A DNA stretch of 64,000 nt from Streptomyces sp. NBC_01260 (GTDB lineage: Bacteria > Actinomycetota > Actinomycetes > Streptomycetales > Streptomycetaceae): the NCBI RefSeq assembly GCF_036226405.1, contig NZ_CP108464.1, forward strand, positions 7,750,001-7,814,000, read 5' to 3'. This document shows positions 1 to 64,000 of this stretch, piece after piece. Under the pieces are notes generated by a model. It saw only the letters and a program-made list of their open reading frames with translations, was not told the origin of the DNA and ran no database searches. Position numbers and translations under genes: made by a program. The stretch's first letter is position 1; every line of letters begins with the position of its first letter.

Positions 1-1124
1 TGCGGTCGCTCCTCGACGACATCGTGCGGCGTCAGATGGTCTCGGACGTACCGCGCTGCACACTGCTCTCCGGTGGCCTCGACTCCTCCGCCATGACGGC
101 GATCGCCGCCCGTCAGCTGGCCGAGAACGGCGAGACGGTGCGCAGCTTCGCGGTCGACTTCCTCGGTCAGGCTGACAACTTCGTCGCCGACGAGCTGCGA
201 ACCACCCCGGACACGCCGTACGTGCACGACGTCGCACGCGCGGCGGGCACCGATCACCGTGACATCGTGCTGGATTCGCACGCACTGGCCGACCCCGAGG
301 TGCGGGCCCAGGTGATCCGTGCCCGGGACATCCCGATGGGCTTCGGCGACATGGACGCCTCGCTGTACCTCCTGTTCCGGTCCATCCGCGAGCACTCGAC
401 CGTCGCGCTGTCGGGGGAGTCGGCCGACGAGGTCTTCGGCGGCTATCTGCAGTTCTTCGACGAGGAGGCGCGGCGCGCGAACACCTTCCCGTGGCTGGTG
501 CGCTTCGCCCAGCACTTCGGGGACGACTCCGATGTACTGAGGCCCGATCTGACGGCCGCCCTCGATCTCCCGTCGTACATCCAGGACAGCTACGACACCG
601 CGGTCGCCGGTATCCAACGCCTGAACGGCGAGAGCGACTTCGAGTTCAGGATGCGCAAGATCTGCCATCTGCACCTGACGCGCTTCGTGCGCGTCCTGCT
701 CGACCGCAAGGACCGGGCGAGCATGGCGGTCGGGCTCGAAGTGCGCGTGCCCTTCTGCGACCACCGCCTCGTCGAGTACGTGTACAACACGCCCTGGTCG
801 CTGAAGTCCTTCGACGGCCGGGAGAAGTCCCTGCTGCGCGAGGCGACGGCGGACGTGCTGCCGAAGTCGGTCTACGACCGGGTCAAGAGCCCCTATCCGT
901 CCACCCAGGACCCCAAGTACGCGCTCGCCCTGCAGGGGCACGCCAAGGACCTGCTGGCGCGGCCCTCGCATCCGGTCTTCGACCTCGTCGACCGTGACCG
1001 CGTCACGCGCGCGGCGCAGCACGACGCACCGCAGATCACCCAGGTCTCCCGGCGCGGCCTGGAGCGCACGCTGGACCTGGCGCTGTGGCTCGATCTCTAC
1101 AAGCCGGACATCACGCTCTCCTGA
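1..1124 (+). CDS. asnB: asparagine synthetase (glutamine-hydrolysing), C-terminal part, cut by window edge
   Basis: The reading frame is open from the left edge, so the start and the N-terminal glutaminase domain lie outside the window. The visible part is the synthetase domain, which adenylates aspartate and transfers ammonia from glutamine. The ATP-pyrophosphatase P-loop SGGLDSS lies at the beginning, and a second conserved stretch SGESADEVFGGY follows about 115 residues later. The end (ALWLDLYKP) is typical of the family. A strong hairpin lies just downstream and the next gene is convergent. The paralogue (AsnB housekeeping or a natural-product amidotransferase) cannot be decided without the upstream neighbours. 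Confidence 0.9.
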   Translation, partial: RSLLDDIVRRQMVSDVPRCTLLSGGLDSSAMTAIAARQLAENGETVRSFAVDFLGQADNFVADELRTTPDTPYVHDVARAAGTDHRDIVLDSHALADPEVRAQVIRARDIPMGFGDMDASLYLLFRSIREHSTVALSGESADEVFGGYLQFFDEEARRANTFPWLVRFAQHFGDDSDVLRPDLTAALDLPSYIQDSYDTAVAGIQRLNGESDFEFRMRKICHLHLTRFVRVLLDRKDRASMAVGLEVRVPFCDHRLVEYVYNTPWSLKSFDGREKSLLREATADVLPKSVYDRVKSPYPSTQDPKYALALQGHAKDLLARPSHPVFDLVDRDRVTRAAQHDAPQITQVSRRGLERTLDLALWLDLYKPDITLS

Positions 1125-1162
1125 GCGGCTGCGTACGGCCGGTGTGCCGGTGAACGTATCGA

Positions 1163-1196
1163 GGAACCTCCGGAGCGCGAGCGCTCCGGAGGTTCC
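1163..1196. terminator. bidirectional terminator hairpin between asnB and the Fur-family gene
   Basis: There is a perfect 16-bp inverted repeat (arms 1163-1178 and 1181-1196, two-base centre) between two convergent genes. There is no U-run, as is common in Streptomyces. Confidence 0.75.
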
Positions 1197-1208
1197 CGGC
1201 TGTCGAGG

Positions 1209-1625
1209 TCATCCGCCGGCGCAGTCGGGGCACAGGCCCCGGTAGGTCACCTCGACCTCGGAGACGGTGAAGCCGAACCGTTCGGAGGGCGGCAGCCCGG
1301 CCAGCGGGTCGGCGTCGGGGTGGACGTCCCGGATGGTGCCGCAGTCGGAGCACACCAGGTGCTGGTGGGGGTGGTGCGCGTTCGGGTCGTAGCGCCTGGC
1401 CCGGCCGTCCGTGCCCACCTCGATCACCTCGCCCAGCGAGACCAGTTCGCCGAGGGTGTTGTAGACGGTGGCGCGAGAAATCTCCGGCAACAGGGCGGCG
1501 GCGCGTTCGAGTACCTCGTCCGCCGTGAAGTGGACGTGCTCGCCCGCGAGGACCTCGGCGACCACCCGGCGCTGAGCGGTCATTCGCCAGCCACGTCCAC
1601 GAAGCCGTTCCAGCAGGTCACTCAT
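1209..1625 (-). CDS. Fur-family peroxide-responsive repressor (FurA/FurS/CatR type)
   Basis: The product is a 138-residue Fur family regulator. The N-terminal winged helix contains RMTAQRRVV and the recognition helix ISRATVYNTL. The C-terminal dimerisation domain has a His-rich metal site (HHPHQH) and two CxxC pairs (CSDC, CPDC) for structural zinc. The ATG at 1625 is preferred because AGG lies about 9 nt upstream; a GTG six bases further up is also possible. It is divergent from katG. Established knowledge: Fur paralogues beside catalase genes in Streptomyces and mycobacteria repress the catalase and respond to peroxide. From this layout I infer that it regulates katG and probably itself. 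Confidence 0.9.
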   Translation of the reverse strand: MSDLLERLRGRGWRMTAQRRVVAEVLAGEHVHFTADEVLERAAALLPEISRATVYNTLGELVSLGEVIEVGTDGRARRYDPNAHHPHQHLVCSDCGTIRDVHPDADPLAGLPPSERFGFTVSEVEVTYRGLCPDCAGG

Positions 1626-1684
1626 GCCCACCAGCCTAACTGTGCGTTGTCCGACGAATGACGCGTACAGACCCGTCTGCCGTA

Positions 1685-1712
1685 TTGACTTGGACTAGGT
1701 CCATCGTAGGAT
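1685..1712 (+). promoter_or_regulatory. candidate katG promoter with embedded palindromic operator
   Basis: TTGACT (1685-1690) and TAGGAT (1707-1712) are separated by 16 bp and resemble a sigma-70 type promoter. The inverted repeat TGGAC-TAG-GTCCA (1691-1703) fills the spacer, an ideal position for a repressor. It lies between the divergent fur-like gene and katG, so it is the natural candidate operator of that regulator. Its identity as a Fur box is inference. Confidence 0.5.
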
Positions 1713-1760
1713 CGGTTCCGGCTGACAGCCAAGGGACCGGTCAACAGCAGGGGAAATTGC

Positions 1761-4186
<2,426 letters not shown>

Positions 4187-4197
4187 GCAGGGCGCTG

Positions 4198-4241
4198 ACG
4201 GGCCGTCGCGGCAAGGGAACTCCTTTGCCGCGACGGCCCGT
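4198..4241. terminator. bidirectional terminator between katG and the GH92 gene
   Basis: The long inverted repeat has arms of about 17 bp (4198-4214 and 4225-4241) around a short AT-containing loop, between convergent genes. Confidence 0.8.
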
Positions 4242-4264
4242 TCCGGTGTGGCGGACGCCGGGCG

Positions 4265-7200
4265 TCAGGCCGTGGCCACCGCGAAGATGTGGATCACACC
4301 GCCGTCCGTGGTGGACGGCAGGGTCACATGCGCGAGCTGCTTCCCCGACTGGAGCGCGATCGGGGCGGTGGCGAAGACCTCGGTGCCCACCGGGTCCGTA
4401 CCGCCGCCCTGGACGTCGCGGTACGCGGTGTGCACCGCGACCGTATTGCCGAACGACGGCTTCTGGGTGCCACCGCCCAGCGTCCAGTCGCTGAAGCCGA
4501 TCTCCACCTGCTGCGTGGTGCCGTCGGTGTACGTCAGTGTTGCCTGCCCGGAGGCCGAGTCCTCGGCCGCGCTGCCCAGCAGGCTGAGCTCGGTGTCCCC
4601 GGAAGCGGACGGAACCCTCAGCACCTGCGGTTCGGCGCCGGCCACCTCGATGTTGTCCGGATCGCCCGTTCCCACCTCGGGCCAGCCGAAGTCGAAGCCG
4701 CCGGACGAGACGGTTCCGCCCGGTGTCGCGCCCGCCGCGGCGAGCGCCTTGGCCGAGTAGCTCCAACCCTCACCGTCGAAGTCGGCCTGTGGGTTGTCGT
4801 CGTCGGTGGAGACGGCGGTGCTGTTGCGGTTCCACAGCATGCTGTTCCGCTCGGCGACGGTCACCGCGGCCGACGTCCTCGGGAGCTCCTCGCCCGTGGA
4901 CGACTTCAGTGTCACCGGGACCGTGTAGTGGCCCTCGGCGGTGTCCGCCCCGGCCGACACCGTGAGCTTCGCGCTCGCCGAACCGCGTGCCGGGACCGTG
5001 AAGTCGCCTTCCGCGGGCGCCACGGTGACGCCGGACGGCGCCTTCGCCGTCCAGTGGACGGTGGTGGCCTCTGTCCGAAGGCTCTGCACCTTGACGGTCG
5101 TCTCCGCGGCGCCCGACCCGGGCTCGGCCTTCAGCTTGTCCGGAGTCGCGCCGGTGAAGTACTTCAGGCCGCCGCCGGGGAAGGACGGCGGTGCGTCGGC
5201 CTTCGCGGTGCCCCAGGAGGTGTCCGCAGTCGAACCGAGGGTGTAGTCCAGCGTGCCGCCCCGGGTGACGAGCGAGGCGGGGACCCACGGCTTCGTGGAC
5301 GTACGGCCGTTGACCTTCATGCCGTGGATGTAGGTGTTGTCCGCCGAAGCGGCAGGTGCGTCGACCGTGATCGTCTTCCCGTGCCCGGTGTGCACCACCG
5401 CGTGCGGGAACAGCGGTGCGGAGAGGGTCAGATCGGCCCTGCTCGGGTTCTGCGGGTACATGCCCAGCGCCGAGAAGACGTACCAGGACGACATGGTCCC
5501 CGCGTCGTCGTTGCCGGGGATGCCGCCCGGGGTGTCCGTCCACAGCTGGTCCAGCTCCGCGCGGACCGTCTCCTGCGTCTTGTGCGGGGCCCCCAGGTAG
5601 TCGTACAGGTAAGGGGCGTTGATGTCCGGCTCGTTGGTCGCGTCGTAGCGGGTGCCGTCCTTCGCCGAGAAGTCGAACTTCCCGTCCGGCGTACGGAAGA
5701 AGGCGTCCAGCCGCTTCACCGCCTGGTCGTCACCGCCCATCGCACCCGCGAGGCCCGCCACGTCCGAGTAGACCATCCAGGTGTACCGCGCGCTGGTGCC
5801 CTCGACGAAGCCGCTGCCGGTGGCCGGTGTGAAGGTGCCCGCCCAGGTGCCGTCGGCCTTGCGGTCGCGTATGTACCCGCCCTGCGGGGTGGCGTTGGCG
5901 TCGAAGACGTTCGTCCAGTTCCCCGAGCGGTCCAGGAACCTCTTCGCGTCGGCGGTCCTCCCGGTCTGCCGGGACAGCTCGGACAGGCCGTAGTCGGCCG
6001 CCGCGTCCTCCAGGGTCTCGGCCGCGCCTCCCCAGCAGTGGCAGTTGTCCGCCGGTACGTATCCGAGCTCCAGATACGTACCGAGCGCGGGCCGCTGGCC
6101 CACGCACTCGACGTTGCAGCCGGAGCTGTCCGAGTCGTTCGCGGTGGGCACCGTCGCCGCCCGGACCAGGGACTTCAGTGCTCCCTTGACATCGAAGTCA
6201 TGGCCGCCGAAGGCGTAGATCCCGGCGAGGGCCGCATCCGACGGATCGCCCGACATCACGCTCGTCCTGCCGTTCTCCAGCAGCCAGCGGTCCCACTCGC
6301 CGCCGCGCTGACCCGCATAGTTGTAGAGCGACTGCGCGTAGTCGCTGCCCGCCCTCGGATTGAGCAGTGTCATGAGCTGCACCTGTGCGCGGTACTGGTC
6401 CCATCCGGAGAAGGTGCCGTACTGGGCCTTCTGCCCCTTGGCGAGCCGGTGCGGCTTGCGGTCGGCGCCGAGATAGCGGCCGTCCACGTCGCTGGTCAGG
6501 GTGGGCTCCAGCATGGAGTGGTAGAGCGCGGTGTAGAAGGTGGAGCGCTGGGCGTCGGTGCCGCCGCCCACCTCGACCGACTTCAGCGTCCTGTTCCAGA
6601 CCTCCGCGGCCCGGGTCCTGACGGAGTCGAAGCTCTCGTGGGGCCCGTTCTCCGCACGGAGGTTGGCCTCGGCGTTCTGCGGGCTGACGTAGGAGACGGC
6701 GACCCTGGCCCCGGCCTCGGTGGTCCCGTCGGCGAAGGTGATGTACGCGCCGGAGCCCTTGCCCTCCACGGCGTTGCCGGACGAGCTGTACCCCGTCCCG
6801 CCCGAGGCGGTGGTGGAGCCGGACTTCACCGTGCCGTCCGTCCAGGTTCCGGTCTTTGCGAACGCTTTGTCGAAGTGGGCGGTGAAGTAGAGCGTGTAGA
6901 GGTCCTTGCGGTTGTTCGCGCTTTGCGGACCACAGAAGTTGCCCGCGGTGACGGAGCCCGTCACGGTCCGGGCCGCCTTGTCGATCTTCACGGTGGCGCC
7001 GGTGCTGCCGCTCTCCGAGTTCGAGGTGCGAAAGAGCATACTCGCGGGCTTGCCCGCCGGGAAGCCGAACTTCCCCGAACCGGTCCGGGCGGTGGTGGTG
7101 AGGGCCGCGGACGCGCCGCTTGCCAGGCCGACCTTGTAGTAGCCGGGCGATGTGGTCTCGTCGGCGTGCGAGAAGGTGCTGGCGTACTTCGCGTCGGTGG

Positions 7201-7615
7201 TGTCCGAGCTGGGCGAGGAGTCGACGTCGCCCACGTACGGCATGATCGGGATGTCACCGTTGGCACCGGAGCATCCGACGCCGTTGAGATGGGTGAGGCT
7301 GAAGCCGCGTATCTTCGTCGCGTCGTACTGGTAGCCGCCGGGAGCCGGGGTCGAGATCTGCTTCCCCTTCGAGTTCTGCGGACTCCAGGCCAGCATGCCG
7401 AACGGCTGCACCGCGCCCGGATAGGTGTTGCCCGCGTTGGACGTGCCGATCAGCGGGTTGACGTACGACACGGGGTTCTTGACGGTGCCGTGCGGAGAGG
7501 CCGCCGAGGCGGGTGCGGCCACGGTGGCCATCCCCAGCGCGGCCAGGGCGGTGACCGTGACGGAGCTGATGACTCCGAGCCCGGCGTGCGCCCGGTGGTT
7601 GTGCGTGTCTGACAC
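4265..7615 (-). CDS. secreted GH92 alpha-mannosidase with NEW3 and C-terminal carbohydrate-binding-like domain
   Basis: The product is about 1116 residues. A Sec signal peptide (hydrophobic stretch to about residue 38, ending APASAAS) is followed by a GH92 catalytic domain beginning YVNPLIGTSNAGNTYPGA. Family hallmarks include ADNCHCWGGAAETLEDA and GNDDAGTMSSWYVFSALGMYP. After the catalytic domain comes an NPCBM-associated NEW3 beta-sandwich (about residues 810-910), then a beta-rich C-terminal domain. GH92 enzymes are calcium-dependent exo-acting alpha-mannosidases, here probably acting outside the cell on fungal or glycoprotein mannans. GTG at 7615 is chosen because the signal peptide starts there and GCAGGA lies just upstream; the open frame extends further but has no protein-like character. 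A LacI-type palindrome lies about 80 bp upstream. Confidence 0.92.
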   Translation of the reverse strand: MSDTHNHRAHAGLGVISSVTVTALAALGMATVAAPASAASPHGTVKNPVSYVNPLIGTSNAGNTYPGAVQPFGMLAWSPQNSKGKQISTPAPGGYQYDATKIRGFSLTHLNGVGCSGANGDIPIMPYVGDVDSSPSSDTTDAKYASTFSHADETTSPGYYKVGLASGASAALTTTARTGSGKFGFPAGKPASMLFRTSNSESGSTGATVKIDKAARTVTGSVTAGNFCGPQSANNRKDLYTLYFTAHFDKAFAKTGTWTDGTVKSGSTTASGGTGYSSSGNAVEGKGSGAYITFADGTTEAGARVAVSYVSPQNAEANLRAENGPHESFDSVRTRAAEVWNRTLKSVEVGGGTDAQRSTFYTALYHSMLEPTLTSDVDGRYLGADRKPHRLAKGQKAQYGTFSGWDQYRAQVQLMTLLNPRAGSDYAQSLYNYAGQRGGEWDRWLLENGRTSVMSGDPSDAALAGIYAFGGHDFDVKGALKSLVRAATVPTANDSDSSGCNVECVGQRPALGTYLELGYVPADNCHCWGGAAETLEDAAADYGLSELSRQTGRTADAKRFLDRSGNWTNVFDANATPQGGYIRDRKADGTWAGTFTPATGSGFVEGTSARYTWMVYSDVAGLAGAMGGDDQAVKRLDAFFRTPDGKFDFSAKDGTRYDATNEPDINAPYLYDYLGAPHKTQETVRAELDQLWTDTPGGIPGNDDAGTMSSWYVFSALGMYPQNPSRADLTLSAPLFPHAVVHTGHGKTITVDAPAASADNTYIHGMKVNGRTSTKPWVPASLVTRGGTLDYTLGSTADTSWGTAKADAPPSFPGGGLKYFTGATPDKLKAEPGSGAAETTVKVQSLRTEATTVHWTAKAPSGVTVAPAEGDFTVPARGSASAKLTVSAGADTAEGHYTVPVTLKSSTGEELPRTSAAVTVAERNSMLWNRNSTAVSTDDDNPQADFDGEGWSYSAKALAAAGATPGGTVSSGGFDFGWPEVGTGDPDNIEVAGAEPQVLRVPSASGDTELSLLGSAAEDSASGQATLTYTDGTTQQVEIGFSDWTLGGGTQKPSFGNTVAVHTAYRDVQGGGTDPVGTEVFATAPIALQSGKQLAHVTLPSTTDGGVIHIFAVATA

Positions 7616-7696
7616 CGTTCCTGCCCTTCGTGTATGACGAACGGTCAACGCGGTGGGAGCAGGTGCGCCGTGGCCACTCCGGAACGGCGGTGCTCC

Positions 7697-7708
7697 GACA
7701 ACGTTGTC
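7697..7708. promoter_or_regulatory. LacI-family-type operator upstream of the GH92 gene
   Basis: The perfect 12-bp palindrome GACAACGTTGTC has the central CG and AACGTT core common among LacI-family operators. It lies 82-93 bp upstream of the mannosidase start. No LacI gene is in the window, so the regulator would be encoded elsewhere. Confidence 0.4.
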
Positions 7709-7940
7709 AACGACGTGAGGATGCTCCTCCTGCCGCTCCGAGGTGTCAAGGATTCCCGGAATCCCGCGGTCCGGACCGCGCGGCGGCGGTGCTGCCCGGC
7801 CCGCGGGACGCGTTCTTCGACAACGCCAAGTACCTGGCGATCGTGCTGGTCGCGAGGGGACACGTGTGGGAGCGGCTGCGGGGGACAGCCGAGCCGCGGC
7901 CGCCCTGTACCTCACGGTCTACGCGGGCACCGTTGGCCGC

Positions 7941-8696
7941 TCAGTCGCGTTCCGCCGGGGCGTTCGCGCTGCCGAGGCCCGGACCCGCGAAGTCCGGACT
8001 CCCGAAGCCGGGGCTGGAGAAGTCCGGCCGGCCGTATCGGGGGCCGGCTTCCCTGCCCCCGGCCGCGGCAGGCGCGTCGGGTTCGCGGAGCTGATCGCGC
8101 AGAAACGGAAGGACGGCCCGGTCCCGAAGGCTCACCAGCCAGGCCTCCCGTGCCCGATCCACCGCGGGCGGCCGAGCGGCGGGCGGAGCCGGCGCGGACG
8201 CCGTGTGTGCGGCGGCCGTGCGGTACAGCGAGAAGAGGCCGGCCGAGGCGCTCACCGCGCAGATCCCGAAGCTGGTCCAGCCCGCGGTGATCAGCGTGCC
8301 GGCTGTCGGCGTCCGGCTTCCGGCCAGGCCCAGTCCGTAGCCGATGAGCAGGAACGCGGCTGCGGCGACACCCGCGAGGAGAGGGGTGAGGACGGCCAGC
8401 ACCGGCAGCACACCCACCCCGTGCTCCTCCTGGTCTCCGGGGCCGGACAGGGGCTCGACCCGCTCTGCTCGGCCGGCGACCCGCGTCTGCTGCCGCAGGG
8501 AGGCGTACGTCCGGTACTCGGTGTCGGCGGCGCCGGTTATCCGCCGGGCTGCGCCGAGCCCCCGGTTGCGCAGCTGCCCCGGGCTGACGGCGGAGTGCGC
8601 CAGCAGGCCCCGTATCTCGGGGGTCCGCAGCGCCTCGTCCAGCACCAGCGCGTAGTCGGGTCTGTCCTCGTCCTGAAGTCCGTACGTCCTGCTCAC
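7941..8696 (-). CDS. two-helix membrane protein of unknown function
   Basis: The 251-residue protein is not recognised as a named family. The N-terminal ~90 residues are charged and probably cytoplasmic. Two hydrophobic helices lie at about residues 95-128 and 135-160. The tail is rich in Pro, Gly and Asp, with a degenerate repeat (PDFSSPGFGSPDFAGPGLGS). The GTG at 8696 is preceded by GGGGA. It lies downstream of the ter operon on the same strand but behind a hairpin, so it is probably separate. Function cannot be inferred. Confidence 0.75.
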   Translation of the reverse strand: MSRTYGLQDEDRPDYALVLDEALRTPEIRGLLAHSAVSPGQLRNRGLGAARRITGAADTEYRTYASLRQQTRVAGRAERVEPLSGPGDQEEHGVGVLPVLAVLTPLLAGVAAAAFLLIGYGLGLAGSRTPTAGTLITAGWTSFGICAVSASAGLFSLYRTAAAHTASAPAPPAARPPAVDRAREAWLVSLRDRAVLPFLRDQLREPDAPAAAGGREAGPRYGRPDFSSPGFGSPDFAGPGLGSANAPAERD

Positions 8697-8755
8697 GCCG
8701 TCCCCGTCGCATGCGGCTTCCCCCGTGAATCGCCGTGTCGAGGGAAAAGTCGAGT

Positions 8756-8783
8756 GGGCGTGCCGCGTGTGGACGGCACGCCC
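8756..8783 (-). terminator. terminator of the ter operon
   Basis: The inverted repeat GGGCGTGCC / GGCACGCCC lies 15-42 bp after the terB-like stop codon. Confidence 0.6.
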
Positions 8784-8797
8784 GGGATCCTGATGAC

Positions 8798-9253
8798 CTA
8801 CAGGTCGAATTCGTTCGGCGTGATGCCGGCCGCGAAGCAGGCTTCGCGGACCACGGCGCGCTCGGTGTTGTCGAAGTTGCCGTCGGCGCCGCCGATCACG
8901 ATGCCGATCTGGATGACGGCCCGGGCCTCGGTGGGCTTTTTGCCGACCTTGCCGATGGTCTGGAGGATGCTGACCTTCCCGAACTCGAAGTCGGAGGTCA
9001 GCTGCTGGCAGTAGTCGTTGAACCGGCGCTGCAGATCTTCGGCGGGGAAGTTCCGCAGGACTTCATTCCCTGCGATCAGGGAGGACACCCGCTGCCGCTC
9101 GGCGGGGTCGATGGAGCCGTCGGCCGCGGCCACGAGGGCGCACATGGCCATGCTCGCATCGCGGAAGGCCCCGCTCTTGAGGTCGTTCTTCTTGGCGTTG
9201 AGCTGCGTCTGCATCGTCGAGGCCGATTCCTTGATGCGGTCCCACAGTGCCAT
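8798..9253 (-). CDS. terB: TerB-family tellurium-resistance protein
   Basis: The 151-residue protein has the all-helical TerB fold signature: ALVAAADGSIDPAERQRV in the first half and IGIVIGGADGNFDNTERAVVREAC in the second, the two acidic metal-binding-like loops of the family. It is the last gene of an apparent terD-terD-terB operon (73 bp after the preceding gene). TerB associates with TerC and TerD proteins in membrane stress complexes. The physiological role in Streptomyces is linked to development and general stress rather than to tellurite itself; that is family knowledge. Confidence 0.9.
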   Translation of the reverse strand: MALWDRIKESASTMQTQLNAKKNDLKSGAFRDASMAMCALVAAADGSIDPAERQRVSSLIAGNEVLRNFPAEDLQRRFNDYCQQLTSDFEFGKVSILQTIGKVGKKPTEARAVIQIGIVIGGADGNFDNTERAVVREACFAAGITPNEFDL

Positions 9254-9326
9254 TCGAAATACTCCAGGGTCGGTCGAAGTGGTGTGTGCCGGCAGATGTG
9301 CGGAAGAGAGAGCCGGCGGGAAGGGC

Positions 9327-9908
9327 CTAGAGGTGCGCGGTGACGGCCGGCATCAGGTCCTGGAAGGTGCGTCCCTCGGCCGGGGTGCCGATGGCTGTCA
9401 TCTGCCATCCCGCACCGGACCGTTGGACCTTGGCCATGATCTGCGCGGTGTGGCGACCGCCGCCGGTCAGCGTGTAGCGCGCCAGTTCCTGGCCCGTGGT
9501 CTCGTCGACCAGGCGGCAGAAGGCGTTGTCGACCTCCTCGAAGGTCTGGCCGGTGAACGAGTTCACGGTGAAGACGATCTGATCGACATGGGCCGGGACG
9601 CGCTGCAGGTCGACGACGATCGACTCGTCGTCGCCGCCCTGGCCCGCGCCGCCGACCCGGTTGTCGCCGGTGTGCCGGACCGAACCGTCGTCGCTGGTCA
9701 GGTGCTGGAAGAAGACGACGTCCTGCGGGGTCGTGCCGGCGAAGAGGACGGCGGAGGCGTCGAGGTCGATCTCACGGGCGGTCAGCCGGGCGAGGAACCC
9801 CCTGCGGGGTGCGGACTTCCAGCCCAGGCCCATGCGAACGACGGTGAGTTCCCCGCCGCCCGTCTTGGTGAGGCTGATCTGCTGGCCCTTGGTCAGATTG
9901 ACGGTCAT
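9327..9908 (-). CDS. TerD-family calcium-binding stress protein (first paralogue)
   Basis: The 193-residue TerD domain protein starts MTVNLTKGQQISLTK. Calcium-site motifs EIDLDASAVL and HTGDNRVGGAGQGGDDE are present, along with GLGWK near the N-terminus. ATG at 9908 is chosen because it begins the canonical TerD N-terminus and GGAG lies 3-6 nt upstream; the frame stays open upstream only through the end of the neighbouring gene. It lies 46 bp after a second terD gene and 73 bp before terB. The extra hydrophobic residues after SAPRRGFLARL replace the usual TerD segment, so it may be a TerZ/TerX-like variant. Confidence 0.9.
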   Translation of the reverse strand: MTVNLTKGQQISLTKTGGGELTVVRMGLGWKSAPRRGFLARLTAREIDLDASAVLFAGTTPQDVVFFQHLTSDDGSVRHTGDNRVGGAGQGGDDESIVVDLQRVPAHVDQIVFTVNSFTGQTFEEVDNAFCRLVDETTGQELARYTLTGGGRHTAQIMAKVQRSGAGWQMTAIGTPAEGRTFQDLMPAVTAHL

Positions 9909-9954
9909 GGCTCCACTTTCGGCAGGGGGCGGTACGACGGGGACCCGGACCGGG

Positions 9955-10530
9955 TCAGAGGCTGACTCCGAAGTCGGCGACGATGCCGCTGAGTCCGGCG
10001 GCGTAGCCCTGCCCGACGGCACGGAACTTCCACTCGGCGCCGTTGCGGTACAGCTCGCCGAAGACCATCGCGGTCTCGGTGGAGGCGTCCTCGCTGAGGT
10101 CGTAACGGGCGATCTCGGCTCCGCCCGCCTGGTTGACCACGCGGATGTAGGCGTTGCGGACCTGACCGAAGCTCTGGCCCCGACCCTCCGCATCGTGGAT
10201 CGAGACGGGGAACACGATCTTGGCGACCTCGGCCGGCACGGCGGCGAGGTCGACCTTGACGATCTCGTCGTCACCCTCGCCCTCGCCGGTGAGGTTGTCG
10301 CCGGTGTGCTCGACCGAACCGTCGGGGCTCTTCAGGTTGTTGTAGAAGACGAACTGCTCGTTGGAACGAACCTTCCCGGACTCGTCGCACAGCAGGGCAC
10401 TGGCGTCCAGGTCGTAGTCCGTGCCGGTGGTCGTGCGGACGTCCCAGCCCAGTCCGACGAGGACCGCAGTAAGGCCGGGGGCCTCCTTGGTCAGTGAGAC
10501 GTTTCCGCCCTTGGCGAGGCTCACACCCAT
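9955..10530 (-). CDS. terD: TerD-family calcium-binding stress protein (second paralogue)
   Basis: The 191-residue protein is close to the TerD consensus: [20 protein letters not shown], then GLGWDVR, the [10 protein letters not shown] calcium loop and [15 protein letters not shown]. It is promoter-proximal in the terD-terD-terB operon. The upstream region is shared with the divergent blaI-type gene and contains a BlaI-like palindrome 70-85 bp from this start, so joint control is possible. Confidence 0.93.
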
Positions 10531-10599
10531 GGTTCTCTCCTTCTACGCATCGTTGCGCCCACGCGTGACCGTGCGGGCACCGAGTGACAGCACCTGAAA

Positions 10600-10615
10600 T
10601 CTACAGCACTGTAGA
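10600..10615. promoter_or_regulatory. BlaI-type operator
   Basis: TCTACAG-CA-CTGTAGA is a perfect inverted repeat with 7-bp arms. It contains the TACA...TGTA core of BlaI/MecI operators. It lies between the divergent terD and blaI-type genes. Core recognition is established for BlaI/MecI; use of this site by the neighbouring regulator is inferred. Confidence 0.65.
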
Positions 10616-10741
10616 GTTTGCGTACGGGAGCGCGGCCCCGGGCTTCGCCGAGCTCACCAGGCGTCCGTGCGGCTGGGTACTATGCCTCGGCGTCCGGCAG
10701 TTGAACGAGCGGTCGGGCAGTCGCATGGAAGGGGCCGCGTC

Positions 10742-11173
10742 GTGGGCGGAGAGAAGGACGGCCGGTCGCAGGAGCCGCGGGCCCGCCGGCGCGGGCAGGG
10801 CGAACTGGAGTCCCAGGTGCTGACCGTGCTGGGCGGGGCGAGCGAGCCCGTCACCGCGGCATGGGTGCAGGAGCGTCTCGACGGTGGTCTGTCGTACAGC
10901 ACGGTCATCACGATCCTGACCCGGCTGCTCGACAAGCAGGCCGTCACCCGCACGGGTTCGGGACGCCCGGTTCTGTGGCAGTCGACGGCGAACGGGGCAG
11001 GCCTCACCGCCTTTCGTATGCGCCGGCTCCTTGACCAGCGGGACGACCGGGACGCCGTGCTGTCCAGCTTCGTCTCCGCGCTGTCGCCCGACGACGAGGA
11101 TCTGCTGCGGTCGCTGCTCGGCGAGAACGGCCCCGGCCCGGCCGGCCGGCCCACGGACGAATCGGAGAGCTGA
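10742..11173 (+). CDS. BlaI/MecI-family transcriptional repressor
   Basis: The 143-residue winged-helix protein reads ELESQVLTVL, VTAAWVQERL, LSYSTVITILTRLLDK and GRPVLWQ, the standard BlaI DNA-binding domain, followed by a short helical dimerisation tail (MRRLLDQRDDRDAVLSSF). GTG at 10742 is chosen for the AAGGGG 7 nt upstream; earlier in-frame starts lack a ribosome site. It is followed 3 bp later by an M56 peptidase gene, the BlaI-BlaR layout in which the membrane peptidase cleaves or inactivates the repressor. A BlaI-type palindrome lies upstream. In actinobacteria such pairs often control envelope or respiratory genes rather than beta-lactamase. Confidence 0.9.
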   Translation: MGGEKDGRSQEPRARRRGQGELESQVLTVLGGASEPVTAAWVQERLDGGLSYSTVITILTRLLDKQAVTRTGSGRPVLWQSTANGAGLTAFRMRRLLDQRDDRDAVLSSFVSALSPDDEDLLRSLLGENGPGPAGRPTDESES

Positions 11174-11176
11174 CCG

Positions 11177-12109
11177 ATGGGCGTCTTCGTCTATCTGCCC
11201 CTGGTCCTGCCTCTCACGGCGCTGCCCATCGCGCGCCTGGCGGAGCAGCACCTGCACCCGCGAAGCGCCGCCCGTCTGCTCGCGACCATCGCCGTGATCC
11301 TGGCGTCGTGCAGCACCCTGTGCCTCGGTCTTCTGGTCGTGGTCGGCACGGCCCAGCTGCCCGGCAACCCGCTCCCTGACGGCTGGTCCGACGACGAGGT
11401 CAGGAAGGCTGTCCCGCACGACAGGTTCGCGGGCAAGACGGCGATCGCCGCGCTCACGGCCGTGGCCGTGGCCTGCGCGTCCAGCGTATGGCGCCACTAC
11501 CGTTTCCGATCCCGTGCGCACCGGACGCTGGCCGGGCTGTCGACGACGGGCCAAGTCGCCGTTCTGCCCGACGGCGTGCCGTATGCGTACGCCTTACCGG
11601 GTTCGCCCGGCAGGATCATGGTGTCCTCCGCGATGCTGGACTCTCTGACGGCGGCCGAGCAGCGAGCGCTCCTCGCGCACGAGCGGGCCCATCTCGCCGG
11701 CCGGCACCACCGTCTGCTGCTCGCCGTTCAGCTGGCGGGCTGCGCGAACCCGCTGCTGCGGCCGCTGCGTGCGGCCATCACGTACAGCACGGAGCGCTGG
11801 GCCGACGAGGAGGCCGCCGTCGACACCGGGGACCGGCGGCTCACCGCCCGCGCTGTCGGCAAGGCGGCGATCATCTCGCACCGGGCCGCCACCGAGACCG
11901 TCGCGGCCTTCGCCGCGGCCGGTCCCGTCCCCCGGCGGGTCGCCGCCCTGCTGGGCCCCGTACCGCCGGAGCAGGGCTGGCCACCGGTTCACACCCCGAC
12001 GGGGATCGCGGCGTCCGTCGCCGCGGTGGGAACAGCCCTGTCCACCCTGTCCTCGCTGAACGCGGCCTTCGCGCTCTTCGTCGCACTGGAAGCGGCGACG
12101 CCGCTGTAG
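11177..12109 (+). CDS. M56-family membrane metallopeptidase (BlaR1-like protease without sensor domain)
   Basis: The 310-residue protein has hydrophobic segments near residues 5-20, 35-57, 86-101 and 283-305. The zinc motif is HERAH (168-172) in LLAHERAHLAGRHH, and the likely third ligand is in WADEEAA (about 211). There is no penicillin-binding sensor domain, so the signal is unknown. Only 3 bp separate it from the BlaI-type gene, implying one transcript and a protease-repressor pair. Residue L140 is encoded by TTA (11594-11596), which in Streptomyces needs the developmentally regulated bldA tRNA, so full-length protein may only appear late in growth. Confidence 0.88.
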   Translation: MGVFVYLPLVLPLTALPIARLAEQHLHPRSAARLLATIAVILASCSTLCLGLLVVVGTAQLPGNPLPDGWSDDEVRKAVPHDRFAGKTAIAALTAVAVACASSVWRHYRFRSRAHRTLAGLSTTGQVAVLPDGVPYAYALPGSPGRIMVSSAMLDSLTAAEQRALLAHERAHLAGRHHRLLLAVQLAGCANPLLRPLRAAITYSTERWADEEAAVDTGDRRLTARAVGKAAIISHRAATETVAAFAAAGPVPRRVAALLGPVPPEQGWPPVHTPTGIAASVAAVGTALSTLSSLNAAFALFVALEAATPL

Positions 12110-12264
12110 CTCGCGTGGCACCCGGTTCACCGGACCCGGCGGCCAGGGACCGGGTCCGGAGCCACGACTACCGTTCCCGGGGCCGACCGGGCCGACCGGG
12201 CCGGCTGCCCGGCGACCGGCCGCCGCCGGGGCCACAGGGCCCGGTTCGCTCCCCACCTGCCCCG

Positions 12265-14499
12265 TCAGCGCAGGGAGTCGGGCAGTTTCTCCCGGTGGAT
12301 GATGCCCAGGCGCTGCGTGGCACGGGTCAGCGCCACGTACAGGTCGCTGGTCCCGAACCGGGCGGGCTCCACGACCAGAACATGGTCGAATTCGAGCCCC
12401 TTGGCCTGCCGCGGGTCGAGCAGCACCACCGGACGGGCCAGATCGGGCTCGGCACCGGCCGTGACTCCTTCCAGCGGAGCCGCGATCTCCTCGTGGAGCG
12501 CCGCCGGCGCGATCACCGCGAGGCGCCCCTCCTCGGGCGTCAACTCAGCGACCGCCAGCGCCACCGCGCCCGCCAGGTCCTCCCCGGCGTCCCGTGTCCA
12601 CGGCACCTCGCCGGTGGACCGCACCGAGCCCGGCGGCTCGAAGGAAGGGTCCTCGGCCCGTACGACCCCGGCGGCCAGCTCCATGATCTCGGCAGGCGTG
12701 CGGTAGTTGACCTTGAGGGTGGCGTGCTCGAAGCGGTCACCGACGTACGGCTCCAGGATCTTCTCCCACGAGCCGACGCCGGCCTCCTCGGAGGTCTGGG
12801 CGGGGTCACCGACCAGCGTCATCGCGCGGGTCGGCGAACGGCGCATCAGCAGCCGCCACGCCATCGGCGACAACTCCTGTGCCTCGTCGACGATGATGTG
12901 CCCGAACGCCCAGGTCCGGTCGGCGGCGGCGCGCTCCGCCGCACTGCGGTGGTCGGCCTCCTCCTGCCGCTCCGCCATCCGTTCGGCGTCGATGATGTCG
13001 TGCGCGGCGAGCGTCTCGGACTCCTCGTCCTCGAACTCGTAGGACTCCGAACCCCTCGACAGCTCCAGAACGCCCTGCGCGTACGCGATCCGCTCCTGGC
13101 GCTCGGCCTCGGCGGCGGCCCGCTCGGCGCTGTCGTCGACCCCGAGGAGCTCCGCCACCTCGTCGAGCAGCGGAACGTCGGCAGGGGTCCAGGTCCCTTC
13201 GCCGGGGGCGCGCCGGATGGCTTCGGCGTCCTCGGCCGGTACGTACAGGGGGCCGGCCAGGTAGTCGGAGAGGAACCGCTCCGGGGTGAGGGGCGGCCAC
13301 AGCTCGTCGGCGGCGGAGTGCACCTCCTTGCTGACGGCGACGTTGCTGCCGAGCTGGGCGATGTCGTCGGGACCGAGGAAGTTGGGACCGCCGTGCGGGT
13401 CGGCGCCGATGCGCTCGGTGAGCTGCGAGGTCAGGGCGTCGATGATCCGGAACGCGAAGTGCGGGCGGGCGAGGTTGTGGGGCAGGAGGGTGTCGCGGGC
13501 CGCCTGCCGGGCCTCGTACGCGATCTCCCAGTCGAGGACGAGGTCGCCGTCATCGTGCGCGATGACCAGCGGGGCGCCGGGCTCGGGCAGCTGCTGCCGG
13601 TCGCGGACGGCGAGGGCGAGTGCCTCCGCCATCGCCGCGCCGCCCTTGACTGCGGCGGCGCGGCGGGTGTCGGTGCCGTCGGCGTGGACCCCGGGGAAGA
13701 GCTCGGCCTGGGTGGCGAGCAGGACACCGGTCTCGCCGAGCGCGGGCAGCACCTCGCCGATGTAGCGCAGGAAGGCCGGGTTGGGGCCCACGATCAGGAC
13801 GGCGCGCTTGGCGAGCAGCTCGCGGTGCTCGTACAGCAGGAAGGCGGCCCGATGCAGCGCCACCGCTGTCTTGCCGGTGCCGGGACCGCCCTCGACGACG
13901 AGAACACCGCGGTGCGGCGCGCGGATGATGCGGTCCTGCTCCGCCTGGATGGTCCGCACGATGTCGCCCATGCGGCCGGTGCGGGCGGAGTTCACGGCGG
14001 CGAGCAGTACGGCGTCGCCGCTCGGGTCCTCGAAGCCGGTGCGCTCCCGGTCCCCGACGTCGAGGATCTCGTCGTGCAGTTCGGTGACGACCCGGCCCTC
14101 GGTGGTGATGTGCCGGCGCCGGCGCAGCCCCATGGTGGTGTGACCGGTGGCGAGATAGAAGGGGCGGGCCACCGGCGCGCGCCAGTCGATCAGCAGAGGT
14201 GTGTGCGCGGTGTCGTCCTCGCGGATTCCGACCCGGCCGATGTGGTGGGCCGCGCCGCTGGAGAGATCGATGCGGCCGAAACACAGCGAGCCGTCCACGG
14301 CATTCAGGGCAGCGAGCAGACCTGAGCGTTCAGCGACGAGCACATCGCGCTCGTGACGGGCCTGTAGACCCGTTCCGACCGGCGTCAGCGCGTCCTGGAC
14401 CTGCTGGGCGGCTACTCCGCGCAGCGCGTCGACACGGTCGTAGAGCCGGTCGATGAATGCCTGCTCCTTCTGCAATTCGGAGCTTTCCCGAGTTGACAA
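12265..14499 (-). CDS. HelD-type superfamily 1 helicase-like ATPase acting on RNA polymerase
   Basis: The 744-residue protein begins ELQKEQAFIDRLYDRVDALR, the N-terminal coiled-coil arm of HelD proteins. Walker A is GGPGTGKTAVAL, Walker B HIIVDEAQELSPMAW, then VGDPAQTSE, VNYRTPAEI and VALTRATQRLG, the UvrD/Rep-type motifs. HelD proteins bind RNA polymerase and release stalled or inhibitor-bound complexes. Some actinobacterial members (HelR) protect against rifamycins, but I cannot assign this one to that group. A TTG start at 14499 is chosen because GGGAG lies 6-7 nt upstream and the protein then begins MSTRESSELQKEQ; the frame is open further up through the leader hairpins. Confidence 0.88.
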   Translation of the reverse strand: MSTRESSELQKEQAFIDRLYDRVDALRGVAAQQVQDALTPVGTGLQARHERDVLVAERSGLLAALNAVDGSLCFGRIDLSSGAAHHIGRVGIREDDTAHTPLLIDWRAPVARPFYLATGHTTMGLRRRRHITTEGRVVTELHDEILDVGDRERTGFEDPSGDAVLLAAVNSARTGRMGDIVRTIQAEQDRIIRAPHRGVLVVEGGPGTGKTAVALHRAAFLLYEHRELLAKRAVLIVGPNPAFLRYIGEVLPALGETGVLLATQAELFPGVHADGTDTRRAAAVKGGAAMAEALALAVRDRQQLPEPGAPLVIAHDDGDLVLDWEIAYEARQAARDTLLPHNLARPHFAFRIIDALTSQLTERIGADPHGGPNFLGPDDIAQLGSNVAVSKEVHSAADELWPPLTPERFLSDYLAGPLYVPAEDAEAIRRAPGEGTWTPADVPLLDEVAELLGVDDSAERAAAEAERQERIAYAQGVLELSRGSESYEFEDEESETLAAHDIIDAERMAERQEEADHRSAAERAAADRTWAFGHIIVDEAQELSPMAWRLLMRRSPTRAMTLVGDPAQTSEEAGVGSWEKILEPYVGDRFEHATLKVNYRTPAEIMELAAGVVRAEDPSFEPPGSVRSTGEVPWTRDAGEDLAGAVALAVAELTPEEGRLAVIAPAALHEEIAAPLEGVTAGAEPDLARPVVLLDPRQAKGLEFDHVLVVEPARFGTSDLYVALTRATQRLGIIHREKLPDSLR

Positions 14500-14532
14500 A
14501 ATGGCTCCCTGCCGGATATGGTTTTGCTTAGT

Positions 14533-14606
14533 GGCCCCCAGTGAGGGGCCTTTTCTGTGGGCGCACAGAAACACTCAATATACTCGGGAAAATCCCCGGT
14601 CCGCAA
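14533..14606 (-). promoter_or_regulatory. helD promoter and structured leader
   Basis: On the minus strand TTGCGG (14606-14601) and TATATT (14582-14577) are separated by 18 bp. The -35 element lies inside the terminator palindrome of the upstream lysozyme gene. Downstream, before the start codon, come two hairpins: TTCTGTG/CACAGAA (14553-14570) and GGCCCC/GGGGCC (14533-14550). On the plus strand the second hairpin is followed by TTTTC. I did not see the published rifamycin-associated element. Confidence 0.4.
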
Positions 14607-14623
14607 TTGCGGACCGGGGATTT
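14590..14623 (-). terminator. terminator of the GH25 lysozyme gene
   Basis: This is a perfect 34-bp palindrome (core GGTCCGCAATTGCGGACC) flanked by A/T runs, 63-96 bp after the lysozyme stop and between two genes read on the minus strand. Confidence 0.8.
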
Positions 14624-14677
14624 CTTGCGTCTCCGGACGGTCGGTCCCCCTGCCCCGGACAGCTCCGCGGGGGCTGC

Positions 14678-15007
14678 GGCTCGGGTCAGTTCCAGCGGTC
14701 CTGGTTGATGAAGTGGCTGAAGCCGCGCCAGGAGTTGGGGCCCATCACGCCGTCGACGGGGCCGGTGTAGCCGTTCTGGGCGGCGAGTCGCTGGAGGGCT
14801 GCCCAGGTGTTGGTACCGGGTACGCCGTCGATGGGTCCGGTGTAGCCCCAGTTACGCATGTTCTGCTGGAGCGCGGCATACGTGTGGGGCCCGGGGACCC
14901 CGTCGATCGGGCCGGTGTAACCGGACTCGATCCGCAGCCAGTTCTGCGTCCGCTGCCACATCACCGGACCGGGAACACCATCCTGCTCCGTCGACGTCTT
15001 CGGCAGC
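14678..15007 (-). repeat. 330-bp inverted duplication, copy A (peptidoglycan-binding module)
   Basis: This matches 16476-16805 on the opposite strand over its whole length; reading both copies I found a single base difference (Ala versus Thr codon in QRLA/TQNG). It covers the C-terminal four-repeat module and 8 bp beyond the stop codon. Confidence 0.9.
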
Positions 15008-15771
15008 GAGTCCCCTCCGGACGGCGGGTCGGTCGCCTCGGTGAGGTCGAACGCCCAGGAGCGGGCGCGGCTGAGGTCGACGGGGGACGCGCCGCCGGCG
15101 CCGCCGGAGGAGGTGTACTGATGGGCTGCCCAGTCGGGGTAGTGGCCGCCGAGGTCGGGCGCGCCGGGCCAGGTGCCGTCGTTGGCTCCCCAGGAGGCCG
15201 CCCACAGGTGGGCGCCGGCGGCGACGGTGGCGGTCCAGGTGCCCGCGCGCAGTGCGCCGGTGCTGATGTAGAACCAGGGCACATAGCTTCCGACGCGTTC
15301 GCGTACCCGGTTGAACCAGGTGGACACATCGGCGTCGTTCCACAGGCGGGTGGAGTCGTCGAGCACCTCCACGTCGAGCGCGAGCACGTCGCCGACGCGG
15401 TAGTCGTGCAGATGGTCCACGAAGTAGTCGGCCGCTGCGGCGGGGCCGAGGAAGTCTCCCGACAACCAGTAGTGACCCACTCGCAGGCCCGCGGCGCGGG
15501 CGCCGTCGACATGGCCGGGATACGAGGACGAGGTGTAGGGGCCCTCGGTGAGCTGGCATCCGCCGGCCTTGACGATGACGAACTGCCGGCCTTCCGCGGC
15601 GGCGCGGGCGTAGTCGATGCCCAGCTGGTTGTTCGAGACGTCCAGGCCCTCCAGGTCTGCTGCCTGGGCGCGGGGCGGGCCGGCCGCGGTTGCGGCACCG
15701 GCGGCCGTGAGTATCCCGGCCGGGGTCAGGGCCGTTGCCGCGGCGGCGCGAATCAGGGTTCTCCTGCGCAT
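14686..15771 (-). CDS. secreted GH25 lysozyme with peptidoglycan-binding repeats
   Basis: The 361-residue protein has a twin-arginine-like signal (RRRTLIRAAAATALTP) with cleavage near residues 30-38. The GH25 muramidase domain follows: LEGLDVSNNQ, FVIVKAGG, HYWLSGD, and the catalytic-type pair in VLALDVEVLDD. The linker PPSGGDSLPKTSTEQ leads to a ~105-residue tail of four DGVPG-type repeats ending WRGFSHFINQDRWN. The enzyme should cut the MurNAc-GlcNAc bond of peptidoglycan outside the cell. ATG at 15771 follows GGAGGAAGC. It is divergent from an M23-type gene that carries the same tail, with 153 bp between the two starts. Confidence 0.9.
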   Translation of the reverse strand: MRRRTLIRAAAATALTPAGILTAAGAATAAGPPRAQAADLEGLDVSNNQLGIDYARAAAEGRQFVIVKAGGCQLTEGPYTSSSYPGHVDGARAAGLRVGHYWLSGDFLGPAAAADYFVDHLHDYRVGDVLALDVEVLDDSTRLWNDADVSTWFNRVRERVGSYVPWFYISTGALRAGTWTATVAAGAHLWAASWGANDGTWPGAPDLGGHYPDWAAHQYTSSGGAGGASPVDLSRARSWAFDLTEATDPPSGGDSLPKTSTEQDGVPGPVMWQRTQNWLRIESGYTGPIDGVPGPHTYAALQQNMRNWGYTGPIDGVPGTNTWAALQRLAAQNGYTGPVDGVMGPNSWRGFSHFINQDRWN

Positions 15772-15924
15772 GCTTCCTCCGGTGAGGTGTGGGGCTCCCC
15801 GCAGTGGACGGGCCATGTGCCTATCGAGGATGTGTCATGTGCTTATCAAAATCTATGCGCGTAGGTTACCGTGACTCCGCCTCGCTCTGGCAAGTCAAGT
15901 CGCCGTAGTATCAAGGGAGTTGCC

Positions 15925-16797
15925 GTGCAGAAGAACCATGGGTCCGACGACGGCCAGGGGGGTCGGCCGCGGATCGAGATGAGCCGGCGCACGCTGCTGA
16001 GGGGCTCGGTCACCACGCTCGGTCTGGCGGCCGGCGGCGTGCTGTTCTCGGGGAATGCCGCCCAGGCGCTGGACATCTACAACCCGTTCAGCGGATACCG
16101 GATCACCGGTACCTGGCAGGACCACCTCAACGACGGCTCGTTGGGTGGAATCGACTACGGGATGGGCGTCGGCACCGCGCTGCCGGCCGCGGGTGCCGGT
16201 GTCATCACCAATATCCCGGACAACGGTACCGGTGGACACACGGTGACCATCACCCACAGCGACGGGTACCGGACGCAGTACATGCACCTGTCCCAGTTCC
16301 TGCTGGCCAACGGCGCCTCGGTCGGAAAGGGAGGGGTCGTCGGGTACTCCGGCGGTGCCGTCGGAGCCCCCGGCTCGGGAAGCTCCACCGGACCGCACGT
16401 GCACTGGCATCTGATCACGCCGGGCGGTACCCGGGTCAACCCGCTGGACTACCTGCGGGGAGGAGGCGGTGGTGGGCTGCCGAAGACGTCGACGGAGCAG
16501 GATGGTGTTCCCGGTCCGGTGATGTGGCAGCGGACGCAGAACTGGCTGCGGATCGAGTCCGGTTACACCGGCCCGATCGACGGGGTCCCCGGGCCCCACA
16601 CGTATGCCGCGCTCCAGCAGAACATGCGTAACTGGGGCTACACCGGACCCATCGACGGCGTACCCGGTACCAACACCTGGGCAGCCCTCCAGCGACTCGC
16701 CACCCAGAACGGCTACACCGGCCCCGTCGACGGCGTGATGGGCCCCAACTCCTGGCGCGGCTTCAGCCACTTCATCAACCAGGACCGCTGGAACTGA
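15925..16797 (+). CDS. secreted M23-like peptidase with peptidoglycan-binding repeats
   Basis: The 290-residue protein has a twin-arginine signal (SRRTLLRGSVTTLGLAAGG). The M23/LytM-like domain (about residues 55-180) shows GYRTQYMHLSQF and GPHVHWHL, the HxH ligand pair. The usual H-x3-D ligand motif reads LGGID: the aspartate is present, the first histidine is leucine. Activity is therefore uncertain. The tail is the same four-repeat module as in the divergent GH25 lysozyme, 104 of about 105 residues identical by eye. GTG at 15925 is chosen because GGGAG lies 6 nt upstream; an internal ATG at 15979 is the alternative. Confidence 0.85.
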   Translation: MQKNHGSDDGQGGRPRIEMSRRTLLRGSVTTLGLAAGGVLFSGNAAQALDIYNPFSGYRITGTWQDHLNDGSLGGIDYGMGVGTALPAAGAGVITNIPDNGTGGHTVTITHSDGYRTQYMHLSQFLLANGASVGKGGVVGYSGGAVGAPGSGSSTGPHVHWHLITPGGTRVNPLDYLRGGGGGGLPKTSTEQDGVPGPVMWQRTQNWLRIESGYTGPIDGVPGPHTYAALQQNMRNWGYTGPIDGVPGTNTWAALQRLATQNGYTGPVDGVMGPNSWRGFSHFINQDRWN

Positions 16798-16805
16798 CCC
16801 GAGCC
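16476..16805 (+). repeat. 330-bp inverted duplication, copy B (peptidoglycan-binding module)
   Basis: This is the partner of 14678-15007. The match starts at the LPKTSTEQ linker and ends 8 bp past the stop codon. Confidence 0.9.
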
Positions 16806-16870
16806 CCCGCAGGGCATCGGCGGGCCGCGGTTGTCCTGCGGGACTCGGGACAGCCCTTAGGCTTCTGGTC

Positions 16871-17446
16871 ATGAACACGGCTTCGACCGGCGGCAGGACC
16901 CCCGGGCCCGTCATCCTGGACGCGATGGAGCTGACGTCCGATCGGGGCCTCGGCGCCCGGTTCGCGGCGTCGGCCCATCGCATCCTGGCGGACCTGGTCC
17001 GTGAAGGCGCCGCACTGGGGTGGGTCGATCCCCCCTCGCCCGACGAGGTGGCGGAACTCCTCGACCACGTCTTCTCCGCGGTGCACGCGGGCGATGCCGC
17101 CCTGCGCGCCGCCTACCTGGACCGTCAGCTCGTCGGGCTTGGGTACTGGCTGCGCCACACGCGGCCCACCCATCGTCCGCACGCCGATCTCGAAAAGATC
17201 GCGGTGGCTGCCACTGCCCACGGTCGCGGCATCGGCCGGGCGCTGACCGCCGCGCTGATCGCCGACGCCGGGCGGGCGGGGATCGAGGTCCTCACGCTGG
17301 ACGCCCGCGGCGACAACAGCGCCGCCCTGCACCTCTACCGGTCGCTGGGCTTCACCGAGTACGGGCGTCTGCCCGGCTTCGTCGCCGTCGGTGAACTCCG
17401 CTACGACAAGGTCTTCTGCATGATGGACTTCCGCCACGAGGGGTGA
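16871..17446 (+). CDS. GNAT-family N-acetyltransferase
   Basis: The 191-residue protein has the acetyl-CoA loop as AATAHGRGIGRALTAALIADA, with LTLDARGDNSAALHLYRSLGFTEYGRLPGF downstream. This C-terminal arrangement is typical of single-domain GNAT enzymes. The N-terminal half (RILADLVREGAALGWVDPP) matches a Streptomyces subfamily of unknown substrate. It stands alone between the M23 gene and a nitrobindin gene, so context gives no hint of its acceptor. Confidence 0.85.
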   Translation: MNTASTGGRTPGPVILDAMELTSDRGLGARFAASAHRILADLVREGAALGWVDPPSPDEVAELLDHVFSAVHAGDAALRAAYLDRQLVGLGYWLRHTRPTHRPHADLEKIAVAATAHGRGIGRALTAALIADAGRAGIEVLTLDARGDNSAALHLYRSLGFTEYGRLPGFVAVGELRYDKVFCMMDFRHEG

Positions 17447-17571
17447 CTCCCGTGCTGAGGAGGGAGTATGACGGCACGGATGCGTGAGGGCATGGACGCG
17501 GCCCGCTCGCGTGCCGTGGGCCTAAGCTGCCGGCTGACACCGGTACCATCCCCGACTCAGGAGCGCGCAAG

Positions 17572-18120
17572 ATGTTCGACCCCGTCCAGAAGCACCCGTA
17601 TCCCGACGCGTTCCGGCCGGACGAAGCGCCTGCACCGCACGCACTGCTCGCACCGCTGACCGGGTTCCTGGGCACCTGGGCCGGGCGGGGCCGCGGTGAG
17701 TACCCGACGCTCGCCGAGGAGTTCCGGTACGCGCAGGAGGTGACCTTCAGTCATGACGGACGGCCCTTCCTCCACTACGAGGCGCGCGCCTGGCTGCTGG
17801 ACGCGGACGGTGCCCCGCTGCGGCCGTCGGCCCGGGAGAGCGGCTGGTGGCGGATGCAGCCGGACGGGCGCGTGGAGGCGCTGATCACCCAGCCCACCGG
17901 TATCGCGGAGATCCTGACCGGCCGCGCGGCCGACGGCGCTGCCGACCTCGCCACCCATCAGGTCGCTCTCGCTCCCACAGCGAAGGAAGTCAGCGCCACC
18001 CGCCGCCGCTACACCCTGACGGACGACGGCACGCTCGAATTCGTCCATGACCTCGCGGCGGTCGGTCAGCCGCTCCAGCACCACCTTTCGGCGCAGCTCC
18101 GACGCGAGGGCGGGAGCTGA
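17572..18120 (+). CDS. nitrobindin-family haem-binding beta-barrel protein
   Basis: The 182-residue protein carries the nitrobindin signature [15 protein letters not shown], then [32 protein letters not shown] and the His-containing C-terminus [12 protein letters not shown] that supplies the proximal haem ligand. Members form a ten-stranded barrel with ferric haem and act on nitric oxide or peroxynitrite in the cytoplasm. It is monocistronic here. Its length is normal. Confidence 0.85.
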
Positions 18121-18151
18121 GCCCTCAGGGGCGGTGCACCGGGGCGGTGCC

Positions 18152-18191
18152 GACTTCCTTGCCGGTGTGGTGACTTCCGTGCCGGTGTGGT
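18152..18191 (+). repeat. 20-bp tandem repeat, two copies
   Basis: GACTTCC-T/G-TGCCGGTGTGGT occurs twice head to tail with one mismatch, in the short gap between the nitrobindin gene and a hydrolase pseudogene. Confidence 0.6.
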
Positions 18192-18224
18192 CACTTGGGC
18201 TCCGCCCTGCCTGACCGCCCGCGT

Positions 18225-18595
18225 TCACGCCTTTGTCAGGACGTCCCGCAGCCGGGCCGCGTACGCCCGCGGATGCGTGCTGTTGCCGTTGTGTCCGCCG
18301 GGGAACGTGACGACTTCCCGGCCGACCGGCTCGGCGGGGCTCTGCGCGCACTGTCCGACGAAACCCGAAGGCGCCGTGGCGCTGCCGCTCGCGGGCACGA
18401 TGTGTACGGGAGTCGCCCGCAGCGCTTCCTGGTCGAGCTCGGCGTCGATGACCGCGGTGCAGCGGTCCACGAGCAGGCCGAGCAGATCGGTGCTGCGGTC
18501 CGCGTCGCCCTCACCGCTCTGGGAGACGAGCGCAGCGGGCCGGAGTCGCGGACTTCGCAGTGGAGCGTGGCGCCGTCTGTCGTGAGTCTCTGCAT
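18225..18595 (-). pseudogene. alpha/beta-hydrolase remnant (frameshifted, internally deleted)
   Basis: The start MQRLTTDGATLHCEVRDSGP is a typical alpha/beta-hydrolase N-terminus in one frame. After a frameshift near 18540 it continues as ALVSQSGEGDADRSTDLLG in a second frame. It then jumps to the family's C-terminus: ALRATPVHIVPASGSATAPSG and VVTFPGGHNGNSTHPRAYAARL. The catalytic Ser nucleophile region and lid are missing, about 150 residues. Only about 120 codons of an expected ~280 remain, so it cannot be functional. Confidence 0.7.
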
Positions 18596-18963
18596 GGGTC
18601 CATCCGCGACCCCTGTTCGACCGCGCCCGGGGCGCTGCTTCCGGGGTGCCCAAATGTCCTGATTGCGCAACTAGTCAGAATTGCAGCTAATTAACCCTCA
18701 GGGCACCTTTTCTGTGGCTCAAAGGTTATTAATATCCAGCAAATCGCCCGTTTCGGGCGCAGTGGTCAGCATCACTTTTCTGGCCCCGGGACGCGGGGTG
18801 TCCGCCTTCGGTTCCCTGTTGCGCCAAGAAAATTGACTTCCCCGGGGAGGTCTGATGGTGAGTATTTCCTTTAATTGATCTTGCGATTCAATTGAGATCC
18901 AGAATTCAGGGCTTGTTTCGCTCGGCGTTTCTCGCTTACGGTCACCGTCAATCCGGATGGAAC

Positions 18964-19128
18964 GCCGAATCCTGCCGCCGTCCGGAAACCCGACCCACTC
19001 ACGTACGGCAGGAGCGGGGGACCCAGGTTTGCCGCCGGTCCGGTATCCGGAGCGGCTAGGGGTGAAGTCGCCATCACGGGCGGCCGGACATCTCCAGTCC
19101 GAACCCGACAGCTCACCTCGCAGGCGGC
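18964..19128 (+). promoter_or_regulatory. ydaO/yuaA-type c-di-AMP riboswitch
   Basis: The sequence shows the conserved ydaO pieces in order: GCCGAATCCTG at the 5' end, GGAGCGGGGGACCCA, GGGGTGAA, and CCGAACCCGACAGCTCACCT followed by CGCAGGCG. They are spaced as in the aptamer. It ends about 16 nt before the start codon of a LysM-SLT wall hydrolase. Streptomyces use this class, which turns expression off when c-di-AMP binds, for wall hydrolases. An AT-rich promoter region (about 18670-18910) precedes it. Confidence 0.85.
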
Positions 19129-19144
19129 GGAGAGGAAATGCGCC

Positions 19145-20035
19145 ATGCCCATCATGGGTAAGAACCGTCGTTCCAAGTCCACCTCCCTGACCCGCGGTTT
19201 CATCGCCGTGAGCACGGGCGGAGTCGTTCTCGCGCTCCCCCTGATCGGGGCCGGATCGGCTTCTGCCGCACCGGCACACTCTGTCGTCGCAGAAAAGTCG
19301 GCGGCCTCGACTTCCGTTGCTGCCAAGGAAATTGCCGTCCGCAAGGCGGAGTCCACCGTCTATTCCGTGGTCTCCGGTGATTCGCTTTCCAAGATCGCCC
19401 AGGGACATTCCCTCAGTGGCGGCTGGGAGCGGCTCTACCAGGACAACCGGAGTGCGATCGGTGGAAACCCCGATCTGATTTACCCGGGGCTCAAGCTGAC
19501 CATCGGTGCCAAGTCCGCGGCTGTCGCGCCCAAGGCGGCCCCCGCGGCCGAATCGAAGGCAAAGCCCGCGACCGAGTCCAAGCCCACGGCCGATGCCTCG
19601 CAGTCGTCCGACCGGGCCGCTGGCACCGACCGTGCCGACCGGTCCCAGCGGACGGCCACGCCCCTCGCTGAGGAGACCGCAGCCACCGCTCCGGCGCAGG
19701 CTGCGACGGCGTACACCGACGACCTCGACGGCTGGATCAAGGAGTCGCTGGCCGTGATGGCCCAGCACGGCATCCCCGGCAGCTACGACGGCATCTACCG
19801 CAACGTCATCCGCGAGTCCTCGGGCAACCCGCAGATCGTCAACAACTGGGACTCGAACGCCGCCGCCGGCACCCCCTCGAAGGGCCTCCTCCAGGTCATC
19901 CAGCCCACCTTCGAGGCCTACCACGTGGCCGGTACGTCGATGGACATCCTCGACCCCGTCGCCAACATCACCGCCGCGTGCAACTACGCCGCCGCCACGT
20001 ACGGCTCGATCGACAACGTGTTCGGGGCCTACTGA
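19145..20035 (+). CDS. secreted LysM plus lytic-transglycosylase-like cell-wall hydrolase
   Basis: The 296-residue protein has a signal peptide ending near SASAAPAH (about residue 40). A LysM peptidoglycan-binding domain follows at about residues 74-120 (YSVVSGDSLSKIAQGH ... LYQDNRSAIGGNPDLIYPGLKL), then an Ala/Lys/Glu-rich linker to about 180. The C-terminal SLT-like domain has IYRNVIRESSGNP (likely catalytic Glu), SKGLLQVIQPTFEAYHV and NITAACNYAAATYGS. It should cleave glycan strands during germination or growth. GAGGAAA precedes the ATG. Expression is probably governed by the c-di-AMP riboswitch immediately upstream, tying wall opening to osmotic and nucleotide signalling. Confidence 0.9.
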   Translation: MPIMGKNRRSKSTSLTRGFIAVSTGGVVLALPLIGAGSASAAPAHSVVAEKSAASTSVAAKEIAVRKAESTVYSVVSGDSLSKIAQGHSLSGGWERLYQDNRSAIGGNPDLIYPGLKLTIGAKSAAVAPKAAPAAESKAKPATESKPTADASQSSDRAAGTDRADRSQRTATPLAEETAATAPAQAATAYTDDLDGWIKESLAVMAQHGIPGSYDGIYRNVIRESSGNPQIVNNWDSNAAAGTPSKGLLQVIQPTFEAYHVAGTSMDILDPVANITAACNYAAATYGSIDNVFGAY

Positions 20036-20072
20036 CATAGCGCGGATCCGCCTTCGGGAGAAGCCGGGCGCA

Positions 20073-20113
20073 GGGGTGGGAAGGAGCCGATCGGCTCCTT
20101 CCCACCCCTTTTT
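20073..20113 (+). terminator. rho-independent terminator after the LysM-SLT gene
   Basis: A perfect 36-bp palindrome (20073-20108) is followed by TTTTT, a canonical intrinsic terminator and unusually textbook for this GC content. Confidence 0.9.
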
Positions 20114-20231
20114 CGTGTGTCGTACAACCCTTCCGCCTCATAGGAGGTCGAACGGGGCGCCAGGAAGGTAACGGGCCTTTCCTGGCGTCCCCCCGGACTC
20201 GCCCGGTCATCCTTGAACCGAGGAGCCGCTC

Positions 20232-21725
20232 GTGCGCACCAACCGTTCGGCCGCCGTTGTCGCGGCCGCATTTCTCCTGATGGCAGGGGCCGGCATCGCC
20301 GCGCCCTCCGCCTACGCCGGCACTCCTGGCGGAACGCACGCGAACGACCGCAACACAGATTTCAACGGCGACGGATACGAGGACGTGCTCACCGGCGCGT
20401 CCGGCGGGACCGTCGGCGGGAAGAAGGGCGCGGGCTACGTGACCGTGCAGTACGGCGCGAAGACGGGCATCGGGACCTACAACCCCGTGGTGCTCAGCCA
20501 GAACACCGCCGGGGTGCCGGGGGCCGCCGAGGCGGGTGACGGCTTCGGCAGCGCGCTCGCCACCGGCGACCTCGACGGGGACGGCTACGACGACGCGATC
20601 GTCGGCCTGCCCGGCGAGGACATCGAGCCGGTGACCGACGCGGGCGGCATCGTCGTGCTGTGGGGCTCCCCGAAGGGGCTCTCGGGCGCCGACAGCGACT
20701 GGCTTCAGGCCGATCAGCTCGTGGTCGGCGCCCGGTTCGGCAGTGCTCTCGCGGCGGCACACTTCAGCCCCGGCATCCCGGGTGACCAGCTGGCCGTGAC
20801 CGACCGCGACAACCTCACCCTGTACCAGTACGACGCGGCGCCGCAGGGCAGGTCCGCGCAGTTGGTGCCCGCGTCGCGAAACCGCCTGACCCCCGGCACC
20901 CCGGGCCGCCCGATCGCGCCCAGGGCCATGACCACCGGCGACTACGACGGCAACGGCCTCGCCGATCTCGTCGTCGCCGGAGTGACCACGGGCAAGGAAT
21001 CGGGCCACGGCTGGTCGTCGCTGTTCCTCGGCGATGTCCAGGGACTCCGCTACGAGGGCGATCTGCGCGGCGGCCCGGCCGTCGCATCCGGTGACATCAA
21101 CAACGACGGCTACGACGACCTCGTCACCGGGGAGCCGAACAGTCCCGACGACGGCGGCGCGGCCGTGACCGGTGGAGTCGTCGGCGTGTACTACGGCAGC
21201 GCCGGTGACGGGCCGGCCGGCGCCGAGGGCCCGGGCACCCCGCCGGTGTGGTGGACGCAGGACACCCCGGGCATCCCGGGCAAGGCCGAGGCCGGCGACG
21301 GCTGGGGAAGCGACCTCTCCGTGGCGGACGTCAACGGCGACGGGTACGCGGACGTGGCGATCGGCGCACCGGGCGAGGACATTTACGACGTCGCGGACGC
21401 AGGCGCCGTGTGGGTGCTGCGCGGCTCGGCCGACGGGCTGACCGCCGCCGACGCGGCCTCCTGGGACCAGAACTCGGGGTTCGTCCTGGGCGTGGCGGAG
21501 AAGGGCGACCACTGGGGAGGCCAGGTCCGGCTGAGCGACCCGGACAGGAACGGCCGCCTCGGCCTGCTGGCCGCAGCGCCGGGTGAGGACGGGGGCAACG
21601 GCGTCATCTGGGCGTTCCGGGCGAACACGAGCGGTGTGACGATCCGCGAGGGGTGGACCTTCGACGGCGGATCGCTCGGCGGCCCGGCGGCCGGCGCCGC
21701 GTTCGGATCCGCGATCGACGAGTAA
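20232..21725 (+). CDS. secreted FG-GAP (integrin-like beta-propeller) repeat protein
   Basis: The 497-residue protein has a signal peptide (AAVVAAAFLLMAGAGIAAPSAYAG). It carries repeated calcium-loop motifs DFNGDGYEDV, DLDGDGYDDAIVG, DYDGNGLADLVV, DINNDGYDDLVTG and DVNGDGYADVAIG spaced about 60-70 residues apart, and a last degenerate copy DPDRNGRLGLL. This makes a calcium-binding seven-bladed propeller like integrin alpha chains. The protein is probably extracellular and adhesive or surface-binding; no catalytic residues are identifiable. The start is GTG at 20232 after GAGGAG. Confidence 0.88.
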   Translation: MRTNRSAAVVAAAFLLMAGAGIAAPSAYAGTPGGTHANDRNTDFNGDGYEDVLTGASGGTVGGKKGAGYVTVQYGAKTGIGTYNPVVLSQNTAGVPGAAEAGDGFGSALATGDLDGDGYDDAIVGLPGEDIEPVTDAGGIVVLWGSPKGLSGADSDWLQADQLVVGARFGSALAAAHFSPGIPGDQLAVTDRDNLTLYQYDAAPQGRSAQLVPASRNRLTPGTPGRPIAPRAMTTGDYDGNGLADLVVAGVTTGKESGHGWSSLFLGDVQGLRYEGDLRGGPAVASGDINNDGYDDLVTGEPNSPDDGGAAVTGGVVGVYYGSAGDGPAGAEGPGTPPVWWTQDTPGIPGKAEAGDGWGSDLSVADVNGDGYADVAIGAPGEDIYDVADAGAVWVLRGSADGLTAADAASWDQNSGFVLGVAEKGDHWGGQVRLSDPDRNGRLGLLAAAPGEDGGNGVIWAFRANTSGVTIREGWTFDGGSLGGPAAGAAFGSAIDE

Positions 21726-21734
21726 CGGCGGGCC

Positions 21735-21775
21735 GGGTGACCGGGGCGGAGCCTGCGGGCCCGCCCCGGTCACCC
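21735..21775. terminator. terminator hairpin after the FG-GAP gene
   Basis: There are 15-bp arms (21735-21749 and 21761-21775) around an 11-nt loop, with no U-run. Confidence 0.7.
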
Positions 21776-21836
21776 TCCCCAACCGGGTGGGCGAAGGCAC
21801 TATGAACCTTTCATCCCGCGCGCTACCCTCCGCCGC

Positions 21837-22916
21837 ATGATTTCCACGGTGGTCTGGGGTACCGGCAATGTCGGCCGCGCGGCCATCCGCGCCGTCGAGG
21901 CCCATCCGGCCCTGAAACTGGCGCATGTGCTCGTCCATGATCCCGGCAAGGTGGGCCGCGACGCGGGCGGCCTCGGCGGGCTCGGCCGCGATCTGGGCGT
22001 CGCGGCGACCGACGACATCGACGCGGTGCTGGCCGCCGCTCCCGGCGCGGTGGTGTACGCGGCATCCGGGGACATCCGCCCCGACGAGGCGCTGGCCGAC
22101 ATCACCAGGGCGGTCCGGACGGGCGCGGTGGTCGTCACCCCCGCCCTGTACGCGCTCTATGACCAGCGGGGCGCCCCGCCGGAGCTGCGCGAACCGGTCC
22201 TGGCCGCCGTCGCCGACGGCGGTGGCTCGCTGTTCGTCTCCGGCGTCGACCCCGGCTGGGGCAACGACGTGCTGCCCCTGCTGATCAGCGGCCTCGGGAC
22301 CACGGTCGACGTGATCCGCTGCCAGGAGATCTTCGACTACTCCACCTACGACCAGCCCGACTCGGTCCGCCACCTGATCGGCATGGGACACCCCATGGAG
22401 TACGAGCCGCTGATGCTCGCGGCCTCCGTCCCGACGATGGTGTGGGGCGGGCAGATACGCCTGATGGCCAGAGCCCTGGGCGTGGAGCTCGACGACATCC
22501 GCGAGACCATGGCCCGGCGGCCGCTGGAGACGACGGTGAGCACCCGGACGATGGGCGAGTTCGAGGCGGGCACCCAGGGCGCGGTGCGCTTCGAGGTTCA
22601 GGGCATCGTCGAGGGCGAGCCCCGCATCGTCATTGAGCACATCACCCGCATCCACCCGTCTTGCGCCCCGGACTGGCCGGCACCGCCCGACGGCGCCGGT
22701 GCCCACCGCGTGATCATCGAGGGCCGTCCGCGCATCGAGGTCACCGTCGAGGCCACCGACGAGGGCGAGAACCGCTCGGCGGGCGGCAACGCCACCGCGG
22801 TCGGCCGGCTGGTGAACGCCATCGACTGGCTGGTGGACGCGGAACCCGGACTCTACGACGCACTCGACGTCCCCCTGCGCCCCGCAGCCGGCAGACTCGG
22901 AAGGAAACAGCCATGA
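21837..22916 (+). CDS. NAD(P)-dependent oxidoreductase, dihydrodipicolinate-reductase/amine-dehydrogenase-like
   Basis: The 359-residue protein has an N-terminal Rossmann fold with VVWGTGNVGRAAIRAV, followed by the DapB-like middle region (ALYDQRGAPPELREPV, VSGVDPGWGNDVLPL). Proteins of this type in mycobacteria and Streptomyces are annotated as dihydrodipicolinate reductase-like, but they are not the lysine-pathway enzyme. The nearest defined activity is 2,4-diaminopentanoate dehydrogenase. Its stop overlaps the start of an AhpD-like gene (ATGA), so the two are co-translated and probably act in one pathway. Substrate unknown. Confidence 0.8.
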   Translation: MISTVVWGTGNVGRAAIRAVEAHPALKLAHVLVHDPGKVGRDAGGLGGLGRDLGVAATDDIDAVLAAAPGAVVYAASGDIRPDEALADITRAVRTGAVVVTPALYALYDQRGAPPELREPVLAAVADGGGSLFVSGVDPGWGNDVLPLLISGLGTTVDVIRCQEIFDYSTYDQPDSVRHLIGMGHPMEYEPLMLAASVPTMVWGGQIRLMARALGVELDDIRETMARRPLETTVSTRTMGEFEAGTQGAVRFEVQGIVEGEPRIVIEHITRIHPSCAPDWPAPPDGAGAHRVIIEGRPRIEVTVEATDEGENRSAGGNATAVGRLVNAIDWLVDAEPGLYDALDVPLRPAAGRLGRKQP

Positions 22917-23392
22917 TCATCGACATACCCGAGGGCCAGGAACCGATCGGATACGTGTGGGGTGACATGGTCCCGGGCATCGGGATGGCCGCCGCGAACT
23001 TCTCCCTGTCGGTGTACGAGCACACCTCGCTGGGCCTGCGTGAGTTCGAGGCCGCCCGGCTGCGGATCGCGCAGATCAACGGGTGCCTGTTCTGCCTCGA
23101 CTGGCGCACCGAACGGGACGGCGAAAAGGTCGAGGAGGAGTTCGCCGACGCGGTGAACGAGTGGCGTACCGCCGGGGACTTCGACGACCGGACCCGGCTG
23201 GCCGCCGAGTACGCGGAGCGCTACGCCCTGGACCACCACGGTCTGGACGAGGAGTTCTGGAGCCGGATGACCGCGCACTACAGCCAGCGCGAGATCGTCG
23301 AGCTGAGCATGAGCATCGGCTCCTGGCTGGCGTTCGGCCGGCTCAACCACGTACTGGGACTCGACGCGGTGTGTGTGCTGCCCGGCCACTGA
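22913..23392 (+). CDS. AhpD-like / carboxymuconolactone decarboxylase-family protein
   Basis: The 159-residue protein has INGCLFCLDWRTERD, with the CxxC redox pair of the AhpD subgroup, then helical segments ending IVELSMSIGSWLAFGRLNHVLGLD. This family either supplies reducing power to peroxiredoxins or acts on hydroperoxides. It is translationally coupled (ATGA overlap) to the preceding oxidoreductase, so the pair probably detoxifies or degrades one substrate class. Confidence 0.82.
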   Translation: MIIDIPEGQEPIGYVWGDMVPGIGMAAANFSLSVYEHTSLGLREFEAARLRIAQINGCLFCLDWRTERDGEKVEEEFADAVNEWRTAGDFDDRTRLAAEYAERYALDHHGLDEEFWSRMTAHYSQREIVELSMSIGSWLAFGRLNHVLGLDAVCVLPGH

Positions 23393-23437
23393 GAGGCTGC
23401 CGGGTGCCCTCCGATCGGAGGTCACCCGGCAGCCTCT
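23392..23437. terminator. bidirectional terminator with nested hairpin
   Basis: There are perfect 15-bp arms (23392-23406 and 23423-23437) enclosing a smaller palindrome CTCCGATCGGAG, between convergent operons. Confidence 0.8.
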
Positions 23438-23536
23438 GAGCCGGACGCCCCGGGCCCGTCTGTTCCCGCCGGTGCCCGGGGCGTACTCAGTAGGAGGTCA
23501 GCCCCGCCGCCTGAGGCCGGCCGCGTTGGGCCGGTG

Positions 23537-25348
<1,812 letters not shown>

Positions 25349-25373
25349 TCAGCGTTCCATGAGGAGGACATTC

Positions 25374-25562
25374 ATGAGCATGCTCGACAAGATCAAGGAC
25401 CTGATCAAGGGGCACCCCGACCAGGCCCGCCAGGGAGTCGAGAAGGGCGGCGACGCCATCGACAAGAAGACGCACGGCAAGCACAGCGGTCAAGTCGATT
25501 CCGCCCAGCAGAAGCTCAATGACCAGCTCGGTGACCACCGGCCGCCCTCCGACGACCGATAG
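25374..25562 (+). CDS. small antitoxin-like protein (MT0933/Rv0909-type)
   Basis: The 62-residue hydrophilic protein is MSMLDKIKDLIKGHPDQARQ followed by VEKGGDAIDKKTHGKH and a Gln/Asp-rich end. It resembles the short Lys-rich antitoxin family of mycobacterial MT0933. GAGGAGG lies 8 nt before the ATG at 25374. No toxin gene (for example a SRPBCC-type Rv0910 partner) is adjacent, so the toxin-antitoxin role is doubtful here. The last codons form one arm of a long hairpin. Confidence 0.7.
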   Translation: MSMLDKIKDLIKGHPDQARQGVEKGGDAIDKKTHGKHSGQVDSAQQKLNDQLGDHRPPSDDR

Positions 25563-25596
25563 GGCCGTCGGGCGTCCGACGGCCCTATCGGTCGTC
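25551..25596. terminator. long hairpin 1 overlapping the antitoxin-like gene end
   Basis: There are perfect 21-bp arms (25551-25571 and 25576-25596) with a 4-nt loop. The first arm includes the last codons and the stop of the small gene. Confidence 0.8.
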
Positions 25597-25645
25597 GCGA
25601 CGGAGCGGCAGCCGCCATCTCGGATGGCGGCTGCCGCTCCGTCGC
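25597..25645. terminator. long hairpin 2, directly adjoining hairpin 1
   Basis: There are perfect 23-bp arms (25597-25619 and 25623-25645) with a 3-nt loop, beginning at the next base after hairpin 1. It probably serves the convergent minus-strand gene. Confidence 0.8.
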
Positions 25646-25665
25646 GATGGCGGCGGTGGTGGCGG

Positions 25666-25842
25666 TCAGTTGTGGCCGAACTTCCGCTCGCGCTTGTGCG
25701 AGACGTGCTCCGAGATTGCCTCCACCCCTTCGGGTGTGGGTGCGGTGCTCGTCTGTTCCTTGGGCTCCGTGGTCGTGGCCGCCGAGTGCTCATGGCCGCC
25801 GCTGCGGGCGCCACGGTTGTGCCGGCTCTGCTTCTTGCCCAT
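25666..25842 (-). CDS. 58-residue basic protein of unknown function
   Basis: It starts MGKKQSRHNRGARSGGHEHS and ends EAISEHVSHKRERKFGHN. It is hydrophilic and rich in His, Lys and Arg, without hydrophobic segments. AGGAGG lies 7 nt before the ATG at 25842, a strong ribosome site that supports real translation. I do not recognise a domain. Confidence 0.65.
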   Translation of the reverse strand: MGKKQSRHNRGARSGGHEHSAATTTEPKEQTSTAPTPEGVEAISEHVSHKRERKFGHN

Positions 25843-25977
25843 GATCGTGCCTCCTGTGCGGATGTCGGACGATGGGCTGCCTTTCAGACTCGCATACAAG
25901 TATAAAGGGTGCATTTTGGGTCATGCGTCTCTCTGTCTGAAGTGCGGAGCGCAGTTGCTCGGGAGCATGCTGAGTGT

Positions 25978-28506
25978 GTGACCTGGTACGGAGCTGCCCG
26001 GGGTACTCCGCTCAGCGCGAGCGGCAAAGCGCCCGCGCGGCTGAAGGACGGCCGTGCACCGGACGAACTGTCCCTGGTGCTCGCCCAGGCCGTCGTGAGC
26101 GGGGTGGAGTCCGTGGGCGGAGAGGCGGGCGGCGTCTTTCTGCGCTCCCTCACACCGGGACTGCTGCGGCTGGCGGTACTGGCCGGGCTGCCGGGACCGC
26201 TCTTCCGCCCCTGGTGGCGGATGCATGTGAACCGCCCGTTCCCCGTGGCCGAGGTCTTCCGCACGGGCCGCGCGGTGCACCTCGCCGACGCCGAGGAGGC
26301 CATGCGCCGCTTCCCGCAGCTGATGGCGGGCCTGCCGTTCCCGTTCGGCTCCTTGTACGTGCCGGTCCTCAGTGCCGGCGAGCGGGTCGGGGTCCTGACG
26401 GTGATGCGCCCGGCGACCCCCGGCAGGCCAGTGGGAACCGTCGAACGGCGCAGGCTGCGGAGCGTCGCCGAACGGCTCGGCGCCGCACTGACGGAGCTGG
26501 AGTCCAGCGGCACGAAACCGCGGTGGGACGAGGAACCGCTCCCCGTGCAACTGCCCGCCGGCAGCTCGCCGCCGGTACGGATCGGCCGCTTCGACTGGGA
26601 CCTTGCCAGCGGCGCCGTCGGCGCCGACGCCGAGCTGTGCGGGATCCTCGGCACCGAACCCGCCGAGTTCCCGGGCACGATCGACGCACTGGCCGCGCAA
26701 CTGGCGCCGGAGGACGTGTACGGCCTGTGGGCCCTGGCCCGTCAGGCGGCGGGGTCGGGCGGTCCCGTCGTACGCAGGATGCGGCTGCGCGGCCCCGACG
26801 GCCGCTCGCACTTGCTGGAGGTCTCGGGCCGCCGGGACGACGGGGCCGGCGCCGGTACGGCGAGTCACCTGACCGGCTTCCTGGTGGACCTCGGCATCGG
26901 CCCGGTCGTCCCCGAGGCGGCCGACCGGCTGCCGCGGGGGATCTTCTCGCTGGACCGCTTCGGCCGGATCACCTACCTCAACGACCTGGCCGAGCAGTTC
27001 CTCGGCCATGCCAGGTCCGAGCTGGTCGGGCGGGTGCTCTGGGAGGTACTCCCGTGGTCCGCGAACCCGGCGTACGAAGACCATTACCGGGCCGCGATGA
27101 TCTCCGACGACCCGGTCCACTTCCTCGCCCGGCGTACCCCTCCCCCCTGGCTCGCGGTCTCCCTGTACCCGGGGCACGAAGGGCTGACGGCTGTGCTCAC
27201 CCCCACCGAGGAGCCCTCCTACACTCCGGGGCCGGTCTCCTCACCGAGGCTGGGGCTCGGTTCCCCTGCCGACCGTTCCGCCGCGCTCTACCGGCCGGTC
27301 GCGCTGGCCATCGCGCTGACCGAGGCCGTCACGGCCCGCCAGGTGTCCGCCGTGGTCACCGAGGAACTGCTGCCCGCATTCGGCGGCAGACAGCTCGCGA
27401 TCTACCTGCTCAAGGAGGGCCGCCTCTACCTGGAATGGGAGACCGGCTTCCCCAAGGGCTTCCTGGACGGGTTCGACGGCGTCGGCCTGGACGCCCGCAT
27501 CCCCGGCGTGGAGACACTCACCTCCGGCCGCCCCATCTTCTTCGAGTCCATGCAGCATCTGAGCGCCGCCTACCCCGGCATCCCCATGGACGCCGACGTC
27601 GGCGCCCGCGCCTTCCTGCCGCTGATCGCCTCCGGACAGCACGTCGGCTCGTGCATCCTCGGCTTCGACCAGCCGCGCGGTTTCAGCCCCGAGGAGCGCA
27701 CGATCCTGACCGCGCTGGCCGGCCTCATCGCCCAGGCACTGCAACGGGCCCAGCGGTACGACAGCGAGGCCGCCCTCGCCCGCGGACTCCAGGATGTCCT
27801 GCTGCCGCACCGGCTGCCCGTCGTCGACCACGTCGACACCGCCGGCCGCTACCTCGCGGGCACCCAGGGCATGGACGTCGGAGGCGACTGGTACGACGTC
27901 ATCGAGACGGGCGAGAGGCTGTCCCTGGTCATCGGGGACGTCCAGGGACACGGCGTCGCGGCCGCCGCGACCATGGGCCAGCTGCGCAGCGCGGTAAGGG
28001 CCTTCGCACTCAGCGGACACGATCCGCAGGAGGTGATGAGCGGCACCAACCGGCTCCTCATCGACCTCGACCCCGGCCAGATCGCCAGCTGCTGCTACAT
28101 CGTCCTGGACCCGGCCACCGGCATCGCGCAGGCTGTGCGGGCCGGACACCCGCAGCCCGTACTCCGTCACCCGGACGGCACTGCCGAGGTCATGGACCTG
28201 TCGGGCGGAGTCGTGCTGGGTGTCGACCCTGACGCGTCCTACCCCGTCAGGGAACTGCACCTCGCCCCGGGCGCGATGCTCGCCCTGTACACCGACGGCA
28301 TGGTCGAGCAGTCGGGAACGGACATCGACGTCGGCATCGAGCGGCTGCGCCGCACGATCGCCGACTTCGGCCCGGCCCCGATGGCCGACACGGCGGACCA
28401 TGTGATCGGGCGGGCCAGACAGGCCCCGGACCGGCCCGACGACATCGCCCTGCTGCTCGCCGCCCGCTGGTACGACATCGACGGCGGGACGGCCCGGAGC
28501 CGGTGA
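25978..28506 (+). CDS. SpoIIE-type PP2C phosphatase with GAF and PAS sensor domains
   Basis: The protein is about 842 residues. It has an N-terminal GAF-like region (about 20-170), a PAS-like segment around FDWDLASGAVGADAELCGIL, a second PAS (GIFSLDRFGRITYLNDLAEQ), a GAF domain (about 435-590) and a C-terminal SpoIIE phosphatase. Phosphatase motifs are DVGGDWYDV, VIGDVQGHG, AVRAGHPQPVL, ALYTDGMVEQ and RPDDIALLLA, with the metal-binding aspartates. There is no HATPase kinase domain. Such proteins dephosphorylate anti-anti-sigma factors and set alternative sigma factor activity. The start is uncertain: GTG 25978 (GGGAG 12 nt upstream) or GTG 25942. Confidence 0.88.
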   Translation: MTWYGAARGTPLSASGKAPARLKDGRAPDELSLVLAQAVVSGVESVGGEAGGVFLRSLTPGLLRLAVLAGLPGPLFRPWWRMHVNRPFPVAEVFRTGRAVHLADAEEAMRRFPQLMAGLPFPFGSLYVPVLSAGERVGVLTVMRPATPGRPVGTVERRRLRSVAERLGAALTELESSGTKPRWDEEPLPVQLPAGSSPPVRIGRFDWDLASGAVGADAELCGILGTEPAEFPGTIDALAAQLAPEDVYGLWALARQAAGSGGPVVRRMRLRGPDGRSHLLEVSGRRDDGAGAGTASHLTGFLVDLGIGPVVPEAADRLPRGIFSLDRFGRITYLNDLAEQFLGHARSELVGRVLWEVLPWSANPAYEDHYRAAMISDDPVHFLARRTPPPWLAVSLYPGHEGLTAVLTPTEEPSYTPGPVSSPRLGLGSPADRSAALYRPVALAIALTEAVTARQVSAVVTEELLPAFGGRQLAIYLLKEGRLYLEWETGFPKGFLDGFDGVGLDARIPGVETLTSGRPIFFESMQHLSAAYPGIPMDADVGARAFLPLIASGQHVGSCILGFDQPRGFSPEERTILTALAGLIAQALQRAQRYDSEAALARGLQDVLLPHRLPVVDHVDTAGRYLAGTQGMDVGGDWYDVIETGERLSLVIGDVQGHGVAAAATMGQLRSAVRAFALSGHDPQEVMSGTNRLLIDLDPGQIASCCYIVLDPATGIAQAVRAGHPQPVLRHPDGTAEVMDLSGGVVLGVDPDASYPVRELHLAPGAMLALYTDGMVEQSGTDIDVGIERLRRTIADFGPAPMADTADHVIGRARQAPDRPDDIALLLAARWYDIDGGTARSR

Positions 28507-28531
28507 GCGGCACGCCGTACCCTCCGGGGAG

Positions 28532-28549
28532 CCAGGACGCGTGTCCTGG
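28532..28549. terminator. short hairpin between convergent genes
   Basis: CCAGGAC-GCGT-GTCCTGG lies in the 66-bp gap between the phosphatase gene and the convergent reductase gene. Confidence 0.5.
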
Positions 28550-28572
28550 GTGCCGCTCGCGGCAGCCCGCCC

Positions 28573-29895
28573 TCAGCGCCGGCGTGCGTTCGGGGCGGGA
28601 ACGAGACGCACCGCGGTGTTGAGGACATGGTCGATCACATCGCGCGAGGGGTTGTCCGTCAGATTGCTGAGCAGTCGGGCCAGCGTGTTGAGCAGGAAGG
28701 GCGAGCCCATCACGTACCGGTTCAGGATCGGCTGGAACCCCGACCGGCTGAAGACGAGATCGGCGGCCGTGTTGCCGAGCCGGTAGTAGCGCCCCCAGCG
28801 CCGGTTCATCTCGACCGGGTAGTGGTGCAGCGCCCGTTCCCGCCGCGGGCCCGGGGGCACGGCCAGGCCCAGCGCGGCACTCTGCGCCGCGACCTCCCCG
28901 GCCTCCAGCGCCTGACCGATGCCCTCACCGTTCCACGGACTGATCATGCCCCCGGAGTCGCCGACCAGGAGGAGGCCCCGGGTGTACAGCGGATGACGGT
29001 TGAGGCCCAGTGGCAGCGCCGCGCTGCGGACGGGCCCCTCGGCATTGTCCTCACGGAGCCCCCACTCGGGAGGTGTACGGGCCAGCCACTGGTCCAGCGT
29101 GGCCCGTAGATCGGGCTTGCCGTGCCGGCGGTGCGGGATCGCGCCGAGTCCCACGTTGACGCGCCCGTCACCCATCGGGAAGATCCAGCCGTACCCCGGC
29201 AGGAAGCGGTCGCTCCCGGGGAAGCGGAGGTCGGCCCAGAGCTCCAGGAACTCCTCCCGGGAACGCTCGGGGCTGCGGTAGTAGCGGCGGGCCGCCGTGG
29301 CGATCTGGCGCTTCGTGTCCCGCTGCAGCCCCATCGCGAGGGCGAGCCGGGCGGAGGCGCCGTCGGCGGCGATGACGACCGGCGCCCGGTGCACCACCGG
29401 CGGCGCCTTCCCGGACACCGCGCTCACGCCGGTGATCCGTCCGGCCCGGTCGGTCACCGGCTCGGTCACCTTCACGCCGGTGCGCAGCCGGGCCCCGGCG
29501 GCAACGGCATGGCGGGCCAGGATGTCGTCGAAGTCGTGACGGCTGCGGGTGAGACCGAAGTCCGGGTAGCCGCCCAGCGCGGGCCAGTCGATCTGCACCT
29601 GCCGGTCCCCGGTCACCCAGCGCATCCCGCGCGACCGCGTCCAGCCCGGTGCGTCGATGTCGATGCCCATCCGGATGAGCTGGTGCACCGCACGCGGCGT
29701 GAGGCCGTCCCCGCACACCTTCTCCCGGGGGAAGCCGGACTTCTCCAGAAGCAGCACGTCCACGCCCGCTCGGGCGAGGTGGAAGGCGGCGGACGAGCCG
29801 GCCGGTCCCGCCCCCACCACGATCACCTGGGCCTCCTCGGACCGGCCGGCGGGCTGTTCGTCCGGCAGGGACTGGTCTGCGTGCGCTTCCCGCAT
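28573..29895 (-). CDS. geranylgeranyl-reductase-family FAD-dependent oxidoreductase
   Basis: The 440-residue flavoprotein has IVVGAGPAGSSAAFHLARAG at the N-terminus, KVCGDGLTPRAVHQL, the family motif GYGWIFPMGDGRVNVGLG and the second FAD loop LLLVGDSGGMISPWNGEGIGQALEAG. The family reduces double bonds in prenyl chains (menaquinone side chains, polyprenols, archaeal-type lipids) or acts as a flavin monooxygenase. Streptomyces homologues often sit near respiratory genes; this one does not. ATG 29895 has GGAAAGGG 7 nt upstream. A small Pro-rich ORF and a strong hairpin precede it on the same strand. Confidence 0.85.
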   Translation of the reverse strand: MREAHADQSLPDEQPAGRSEEAQVIVVGAGPAGSSAAFHLARAGVDVLLLEKSGFPREKVCGDGLTPRAVHQLIRMGIDIDAPGWTRSRGMRWVTGDRQVQIDWPALGGYPDFGLTRSRHDFDDILARHAVAAGARLRTGVKVTEPVTDRAGRITGVSAVSGKAPPVVHRAPVVIAADGASARLALAMGLQRDTKRQIATAARRYYRSPERSREEFLELWADLRFPGSDRFLPGYGWIFPMGDGRVNVGLGAIPHRRHGKPDLRATLDQWLARTPPEWGLREDNAEGPVRSAALPLGLNRHPLYTRGLLLVGDSGGMISPWNGEGIGQALEAGEVAAQSAALGLAVPPGPRRERALHHYPVEMNRRWGRYYRLGNTAADLVFSRSGFQPILNRYVMGSPFLLNTLARLLSNLTDNPSRDVIDHVLNTAVRLVPAPNARRR

Positions 29896-30047
29896 CGGGA
29901 ACCCTTTCCTGGGACGGCCGGAGCCGCCGGGGAAGGCGGCCCTGTACACCGACATCCTGCCGGTTCGCGCCGCTCCGCGGCAGGGTGATCATGAGTGCGA
30001 GGTGTGTGGGCTCTCGGCCCGTTCGGCGTAGCCGCCGCAACACAGAT

Positions 30048-30072
30048 CGGGGCCGCACGGAGTGCGGCCCCG
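30048..30072 (-). terminator. hairpin after the small Pro-rich ORF (terminator or attenuator)
   Basis: CGGGGCCGCAC and GTGCGGCCCCG pair perfectly around a 3-nt loop. It lies 26 nt after the stop of the 31-residue ORF and about 150 nt before the reductase start, all on the minus strand. No U-run follows. Confidence 0.6.
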
Positions 30073-30098
30073 AGGACGACGGAAGGACGACGACGGAG

Positions 30099-30194
30099 TC
30101 AGTACGGCAGCGGACGCCCGGACGGAGTACGCAGATCGAGCGGCGGCGGCCGTGACGGAAGCTGGGGACGTCTGACAACCCTGATGCGGCCCAC
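30099..30194 (-). CDS. 31-residue Pro/Arg-rich peptide, candidate leader or small protein
   Basis: A perfect AGGAGG (30208-30203) lies 8 nt before GTG 30194. The peptide begins MGRIRVVRRPQLPS, contains a PPP tract, and ends RTPSGRPLPY. A strong hairpin follows, and the next gene on the strand is the reductase. Three consecutive prolines are a known ribosome-slowing motif, so it could be a regulatory leader; it could equally be a free small protein. The frame is short, so coding status rests on the ribosome site and context. Confidence 0.42.
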   Translation of the reverse strand: MGRIRVVRRPQLPSRPPPLDLRTPSGRPLPY

Positions 30195-30629
30195 TGCCAC
30201 CACCTCCTGTCGGTCACCCGACCTATGCCCGGCGGTAGGCCGTTCACACCCCCGCGGGCCGGTGATCGCTTTCCGTAACCGCTGCCGGCCTGCTCCGGCG
30301 GCCCGTGGCCCGCGTCGGCGAACCCCGCGCCCGTCACCACGACGGCGACGATCCGGTCATGCCCGGCGGTTGCCGCGCCGGTGGACGGGTGCGCACCGGG
30401 CGGGGGCCGCATCACCCGGTCGGAACGCCTCCACCGGCTCCCGGGCGGGGAGCCCGGTCCCACACGGTAGGACCCGCTCCGCGTTCCGACCCCGGCAATC
30501 CGTGTTAAACCTGAAGATGTGTGTGGTACAGGTCGGTTCCGGGCGTGGTTTCACCGCTCCGCCCGGCGGCCGCATCGACACGATGGCGGACGCCCGGGCG
30601 GTGACGAGCATGCCACCTCCGAACCGGAC
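30195..30629. other. intergenic region without a recognisable gene
   Basis: This stretch separates the small minus-strand ORF from the second phosphatase gene. Frames here have no protein-like composition. It should hold the promoters of both directions, but I could not define a convincing -10/-35 pair. Confidence 0.4.
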
Positions 30630-33308
30630 GTGAAGCGGTCCTCACCGGTCCGGAGGCTGCGTCCCCTCTTCGGCGCCCGCACCGTGGCCGGTCAGGTCTT
30701 CTTCATGACGCTGGGGATCGTGGTGCTGATCGTGTCGAGCGCGGTCCTCGCACTGGTGCTCCAGGGGAGACGCGACAGCACGCACGAGGCCGAGGCCCGT
30801 TCGCTGAGCGTGGCGGAGGCCTTCGCCCACGCACCCGGCACCGCGGTGGCGCTGGACAGCAGGAACCCCACGGCCGTACTGCAGCCGCTCACGGAGGCCA
30901 TCCGGGAGCGAACCGGAGTGGGGTCCATCGTGGTGGCCGGGACCAACGGGATCCGCTACACCCACCCCGACCCCGCACTGATCGGCAAGCACATAATCGG
31001 CCCGTACAAGGAGGCCCTGGCCGGTCACAGCTTCACCCGGACCTCCACCACGAGCCGCGGCCCAGCGGTCGTCTCGGCGGTTCCCGTCACGCGGCCCAAC
31101 GGCTCGGTCGCCGGACTGGTGTCCGTGGGCATCACTGTCGAGACCGTGAACGCCGTGGCCGAACCGAGCGTCCCGTTCGCCATCGTTACCGCGGTGGCCG
31201 CGGTGGCCCTCACGACGGGTGCCGCGGCACTGGTGAGCCGTCGCCTGGGCCGCCAGACCCGCGGCCTCGGCCCGGCCGAGATGACACGGATGTACGAGCA
31301 CCACGACGCGGTGCTGCACGCGGTCCGCGAAGGGGTCCTCATCATCAGTGGCGACCACCGGCTGCTGCTGGCCAACGACGAGGCCCGAAGGCTCCTCGGA
31401 CTGCCCGCCGACGCCGAAGGCCGCGCGGTGACGGACCTGGGACTGGAGCCCCGGACGGCCGAACTGCTGGCCTCCGGCCGGGTCGCCACGGACGAGGTGC
31501 GGCCGGCGGGCAACCGGCTGCTGGCCATCAACCTCCGCCCCACGGGTGAGCGCGGCGGACCACCCGGCGTCGTCGCGACCCTGCGGGACACCACGGAGCT
31601 GCAGGTCGTCACCGGCCGGGCGGAGACCGTACGGGGGCGCCTGACGCTCCTCTACCGGGCAGGTGCGCGGATCGGCACCACGCTCGATGTCACGACGACG
31701 GCGCGTGAGCTCGCGGAGGTCGCCGCACCGGGATTCGCCGACTGCGTGACGGTGGATCTCGCCGACTCCGTACTGCGCGGGGAGGAACCGGAGCCACCTT
31801 CCGGCGAGGTCATGAACATGCGCCGCACAGCCGTCTGCTGCGCCGACACCGATCACCCCCTGTACCCGCTCGGCCGCGTCATCGGATTCGTGCCCACCGG
31901 CCCCGAGGTCATCGGCACCAGCGGCGGTCACACCTGGATGGTGCCGGACCTGACCGCGTCCTCGCAGTGGCGGCAGCCCGACCCCGAGCAGGCCGCGAGA
32001 ATCCTGGAGTACGGATTCCACTCGCTGCTCTCCGTACCGCTGCACGCGCGTGGTGTCATCCTCGGCATGGCCAACTTCTGGCGCGCGCAGAACGAGGAAC
32101 CCTTCACCGCCGAGGACCTGTCGTTCGCCGAGGAGCTGGTGGCCCGGGCGGCCGTCAGCGTCGACAACGCCCGGCGCTACACGCGCGAGCACGAGATGGC
32201 GGTGACCCTGCAACGCAGCCTTCTCCCGCGCGGTGTTCCCGAGCAGAACGCCCTGGACGTCGCCTTCCGCTACCTGCCGGCGCAGGCCGGGGTGGGCGGG
32301 GACTGGTTCGATGTGATCCCGCTGTCCGGCGCGCGGGTCGCCCTGGTCGTCGGCGATGTGGTCGGGCACGGTCTGCACGCCGCGGCGACCATGGGCCGGC
32401 TGCGCACCACGGTGCACAACTTCTCCACGCTGGACCTGCCGCCCGACGAGCTCCTCGGCCACCTCGACGAGCTCGTCGCCCGGATCGACCAGGACGAGCA
32501 GGCCGACGGCGGCGTCGCGGTCACCGGGGCCACCTGTCTGTACGCGATCTACGACGCGGTCACCGGGCGCTGCTCGATCGCCCGGGCCGGCCACCCCGGG
32601 CCCGCCCTGGTACTGCCCGACGGCACCGTCGAGTTTCCCGAGATTCCGGCCGGCCTGCCACTGGGGATCGGCGGAATGCCCTTCGAGACGGTCGAACTGG
32701 AGGTGCCCGAGGGAAGTCGTCTGGTCCTGTACACGGATGGTCTGACCGAGCGCCGCGACCGCGACGTCGATGACAGTCTGGAGCAGCTGCGCCGGGCTCT
32801 GGCCAACCGCGACCGGACCCCCGAGGAGACCTGCGACGACGTGCTGGAGACCATGCTGCCCACCCGTCCGGGCGACGACGTCGCTCTGCTGGTGGCCCGC
32901 ACCCGCACCCTGGACCCGGCCCGGCGCGTGCAGTGGGAGGTGGCCCCCGATGCCTCGGCCGTCTCGGGCGTCCGCAAGGAGGCCACCCAGTGGCTCGCCG
33001 ACCAGGGGCTCGACGAGGAGGGGTTCGTCACCGAGCTGATCCTCAGCGAGCTGGTCACCAACGCCATCCGCTACGGCTCCGAGCCGATCACCGTGCGGTT
33101 GCTGTACGACCGGGCCCTGATCTGCGAGGTGTCGGACTGCAGCAGCACCTCGCCGCATCTGCGCTACGCCGAGACGACCGACGAGGGCGGGCGGGGGCTG
33201 TTCCTCGTCGCCCAGTTCGCCGAGCGCTGGGGGACCCGCTACACCGCGCGCGGCAAGGTGATCTGGTCCGAACAGACACTTGACGAGCCGGAGCCACCAC
33301 CTGAATAG
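30630..33308 (+). CDS. membrane sensor with PAS, GAF, SpoIIE phosphatase and RsbW-like kinase domains
   Basis: The 892-residue protein has TM helix 1 at about residues 17-43, an extracytoplasmic CitA/DcuS-like sensor region (GVGSIVVAGTNGIRYTHPDP), TM helix 2 at about 178-202, a PAS (HAVREGVLIISGDHRLLLAN), a GAF (about 345-520), a SpoIIE phosphatase (GVGGDWFDV, VVGDVVGHG, LVLYTDGLTERR, RPGDDVALLVA) and a C-terminal HATPase (LILSELVTNAIRYGS, GGRGLFLVAQFAERWG). It therefore combines an anti-anti-sigma phosphatase with an anti-sigma kinase in one sensor. GTG 30630 is chosen because the positively charged cap and TM1 begin there; no good ribosome site is visible. Confidence 0.88.
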   Translation: MKRSSPVRRLRPLFGARTVAGQVFFMTLGIVVLIVSSAVLALVLQGRRDSTHEAEARSLSVAEAFAHAPGTAVALDSRNPTAVLQPLTEAIRERTGVGSIVVAGTNGIRYTHPDPALIGKHIIGPYKEALAGHSFTRTSTTSRGPAVVSAVPVTRPNGSVAGLVSVGITVETVNAVAEPSVPFAIVTAVAAVALTTGAAALVSRRLGRQTRGLGPAEMTRMYEHHDAVLHAVREGVLIISGDHRLLLANDEARRLLGLPADAEGRAVTDLGLEPRTAELLASGRVATDEVRPAGNRLLAINLRPTGERGGPPGVVATLRDTTELQVVTGRAETVRGRLTLLYRAGARIGTTLDVTTTARELAEVAAPGFADCVTVDLADSVLRGEEPEPPSGEVMNMRRTAVCCADTDHPLYPLGRVIGFVPTGPEVIGTSGGHTWMVPDLTASSQWRQPDPEQAARILEYGFHSLLSVPLHARGVILGMANFWRAQNEEPFTAEDLSFAEELVARAAVSVDNARRYTREHEMAVTLQRSLLPRGVPEQNALDVAFRYLPAQAGVGGDWFDVIPLSGARVALVVGDVVGHGLHAAATMGRLRTTVHNFSTLDLPPDELLGHLDELVARIDQDEQADGGVAVTGATCLYAIYDAVTGRCSIARAGHPGPALVLPDGTVEFPEIPAGLPLGIGGMPFETVELEVPEGSRLVLYTDGLTERRDRDVDDSLEQLRRALANRDRTPEETCDDVLETMLPTRPGDDVALLVARTRTLDPARRVQWEVAPDASAVSGVRKEATQWLADQGLDEEGFVTELILSELVTNAIRYGSEPITVRLLYDRALICEVSDCSSTSPHLRYAETTDEGGRGLFLVAQFAERWGTRYTARGKVIWSEQTLDEPEPPPE

Positions 33309-33325
33309 GGCCGCACCGGCGGCGA

Positions 33326-33358
33326 CGCGGGGTCCGGCAGCAGCTGCCGGACCCCGCG
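33326..33358. terminator. bidirectional terminator
   Basis: There are 16-bp arms around a single central base (33342), between convergent genes. Confidence 0.8.
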
Positions 33359-33383
33359 CCGTTCGTTCATCTCATGAGGGGCG

Positions 33384-35567
33384 TCACGGGAAGGACACCA
33401 CGTTCGACGGGACGGTGGAGGTCCCGGATGTGGGTGATCCGGTGTTGTTGATGACGTGTTCGTACTGGCCCTGGCCGCCGAGGGAGACGACGAGCAGGTC
33501 GTGGAACTTCACTCCGGGCTTCACCGGTGCCTCGAAGCCGTGGTCCTGGCGGATCGTCGGGTCCACGTTGAAGTAGCAGTAGCTGCCCAGCCCCCAGCCC
33601 TCGTGGGTGGTCACGGAGTCGTCGACCTTGTAGGCCGCGAACCCCTTGGTGCTGCCGTTCTGGACGGCGGCCTGGTTGGGGGCGTCGTACGCCTTCTCGT
33701 TCTGGAAGAAGATCGTCTTGCCCCTCTCGCCGGACCAGCGCACGTCGTACTTGTTGAAGTGTTCGACGAACAGGCCGGTCGCCAGGACGTCGTCGCCGTT
33801 GACCTGGAGGCCGTAGTCGGCCCGGTTGGTCTCCCAGCCGATGCCCTCGCCGTGGTCCGCGCGCCACAGCCAGGTGTGGTCGACGATCGTGTCGTCGTTG
33901 TTGATCACCATGCCGGTGGTGGCCTTGCCCGCTCCCGCGCCGCCGACCCGGATGAACACGTCCTGGACGGTGGTCGGGTTGGCCGCGTGGTCGGCCGAGG
34001 CGCCGTCGGGGCCGACCTGGACCAGTACCTGGGAGTTGGCCGGACCGGCGTCGACGAGCAGGCCGGCGAGTTTCACCCCGTCCACGTCAGCGACCTTGAT
34101 GGCCGTGACCCCGTTGTCCGGGATGATCGTGGCCAGACCCAGGCCCAGTACGACCGTGTTGGCGCGGTCGATGTTGATCGTCTGGTTCACGTGGTAGATG
34201 CCCGGCGTGAACAGCAGGTGCAGGCCCTGCTGCACGGCCGCGTTGATGGTGGCGGCCGAGGCTCCGGGCTTGACCACGTAGAACTGGCTCAGCGGGATGG
34301 ACTCGCCCTGCGGCGTGCCGTTCCACGAGACGCCGCGTGCGTTGGTGCGCTTGGCGGGGACGAACACCTTGTAACTGTTGCCGTCCAGGTAGAGGAACGG
34401 CTTCTCGCGGGAGACCGGGGTGTTGCCGAGTGTGGTGTACGGGGGGTTGGGGAAGCTCTGGGCGGGGGCGCCCTCGACGCCGGAGAACGTCATGTTCCAG
34501 ACGCCGTTGCCCCAGCTGCCGACCGAGCTGTCGCGGGTGTACCACTGTTGCTGCGAATACGGGCCGACCTGACCGTCGATCTTGCTGTCGGCGATGTACC
34601 CTCCGCTGGCCCAGCCGTAGCCGTTCGGCGCGAGGTTGAGCCCGCCCTTGACGTGCATCCGGCGGAACGGGGCGGCCTGCGAGACGGCCCAGCGGTCGGT
34701 GCCGCTGACCGGGTTGAGTGCCAGGTTCTCCGCGGAGCGCCAGAAGTTCTGCGTGGCGTTCCCGTTGAACCAGCCCGCGTCGACGGTCACGTCACCGTTG
34801 AACGTGGTGTCGTCGGGCTTGAGACCGAGACCGGCGATCGAGGTGTAGAACCCGATCTGCGCGTTGAGGTTGTTGTACGTGCCCGGCTTGAACATCAGCG
34901 CGTAGCGGCCGGTGCCGAACTGCGCCGACTCCTGCTGCTTGAAGATCTCGTCGACCTTGGCCTGGATGTTGGGCGTCGAGGGGTCGAAGACCAGGACGTT
35001 GGGGCCGAGGTCGCCGCCGCCGGGAATCTGCGGGCCGCCTCCGCCGCCGGTGGTGCCGAAGACCTGGAACTCCCAGAGCGAGTAGCCGTACTGGGTGGCC
35101 CGCGCGGTGCCGGTCAGCCGGACGTAGCGGGCGGTGCCGGAGACGTTCAGGGTCTCGTTTCCGCCGGGACCCGTGGTGGTCGAGTAGGCGGTGCTCCAGG
35201 TGCTGTTGTCCGTGGAGAACTCGACCTTGTAGCTCTTGGCGTAGGCGGCCTCCCACCTCAGTGCGATCTGGCTGACCGAGGCGGCGGAGCCCAGGTCGAC
35301 CTCGATCCACTGGGGGTCGGCGGCGGCGCTCGACCAGCGGGTGCCGTTGTCGCCGTCCACGGCGGAGGTGGCGGGGGTGCCGTAGTTCTCCTGGCTGGAG
35401 GCGGTCACCGTCTTGCCCTGGGAGAGCAGCGAGGGTGCGGCGCTCGCCGGGGCCGACGGGACGAAGGCCAGGAGTGAGATGACGAGACCGGCGACGGCGG
35501 TCAGTACGCCGGTGCGTCTTCTTCCGGTCGAGGGCACGGGTCTGTGGAACACGGGGGGTGCGTACAT
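33384..35567 (-). CDS. secreted beta-helix glycosidase with N-terminal CBM32/F5-8C domain (GH55-like)
   Basis: The 727-residue protein has a signal peptide (TGVLTAVAGLVISLLAFVPSAPASA). A discoidin/CBM32 domain follows at about 45-175 (SAVDGDNGTRWSSAAADPQWIEVDLG ... YSLWEFQVFG), then a Gly/Pro linker, then a right-handed beta-helix region (FKPGTYNNLNAQIGFYTSIAGLGL, GIYHVNQTINIDRANTVVLGLGLATIIPDNG). The layout matches Streptomyces proteins named coagulation factor 5/8-domain proteins, related to GH55 exo-beta-1,3-glucanases. I am confident of the fold, less so of GH55 specificity. ATG 35567 follows GGAGA. A LacI-type palindrome lies 46-57 bp upstream. Confidence 0.8.
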   Translation of the reverse strand: MYAPPVFHRPVPSTGRRRTGVLTAVAGLVISLLAFVPSAPASAAPSLLSQGKTVTASSQENYGTPATSAVDGDNGTRWSSAAADPQWIEVDLGSAASVSQIALRWEAAYAKSYKVEFSTDNSTWSTAYSTTTGPGGNETLNVSGTARYVRLTGTARATQYGYSLWEFQVFGTTGGGGGPQIPGGGDLGPNVLVFDPSTPNIQAKVDEIFKQQESAQFGTGRYALMFKPGTYNNLNAQIGFYTSIAGLGLKPDDTTFNGDVTVDAGWFNGNATQNFWRSAENLALNPVSGTDRWAVSQAAPFRRMHVKGGLNLAPNGYGWASGGYIADSKIDGQVGPYSQQQWYTRDSSVGSWGNGVWNMTFSGVEGAPAQSFPNPPYTTLGNTPVSREKPFLYLDGNSYKVFVPAKRTNARGVSWNGTPQGESIPLSQFYVVKPGASAATINAAVQQGLHLLFTPGIYHVNQTINIDRANTVVLGLGLATIIPDNGVTAIKVADVDGVKLAGLLVDAGPANSQVLVQVGPDGASADHAANPTTVQDVFIRVGGAGAGKATTGMVINNDDTIVDHTWLWRADHGEGIGWETNRADYGLQVNGDDVLATGLFVEHFNKYDVRWSGERGKTIFFQNEKAYDAPNQAAVQNGSTKGFAAYKVDDSVTTHEGWGLGSYCYFNVDPTIRQDHGFEAPVKPGVKFHDLLVVSLGGQGQYEHVINNTGSPTSGTSTVPSNVVSFP

Positions 35568-35612
35568 GGGGAAGTCTCCTGAGTCGCGGTACGGGTGCAC
35601 GACACGAAGTCG

Positions 35613-35624
35613 GAGAGCGCTCTC
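35613..35624. promoter_or_regulatory. LacI-family-type operator upstream of the GH55-like gene
   Basis: GAGAGCGCTCTC is a perfect 12-bp palindrome with the AGCGCT core seen in CebR/CelR-type operators. Its position 46-57 bp upstream of the start fits repression. Confidence 0.5.
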
Positions 35625-36030
35625 TCCGGCCGATGGGGATACTTCTCCCTTGGTTCCCCACGCGTCAATAGGTGTGCAACACCCGCTTCGCCGGGCGACA
35701 TTGAGAACAAGAGTTGATGACGGATAGCTCACGATTGACCGAGTTCCGCACGCCTTAAAAGCACCGCGGCCGCAGATCTGGAGCGGCGTCGATTCAGGTG
35801 ATGATGGTGCGTACGCAGGGAGTGACCGAGGTGAAGCGTGCCGTTGCCACCGCAATCCGACGCTGCCCGGCGGCACCCGTGGCGGGCCGGAGGATCTGGG
35901 CACCGGAGGCCACCGCGCCTGTTACCGGACATCTTGCCGCCGTCCCGGGACAGCGGGTGCGCGTGCTCGCTATCCTCCGGGACATGAGCCGTGAGCGTGA
36001 CACGCGCGGCGCCCTTGACCAGGCGCGACG
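35625..36030. other. intergenic region between divergent genes
   Basis: It presumably carries promoters for the beta-helix glycosidase and the divergent regulator gene. I saw no further gene or palindrome worth naming. Confidence 0.4.
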
Positions 36031-37491
36031 GTGGTACCGGTGACCGCGGACATGGGCCCCGCGCCGTCGGGCCCCGGTGGCGCGGAGGCATGGAGATCCT
36101 TCGGGGTCCGGTTGCGCCAGTGGCGCAGGCGGGCCGGGCTGACCCAGGCCCAGGTGGGCGCCCGGGTCGGCTACGACCACACCGCCATCAGCAAACTCGA
36201 GCACGGCAGCCGCCGGACGCCGCTGCCCCTGGCCCGCAGGCTGGACGACCTGCTGACGGCGGGCGGCGACCTGCTCGCCGCCTGCGAGGCGGCCGAGGCC
36301 CGGGAAGGCGCGGCAGCCACGGGCGGGGCGGGCGGCGCTCCGCATCCCGCGGACACCCCGGCCCGCCGCGGACCGCTGCCCGGCGAGCCCGCGGGCGGCG
36401 CGCTGCTCGCGATGCTGCCACCCGGAACCGAGCTGCCCGCCGGCCTTCCCGCATACGGACTCGTCTGCCCGGCGCACGGCCGGGACGGCTGCGCCGTACC
36501 CCCGCTGACCGACGTCGTCGAACTGCACGCCGCCTTCTGCGCACTGGGCCCGGACACCTCGTCCCACCCCGCACTGGACACCGAGACCGTGCACGCGCTG
36601 ACCGCCCTGCTCGCCGTCTGCCTGCGCGCCGACGAGGAGCGTGCCTGGCCGGGCGCGACGGCCGTCGTGGAACGCACGCTGCACGCCATGCTCCGGTGGA
36701 TGGCGCTGCCCGCGGCCCCCTACCAGCGCCAACTCGCCCCGCTGGCGGCCGAGTACGCGCAGTCGGCCGGCTGCCTGCGGCTGTTGTGGGGCCGTAACGG
36801 CACCGCGATGGCCTGGCTCGACCGGTCGCTGCTCTGGTCCGCCATGGCCGGTCACGTGGGGACCGAGGTCGCGGCACTGAGCGATATGAGCACCCTGGCC
36901 CGGCTGGAGGGCGACGGGCCTTCGGCGCTGGCGTACGGCGGGGCCATCCGGCAGGCCGCGGCGGGCCGGCCGTGGGCGGGTGCCATGAGCGATCTGTACC
37001 AGGCGCGCGGTCATGCGGTGAGGGGGGACGCCCAGCAGACCCTGAGGCACATCGACCGCGCCCGGTCCCAGCTGGACCGGGTCGAGGAGCGGGACGAGAC
37101 GGAGGCGCCCTGGCTCTCCGTGGCCTCGGTGCGCCTGCGGGTGGAGTCGGGCGCGGCGGGCGCGCTGCGCGATCTCGCGGCGGCCACCGGGGACCGCCGG
37201 TTCGCCCTGCGCGCGGTCGCGGCGGCCGGCACCGCGCTCGGACTGCTGCCTGCCGGGATGCACTCGGCCCGGATGCTGTTCCTGGCGCGGATGGCCGACG
37301 CCCATGCCTGCGCGGGCGACCTGCCGGCGGCACAGGCCGTGGCCGGTCCGGTGCTCGACACCACCGAAGTGACGCCGTCGACACTGCTCGGCCAGGAACT
37401 GCGCGGGCTGCACGGCAGACTGGCCGCCCGCGGCGGCGGCCGGTCCGAGACCGACGACTTCGTCCGCAGACTGGCCGCGGTGGTCCGCTGA
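36031..37491 (+). CDS. Cro/C1-type HTH regulator with TPR-like C-terminal region
   Basis: The 486-residue protein has an N-terminal helix-turn-helix (FGVRLRQWRRRAGLTQAQVGARVGYDHTAISKLEHGSR) at about residues 24-64. The remaining ~400 residues are Ala/Leu-rich helices with TPR-like spacing (DLYQARGHAVRGDAQQTLRHIDRA). This is the common Streptomyces XRE-TPR layout, implicated in development and antibiotic control, with ligand usually unknown. Starts at GTG 36031, GTG 36040 or ATG 36052 are all possible; none has a strong ribosome site. Confidence 0.82.
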   Translation: MVPVTADMGPAPSGPGGAEAWRSFGVRLRQWRRRAGLTQAQVGARVGYDHTAISKLEHGSRRTPLPLARRLDDLLTAGGDLLAACEAAEAREGAAATGGAGGAPHPADTPARRGPLPGEPAGGALLAMLPPGTELPAGLPAYGLVCPAHGRDGCAVPPLTDVVELHAAFCALGPDTSSHPALDTETVHALTALLAVCLRADEERAWPGATAVVERTLHAMLRWMALPAAPYQRQLAPLAAEYAQSAGCLRLLWGRNGTAMAWLDRSLLWSAMAGHVGTEVAALSDMSTLARLEGDGPSALAYGGAIRQAAAGRPWAGAMSDLYQARGHAVRGDAQQTLRHIDRARSQLDRVEERDETEAPWLSVASVRLRVESGAAGALRDLAAATGDRRFALRAVAAAGTALGLLPAGMHSARMLFLARMADAHACAGDLPAAQAVAGPVLDTTEVTPSTLLGQELRGLHGRLAARGGGRSETDDFVRRLAAVVR

Positions 37492-37498
37492 AACGCCG

Positions 37499-37529
37499 GG
37501 GGCGGGGCGTGTGGATCACGCCCCGCCCC
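37499..37529. terminator. bidirectional terminator
   Basis: There are perfect 13-bp arms (37499-37511, 37517-37529) between the regulator gene and the convergent protease gene. Confidence 0.8.
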
Positions 37530-37546
37530 TGCCCCCTGATGAGAAA

Positions 37547-40500
37547 TCAGCTCACGTCGAGCGCGACATCGTCCACGACGAAGCTGGTCTGGAGGTAGGC
37601 GTCCTCCTTACTGGTGAACCCCAGCGTCACCGTCTGCCCCGCGGCGGAGCCGACGTCGAAGCTCTGCTGGACGTAACCGCTGCTCGCGTCGAGATTCGAG
37701 TACGTGGCCAGCGTCCGCGACCCCAGCTTCACGGTGAACGTGTCGTAGGCGGTCGCGTCGCCCGCGGACTCGGCGGTGTCGGTGCGCACGAAGAACGACA
37801 GCTTGTACGTCGAGCAGCCCGCCGGAACGGTCAGTGACTGCGAGGCGCTGTCGCTGTGGGTGCTGCCCCAGCCGCCGAACCAGGCCTGGTAGGTGCCGGT
37901 GTGCGCGGGCTTCTCCGAGGTCCGGTTGTTGATGACCCCGTCCGTCTGGGTCCACGGCGCCGTGCCGTTCTCGAAGCCGCCGTTGGCGACGACCTGCCGT
38001 GCCTGGCAGTTGCCGCCGCCACCGACGACCAGCGAGTAGGTGGTGGTGTGGGTGGCGGTGCCCGTTGCGGTCACCGTGAGTGTGTAGGTGCCCGCGGCGG
38101 TCTGCGCCCCCGCCGAGACGGTCATCGTCGAGGAGGACCCCGACGGCACGGTCGCCGGCGCGAAGGAGACGGTGACCCCGCTCGGCGCACCGGAGGCCGT
38201 CAGCCGGACGCTCTGTCCGGAACCGCTGGTGGTGGCCGTCGACACGGTCGCGGTGGCCGAGGCACCCGGCTGGACGTTTCCGGAGACCGGGTTCACCGAG
38301 ACGGAGAAGTCATCGGCCGGCGCCGTGGTGCCGACGGCCGTCTTCCACAGCGTGTAGGCGACTCCGTCGGCGCTGCGGTCGAGAGCGGTCGCGTTGATGT
38401 TGCTGGTGGTGTCGCACGACTGGTGGTAGCACGGGTCGTACGAACGGCCAGCGGTACCGCCCCACTTGGCTGCCTGGGCCGAGGTCTTGGTGTCGCTCGC
38501 GCCGGTCGCGTAACCCGAGGTGGCGATGCCGCCCTGCTGGAAGGAGTAGTCGTCGGAGCGCCCCTGGCCCTCCACGTTCTCCTCCGGAGCCAGGCCGAGC
38601 GAGGCCCAGTACTCCTTCATCGGGGCCGAGGCGGCCGAGTTGAGGTTGTTGATGAAGTAGCCGCCGTTGGTGGAGGCGACCATGTCGAAGTTGTAGTACG
38701 CGCTGATGGCGCTGCGCTGGGCGGAGCTGAGCTGCCCGACGTAGTACGCGGAGCCCTGCAGGCCCTGCTCCTCGCCGTTCCACCAGGCGAAGCGCACATG
38801 CTTGGTCATCGTCGGGTTCTGCTGGGCCAGCGTGAGGGCGTTCTCCAGCAGGGTGGCCGAGCCGGAGCCGTTGTCATTGATCCCGGGCCCGGCGCTGACG
38901 CTGTCCAGGTGGGCGCCGAACATCACGGTCCGGTCCGTCGGACCGCCCGGCCAGTCCGCGATCAGGTTCTTGCCCGCGTAGGTGCAGCTGCTGCAGGTCT
39001 GCTCGCTGACGGTGTAGCCGGCCGCCTGCAGCTTGCCCTTCACATAGGCGAGCGAGGCGGTGTAACCGGCGCTGCCGGCCCGCCGGTTGCCGCCGTTCTG
39101 TGAGGCGACGGTGCTGAGCTGCGACAGATGGGACTGCACATTGGCGACGCTGATGTCCGGAGGCGTGCCGCCCGGAGTGCCGCCGCCGTCATTGACGGTC
39201 AGGGTGTACTGCGCGGTGTGGTCCTGGGTGCCGGTGCCCTTCACGGTGAGCGTGTAGGTCCCGGGCGCCGCGGCCGACGTCGTCGAGACGGTCATGGCCG
39301 AGGTCGCACCGGACTGCACGGCGGAGGGGCTGAAGGAGACGCTCACACCGCTCGGCTGACCGGTCGCGGACAGGTTCACCGTCTGCGCGTTTCCGGAGCT
39401 GACGGTCGTCCTGACCGTGGCCGTCACCGAGTTGCCCGGCTTCACCGAGCCGGCGGACGGGTCCAGGGACATCGAGAAGTCGTTGTTGCCGCTCGGGGTG
39501 CAGGTCGGGTCACCGCTCTGGGCGGGGACACTGACGGCGTCCCAGGCCGCCTTCGCCCGGTTGAACAGCACGCAGGTGGCGTCGAGGGTCTTGGCCGAGG
39601 TGAGCGTGGCCGTGCGGTAGCGCTTGTACGTCATGCCGCTGGTCTTGAGCAGCATGCCGCCGTAGAAGACCTTGCCGGCACTCTGGATGCCCACGCCGGT
39701 GACCGAGGAACTGTTGCACGTCGGGCTGGACGGCTTGCCGCCGCCGGGACTGGAGCCCTCGGCCAGCAGGTAGAACCAGTGGTTCAGCGGACCGGCCGCC
39801 GCGTGCTCCTCGGTGCTGGGTATGGAGGAGCTGTAGCAGTTCGGGTCGCCGATCTGCCCCGGGTTGTACATGATCCGGATCGGCCCGTTGCCCACGAGGT
39901 TGATCTTCTCGCCGACGGTGTAGTCCGGGTCGTCGTACGGGGCCGGCTCGTTGGTGTACGCCTCGGTGAGCGCCCCCATGATGTCGCCGGTGGCCTCGCC
40001 GAGACCGGACTCGTTGTTGGCCCCGCCGGGCGTGTACTGGTCGATGCCGTGGCCGAACTCGTGGCCCACGACGTCCATGGCCCCGATCCACTGGTTGGCG
40101 TTGTTGTGGCCTATGGAGATGGTGGATCCGTCCCAGTAGGCGTTCACGTCGTTCAGCCCGACCTTGACCGGCCAGCTGCGGCCGTTGCCGTCGTGACCGT
40201 TGCGGCCCAGCCAGTCGCGCAGCATGTCCCACTCGTGCTGCGCCGCCCACATGACATCGACGCAGCCGGTCTCCTTGCTGGAGGCACTGCCGGTGCCCCA
40301 GGAGTCGGAGGACTTGGTGAACACGCTGCCCGTGCTGTAGTCGGCGCAGCTCAGCCCCGGCCTGGCGGGGTCACGAAGTGAGTAACTGCCTCCCGAGGAC
40401 GTGGTGTTGATGGACAGCGGGGAGGGCCCGTTCCACTGGCTGTTGCCGGTTCCGGCCTTGACATCGTCATAGCTGTCGAGCACCGCGCCGGTGCCCGCGT

Positions 40501-41044
40501 CGACGAAGACGTGCAGATGGCTGGGCGCCTTCGCGGTGCGGCCGGTCAGCACGGTCTCCCAGGCCAGCCGGGACTTCTTTCCGGTGGCCCGGACGACCAG
40601 TCGGTGACTGTCCACCCGCTCCACGGATTTCAGCTTCTTGCGCGCGGCAGCCTCGGCCTTCCCGGCCGAAACGGTCGCGGTGGTGGGTACGTTGATGCGT
40701 CGGGAGACCGCCGACTGCGCGCCGCGGACCCGTCCCTTGGAGTCCGCCACCACGACGGCGTCGCCGCCGACCACCGGCAGGCCGCGGTAGGTGCGTTGGT
40801 AGGCGATCGAGTAGAGCCCGTTGACCCAGGGGGTCACGTTCTGCCGTTCGTAGCGCTCCTCGGGCCCCTTCGCCAGGGCGTCGAGGCCGCTGGCGGCTGC
40901 CCGGTCGGCGGCCGACACAGCAACCGCGAGCGGGGTGGGGGCGGGGGGAGACGGTTCCGCGGAAGCTGACTGACCACTCGTGGCGACCAGCATTCCGGCG
41001 AGGACGGCCAGGGTTGTCCCGGCCGTCATCGGTCTGCGTTTCAT
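37547..41044 (-). CDS. secreted double protease: M4 thermolysin-like domain fused to M28 aminopeptidase
   Basis: The 1165-residue protein has a signal peptide to about residue 29 and an FTP/PepSY-type propeptide to about 190. The M4 domain has HEFGH (328-332) and third ligand E350 in GLGEATGD. A beta-sandwich linker (about 521-617) follows, then an M28 domain with H712, D724, E758/E759, D787 and H874. Those spacings (12, 35, 28, 87) equal the zinc-site spacings of Streptomyces griseus aminopeptidase. A second linker sandwich (about 911-1007) and a C-terminal jelly-roll (about 1012-1165) complete it. Both active sites appear intact, so one polypeptide could cut proteins internally and trim the ends. 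GAGGAG precedes ATG 41044. Confidence 0.93.
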
Positions 41045-41387
41045 CGAGGCTCCTCGGTTCGTGGGGACCTCGATCACGGGCGGCGGCGTGGGGAGACGCA
41101 CCCGCCCACGCGGCGGCCGTCGGCCGTCCGCCCAGGTGGTGTCCGTGATCGAGCGACCGAACACTCACACGTCGCCATGACCTCGTCAACGAACTGCGGC
41201 CGCCTCGAGGGGAGTTGGCAAGTCTGGTCAAGTCGCCCTGGTGGGATCGCACAGCGAGCACACAGGAACGCCGGGGGGCGGTGCGGTGGTTGGGCGGCTC
41301 GCGAAAGACCGGCGCCGTGGAGTGCCGGACGCCGGAGGGCTGCGAGAGGGGTGGACGGATCCGTCGAGCGGGGTTAGTATGCACCCG
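41045..41387. other. intergenic region, protease promoter side
   Basis: No gene is seen. GGCAAGTC...AAGTCGCC at 41218-41239 resembles GGCAAGTCAAGTCGCC near 15888-15904 upstream of the M23-like gene; this may be a shared promoter motif or chance. Confidence 0.35.
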
Positions 41388-41407
41388 CGTTGCATGATCA
41401 TGCAACG
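41388..41407. promoter_or_regulatory. 20-bp perfect palindrome upstream of an aldo/keto reductase gene
   Basis: CGTTGCATGATCATGCAACG is identical on both strands. It lies 108-127 bp before the reductase start. The TTGCATGATCATGCAA core suits a MarR- or TetR-type dimer. No such regulator is adjacent. Confidence 0.5.
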
Positions 41408-41514
41408 AAAACATCCACCGTAACTGTATCACCTGTCAGCCAATTACGCAAGCCGTCCTGATGTTCCGTCACGTGGCCGACTCCGGCCCGCCACCAACGA
41501 GGAAGACGACAGCC

Positions 41515-42429
41515 ATGACTTCGGGAACAACCACCGCAGCGGCCGCCGGTACCTGGCAGCTGGGCGACCTGACCGTCAACCGCATGGGCTTCGGCACCAT
41601 GCGTCTGACCCAGAACGGTGCGGCGCTCACCACCGACCGCACCCCGCACGACCGGGACCGGGCCATCGCCGTGCTGCGCCGCGCCGTTGACCTCGGTGTG
41701 AACCACCTCGACACCGCGGCCTTCTACTTCTCACCGATGCGCTCGGCCAATGAGCTGATCAACCGGGCGCTGGGCCCGTACCCCGACGACCTGGTCATCA
41801 CCACCAAGGTCGGCCCCGGCCGGGGTCCGTCGGGCGACTGGCTGGACTGGGCCCGGCCGGAGGACCTGCGCGGCCAGGTCGAGGAGAACCTCCGTCAGCT
41901 CGGCCGCGACCATCTCGACGTGGTGAACCTGCGCATGAACGGGCCCGCCCCGATCGCCGACAGGTTCGGCGCACTGGCCGAGCTGCGGAAGGAGGGGCTC
42001 ATCCGCCACCTGGGGCTCTCCAACGTCGGGGCCGACCAGATCGCCGAGGCCCTGCCCATCGCGCCGGTCGTCTGTGTGCAGAACCGGTACGGCATAGCCA
42101 CCCGCCGTGCGGACTCCGACGAAGTGCTCCGGATCTGCGGGGAGCAGGGCATCGCGTTCGTGCCGTTCTATGCCATCGCCGGCGAGGGCCGCGAGACCGG
42201 GGCGGCCGCGGCCGCCGAGAGCGAGGCGGTGTCGGCCGTCGCCGGCGCCCACGACGCCTCGCCCGCCCAGGTCCGGCTGGCCTGGACGCTCCAGCGCGGC
42301 CCGCACGTACTGGCCATCCCGGGCACCGGTAACCCCGATCACCTCACCGAGAACGTGGCGGCGGCGGCCCTGCGGCTCACCGAGGCCGAGCTGCGGCTGC
42401 TCACGGAACTCGGGCAGGACGCCGGCTGA
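41515..42429 (+). CDS. aldo/keto reductase family oxidoreductase (first)
   Basis: The 304-residue TIM-barrel protein has MGFGTMRLT, NHLDTAAFYFSP with the catalytic Asp and Tyr, ITTKVGPG with the Lys, and LGLSNVGADQIAEA. The usual catalytic His after strand 4 is replaced: LDVVNLRMNG instead of LLLIHW. NADPH-binding residues near IPGTGNPDHLTENV are kept. The family reduces aldehydes and ketones. ATG 41515 follows GAGGAAG; an upstream ATG at 41461 has no ribosome site. A 20-bp palindrome upstream suggests inducible control. Confidence 0.88.
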   Translation: MTSGTTTAAAAGTWQLGDLTVNRMGFGTMRLTQNGAALTTDRTPHDRDRAIAVLRRAVDLGVNHLDTAAFYFSPMRSANELINRALGPYPDDLVITTKVGPGRGPSGDWLDWARPEDLRGQVEENLRQLGRDHLDVVNLRMNGPAPIADRFGALAELRKEGLIRHLGLSNVGADQIAEALPIAPVVCVQNRYGIATRRADSDEVLRICGEQGIAFVPFYAIAGEGRETGAAAAAESEAVSAVAGAHDASPAQVRLAWTLQRGPHVLAIPGTGNPDHLTENVAAAALRLTEAELRLLTELGQDAG

Positions 42430-42568
42430 TCCACGCCGTCGGCCGCCGTGGCGGACGGGAGCCACCAGGCCGTCACCGGCTTCCGGACCCGGATGCCGTC
42501 CGGGGCCCCGGGTGAGGCCGCGTCGAACGATCCCCGGCCGGCCCGCGTACCGACGTAGCATGATTCTC

Positions 42569-43552
42569 ATGGAGCAGCGCGAACTGGGCAGGACCGGACG
42601 TGGCGTATCGGTCGTCGGACAGGGCACATGGCAGCTCGGCGGGGACTGGGGCGAGGTGCGGGAGGCCGATGCCTTCGGCGTGCTCGACGCGGCCGTCGAG
42701 TCGGGCGTCACCTTCTTCGATACCGCGGATGTGTACGGGGACGGCCGCAGTGAACAGCTCATCGGCCGCTATCTGAAGGAACGTCCGGACGCGCGGGTCC
42801 TCGCCGCGACGAAGATGGGCCGGCGCGCCGAGCAGGTGCCGGAGAACTACGTCCTGGACAACTTCCGCGCCTGGAACGACCGCTCGCGGTCCAACCTCGG
42901 CGTCGACACCCTCGACCTCGTGCAACTGCACTGCCCGCCCACCGCCGTCTACTCCTCGGACGCGGTCTACGACGCCCTCGACACGCTGGTCGCCGAGAAG
43001 CGGATCGCCGCCTACGGGGTGAGTGTCGAGACGTGCGCCGAGGCGCTGACGGCCATCGCCCGCCCCGGTGTCGCGAGCGTCCAGATCATCCTCAACCCGT
43101 TCCGCCTCAAGCCGCTGGACGAGGTGCTTCCGGCCGCGCGTGCCGCCGGTGTCGGCATCGTCGCGCGCGTGCCGCTCGCCTCCGGGCTGCTCTCCGGCAA
43201 GTACACCGAGGACACCGTCTTCGCCCCGGAGGACCACCGCACGTACAACCGGCACGGGGAGGCGTTCGACCAGGGCGAGACCTTCTCCGGTATCGAGTAC
43301 ACGACCGGGGTGGCCGCGGCGGCCGAATTCGCCGCACTCGCTTCTCAGGGGGCGACTCCGGCGCAGACCGCACTGCGCTGGATCATCCAGCAGCCGGGCG
43401 TCACCAGTGTGATCCCCGGTGCGCGTTCGGTGGAGCAGGCCCGCGCCAACGCGTCCGCGGCCGCGTCGGCGCCGCTGCCGCAGCAGACGCTCGACGCGGT
43501 ACGTGACCTCTACGACCGCAGGATCCGCGCGGCGGTTCACGGCCGCTGGTAA
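42569..43552 (+). CDS. aldo/keto reductase family oxidoreductase (second)
   Basis: The 327-residue protein has the complete catalytic tetrad: FFDTADVYGDGRSE (Asp, Tyr), LAATKMGRR (Lys) and LDLVQLHCPP (His). The C-terminal IPGARSVEQARANA binds the NADPH phosphate. It resembles the YajO/YccK-type clade. ATG 42569 (or 42560, three codons earlier) has no ribosome site, but TAGCAT lies close upstream, so the mRNA may be nearly leaderless. It follows the other reductase by 139 bp on the same strand; the two are only distantly alike. Confidence 0.88.
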   Translation: MEQRELGRTGRGVSVVGQGTWQLGGDWGEVREADAFGVLDAAVESGVTFFDTADVYGDGRSEQLIGRYLKERPDARVLAATKMGRRAEQVPENYVLDNFRAWNDRSRSNLGVDTLDLVQLHCPPTAVYSSDAVYDALDTLVAEKRIAAYGVSVETCAEALTAIARPGVASVQIILNPFRLKPLDEVLPAARAAGVGIVARVPLASGLLSGKYTEDTVFAPEDHRTYNRHGEAFDQGETFSGIEYTTGVAAAAEFAALASQGATPAQTALRWIIQQPGVTSVIPGARSVEQARANASAAASAPLPQQTLDAVRDLYDRRIRAAVHGRW

Positions 43553-43561
43553 CGGACGGGG

Positions 43562-44758
43562 CTACCGGCCCTCTTCGGGCGCCGGTGACTCCGCACCGCT
43601 CGTCGAGGTGAGGTCGTCCGGGGTGGTGGCAGAACTGGAATCGGGGGAGAACAGGCTCATCCCCAGGTACACGGCGGCGAGGAAGGCGACCGTGCCCGCG
43701 ATGGCGCTGGCCACTCTCGGGCGGCGTCTTATCGCCTCGCGGGTGGTACGCCGCCGGGCGTTCCTGGACCGGCCCGCCGCGCGCCGTCCGTGACCGCCGG
43801 CCGCCTGGGGCAGCCGGTAGGTCGTCGGAGCCCCGGAGTCCTCACCGGGCCCGGAGCGGTGCGGGGCCGGTGAGGGCGGCGGCGCGTAGGGCGCGGCCGG
43901 TGCGCGCGGGGGAGCGGGCCGGTGCATCGGCAGCGGCTCCGCCTGCCCCCGCCAGGCCTCGCTGTTGAACCAGTCGGCGACCTGCTGGGCCGTCGGCCGG
44001 TCCTCGGGCTGCTTCGCGAGCAGTCCCAGCAGGTACGAGTCGAAGGCGGCGGACATCTCGACCCCGCGCCGGCGCAGTGGCACGGGAGGTGTGTCCACGT
44101 GCTGGTAGAGGGTGGCGGTCGGGGTGTCCGAGCGGAACGGCGGCTGACCGAGCAGCAGTTGGTAGATCACGCAGCCGAGGGAGTACATGTCGGACGCGGC
44201 GTCGGCCGTACGGCCCAGGGCCCGCTCCGGTGCGAGGTACAGGCTCGTGCCGACGATGTGGCCCGTGGTGGTGAGCGCGGCGGAGGGATCGTCGACGAAC
44301 TGGGCGATGCCGAAGTCACCGATCTTGACGGCGCCCTCCGCGTCCAGCATCAGGTTTCCGGGCTTGATGTCCCGGTGGACTATGCCCTGCCGGTGGGCCG
44401 CGGCCAGCCCGGCGGCGGCCTGGCCCGCGATGCGGGCGACCTGTTCCGGGTCCAGCCGTTCCTGAGCCAGCAGCAGATCGGCGAGGCTCCTGCCCTCGAC
44501 GAGCTCCATCACGAGGAAGAGCCGGTCCTCCCAGGACCCGAAGTCGAACACCGCCACCAGATGCGGATGGCTCAGCCGGGCGGCGGTCTGGGCCTCCAGC
44601 CGGAAGCGAGCGGTGGCCGACTCGTCGGCGTGCTCCCCCAGCAGCAGCTTCACGGCGACGGCCCTGCCGAGGACCTCGTCCGTGGCGCGCCAGACCTCGC
44701 CCATCCCGCCACGACCGATGGCGGATATCAATCGGTACCGACCAGCAACCAGCACCTG
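43562..44758 (-). CDS. membrane-anchored Ser/Thr protein kinase (Hanks type)
   Basis: The 398-residue protein has a kinase domain in the first ~265 residues: glycine loop IGRGGMGEVW, VAVKLL lysine, HRDIKPGN catalytic loop, DFGIAQ metal site, GTSLYLAPE P+1 loop. A Pro-rich segment and a basic stretch lead to one TM helix (VASAIAGTVAFLAAVYLGMSLF) near residue 360. The extracellular tail is only about 30 residues, with no PASTA or other sensor domain. GTG 44758 is preferred over the TTG 15 bases upstream because GATAGG precedes it and the kinase fold starts at VAGRYRL. It is convergent with an aldo/keto reductase gene, 9 bp apart. Confidence 0.92.
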   Translation of the reverse strand, partial: QVLVAGRYRLISAIGRGGMGEVWRATDEVLGRAVAVKLLLGEHADESATARFRLEAQTAARLSHPHLVAVFDFGSWEDRLFLVMELVEGRSLADLLLAQERLDPEQVARIAGQAAAGLAAAHRQGIVHRDIKPGNLMLDAEGAVKIGDFGIAQFVDDPSAALTTTGHIVGTSLYLAPERALGRTADAASDMYSLGCVIYQLLLGQPPFRSDTPTATLYQHVDTPPVPLRRRGVEMSAAFDSYLLGLLAKQPEDRPTAQQVADWFNSEAWRGQAEPLPMHRPAPPRAPAAPYAPPPSPAPHRSGPGEDSGAPTTYRLPQAAGGHGRRAAGRSRNARRRTTREAIRRRPRVASAIAGTVAFLAAVYLGMSLFSPDSSSATTPDDLTSTSGAESPAPEEGR

Positions 44759-44907
44759 CGCACACCTATCCAATGTCTCGGGCCGAGGACCGCTTCGACT
44801 GCCGCGGCTGCGACCTCATCGGGAACAGACGGGGTGGGGGACACGCAGCAAGATCAGGATATCCGGCGCGCGGCCTCCGGACGACCGTCGGCCGGCGTCG
44901 GAGCGGA

Positions 44908-45603
44908 TCAGGGCAGCAGCCATGCGCAAGCGGCCTGCGCGCTGAACTCGCCCTGGCCGCCGGGGAAGAGCAGATCCGCCGCCGCGAACGCCGGATCGCC
45001 GGCCGTCGCCGGGACGTAGGGGACCGCGATGCAGCGCATGCCCGCCGCCCGAGCCGCCGCGGCGCCCGGCGCGGCATCCTCCACCACCACACAGCCGGCC
45101 GGTGGGACGCCGAGGCGCCGGGCCGCCTCCAGGAAGACGTCCGGTGCCGGTTTCCCGTGCGCCACCTCCTCGGCGGACACGTACTCGGTGAGATACGCGC
45201 CGAGGCCGGTGCCCTTCAGCACGGTCTCTATCGCGGCCCGTGGCGAGCCCGACGCCACCGCCATGGCGACGCCGCGCGCGTGCAGCATCTCCACGAACTC
45301 CCGCATCTCGGGGAAGGCCTCGGTCGAGGTGCGCGCCAGCTCCAGATAGATGGCGTCCTGACCCGTCAGCAGCTCGTCGACGGAGGCCGCGATGCCGTAC
45401 TCGGTGCGCAGCACGGTCAGCGCCTCGCGGTTGCTGATTCCGAGAAACCGGGCGTTCTGCTCCCAGGTGAAGTCCGGTACTCCGTACCGCTCCAGCAGCA
45501 GCCGCGCCGACTCGTAGGCGTTCGGCTCGCTGTCCACCAGCGTGCCGTCCAGGTCGAAGAGGACCGAAGGGGGCTGTGCGCGTGATGAGTTCATGGCGGC
45601 CAT
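44908..45603 (-). CDS. HAD-superfamily phosphatase (beta-phosphoglucomutase-like)
   Basis: The 231-residue protein has motif I VLFDLDGTLVDSEP, motif II AVASGSP, motif III via HGKPAPD, and motif IV VVEDAAPGAAAARAAGM. The cap domain is the helical C1 type, placing it with beta-phosphoglucomutase and phosphoglycolate-phosphatase-like HADs. It starts 15 bp after the stop of an Lrp/AsnC gene on the same strand, so they form an operon. ATG 45603 or 45594 may be used. Substrate not determinable. Confidence 0.9.
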   Translation of the reverse strand: MAAMNSSRAQPPSVLFDLDGTLVDSEPNAYESARLLLERYGVPDFTWEQNARFLGISNREALTVLRTEYGIAASVDELLTGQDAIYLELARTSTEAFPEMREFVEMLHARGVAMAVASGSPRAAIETVLKGTGLGAYLTEYVSAEEVAHGKPAPDVFLEAARRLGVPPAGCVVVEDAAPGAAAARAAGMRCIAVPYVPATAGDPAFAAADLLFPGGQGEFSAQAACAWLLP

Positions 45604-45618
45604 GCTCTCAGCCGCTGA

Positions 45619-46104
45619 TCACTCCGGGCCACCCGCCGCCGCCCGGCCCACCGATTCGACCAGGGGCAGCAGCCGGTGCGGCACCCGCTCGCGCAGGGCC
45701 ACCTCGGTCCGGGTCCTGACCACGCCCGGCAGCTGGATCAGCTGCTGGATCACGTCTTCCAGATGGCCGTTGTCCCGGGCCACCACCCGGGTCAGCAGGT
45801 CGCCGCCACCCGTGGTCGAGAAGGCTTCGACGATCTCCGGCACGGCGGCGAGCGCCTCGCCCACATCGTCGAGATGCCCCTGCGTGACCTCCAGGTGCAC
45901 AAAGGCGAGCACCGGGTGGCCGAGCGCGGCGGGCGAGAGGGACGGTCCGCTGCCGGTGATCACACCGTCCCGTTCCAGCCGGTCGATGCGGGCCTGGAGG
46001 GTGCCCCGGGCGATGGAGAGGATCCGTGCGTACTCGCGCACGGAGGTGTGCGGCTGTTCGATCAGCAGCCGCAGAATCCGGGTGTCGAGCGCGTCCACCG
46101 CCAT
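45619..46104 (-). CDS. Lrp/AsnC-family transcriptional regulator
   Basis: The 161-residue protein has an N-terminal HTH (ILRLLIEQPHTSVREYARILSIARGTLQARIDRLERDGVI) and a C-terminal RAM domain (VLAFVHLEVTQGHLDDVGEAL, STTGGGDLLTRVVARDNGHLEDVIQQL). These regulators sense amino acids or related small molecules and usually control a neighbouring gene; here the HAD gene follows in the same operon. The LPMO gene lies upstream on the same strand. Confidence 0.92.
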   Translation of the reverse strand: MAVDALDTRILRLLIEQPHTSVREYARILSIARGTLQARIDRLERDGVITGSGPSLSPAALGHPVLAFVHLEVTQGHLDDVGEALAAVPEIVEAFSTTGGGDLLTRVVARDNGHLEDVIQQLIQLPGVVRTRTEVALRERVPHRLLPLVESVGRAAAGGPE

Positions 46105-46206
46105 GGTCCGCCGGCCTCCTCCTGGTACGTCGGTCGGGGCAGCGACTGTACCAATGGCGCACCGGCGGGCCGCCGTCCCGTACTGGCCCGGGGCGGCGGC
46201 GGGACG

Positions 46207-46797
46207 TCAGAACTGCACGTCGGAGCAGGCGTAGAAGGCGTTCCCGGTGTCGGAGATCGTCCAGACGCCGAGGATCAGGTGCTTGCCGGACTTCTGTGGC
46301 AGCACGCCCGAGTGGCTCACGGTCGAGCCGGGCAGCCGGCCGCCGAAGGGGACGGTGAGGAACGGCTGCGGGTCCAGGTCGGCCCGGGTGAGCGGCTTGG
46401 CCGGGTCGTAGCCGTCCTTGGTGATGTAGTAGCGGAAGTCGGTCGTGGCGTGCCGGGCCTCGATCCGCCAGTTGAACGTGTAGTTCTGACCGGCGGTGAC
46501 CTGGGTGGCGGGCCAGGCGCCGCCCCGCGGGTCGTCGAGTTCGGAGAACCGGCCGATGCCGCCCGAGCAGATGTGGCCGTCGGCCGGTCCGCGGGTGGGG
46601 AAGCCCTTGGGGCCCTCGACGCTCGGGGGCTCCCACTGGATCTGCCCGCAGTGCTTGACGGTGCCGATCCCGCAGAGCTGCTGGCGGCTGATGGGGGAGT
46701 CGGTGTAGCCGTGGCTCTGGGCGCTGCCGGAGGTGGCGAACAGTGCCGCACCGGCCAGGCCGAGCCCGGCCAGTAAGGAGGTGATCCTTCTGCGCAT
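46207..46797 (-). CDS. secreted AA10 lytic polysaccharide monooxygenase (chitin-active type)
   Basis: The 196-residue protein has a signal peptide that ends ...GSAQS so that the mature chain starts with H29 (HGYTDSPISRQQLCG), the first copper ligand of the histidine brace. The second His lies in RIEARHATTDFRYYITK, and the axial Phe in DTGNAFYACSDVQF. It is a single-domain AA10, like Streptomyces CHB1-type proteins, cleaving crystalline chitin oxidatively outside the cell. A perfect GGTCTAGACC (DasR dre core) lies 44-53 bp upstream, matching control by GlcNAc-sensing DasR. Confidence 0.95.
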   Translation of the reverse strand: MRRRITSLLAGLGLAGAALFATSGSAQSHGYTDSPISRQQLCGIGTVKHCGQIQWEPPSVEGPKGFPTRGPADGHICSGGIGRFSELDDPRGGAWPATQVTAGQNYTFNWRIEARHATTDFRYYITKDGYDPAKPLTRADLDPQPFLTVPFGGRLPGSTVSHSGVLPQKSGKHLILGVWTISDTGNAFYACSDVQF

Positions 46798-46837
46798 ACG
46801 TAGCTCCTGGAGATGTGGGGTGATGTCCGGAGAGTTC

Positions 46838-46853
46838 TGCGGTCTAGACCAAG
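46838..46853 (-). promoter_or_regulatory. DasR-responsive element (dre) upstream of the LPMO gene
   Basis: The core GGTCTAGACC (46841-46850) is the exact centre of the DasR consensus (TGGTCTAGACCA). One outer base is off (CGGTCTAGACCA). Its position near the expected promoter of a chitin-active enzyme fits repression by DasR. Confidence 0.75.
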
Positions 46854-47006
46854 GGTGAGCGTAGTCATGTCAACCAGGCGTGTCCATACCGTCCTGAGCG
46901 GGCTGCTGCGGGGTCCCGCCGAGGGGTGGTCCGTGGAGGCCCCATGTGCGGTGGGCGCGACATCGGGTGGTCCGTTGGTCGGCTAGTGGTGTCTCGAAGG
47001 AGCGAT

Positions 47007-47045
47007 ATGGCGAGCCAATGGCTCAGCGTCTGGAGCTCAATTTGA
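47007..47045 (+). CDS. 12-residue Trp/Ser-rich leader peptide upstream of the FUSC gene
   Basis: AAGGAG (46997-47002) precedes ATG 47007 by 4 nt. The peptide is MASQWLSVWSSI. It lies 39 nt before an intrinsic terminator that itself lies just upstream of the transporter start, the layout of ribosome-mediated attenuation. The base sequence around it also forms alternative stems: TGGCTCA (47019-47025) with TGAGCCA (47043-47049), versus CAGCGTC (47024-47030) with GGCGCTG (47084-47090). Confidence 0.45.
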   Translation: MASQWLSVWSSI

Positions 47046-47083
47046 GCCAACAGGCCGATGGATGCTCTGATGTACCTGTCGAT

Positions 47084-47112
47084 GGCGCTGCGGACCTCCG
47101 CGGCGCCTTTTT
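47084..47112 (+). terminator. intrinsic terminator in the FUSC leader (attenuator candidate)
   Basis: GGCGCTGCGGA (47084-47094) pairs with TCCGCGGCGCC (47097-47107) with one G-U, followed by TTTTT. It ends 42 nt before the GTG start of the FUSC gene. No gene upstream needs termination in this direction, so it most likely acts on the FUSC transcript itself. Confidence 0.75.
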
Positions 47113-47154
47113 CATGCCGGAACACCGAGCCGGCGGCAGAGGCGGGGAGCATTC

Positions 47155-48663
47155 GTGCTGAAGAGAGCGTTCGTGGCCCGGGACCCGGGGCGGCTGCGGC
47201 TGCGCAGCGCCGTCCGGGCCGTCCTCGGCATCGGCCTCGCGGTGGCCGTGTGCGGACTCGCCGGCCACTCGCTCGTCGCCGCCGTCACCGGTGGCCTGGC
47301 CGCGCTGCTCGCCCTGTTCACGGTCACCGACACCACGGTCCGCGGCCAGGCCGTCACCACCGCACTGCTGCCCGCCGTCGGCTTTCCGGTGCTCGCGCTC
47401 GCCGCCGTGCTGCACGGCCAACCGGTGGCGCGCGGCGCGGCCTTCCTCGCCGTCATGGGGGCGGGCGTGTACGCCCGGCGGTGGGGGCCGCGCGGACACG
47501 CACTCGGTGTGTTCGCGTTCATGGCCTTCTTCACCTCGCAGTTCCTCCACACGTTGCCCGGACAACTGCCCGAGCTGTACTCGGCGGTCGCCCTCTCGCT
47601 GCTCGCCTCCTCGGCCGTCCGCTTCGGGCTCTGGTGCTACGAACGCCGGCTGACCCCGGCCGCCGTGCCCGCGCCGGTCAGCGGCACCGGTCTGGCGAGG
47701 ATCACCACCCGCCAGGCGATCCAGGCGGCCGCCGGCGGAACCGTCGCGCTCATGGCGGGGCAGCTCCTCTCCGACCAGCGCTGGTACTGGGCCGTGGGGG
47801 CGACCTGGTGGGTCTTCGTGAACACCGCCTCGCGCGGCGAAACCCTGGTACGCGGCTTCCGCCGGGTCCTGGGGACGCTGATCGGCATCCCCGTCGGCCT
47901 GTGCGTCGTCGTGCCGCTGCACGGGGCTCCGGTGCCCACCGCCCTCCTGGTGGCGGTCGGGGTGTTCGGGATCTTCTACACCGCCGCGGTCTCGTACACC
48001 TGGATGATGTTCTCCGTGACGGTGATGGCCGGGGCGCTCTACGGGGCGCTCGGAGTGCTCGACCCGGCCCTGCTGGCCCTGCGGCTCGGTGAGACGGCCG
48101 TCGGTGCGCTCGGCGCGGTGCTCGCGGTGCTGCTCGTGCTGCCGGTCACCACGCATGCCACCACCGACGCCTGGATCCAGCGGGCCCTGCGCTGCGTGCA
48201 CGCCTGCACCGAGGAGGCCGCCGCCCGGCTCTCCGGTTCGGCGACGGCCGACCCGGCGCCGCGGGTCGCCGAGCTGGAGGCGCTCCTGGGGCGCGTCCGG
48301 CTGTCGCTCGCCCCGCTGGTGCACCCGCTGAGTCCGTTGCGCGCCCGCAGGGCGAGGGCCGCACACGTGCTCGCCCTGCTGGACGAGTGCGCCCGGGAAG
48401 TACGTGGACTGGCCTCCGTGGCGGCCGACCCGGAAGCCTCTCACGACGCCCGGCTCGCCGCTGCCTGCTGGCGCGTCGAGAGCGCGGTGGAAGCGCTGAC
48501 CGCCCCCGAGCGGCCGGCCCGCACCCCGATCGCCGTCGGTCTTCCGGCGCACGCCGCCCCGGCGGAACCCGCCCTCGCCCACCTGCACGGCCTGGAACGC
48601 GCGCTCGCCGAACTGGCCACGCCCCTGCACAGCCCGCCACGGTCGCCGCTCGTCGCAGCCTGA
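47155..48663 (+). CDS. FUSC-family (aromatic-acid-exporter-like) inner-membrane transporter
   Basis: The 502-residue protein has two blocks of hydrophobic helices, at about residues 18-160 and 180-340, with the FUSC-like motif WYWAVGATWWVFVNTASRGETLVRGFRRVLGTLIGIPVG in the second block. The last ~160 residues are soluble and helical. FUSC proteins export aromatic acids or related toxic compounds. GTG 47155 has GGGGAG 5 nt upstream. The leader carries a short ORF and an intrinsic terminator, so expression is probably decided by transcript read-through. Confidence 0.85.
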   Translation: MLKRAFVARDPGRLRLRSAVRAVLGIGLAVAVCGLAGHSLVAAVTGGLAALLALFTVTDTTVRGQAVTTALLPAVGFPVLALAAVLHGQPVARGAAFLAVMGAGVYARRWGPRGHALGVFAFMAFFTSQFLHTLPGQLPELYSAVALSLLASSAVRFGLWCYERRLTPAAVPAPVSGTGLARITTRQAIQAAAGGTVALMAGQLLSDQRWYWAVGATWWVFVNTASRGETLVRGFRRVLGTLIGIPVGLCVVVPLHGAPVPTALLVAVGVFGIFYTAAVSYTWMMFSVTVMAGALYGALGVLDPALLALRLGETAVGALGAVLAVLLVLPVTTHATTDAWIQRALRCVHACTEEAAARLSGSATADPAPRVAELEALLGRVRLSLAPLVHPLSPLRARRARAAHVLALLDECAREVRGLASVAADPEASHDARLAAACWRVESAVEALTAPERPARTPIAVGLPAHAAPAEPALAHLHGLERALAELATPLHSPPRSPLVAA

Positions 48664-48675
48664 CCCCGTACCCTT

Positions 48676-48687
48676 TGGTCCAGACCA
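48676..48687 (+). promoter_or_regulatory. DasR-type element (dre) upstream of the lactonase gene
   Basis: TGGTCCAGACCA fits the DasR consensus TGGTCTAGACCA with one central base changed. It lies 82-93 bp before the lactonase start and 12 bp after the FUSC stop. Confidence 0.6.
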
Positions 48688-48768
48688 CCTGGGCGCACTG
48701 CTACCGTCGCCGCGGAAGATCGCGACGGTCGCCACTGTCGTGATCAGTCGGCGGAGAAAGGCAGTGCG

Positions 48769-49839
48769 GTGGACAGCAGAAACGGTGCCGGACGGGCATT
48801 CATCGGGTCGTTCACCTCGGCGGGCGGGCGGGGAGTCACCGCCGCCGCCGTGGACCAGGAGACCGGGGCGCTCACCGTCCTCGGCGCGACGGATGCCGTT
48901 CCGGATCCCTCGTACCTGGTACTGGGCCGGGGCAGGGGCCCCGGCGGCACGGTCCTGTACGCGGTCAGCGAGACCGAGCAGGGCGCGGCCGCGGCTTTTG
49001 ACATCACCCACGACGTTCCGCGGCCGATCGGCGCCGCCCAGCCGGTGGACGGCGCCGGCCCCACGCACCTGGCACTCGCGGGCGGCCGGCTGGTCACCGC
49101 CAACTACGGTTCCGGCAGCGTCACCGTGCTGCCCGTACTCGCGGACGGCTCACTCGGCGCCGCGGCCGGCGTGCTCCGGCACGAGGGGAGCGGGCCGGAC
49201 ACCGGCCGCCAGGAGGGCCCGCACGCCCACCAGGTCCTCCCCGACCCCTCGGGTAACTGGGTGCTCAGCGTCGACCTCGGAACAGATTCGGTACGGATCT
49301 GCGCGCTCGACCCGCACACCGGGGTGCTGCGCCTGCACGGTGAGACCGCGCTGCGGCCCGGCACCGGACCGCGCCATCTCGCGTTCCACCCCGGGGGCGC
49401 TCACGCCTATGTGCTGAACGAGCTCGAACCCACGGTCACGGTGTGCCGCTGGGACGCCGCCGCCGGGGTCCTCGAACCGCTCGGCGAGACGTCCGTACTG
49501 CCCGGCGAGGCGACCGGGGACAGCGCCGGGGCGAGCTACCCGTCCGAGGTCGTCGTCGCGCACGACGGCCGTTTCCTGTGGGTGGCCAACCGAGGGCACG
49601 ACAGCATTTCCGTGCTCGGTCTCGACGCCACGGGCGAGAAGGTTTCCCTGGTCACCACGGTGAGCTGCGGCGGGCACTGGCCGCGCGACCTCGCCCTCGA
49701 CCCCACCGGACGACGGCTGTACGCGGCCAATGAGCGGTCCGGGAACGTCGCCTGGTTCACCGTGGACCCGGAGACCGGGATTCCGGGACAGGGAGGCTCC
49801 CTGGAGGCTCCTGCGGCCTCCTGCGTGATCTTCGCCTGA
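48769..49839 (+). CDS. lactonase-family seven-bladed beta-propeller (6-phosphogluconolactonase-like)
   Basis: The 356-residue cytoplasmic protein starts with AFIGSFTSAGGRGVTAAAVD, followed by GPTHLALAGGRLVTANYGSGSV, GPHAHQVLPDP, GPRHLAFHPGGAHAYVLNEL and GHWPRDLALDPTGRRLYAANE, the repeated propeller blades of the YbhE/lactonase family. Members hydrolyse 6-phosphogluconolactone or other lactones. The start is GTG 48769 with AAAGG upstream. A dre-like site upstream suggests coupling to GlcNAc metabolism. A 22-bp terminator follows. Confidence 0.88.
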   Translation: MDSRNGAGRAFIGSFTSAGGRGVTAAAVDQETGALTVLGATDAVPDPSYLVLGRGRGPGGTVLYAVSETEQGAAAAFDITHDVPRPIGAAQPVDGAGPTHLALAGGRLVTANYGSGSVTVLPVLADGSLGAAAGVLRHEGSGPDTGRQEGPHAHQVLPDPSGNWVLSVDLGTDSVRICALDPHTGVLRLHGETALRPGTGPRHLAFHPGGAHAYVLNELEPTVTVCRWDAAAGVLEPLGETSVLPGEATGDSAGASYPSEVVVAHDGRFLWVANRGHDSISVLGLDATGEKVSLVTTVSCGGHWPRDLALDPTGRRLYAANERSGNVAWFTVDPETGIPGQGGSLEAPAASCVIFA

Positions 49840-49884
49840 GGTCCGTGACCCGCGGGTGGCGGACCGACCGGGTCACCGCCCGCG

Positions 49885-49940
49885 TCCGCGTCACAGGGGC
49901 GGGGCCCGGGTCGCCCCCGGCCCCGCCCCTGTGACGCGGA
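49885..49940. terminator. long bidirectional terminator
   Basis: There are perfect 22-bp arms (49885-49906 and 49919-49940) between the lactonase gene and the convergent chelatase-like gene. Confidence 0.85.
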
Positions 49941-49975
49941 ACGCACCCTGCCGCCGGGCCACCCGGCGGAACGGA

Positions 49976-50899
49976 TCAGTGGACCTGTGCCCCCTGCGCC
50001 ACCGGGGGAGCGATGCCGAGCGCCGTGGTGTACATCGACATCACCAGCTTGCCGATCGCCGGGTAGGCGCCGAGCGGCTCGGCCGCCGCGCAGCCGGCCT
50101 CCTTGACGGCGGAGTCCAGCAGCCCCTCGGCCACCTCGGGACCCACCAGGTACGGGGCGACCGCCAGCTGGAGCGAGCCGGCGTCCTTCAGCTGCGCGGC
50201 GACCGACGCGACCGAACCCTCGACATCGAGTGCGGCGGCCATCACGGGCACCGCGAGCCGCGCGGCCAGCAGCATGCCGGTGATCCCGGCGGCCTGCACG
50301 GCCTCCTCGCCGCCCACCGTGGCCAGCACGATGCCGTCGGCGGCCGTGGCCACCGTGAACAGCCGCGCACGGTCCGCGCGGGCGAGACCGGCCTCGGAGA
50401 GGCGCACGTGCAGCGCCTCGGCGAGGAGCGGGTGCGGGCCGAGCACATCGGTCAGCTCGGCCGGTGCCTGGCTGTCCGTGATCGCTTGGCGTATCCGCCG
50501 CACAAGGGTGCTGTCCGGTCCCGCGAGCAGCGGCACCACGACGGCGGCCGGACCCTCGGGCGGAGCGACCTCACGGCCGGCGGCCGTCGCCTGCTCGAAG
50601 CGCGCGATGCGCTCGGCGGCGGAGTGTGCGAGCGCGGAGGCAAGAGTGGGGTACTCGGCATCGTCACCGTCGAGGTAACCGATCAGGGCGTTCAGACCGG
50701 GCAGCTCGGAGCGGGCAATGCTGATCACCTCTTCGGCCAGACTGCGGCTGGCCGAAGAGGGGGTACCGGGAACGGCGAGAACGAGCGCGGCAGCGCCCTC
50801 AGGTGCGACCACGGGCTCCGGGCGGCGGTGCCGTCCGGACTGGCGAGGTCGCGGCATTCGTACAGGCAGGCCGGAAGCGGGCCCAGTGGGGGTGCTCAT
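49976..50899 (-). CDS. CbiX/sirohydrochlorin-chelatase-like protein lacking catalytic histidines
   Basis: The 307-residue protein has two CbiX-like halves (GLNALIGYLDGDDAEYPTL, VVVPLLAGPDSTLVRRI, VLGPHPLLAEALHVRL). The metal-binding His of active enzymes sits in an AHGSR-type motif; here it reads LAVPGTPSS. The second (GYH-type) position reads AGPDST. Both ligands are therefore gone, and it probably does not insert metal into sirohydrochlorin. It may be a binding or regulatory relative. ATG 50899 has no strong ribosome site. The next gene upstream is a GlcNAc-kinase-like gene on the same strand, 95 bp away. Confidence 0.75.
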   Translation of the reverse strand: MSTPTGPASGLPVRMPRPRQSGRHRRPEPVVAPEGAAALVLAVPGTPSSASRSLAEEVISIARSELPGLNALIGYLDGDDAEYPTLASALAHSAAERIARFEQATAAGREVAPPEGPAAVVVPLLAGPDSTLVRRIRQAITDSQAPAELTDVLGPHPLLAEALHVRLSEAGLARADRARLFTVATAADGIVLATVGGEEAVQAAGITGMLLAARLAVPVMAAALDVEGSVASVAAQLKDAGSLQLAVAPYLVGPEVAEGLLDSAVKEAGCAAAEPLGAYPAIGKLVMSMYTTALGIAPPVAQGAQVH

Positions 50900-50994
50900 G
50901 GCGCCGCATGCTACTGGTTTTGGGTACCCCACTGCGCGGGGAGGGTCCGGTCGAGCGTTGTCTGTCCGCATTTATCCGATGGGCGGCTTACCGG

Positions 50995-52059
50995 TCAACT
51001 GCCCTGCTCTGTCACCCCTCCGTCGCGCCGTTGATCCGGTCCGGACAACGGAATGCTGAGCAGCCTCGGATGGTGCGGCAGGAGCAGACCACCGGTGGCC
51101 AGCGCCTGCGCGATGCGCAGGGAGCCGATCAGGGGATCACCCGAACCGGGGACCGCCCGTGCCTGCGGCAGCTGTCGGGCCAGCTCCTCGCGCAGCGGTA
51201 CGAGCAACGGGTCGCCCATCCGGAACAAGCCACCCGTCAGCGCCACTTCGCATTCCTCGTCGTCCGCCCCGGCCTTCGGGCACACGGCGGCGGCCGCCTC
51301 CGCGATGTGTCCGGCGGCGTCGCGGAGAATGCCTTCGGCGACGGGGTCGTGCGCCGCGCAGGCGGCCACCTCGGGAGCGAACGAGGCCAGGACCGCGGGC
51401 CGGTCGGTACGCGGATAGAGCAGGCCCGGCAGTTCTGGCGCCGGGCCGAACACCGCCTCCAGCCGGGCCAGCAGCGCCGGTGACCCGCCGCGCCGCCCGT
51501 CGTGGGCGCGCATCGCCGCATCGAGACCGGCCCGGCCGATCCAGGCACCGCCACCGCTGTCGCCCAGCAGATGACCCCAGCCGTCGGCCCGCCGCCACTG
51601 CGTCAGATCCGTGCCGAGGGCGATCAATCCGGTGCCGCCCGCGACGACCGCGCCGGGCCGCTGCCCGACCGCTCCGGCGTACGCGGTCACAGCGTCGGCG
51701 GCGAGCGCCAGCCGTCGCACACCGAGCGCGTCCGCCAGGGCGACGGGCAGCTCGGCCCGCAGCTGGTCGCCGAGGGTGGCCATACCGGCCGCTCCGATCG
51801 CCGCGGCGGCGATCCGGCTTCCGCCGCCGTGCCGGGCCAGCAGCTCCCGGACGGTGGGCAGCAGCTGTTCCAGCAGATGGGCGGCGTCGATACCGGCGGG
51901 CCCGGTCCGCACCGGTCCGGCGCAGGCCGCCGTGGCCAGGGGGGCGTCCGAGCCCGCGGTGCCCAGAGCCACCCGCAGCCCGGAACCACCCGAGTCCACC
52001 CCGAGGACGTACTCCCCGGCGTCACCCCGTTGTCCGGGGCCGCCGGCCGCAGCCGTCAC
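50995..52059 (-). CDS. BadF/BadG-family sugar kinase, N-acetylglucosamine-kinase-like
   Basis: The 354-residue ASKHA-fold kinase has the phosphate-1 loop [16 protein letters not shown], central AIGAAGMA and [23 protein letters not shown], the [20 protein letters not shown] segment of NAGK-like proteins, and [15 protein letters not shown] near the end. It should phosphorylate GlcNAc or a related amino sugar taken up from chitin or recycled wall. The GTG start overlaps the stop of a decayed ung copy (GTGA), so it was, or is, co-translated. Nearby LPMO and dre sites fit an amino-sugar theme. Confidence 0.85.
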
Positions 52060-52391
52060 GGCAGCCGCCGGTCGACCGGCTCGGCGCCCCGGCGCTCCAG
52101 CAGCTCATTGGTCCGGCTGACCGGCCGTGAACCGAAGAACCCGCGGTCCGCCGACACGGGGGAGGGGTGCGAGGACTCGATCGCCGGGAAATCCCCCAGC
52201 GACGGACCCAGATTGCGGTCGCCGAGCAGCAGTACGCCCTGCTCGGCCCACGGCGTCAGATCGCCGTTGGAGGGACGCGGAAGCCCCAGGTCCAGGTGGA
52301 GCTCATGGAAGATGTTCTCCAGGCTGCCGGGCGCCGGGCGGAAGCCGGGTGCCACGGAGGAGCTCAGCCCCACCGCGTGTGCGGGAGTTCC
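52056..52391 (-). pseudogene. ung: second uracil-DNA glycosylase copy, truncated and internally deleted
   Basis: The reading begins abruptly at [20 protein letters not shown], continues [34 protein letters not shown], then jumps to [22 protein letters not shown] and runs to the family end EPVDRRLP. The N-terminal ~95 residues with the catalytic GQDPYP are missing, as is about 40 residues in the middle (from NRVLTT to ILWG). The intact copy is divergent at 52606. The remaining frame still ends in a GTGA overlap with the sugar-kinase gene. Confidence 0.85.
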
Positions 52392-52605
52392 GAGATGTGG
52401 GCATTCGGGACGAGAGGTCGGCCTGGCGTGATGACGGTGAGTGAGTGGCTTGATCACTGGACGCAACGTGCCCCCTCGTTCCTGCTGAGTGGCTGCGAGC
52501 TCTACTCGAATGGCTTGATGATCTCGATGACGAAGGGTAGCGCCTTGGAGGTGGCTGCCCTGCAAGGGGGCTTCTCCGGTACGTGGTTGAGTAAGCTGAC
52601 CAGTC

Positions 52606-53283
52606 ATGGCACCACGACCCTTGAACGAGCTTGTCGAACCCGGATGGGCGAAGGCTCTCGAACCCGTAGCCGAACGTGTCGGCGCTATGGGTAACTTCCT
52701 CCGCGCCGAGATCGCGGCCGGCCGAACGTATCTGCCGGCCGGCCCGAACGTGCTCCGCGCGTTCCAGCAGCCCTTCGATGATGTCCGAGTCTTGATCGTC
52801 GGACAGGATCCATACCCCACCCCGGGAATGCCCATCGGACTCAGCTTCGCCGTGGCCCCCGAGGTGCGAAACGTCCCGGGCAGTCTGGAGAACATATTCC
52901 TCGAGATGTGTCGCGACGTCGGTACGCCAAGGCCCTCCAACGGTGATCTGACGCCCTGGACGCAGCAAGGTGTTCTCCTCTTGAACAGAGTTCTTACGAC
53001 GGCGCCCCGCCAGCCAGGGGCGCACCGGGGCAAAGGCTGGGAGGCGGTGACGGAGCAGGCGATTCACGCCCTCGCGGCGCGGGACAAGCCGCTCGTGTCG
53101 ATCCTCTGGGGCAACGACGCCCGCAGCCTGCGCTCACACCTCGGCCGGTACCCGGTCGTCGAGTCGGCGCATCCCTCGCCTCGATCGGCGGACCGCGGGT
53201 TCTTCGGCTCACGGCCTTTCAGCAGGGCGAACGATCTGCTCACGCAACAGGGGGCCCAGCCGGTCGACTGGCAACTTCCGTAA
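52606..53283 (+). CDS. ung: uracil-DNA glycosylase
   Basis: The 225-residue protein is complete, family 1 UDG: catalytic [22 protein letters not shown], uracil pocket [41 protein letters not shown] with the conserved His. It excises uracil from DNA. The 215 bp between this gene and the decayed ung copy are of unclear origin. No strong ribosome site precedes ATG 52606. Confidence 0.95.
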
Positions 53284-53307
53284 CGGCTGTTCATCCCGTC
53301 CTTCCCC

Positions 53308-53331
53308 TATGGGGTGCCCCTGCACCCCATA
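53308..53331 (+). terminator. terminator hairpin after ung
   Basis: TATGGGGTGC and GCACCCCATA form a perfect 10-bp stem with a CCCT loop, 25 bp after the stop codon. Confidence 0.7.
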
Positions 53332-53539
53332 CCCCACCATTGGGGTAGAAGACGGCGAGCACAGACGCAGACGCCTCTCAACGGATCCAAGACGGAGACA
53401 TGTCGAGCGTTGCGGGTAGGGACATTGGCTCCGGGCTCCCTGCGTGGATGCGTCTTTCAGTGTCTTTCAGCGGCGTGGGCACCGTTGCACTCCGGTTCCC
53501 CCTGTCAAGCACGTGTAGCAAGGATGCGGAGGGGGAGAC

Positions 53540-53620
53540 ATGAAGACGAGTGTGCAGGGGTCAAGTTTCTCGCGACCGAGTACGTTGTCGGCGGTCGAGT
53601 CCGGTGATCGTCTCGGCTAG
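53540..53620 (+). CDS. possible 26-residue ORF with a very strong ribosome site
   Basis: GGAGGGGGAGAC immediately precedes ATG 53540. The peptide begins MKTSVQGSSFSRPSTLSAVE and stops at TAG 53618. It may be a true small peptide or the surviving 5' end of a truncated gene. The 53284-53909 region otherwise holds no intact gene. Confidence 0.3.
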   Translation: MKTSVQGSSFSRPSTLSAVESGDRLG

Positions 53621-53662
53621 GCATTGCTCCTGATTCTCGGGCCGCGTCCGGATGGACGTCGG

Positions 53663-53791
53663 TCACGGGAGGAGCTTGATGGCACTCTGCCAGTTCAGTT
53701 CGAGGGGCTGCTGGATGGCGATGTGCAGGAATCCCATGGCCTCCAGTTCGCGGGCGCGCCGCAATGTTCCGACGTCCAGCGGGCGTCGCGA
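53663..53791 (-). pseudogene. possible 3' remnant of an unidentified gene
   Basis: A minus-strand stretch of about 43 codons reads protein-like (LRRARELEAMGFLHIAIQQP, then LELNWQSAIKLLP and a stop). It has no start codon in range and an in-frame stop just upstream. The family is not recognised. Confidence 0.3.
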
Positions 53792-53909
53792 TCAGCCGGC
53801 CCTTCCGCCGGCCGGGCATCGCCGCCCGGGCCCGCCGAGGCGCCGCGGCACCTCCATCCTGAGGAGGAAGCCGTTGCCGCGCGTGGCAACGGAATGGAGG
53901 GACGTGAAA

Positions 53910-54581
53910 ATGGGTCCGCTTGCGGTGCTGTTCGACATCGATGAAACGTTGGTCCACACCGGCGGTTCGGGGGCTCGCAGCTGGGCGTGGGCGTTCGAGC
54001 AACTGCACGGTGTGGCGGCCGATATCGGTCAGCACACCTCGGCTGGTGAGACCGATCCGCAGGTCGGCCGGAAGACATTCCGCGGGGTGCTCGGCAGGGA
54101 CGCCAGCGCTGACGAGATGGACCGGTTGTTCGCCGCCTACCTCTCGCACCTGGCGGACGACGTCTGGCGGTCCGATGGATACCGGGTCCTGGACGGTGCC
54201 GAGGAGGTGCTGCGCCGGATCGCGGACGCCGGGGTCATCCTGGGGCTGACGTCGGGGGCCATGTAGGGCGCGGCCAGGACGAAGTTGGAACCGGGCAAGC
54301 TCGGCCGCTACTTCCTGTTCGGCGCCCATGGCTCGGATTCCCCGGACCGGGGCGAGGTGACCAGGACGGCCGTCGCAAAGGCTGCCCGGCTGCATGGACG
54401 GGCTCTCGGCCGGGACGAGGTGTACGTAGTGGGCGACACGCCGCTGGACATTGAGGCGGCGCATGCGGCGAACGCGACGGCGATCGGGGTCGCAAGCGGC
54501 CATTACGGTGCGAAAGAGCTGCACGCCGCGAAGGCCGACCACGTGCTCCATTCCCTGGCGGACCCGTTCCCGGGCCTGTGA
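53910..54581 (+). pseudogene. HAD-family phosphatase gene with an in-frame TAG
   Basis: The gene opens LAVLFDIDETLVHTGGSGAR (motif I) after GGAGG and runs to VILGLTSGAM, where TAG occurs at 54264. The same frame continues through TKLEPGKLGRYFLFGAHGSD, VYVVGDTPLDIEAAHAANAT (motif IV) to the natural stop at 54581. Related proteins have Glu there, so a single GAG to TAG change explains it. Motif III and IV are lost from the truncated product, so it is probably inactive unless TAG is read through. Total length 223 codons is otherwise normal. Confidence 0.8.
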
Positions 54582-54600
54582 CCGGGGGTTGCGGCCGCTG

Positions 54601-55203
54601 TCATGGAGTGGTGTCCCGCTCCGGGCTCTCCGGGTGGGAACCGGCGGCATTCGACCGCAGCAATGTCTCGATCGTCGTGAGCCGCTCCTCCAGTCTGTCG
54701 ATGTCACCACGGCTCGCCTGTGTCTTGGACGGTTTGAGCACGATGACCAGATGGCCATCCGGTTCCAGGCTCCCTAGGGCGACATCGTCGACCGTCTCGC
54801 CATTCTGCAGCCGCACAGCGTGTTCGAGCTCCGACGGGCGTAGTGCCAGGCGCTTGGACGCGCTCTTGGAGATCGAGCCGTCCTTGATGACGGTCGTCGA
54901 GGCGCCCTCCGCGATGAGAGCCACGCGCGAGTCAGCCGCCAGCCAGCGGTTCAGCAGGGCATTCAAGGCGACCAGCGTGACGGCGCCGATCACACCGCCC
55001 AGCAGGCTGTTATCACTTCCGATGATGGCGTTCTGCACGACATTGGCGAGGAGGAAGATCACGACGAAGTCGAACGTGTTCAGATTGGCCAGGCCGCGTT
55101 TGCCGCTGAAGCGGAAGAGAGCCACGATGATCACGTAGACGAGGACAGTGCGCAGCACCTTTTCCGCGATCGGGACTTGAACCACAAACATGTCATGCCA
55201 CAT
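54601..55203 (-). CDS. DUF421 (YetF-like) membrane protein
   Basis: The 200-residue protein has three N-terminal hydrophobic helices (about residues 12-30, 40-62, 68-88), with FRFSGKRGLANLNTFDFVVIFLLANVVQNAIIG as the family signature. The cytoplasmic DUF421 domain (VALIAEGASTTVIKDGSISK, LRPSELEHAVRLQNGETVDDVALGSLEPDGHLVIV) and a short coiled tail follow. YetF/YdfS-type proteins occur in spores and envelopes with unknown molecular function. ATG 55203 follows GAGGAG. Confidence 0.85.
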   Translation of the reverse strand: MWHDMFVVQVPIAEKVLRTVLVYVIIVALFRFSGKRGLANLNTFDFVVIFLLANVVQNAIIGSDNSLLGGVIGAVTLVALNALLNRWLAADSRVALIAEGASTTVIKDGSISKSASKRLALRPSELEHAVRLQNGETVDDVALGSLEPDGHLVIVLKPSKTQASRGDIDRLEERLTTIETLLRSNAAGSHPESPERDTTP

Positions 55204-55595
55204 GGAGACTCCTCGGCGACGCGGATACTGCGACCGCAACGGGTGACCCATCGTGCCTTGTCCGGGCGGCGATCCGTTGTCTCTACGGCACCTGTCGATG
55301 TGGCGGATGTGGCGGATGCGTATGGACGTCGTCGAGGAGACGACACACAGGGGGCCGACCGGCCGGACAGCGCATGACCACGAGGACCGGCGGGGGCGGC
55401 CCGCGGGGAACCGCTCGCCTTCGCATATGCGCCGTGCGCAGGATCGGCCGGCGGCCGATGACATCGCGACGGGTGGGCCTCCCTGTAGCCCATCGGAATG
55501 ACCCGGGGCCGAACGAGGCGCGGCCCCGTCCTCCGGGAGTGCCGGTCCGGCCTAGCGTGAGGGGCTCACTCCCGCGCGACCCGATGGAGCACCCT

Positions 55596-56150
55596 GTGAC
55601 CGCGCCTGCCCTTACCGACCTGACCGGAACGTATCTGCTCGACCCCGCGCACACCCGGATCGGCTTCGTAGCCCGGCACGCCATGATCACCAAGGTGCGT
55701 GGATCGTTCCACGAGTTCGAGGGCACACTTCACCTCGACGGGTCCGACCCGGCCAAGTCGAGAGCGTCGGTCTCCATCCAGGCCGACAGCATCGACACCG
55801 GTAACGGCGACCGCGATGGCCACCTGCGTACGAACGACTTCCTGGACGCCCCCAATCATCCCAAGATCACCTTCACCTCCACCAAGGCCGAGCAGGTGGA
55901 CGACACGCACTTCCGGCTGACCGGAGACCTGGAGATCAAGGGCACCAGTAAGCCGATCAGTATCGACTTCGAATTCACCGGCGCTGCCCAGGACCCTTTC
56001 GGCAACCAGCGGGTGGGCTTCGAGGGCGGCATCACCGTCAGCCGCAAGGAGTACGGCCTGACATGGAACGCCGCTCTTGAAGGCGGCGGTGTCCTGGTAG
56101 GGGACAAGGTGGTACTGGAGTTCGATGTTTCCGCGATCAAGCAGGTCTGA
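55596..56150 (+). CDS. YceI-family lipid-binding protein
   Basis: The 184-residue protein carries LTGTYLLDPAHTRIGFVARHAMITKVRGSF, then FTSTKAEQVDDTHFRLTGDLEIKGTSKPISIDFEF and [29 protein letters not shown], the full YceI lipocalin-like beta-barrel that binds polyisoprenoids. No signal peptide is present, so it is cytoplasmic, as in many Streptomyces copies. GTG 55596 has GGAG 6 nt upstream; ATG 55584 is the alternative. Confidence 0.9.
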   Translation: MTAPALTDLTGTYLLDPAHTRIGFVARHAMITKVRGSFHEFEGTLHLDGSDPAKSRASVSIQADSIDTGNGDRDGHLRTNDFLDAPNHPKITFTSTKAEQVDDTHFRLTGDLEIKGTSKPISIDFEFTGAAQDPFGNQRVGFEGGITVSRKEYGLTWNAALEGGGVLVGDKVVLEFDVSAIKQV

Positions 56151-56659
56151 CGGTACGGACTACGGCGAGGCTTCGAGGGTGTCCCGGCCGGCTTGGCCGC
56201 AGAGGGGGGTAGACCCTGGACGTCGGCATGCTGGAGCCCCGTCGGTTACTGATCCTTCCTCATTGACCACGCCGGGCCGCGATCGTCGCAGTGGCCACAG
56301 CCATCTGGACGAGCCGCCCCATCGCCGTCCCGAGGCCCTGCTGATGGTCGCCTCGCGGGCCCGGGGTGGAGCCTGCTGCCCGGTGGCTCTTCGTCGGAGC
56401 GGCCGCCGCCGCGCCACTGACGCCGGCCGCCAGGTGCGCCGGCCCGCTCATCGAACGGCTCAGCGACGCCAGGCTGCGCTCCCTCCTCATGGCCCGCAGA
56501 CGAACGGCCCTGCCTCGATCGAATCCCGAGGCAGGCGGTGCGCTCCCGGCTGTGATTTCTTTCGCCCAAAGGATGGCTCGTCGATGCGGTGCAGGGAGCC
56601 AGGGACTGATGGACCTCTGTCAGAGATTCCCGCGGATGGTGTGCGGAAGATTCGCCTCT

Positions 56660-56858
56660 GGGCGCTTTTCACTCCACCTCAATTCCTTCGAGCAGAGCAG
56701 CATCGTCAGCGTGCTGCTCATCGGCGTCATGATCGGAGCCATGGGGGCGGGGCGGGCGGCGCGGCGGAGTACCGGCCCGGGGCCGTCATCTGGGCCCGTT
56801 CGGATTCCTGGCGATCGGCATCGTCTCCGGTCCGGGAGGCGGGGCCATCCGCGACCGG
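56660..56858 (+). pseudogene. fragments of an MFS sugar transporter and of a UPF0126 protein
   Basis: At 56660-56765 one frame reads FSLHLNSFEQSSIVSVLLIG followed by VMIGAMGAGRAAR, the TM2-TM3 region of MFS sugar porters. At 56796-56858 another frame reads PFGFLAIGIVSGPGGGAIRD, the glycine-rich repeat of UPF0126/TRIC-type proteins. Neither continues. The rest of 56151-56933 has no recognisable gene. Confidence 0.4.
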
Positions 56859-56933
56859 CAGCCGAGGCTCTCCCGGCGCAGGGGAACATGACCCATCAGA
56901 ACCAAGCCCCATCCGTTGGGAGTTGGCAGGGCA

Positions 56934-58232
56934 ATGGTGATCAACGAATCCATGGGCATGAAGGCCCACGCGGACGACGTCCTGGCCGGACTGGCGGGTA
57001 TCCGTTCCGAGCTGGAGGATTTCTACAAGGACCTGCACGCCCATCCAGAGCTGGGCCACCGGGAACACCGGACCGCGGCCCGGGTGGCACAGTGCCTGAC
57101 GGGCTGGGGCTACCAGGTACACAAGGGCGTCGGCGGCACCGGCGTGGTCGGCGTGCTGGCCAACGGCGACGGGCCGGTCGTCCTCCTGCGGGCTGACATG
57201 GATGCTCTGCCGATCCGAGAGGAAACCGGTCTACCGTATGCCAGCGCGGTTACCGCGGCAGGCGCGTCCGGTCGGGAAGTGCCCGTGGCACACGCCTGCG
57301 GCCACGATATGCACGTCACCTGCCTGCTGGGCGCGGCGCGGCTGATGTCGGGCTCCCCTGAAGCGTGGCAGGGCACACTCGTCACGTTGTTCCAGCCCGC
57401 GGAAGAACCGGGGGACGGCGCCGACCGCATGGTCGCCGACGGTCTCGCTGACCGTATCCCCCGCCCGGACCTCGCATTCGCCCAGCATGTACTGCCCTAT
57501 CCCGCCGGGCTCCTGGGTACCCGCTCCGGATCTTTTCTCTCGGCGGCGGACAACTTGAAGATCACCGTCTACGGGAGGGGTGCCCACGGCTCCGCGCCCC
57601 AGGCCGCGATCGACCCTGTAGTCATGGCTTCGATGATCGTGGTCCGCCTCCAGACGATCATCTCCCGTGAGCTGGCTGCCACTCAGCCCGCAGTCCTGAC
57701 TGTGGGTTCCGTTCACGCGGGTACGACCGGCAACGTGATCCCGGATTCGGCCGAGATTCAGCTCAACGTGCGCACCTACGACGAGGCCACCCGTAAAGAC
57801 GTCCTGGCGGCTGTGCGGCGCATCGTCAAAGCCGAGTGCGACGCGTCCCGCGCGACCCGGGACCCGGACTACGAAGAGGGCGGCCGTTTCCCGCCGACCG
57901 TCAACGACGAGGCCATCACCGGCGAAGTCTCCGAAGCGTTCACCGCGTACTTCGGGGAGCGTGCCCACACCAGTGAACTGCAGAGCGCCAGCGAGGACTT
58001 CAGCCGGATCCCGGACGCATTCGGTATCCCGTACACCTACTGGGGCATCGGCTGCGTCGACCCCGAGACCTACCGGGCGGCCGAGCAGCGCGGCACAGTC
58101 GCCCAGGACATTCCGGTCAACCACAGCGCCCGCTTCGCACCGGTCCTCCAGCCCACCCTGGACACCGGCGTGCAGGCCCTGGTTGTCGCCTCCCTGACCC
58201 GCCTCGCCAACCCCGACGACGAAAGCTCCTGA
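56934..58232 (+). CDS. M20-family amidohydrolase (hippurate hydrolase / N-acyl amino acid amidohydrolase type)
   Basis: The 432-residue protein has the dinuclear metal-site motifs LLRADMDALPIREETGLPY, HACGHDMHVTCLLGAARLM and LFQPAEEPGDGADRMV (catalytic Glu), then GRGAHGSAPQAAIDPVVMAS in the dimerisation domain, and a C-terminal His region (QDIPVNHSARFAPV). Members remove acyl groups from amino acids or aromatic amides. ATG 56934 is preferred; the frame also has a TTG 18 bases upstream. It is followed by lipocalin-like and two SDR genes on the same strand, suggesting a catabolic unit. Confidence 0.88.
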   Translation: MVINESMGMKAHADDVLAGLAGIRSELEDFYKDLHAHPELGHREHRTAARVAQCLTGWGYQVHKGVGGTGVVGVLANGDGPVVLLRADMDALPIREETGLPYASAVTAAGASGREVPVAHACGHDMHVTCLLGAARLMSGSPEAWQGTLVTLFQPAEEPGDGADRMVADGLADRIPRPDLAFAQHVLPYPAGLLGTRSGSFLSAADNLKITVYGRGAHGSAPQAAIDPVVMASMIVVRLQTIISRELAATQPAVLTVGSVHAGTTGNVIPDSAEIQLNVRTYDEATRKDVLAAVRRIVKAECDASRATRDPDYEEGGRFPPTVNDEAITGEVSEAFTAYFGERAHTSELQSASEDFSRIPDAFGIPYTYWGIGCVDPETYRAAEQRGTVAQDIPVNHSARFAPVLQPTLDTGVQALVVASLTRLANPDDESS

Positions 58233-58398
58233 AGCGGCGCACCCGGCGACGCCTCAGACGCCCGATCCCCAGGTATGGACGATGCTCCCGCCCTCACCTC
58301 AGGCGGTGGATCCACCGCAGCCCTGGTTGGACTGGCAGTCCGCCGTGACCGGGGGCATCCCCTATACAGGGAGACACTCAGCACGTTTGGAGGCGGAG

Positions 58399-58869
58399 AT
58401 GGCTGAGGGGCTTCGGGAAAGGCTCATCGGTGCCTGGAATCTAGTGTCCTACCAGGAGATTCCGGTGGACGGGTCGGAGCCTTTCGAGCCGCTCGGCCAC
58501 TCACCACGGGGCATCATCATGTACACCCCCGACGGGTACATGTCCGCGCAGCTCGCCAAGCCCGACCGCCCGGGGTTTGCCTCCGGTGACTGGTTCGCCG
58601 GCACTCCGCAGGAGTACGAGGACGAGGCATCCTCCTACATCGCCTACACCGGGCCGTTCCACGTCGACGAGGACGCTCGGACGCTCTCCCACTCGATGTT
58701 CATCTCACTGTTTCCCGACTGGACCGGCCAGACGCAGCCGCGTGTGGTGAGCATCGAGGGCAATGTGCTGCACCTGGGCACGGCCTCCCCGATCCAGTCC
58801 GGCGGCAAGACCGTCAACTCGGCGCTGCGCTGGCGCCGGGCCGAGCCTCACGGTGGGGGCCGCTCATGA
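58399..58869 (+). CDS. lipocalin-like domain protein
   Basis: The 156-residue protein carries LIGAWNLVSYQEIPVDGSEP, SPRGIIMYTPDGYMSAQLAK, YIAYTGPFHVDEDARTLSHSMFISLFPDWTG and LHLGTASPIQSGGKTVNSALRWRRAE, the small lipocalin-like barrel often paired with hydrolases and SDRs in catabolic or polyketide clusters. GGAGG precedes ATG 58399. Its stop overlaps the next gene's ATG (ATGA), so they are co-translated. Confidence 0.85.
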   Translation: MAEGLRERLIGAWNLVSYQEIPVDGSEPFEPLGHSPRGIIMYTPDGYMSAQLAKPDRPGFASGDWFAGTPQEYEDEASSYIAYTGPFHVDEDARTLSHSMFISLFPDWTGQTQPRVVSIEGNVLHLGTASPIQSGGKTVNSALRWRRAEPHGGGRS

Positions 58870-59632
58870 GTACGGGCCGGCGGGTGGTAGTAACGGCCGG
58901 AGCCGGCGGCATCGGACTGGTGATCGCCAAGACGTTCGCCGGTAACGGGGATCGCGTACACATCTGTGACGTCAACGAGGGGGCACTGGCGAAGATCGAC
59001 GATGAGAACGAATCGATCACGACCACGGTCTGTGATGTCTCCGACCGGTCCTCGGTCGAGGCGTTCGTCCGGATCGCTGCGGACACCCTCGGCGGTATCG
59101 ACGTACTCGTCAACAATGCCGGCATCTCCGGCCCCACGGCTTCGGTCGAGGAGATGGATCCCGATCAGTGGGACGCGGTCCTTGCGGTCAACCTCACCGG
59201 AACGTTTAACGTCACGCGACTGTCCATCCCGTTTCTGAGACAGTCCGGCTCCGGGTCATCATCAACATGTCTTCGGTGGGCGGACGCTTCGGCTACCCGA
59301 GCCGGAGTCCCTACGCCACCACCAAACGCGGACTCCTCGGGCTCACCGAGACACTGGCCCTGGAACTCGGAGAGGCCGGTATCCGCGTCAACGCGATCGC
59401 CCCCGGCGCGGTCGACGGCGAGCGCATCCAGCGGGTACTGCGAAACAGGGCAGAGACCACCGGACGCAGTCTGGAAGAGGTCACCGTCGACGCCCTGAGC
59501 ATCCAGGCGCTGAAGCGCTTCGTCGACCCTGCGGACATCGCCGCGCCCGCTCTGTTCCTGGCATCGGACAGCGCCCGGTCGATCACCGGCCAGACCATTC
59601 CGATTGACGGCGGCTCCAAGTCCGCGCAGTGA
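58866..59632 (+). pseudogene. short-chain dehydrogenase/reductase gene with a frameshift
   Basis: The first part reads VVVTAGAGGIGLVIAKTFAG (NAD loop), VLVNNAGISGPTASVEEMDP and LAVNLTGTFNVTRLSIPFLR. After PFLRQSGSG near 59255 the frame must shift by one base to continue as VIINMSSVGGRFGYPSRSPYATTKRGLLGL, which holds the catalytic Ser and YxxxK, and then runs to the normal end SITGQTIPIDGGSK. One base appears to be missing in the GGCTCCGGG run. Everything else is intact, so it is either a very recent mutation or a sequencing error. It overlaps the upstream gene by ATGA. Confidence 0.8.
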
Positions 59633-59679
59633 CCCCACAGCCAGAGACGCGGGCCTCGCCGCAGAGATCAGGGAGTGGT

Positions 59680-60558
59680 ATGACGGACCAACCTCCGAGC
59701 CGGCACACCGAGCCGAGGGTCGCGGTAGTCACCGGCGCGGCCAGGGGCATCGGCCGGCAGGCAGCGCTCGCCCTCGCGCGCCAGGGCATCTGGATCGCGG
59801 GAATCGACATCGCCGGGCCGGTCAGCCCGATCCTGGACTATCCTCCCGCCACCGCCCACGATCTTGCACACACCGGCGACTTGGTGCGCCAGGCCGGCGG
59901 CAGGTGGCTCGCCGTCGAAGCGGACCAGCGCGACATCGACACGATCCGCGCCGTCGCCGACCAGATCGAGCACGAGTTCGGCGGCGTGGACATCGTCTTC
60001 GCCAATGCCGGAATTCAGGCGTTCAAGCCGCTCCTGGAGATGAACGACGCAGACTGGCATGATCAGATCGACGTAAATCTCAACGGCACCGCGAACATCC
60101 TGCGGATCTTTGCGCCCCGGCTGGTGCGCCGTGGCGCGGGGCGGATCATCGTCACCTCTTCGACCCAGGGCCAGCACGGCACGCTGAACGGATCCGCCTA
60201 CTCGGCCTCCAAGTGGGCGCTGATCGGGCTGGTGAAGTCCGCCGCCATCGAGCTCGGCCCGTATGGAATCACCGTCAACGCCCTCATTCCCGGATTGATC
60301 GACACGCCTTTGACCAGGCATGAGGACCGCTACGCCCAAGCGATCAGCAACGCCGGGGGCCAACCGAACGGAGACCCCCACCAGGACGAGGCGACTGCCA
60401 AGCAGCTGCTCACGACCAAGAGCGCACTTGGGGTGCCGTGGATCGAACCGGCTGACGTCGCACCGGTCGTCGTGTTCCTCGCTTCGGAGGACGCACGGAT
60501 GGTCAGCGGCGCCTCATTCGCCGTTACCGCAGGCGACAGCGCAACCATCACGGCCTGA
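59680..60558 (+). CDS. short-chain dehydrogenase/reductase (mycofactocin-SDR-like)
   Basis: The 292-residue protein has VAVVTGAARGIGRQAALALA, an insert near PVSPILDYPPATAHDL, IVFANAGIQAFKPL, and catalytic VTSSTQGQHG / SAYSASKWALIGLVKS. The long C-terminal segment has GVPWIEPADVAPVVVFLASEDARMVSG. The insert and this C-terminal motif resemble SDRs that use a tightly bound NAD and mycofactocin, but I cannot confirm. ATG 59680 has GGGAG 4 nt upstream. It follows the frameshifted SDR and completes the apparent four-gene catabolic unit. Confidence 0.87.
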   Translation: MTDQPPSRHTEPRVAVVTGAARGIGRQAALALARQGIWIAGIDIAGPVSPILDYPPATAHDLAHTGDLVRQAGGRWLAVEADQRDIDTIRAVADQIEHEFGGVDIVFANAGIQAFKPLLEMNDADWHDQIDVNLNGTANILRIFAPRLVRRGAGRIIVTSSTQGQHGTLNGSAYSASKWALIGLVKSAAIELGPYGITVNALIPGLIDTPLTRHEDRYAQAISNAGGQPNGDPHQDEATAKQLLTTKSALGVPWIEPADVAPVVVFLASEDARMVSGASFAVTAGDSATITA

Positions 60559-60639
60559 CACCCCCGAACCCGCATCGCAATGGTTGCGCCGAATCGCGTT
60601 GTACAGCCTGGTCTTTGACATCTGCGGCATGAGGAGTGC

Positions 60640-61230
60640 CGTGGCGAGGAACGCCGACGTGCGGGCCATGACGGCCGCCGGCGAATGGCCCTCGTCGGCG
60701 TAGGCGCGCAGCGCGATCCGCAGCTGGCCCATCACAGCGGCGGATCGTCACGATGGCGTCGTACCAGTCGCCGCCGACGTCTGCCGGAGGGTGTGCGGGA
60801 CGGTAGCGGGTCGTCAGTTCCAGCCCGGAAATGCTCGGCATGGACTGGGGAAGCATGGCCGCCTGCAGCCCATTGGCGATTTCGTGTTCCCTGTCGTAGA
60901 GCAGTGCACGCTGGAGCGACTGCGCGATGGCGCTGCTCACGGCGGTCAGGACGGTCCGTTCGCCCTGTGTGAAGTGCGACTTGCCGTTGTAAGGACATCG
61001 CTGAGGTGGCGGTTTGGCGGCGGCGGTCCATCCGGGCCCTGCGCACTTCCTCCGTCTGCTCGACGGCCAGTAGCTCCTGGCTGGCATCACTGATGATGCC
61101 GATGACCCGGACCGGACGGTCGTCGTCGGAGACCACGTTGCCCTGCGTGTGCGTCCAGCGCGGAGAACCCTCGCGAAGGAGTACACGGAAGTAGAGGCTG
61201 AAACTCGTCCGCTCCCTCAGGGCGCTCGGT
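60640..61230 (-). pseudogene. decayed PAS-GAF-SpoIIE phosphatase gene
   Basis: Three collinear pieces in different frames can be read on the minus strand. A PAS end comes first (FSLYFRVLLREGSPRWTHTQ, then VRVIGIISDASQELLAVEQTEEVRRARMDRR; about 61015-61225). Next come the GAF end and SpoIIE start (FTQGERTVLTAVSSAIAQSL, IANGLQAAMLPQSMPSISGLELTTRY, ADVGGDWYDAIV; about 60750-60985). Last is the SpoIIE piece MGQLRIALRAYADEGHSPAA (about 60645-60733). The phosphatase C-terminus is absent. At least two frameshifts and a truncation make it non-functional. Confidence 0.75.
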
Positions 61231-61318
61231 AGCAGCGTTCCGCAGCTGGGTGCTGATGCTTCCATGACGCGACGCGTGGGGCCGTCATGCCTTCCAGGCC
61301 GAATACCGTGGGGAGCGG

Positions 61319-61963
61319 TCAGGTATCGGCTTTGCGCTCGCGGGTCTCCGGTGGTTCGGGTGCGTTGAGGCTGAAACGGATGCCGATCATCCGGATCAAG
61401 AAACAGGTCAATGCGGCTCCCAGCGCGGCCGGCAGGCCATAGACACCCCATTCGATGGTGGCGACGGTCACCGAGGCGCCCACCAGGGCGGGGATGGCGT
61501 ACAGGCCGCTGCGCAGCACCGACGGGACCTGACCGACGAGCGTGTCGCGGATCGTCCCTCCGCCCACCGCGGTGATCACCCCCAGCAGGACCGCGGGCGC
61601 TACGCCCAACCCGGACTGCAATGCCTTGCTTGCGCCGATCACTGCGAAAGTGCTCAATCCGACCGCGTCGAGCACGGTGATCGCCGTCCCGATCCGGCGC
61701 AGGTGCTTGCTGAGAGCGAAGGCGATCAGCCCCCCGGCGGCGGCGAGCGTGTAAAAGTGCCAGTCCACGAGGGTGGCAGGGGGCAGCGAGTCGATGAGGA
61801 CGTCCCGGATGAAGCCGCCACCCAGTGCGGTGATCATGCCGAGAACGACCACACCGACCACGTCCAGCCGTGCGGCCCGCACCGCCGTCAGAGCCCCGTT
61901 CAGTCCGAAGGCGAACGTGCCGGTCAGGTCCAGGGCGAGCAACGGCGCAGGTTCGGAACTCAT
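61319..61963 (-). CDS. UPF0126 (TRIC-like) membrane channel protein
   Basis: The 214-residue protein has six to seven hydrophobic helices in two repeats, each with the signature glycine loop: LGMITALGGGFIRDVLIDSLPP and LGVITAVGGGTIRDTLVGQVPS. The family is the bacterial relative of TRIC cation channels. ATG 61963 has AGG 5 nt upstream; a further ATG at 61975 is too close to its G-run. It is convergent with the catabolic gene set and next to the decayed phosphatase. Confidence 0.88.
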   Translation of the reverse strand: MSSEPAPLLALDLTGTFAFGLNGALTAVRAARLDVVGVVVLGMITALGGGFIRDVLIDSLPPATLVDWHFYTLAAAGGLIAFALSKHLRRIGTAITVLDAVGLSTFAVIGASKALQSGLGVAPAVLLGVITAVGGGTIRDTLVGQVPSVLRSGLYAIPALVGASVTVATIEWGVYGLPAALGAALTCFLIRMIGIRFSLNAPEPPETRERKADT

Positions 61964-62194
61964 ACCAACCTGCATACCCCCATGAGACGCTCCGGCTTCG
62001 CAGATGCGCCGGGCTCACCCGCACAAGGCACGATCGTTGCACCGGGCCGGCGCTCTGTCAGGCAGACCACGGCGTTACGGTCGGGCCGTCGGCGTCTCTT
62101 GTCGGTGCCGGGGGCGCTCGCCGATCCTGGTCTGCGGGAATGGGCGGCATAGGGATGCCTCGCCGCAGGGCTGGTGGGCGGCCAGGGGCGGCCA

Positions 62195-62400
62195 GAGTAC
62201 ACGCCGCGTACCCTGCGGGACTTCTTCGCCTCGACGGAACTCGCCAACGGCATCCCCATTCACGAGGTCTCCCGCGGGCTTGGGACATCTGTCCATCAAG
62301 GTCACCGTCGACACCTATGGACACCTCGTGTCCCGGGGGCCTGGAGCCAGGCCGGGAGATCCTACGGAGCGCCATGCGGTGGGTGCCCCAGGCCCTGTCG
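62195..62400 (+). pseudogene. C-terminal remnant of a tyrosine recombinase (phage/ICE integrase)
   Basis: One frame reads YTPRTLRDFFASTELANGIP followed by IHEVSRGLG, and the adjacent frame continues HLSIKVTVDTYGHLVSRGP with the catalytic Tyr. Intact integrases read TPHDLRHFFASTxLANGIPIHEVSRWLGHKSIKVTVDxYGHLV, so there is a frameshift near 62280, and the HxxR motif is damaged. Only the last ~65 codons survive. It marks a former insertion. Confidence 0.8.
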
Positions 62401-63039
62401 GCGCAAGACCATGTTGCTTGTGGTGCTGGATGTGCTGAATGAGGCCCGACGGTGCTGGATCGGTGCTGGATGGGGCCACGCGGAAGGTCGTTTTCGCGGG
62501 TGGGAGCGCTGCATTGAACTCTCCGCTTCAACGTGCAGCGGGCGACTTGGGCCATGGAGGACACGGCCTTGCTCCAGAGGATTCAACCGTCCACCGACCT
62601 CGGCGTTCTGATCGCCGGCAGAGACCGTGAACGACAGTTCGACCGCGGCCGATTCGGCGATCCAGCTCCGGCCGGCACGGATTCCGGCGGGATTCCCAGA
62701 GGTTCATGGCCTGCGCTCCGGATGGGGGCCGCTTTCTCCGCCGGGGGAATGGGCGTCGCCGAACGCCGAAGGCCCCTTCCGGGCTCTGCCACGGCAGGGG
62801 GCGAACCGTCTTTCGGAAGTCCCTCGCGCACCGCCGGAAGTCCCTGAGCGATCCCTCGGCGACGAGGCCGGGAGCCGTCTCGGAGAGGTGGGCGCAGGGC
62901 CTGCCGGGGCGCGTGCTTCCCGCGCCCGACTGGCCGACGCTGCCGCTGCGTTGTGCGGACGTGGATCGGTTGGCAGGTGGTACACGGGGCAAGAGCGGAA
63001 GGAGCACTGTTGTTCGACTGATCGGAACGGAGAACACCC
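62401..63039. other. gene-free stretch after the integrase remnant
   Basis: No convincing gene is seen on either strand. GGTGCTGGAT occurs three times at 62422, 62451 and 62462, possibly a leftover of the integration end. The promoter of the following flavoprotein gene must lie in the right part. Confidence 0.4.
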
Positions 63040-64000
63040 ATGCGTGAAGCCACGCAGACGGAGGTACGCCGCGCCTTCGACAGCGGGATGCCGGGTCTAC
63101 GGCCCCCGCGGTCCGTGATCGTCATCGGGGCCGGCCTCGCCGGGCTGGCCGTGGCCTACGAACTCGCCGCGCGCGACTGCGAGGTGACCGTCCTCGAAGC
63201 GGACACCCGGCCCGGCGGGCGCGCCTACACGTTACGGGCCCCGTTCGCCGACGGGCTGCACGCGGAGGCGGGTGCGATGACGCTGACGCCGCACTGTCAC
63301 TACGCGATGCACTACCTGCGCGAGCTCGGAGTGGAGACGGAGACCGCCGATCTCCTCGACACCACCTTCTCCTACTTCGCCCGGGGCCGGTTCTTCACCC
63401 CCGGCCCGGAGGCGGTGGCGGCAGCGGGACTGGCACTCCACCCGCACGAGGAGAAGCTCGGCGTCGCGGGCATGATCGAGCGGTACGTGACCGCAGTCAG
63501 CGACAGCCTCCAGCCGGACCTCAGCGCCCCCGACTGGGAGGCCACCGAGCTGCTCGCCCCCTACGACCGGCGATCGGTGCACCAGGTCCTCACGGACCGC
63601 GGCGCCTCCCAGGCGGCCATCGATCTCATGGAGCCCATGTTCCTGGAGATGCGCGGAGGCGACCTGAAGACTGCGTCCGCGCTTTCCTGGCTGCGCCACG
63701 AGGCGAGCCCGCACTCGCTCGGCAATGCCGACCCCCGCTGGGCGAAGGTGAAGGGCGGCACCGACCGGTTCCCGCAGGCGTTCGCGGAACGGCTCAAGAG
63801 CAGGATCCGCTACCGTCGTCCCGTTGTCCGCGTCGAACAGGACGAGGAGCGGGCCCGGGTCACCTACCTCGACCACGGCAGCCTGCAGACCATGGAAGCT
63901 GAACGGGTCATCGTCACCGTCCCGTTCAGCGCGATCCGGCACATCGACTTCACCGATGCGGGTCTCTCCGACGCGAAGCACGACGCGATGCGCCGGGTGA
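63040..64000 (+). CDS. flavin-dependent amine oxidase family protein, 5' part (cut by window edge)
   Basis: At least 320 residues are visible. The FAD loop SVIVIGAGLAGLAVAYELAA is followed by EADTRPGGRAYTLRAPF (second FAD contact) and HAEAGAMTLTP, as in monoamine and L-amino acid oxidases and carotenoid/protoporphyrinogen oxidases. WAKVKGGTDRFPQAFAERL is the conserved central motif. CGGAGAA lies close before ATG 63040. Codon 65 is TTA (63232-63234), the bldA-dependent leucine codon. The frame runs past the right edge. Confidence 0.88.
   Translation, partial: MREATQTEVRRAFDSGMPGLRPPRSVIVIGAGLAGLAVAYELAARDCEVTVLEADTRPGGRAYTLRAPFADGLHAEAGAMTLTPHCHYAMHYLRELGVETETADLLDTTFSYFARGRFFTPGPEAVAAAGLALHPHEEKLGVAGMIERYVTAVSDSLQPDLSAPDWEATELLAPYDRRSVHQVLTDRGASQAAIDLMEPMFLEMRGGDLKTASALSWLRHEASPHSLGNADPRWAKVKGGTDRFPQAFAERLKSRIRYRRPVVRVEQDEERARVTYLDHGSLQTMEAERVIVTVPFSAIRHIDFTDAGLSDAKHDAMRRV

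Follow-up and report, generated by a model that had tools for sequence, protein, structure and literature searches.

The stretch of DNA analyzed here (the window) comprises 64,000 nucleotides of Streptomyces sp. NBC_01260 and encodes on its + strand a FUSC-family membrane protein of 502 amino acids (47155-48663; PF13515, E = 1.5e-18), whose ribosome-binding site, GGGGAG, lies at 47144-47149. The leader of this gene contains on the same strand a terminator-type hairpin with a 10-bp stem, GGCGCUGCGG-ACCU-CCGCGGCGCC (47084-47107), a U tract (TTTTT in the DNA, 47108-47112) and the tetranucleotide CATG (47113-47116). Farther upstream, AAGGAG (46997-47002, + strand) precedes a + strand 12-codon ORF encoding the peptide MASQWLSVWSSI (47007-47045, with ATG at 47007 and the stop codon TGA at 47043-47045). 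Both are in the sequence as originally predicted, the idea being that a ribosome on this upstream ORF (uORF) steers the terminator in front of FUSC. The next upstream genes with Pfam matches, LPMO_10 (46207-46797) and an Lrp/AsnC-family regulator of 161 amino acids (asnC, 45619-46104; PF01037, E = 6.5e-20), are both on the - strand, so that neither of them needs this terminator. LPMO_10 lies between asnC and FUSC, a position that looks like a local change; a - strand LPMO gene is upstream in only 2 of 73 named loci. Downstream of FUSC and on the same strand, the window has a seven-bladed beta-propeller lactonase gene (PF10282, 48769-49839), as do 66 of the 73 named loci, and a functional tie between both proteins is possible.

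The comparison of leaders set out from 264 loci with a FUSC match, from which L001-L003 and L165 were excluded as own-genome copies or stretches without a leader. This set retained 223 unique promoter-anchored leaders and 13 without a promoter anchor, and the other 28 loci were removed because their leaders were identical or their FUSC match started after residue 5. The anchored leaders fall into 157 with a terminator-type hairpin (type 1, the window's included), 65 with an expanded form containing an inner domain (type 2/3) and a single odd one. Closer inspection assigns L260, counted among the 65, to type 1 as an extended member, which leaves 64 unique expanded leaders; the classification rules for the anchored and protein-found sets disagree on this locus and on L219. 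Since the type 1 set was defined by motif similarity (at most 2 substitutions), its apparent conservation is raised, yet only 1 of the 223 anchored leaders falls outside the types.

The element is widespread in Streptomyces and closely linked to FUSC. A DNA query covering 46960-47170 has matches in 87 of 150 Streptomyces genomes, and the part common to most matches is about 47078-47120, not the uORF. Each of the 29 loci retrieved from other genomes has a FUSC orthologue downstream, whose best segment is 68.9-88.8% identical. The FUSC protein was searched in 65 genomes, 63 lacking a DNA match and 2 having a weak one, and 46 of them have an orthologue at E = 1e-60. Of 139 loci found through the FUSC protein alone, 133 carry the element (79 + 2 + 9 of type 1, 1 + 39 + 3 of type 2/3 and 6 with neither). 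Once the identical pairs L089/L201, L090/L238 and L125/L177 and the double sampling of genome G088 (L132, L178) are collapsed, 135 distinct loci are left, and in 130 of them the element stands before FUSC (88 terminator-type and 42 expanded; the other 5 have neither). Of 245 genomes sampled at order level, at least 153 match the type 1 model at E = 0.01, and 58 match that of type 2/3 at E = 0.001; the matches listed include some genomes with both types and all belong to one genus of eight. When 197 genomes sampled at class level were searched with FUSC at E = 1e-50, the matches were likewise confined to this genus (16 genomes, one with a distant paralogue only). FUSC is present in 30 of 30 fetched loci for each of the two models. 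This comparison shows that element and gene are linked.

Some matches and loci depart from this pattern. The type 2/3 model has a second match in genome G265 (E = 8.6e-4) and 7 matches outside the genus among 296 genomes (E = 6.8e-5 to 0.0096); no FUSC was found in the out-of-genus loci L303, L304 and L306-L310, nor in the weak in-genus L305. Eight type 1 model matches, L316-L323, lack FUSC; all but one of them are at E = 6.9e-4 or weaker, and L317, L318 and L321 read like terminators at gene ends. The match in L316 (1501-1552, a second place in genome G300) reaches E = 8.1e-7 and lies 48 nt before the GTG of another reading frame, with no FUSC. Conversely, L126, L130, L132, L133 and L134 hold FUSC relatives without the hairpin or the operators described below, and most of them share the upstream motif GATTTGG...TGCTTTCCTC...CATG.GGAC. 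An apparent extra leader stretch in L124 (345-439) repeats the start of the element, CATGGCGC, and near the FUSC locus of L044 there is a match to the cobalamin riboswitch (632-751; RF00174, E = 7e-9) cut by the end of the stretch.

The hairpin itself agrees with the terminator that was originally predicted, TTTTT included, except that the stem has 10 bp and not 11, closed by the loop ACCT. The 40-nt RNA that begins at 47078 has a predicted folding energy of -22.2 kcal/mol (z = -3.99), with none of 200 shuffles as stable, compared to z = -2.29 and 2 of 200 shuffles for the 171-nt leader 46990-47160. The stem is kept in the 157 type 1 leaders while its loop ranges from 2 to 15 nt in 49 different sequences, and the predicted fold of the whole leader retains the hairpin in 138 of them. 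Their 1570 pair cells comprise 1392 Watson-Crick pairs, 174 G.U, no C.A and 4 others; 151 of the G.U cells correspond to one fixed U.G pair. The presence of G.U and the lack of C.A mismatches indicate that the hairpin acts as a + strand RNA. In an alignment of 51 of the 104 distinct type 1 hairpins (A3), two-sided changes affect 4 pairs and 7 cells, upper-stem pairs of the long-loop members included, compared to 1.5 and 1.9 in shuffles; the covariation score is nevertheless higher for a structure slid by -2 or +2 columns (0.061 and 0.059) than for the true one (0.052). The covariation of this hairpin thus appears modest, and the G.U bias and the loop lengths weigh more in favor of its RNA nature. 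At least 4 of the first 5 nucleotides after the stem are U in 155 of the 157 leaders, and TG follows 8-9 nt past the stem in 145. Sited between promoter and gene, this GC-rich conserved hairpin with its U tract has the composition of an intrinsic terminator, and the conserved TG would fit a pause or termination point at about 47115. The stem sequence, the U.G pair included, is kept well beyond what a terminator needs, which hints at an additional role. The best Rfam match in the window is ncS54 (22.7 bits for a cut-off of 43), the element in 10 further loci has no match at E up to 1, and no title on this leader was found within the open-access holdings searched.

Upstream of the hairpin, the conservation is that of a promoter. 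The window has a -35 element, TTGAGC (47042-47047), overlapped by the half-site TGAGCCA (47043-47049), and an extended -10 element, TG-N-TCTGAT (47063-47071, hexamer 47066-47071), both on the + strand. The profile was made from 153 type 1 leaders, the 4 of the 157 with another distance from -35 to +1 being excluded; it has TTGAGCC at -36 to -30, with TTGANCC nearly invariant, and TG-N-TNNNAT at -15 to -7, where T-15, G-14, T-12, A-8 and T-7 are each found in 150-151 leaders. The distance between -35 and +1, which was free to vary from 34 to 40, is 36 in 153 of the 157 leaders. The information content jumps from 0.25-0.46 bits at -4 to -1 to 1.68-2.0 bits at +1 to +16, and the +1 base is G in 144 and A in 9 of the 153 leaders, a purine being requested there by the set-defining pattern with 2 substitutions allowed. 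As DNA motifs with fixed spacing give way at the predicted +1 to an RNA hairpin with a variable loop, transcription likely starts at about 47078, the putative transcript beginning with this G and the sequence GUCGAU (47078-47083, + strand).

The promoter is also preceded by palindromes, centered near -103 and -60 in the 153 leaders, in addition to the half-site on the -35 box. The proximal one, op2 (CGAGCCAATGGCTCA, 47011-47025), lies within the proposed uORF, and its CC at -63,-62 and GG at -58,-57 are kept in 152-153 of the 153 leaders, the anchor pattern having contained the op2 motif with up to 6 substitutions. The spacing between op2 and the -35 element was fixed by the search pattern and is hence no evidence. 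The distal palindrome, op1 (TGGTCCGTTGGTCGG, 46968-46982), is conserved at -110 to -96 and starts 42-43 nt before op2 under either of two overlapping patterns. The motif TGNNCCAWTGGNNCA has a single exact match in the whole genome, TGTACCAATGGCGCA (46147-46161), located in front of asnC, and op2 differs from it by one mismatch; the regulator's own promoter region and FUSC, its candidate target, therefore share the palindrome. The number of exact matches is not above chance, since a reversed control pattern gives 3 genome matches, and the window has 9 matches with at most 2 mismatches for 8.9 expected. The argument for operators thus comes from the places and the conservation of the sites and not from their numbers. 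Among the 73 named loci that extend at least 3 kb beyond FUSC on its upstream side, 50 have a divergent asnC there, 36 of them within 400 nt, and the neighboring Lrp/AsnC regulator probably binds these palindromes.

The explanation that we favor, with a probability of about 0.6, is that FUSC is expressed from an Lrp/AsnC-type promoter and that its transcript meets an intrinsic terminator or pause site some 38 nt after initiation. FUSC would be transcribed from the TTGAGC and extended -10 promoter, overlapped and preceded by palindromes to which the product of asnC would probably bind. The RNA would begin at about 47078 and its first 30 nt would fold into the 10-bp hairpin, followed by five U. 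A GC-rich stem of 10 bp followed by U5 is a textbook intrinsic terminator, for which an RNA of about 38 nt is expected: a share of the RNA polymerases would stop or pause near 47115 and FUSC would be made only by those that read through, so that the element would be an intrinsic attenuator close to the promoter. A second group of Streptomyces shares the outer helix, which there encloses an inner hairpin domain and is followed by a shorter U tract; in this group, pausing or the binding of a factor may be more important. The uORF, located upstream of the start, would play no part. The element would then be a genus-wide cis-acting RNA in two related forms, a variant of the intrinsic attenuator that corresponds to no Rfam family at cut-off. 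The original prediction of an attenuation switch would accordingly hold for the conserved hairpin before FUSC, a probable attenuator, and not for the leader peptide.

It is possible, if unlikely, that the element works mainly as a structured 5' end recognized by a ligand, a protein or RNases (riboswitch-like or stabilizing), in which termination plays a minor part or none and the inner P2/P3 hairpin of types 2/3 acts as the sensor. The inner domain occurs in 64 unique leaders, in which the outer helix is kept and encloses a hairpin whose six-nt loop is mostly RA[CG]GAN. In an alignment of 36 of 39 type 2/3 leaders (A1, in which L120 and L127 are poorly placed), the outer helix has compensating changes from G-C to A-U in 5 rows at one pair and from C-G to U-A in 3 rows at another. 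These 8 cells changed on both sides, compared to 1.2 in shuffles, all belong to the outer helix, the inner helices having one-sided changes only; a count of 2 pairs so changed is reached in 121 of 500 shuffles. The U tract of these leaders is weak (2-3 nt, or starting with A in 8 of 65), which makes their termination doubtful, while T is kept at 8 nt after the stem in 64 and G at 9 nt in 62 of the 65 leaders so classed. Furthermore, L154 and L163 keep the RNA even though the usual promoter motif used as anchor was not found, and the stem conservation noted above exceeds the need for pairing. The 5' arm could instead pair with the GCGCC that follows (a:b), as 97.7% of 176 cells allow, but this pairing has no changes on both sides. 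Also against a sensor, 157 unique leaders, that of the window among them, lack the inner domain and carry the U tract, and the element matches no Rfam family at the cut-off. In a tree of 174 FUSC proteins, the types mostly track clades, with 10 Fitch changes over six labels (a count without a shuffled control).

Other explanations are far less probable. One is translational: the freed 3' arm and the U tract could mask the FUSC ribosome-binding site, as AAAGGGGCGG in some leaders could pair with CGCCUUUUU. Of the 79 leaders tested among the 157, 22 do pair more than 1 sd better than shuffles and 4 worse, but the mean z is only -0.44 and the window shows no effect at all (-13.0 vs -13.0), so that masking is not supported and seems very improbable. 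Reading frames within the transcript do not look coding either. A frame opened by the AUG at +5 runs into FUSC in 138 of the 157 leaders and stops inside the leader in 19, with frames relative to FUSC spread over 58, 57 and 42; ORFs starting from RTG after the stem are spread over 57, 48 and 40 and lacking in 12, and both candidates were rejected. Short ORFs preceded by a Shine-Dalgarno (SD) motif occur between the predicted +1 and FUSC in 5 of the 157 leaders.

The uORF was proposed to let a ribosome sense a drug or low charged Trp/Ser and to steer the terminator through mutually exclusive pairings, an explanation that now appears extremely improbable. The window does have the ORF and its SD motif, and at the same place a start codon of any kind is found in 21 and a complete open frame in 20 of the 157 unique type 1 leaders. 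ATG, however, is present in only 7, counting the window, and an SD-like motif upstream in 25. None of the 6 other ATG leaders has AAGGAG (L209 and L069 carry another SD-like motif, GGAGG or GAGG, and L209 has a stop inside the ORF), and their likeness to the window seems mostly due to the spelling of the palindrome and of TTGA. Across orthologous loci, where both parts were expected to be kept, the terminator is conserved and the uORF is not. The pairing of 47019-47025 with 47043-47049 is full in 30 of 157 leaders, compared to a mean of 24.7 and a maximum of 31 with shuffled partners; it exists as sequence, where it is a repeat of the operator half-sites, without covariation. That of 47024-47030 with 47084-47090 is complete in only 8 of 157, likewise without covariation. 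The uORF also overlaps the op2 palindrome, has its stop codon within the -35 box and lies upstream of the predicted start. The role proposed for its Trp/Ser codons finds no support, and the frame has probably arisen by chance where op2 and the -35 box lie. Finally, that the near-perfect inverted repeat beside the promoter is a DNA operator and not an RNA hairpin can practically be dismissed, as its arms are 2 to 15 nt apart, its + strand mismatches are G.U and never C.A, and the U tract is on one side only.

How early termination at the FUSC promoter would be relieved can be discussed within the attenuator hypothesis. A +1 at 47078 leaves no upstream RNA for an antiterminator, so that any switch would depend on a ribosome, a ligand or a protein; the candidates are AsnC acting at the promoter, the binding of a protein or ligand, and a ribosome positioned on the +5 AUG. 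A bolder and rather improbable proposal is that both forms make up one class of promoter-proximal RNA switches gating the FUSC exporter, in which the outer hairpin would stop or pause the polymerase about 8 nt past the stem, with an inner hairpin sensing a ligand or protein in one group and a reduction to a terminator in the other. In the stripped form, the signal could come from a ribosome retained on the invariant +5 AUG, where it would prevent the hairpin from forming.

The trp leaders and the uORF leader of WhiB7/WblC are leader-peptide attenuators, in which transcription is controlled by a ribosome. In them, as at this locus, the gene under control carries an intrinsic terminator in its leader; they differ in that here there is no conserved leader ORF and, if +1 is as predicted, no room for an antiterminator. 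Lrp/AsnC regulators act on neighboring transport genes; the regulator gene beside a probable target and the repeated palindromes are alike here, whereas the conserved RNA element that follows the operators sets this locus apart. The put RNA of phage HK022 makes the polymerase read through terminators and, like the element, is a conserved hairpin at the extreme 5' end of the transcript, but its effect is antitermination while the hairpin here itself looks like a terminator. Within Streptomyces, two studies describe premature transcription termination in 5' UTRs, by a cobalamin riboswitch in S. griseus (PMC8914203) and by a SAM-IV riboswitch in S. clavuligerus (PMC8269248). In S. clavuligerus, an end reportedly counted as premature only if it lay at least 70 bp past the start (PMC8269248). 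Such a minimum would leave out a stop as early as about 38 nt, and very early stops may more generally escape Term-seq rules that ignore ends near the start. The window's form shares with these riboswitches an early end in the 5' UTR, and differs from them in that this end would come about 38 nt from the start and without an aptamer. How so early a stop could be controlled, less than 40 nt from the start and with no space for an antiterminator, is a question that this leader raises.
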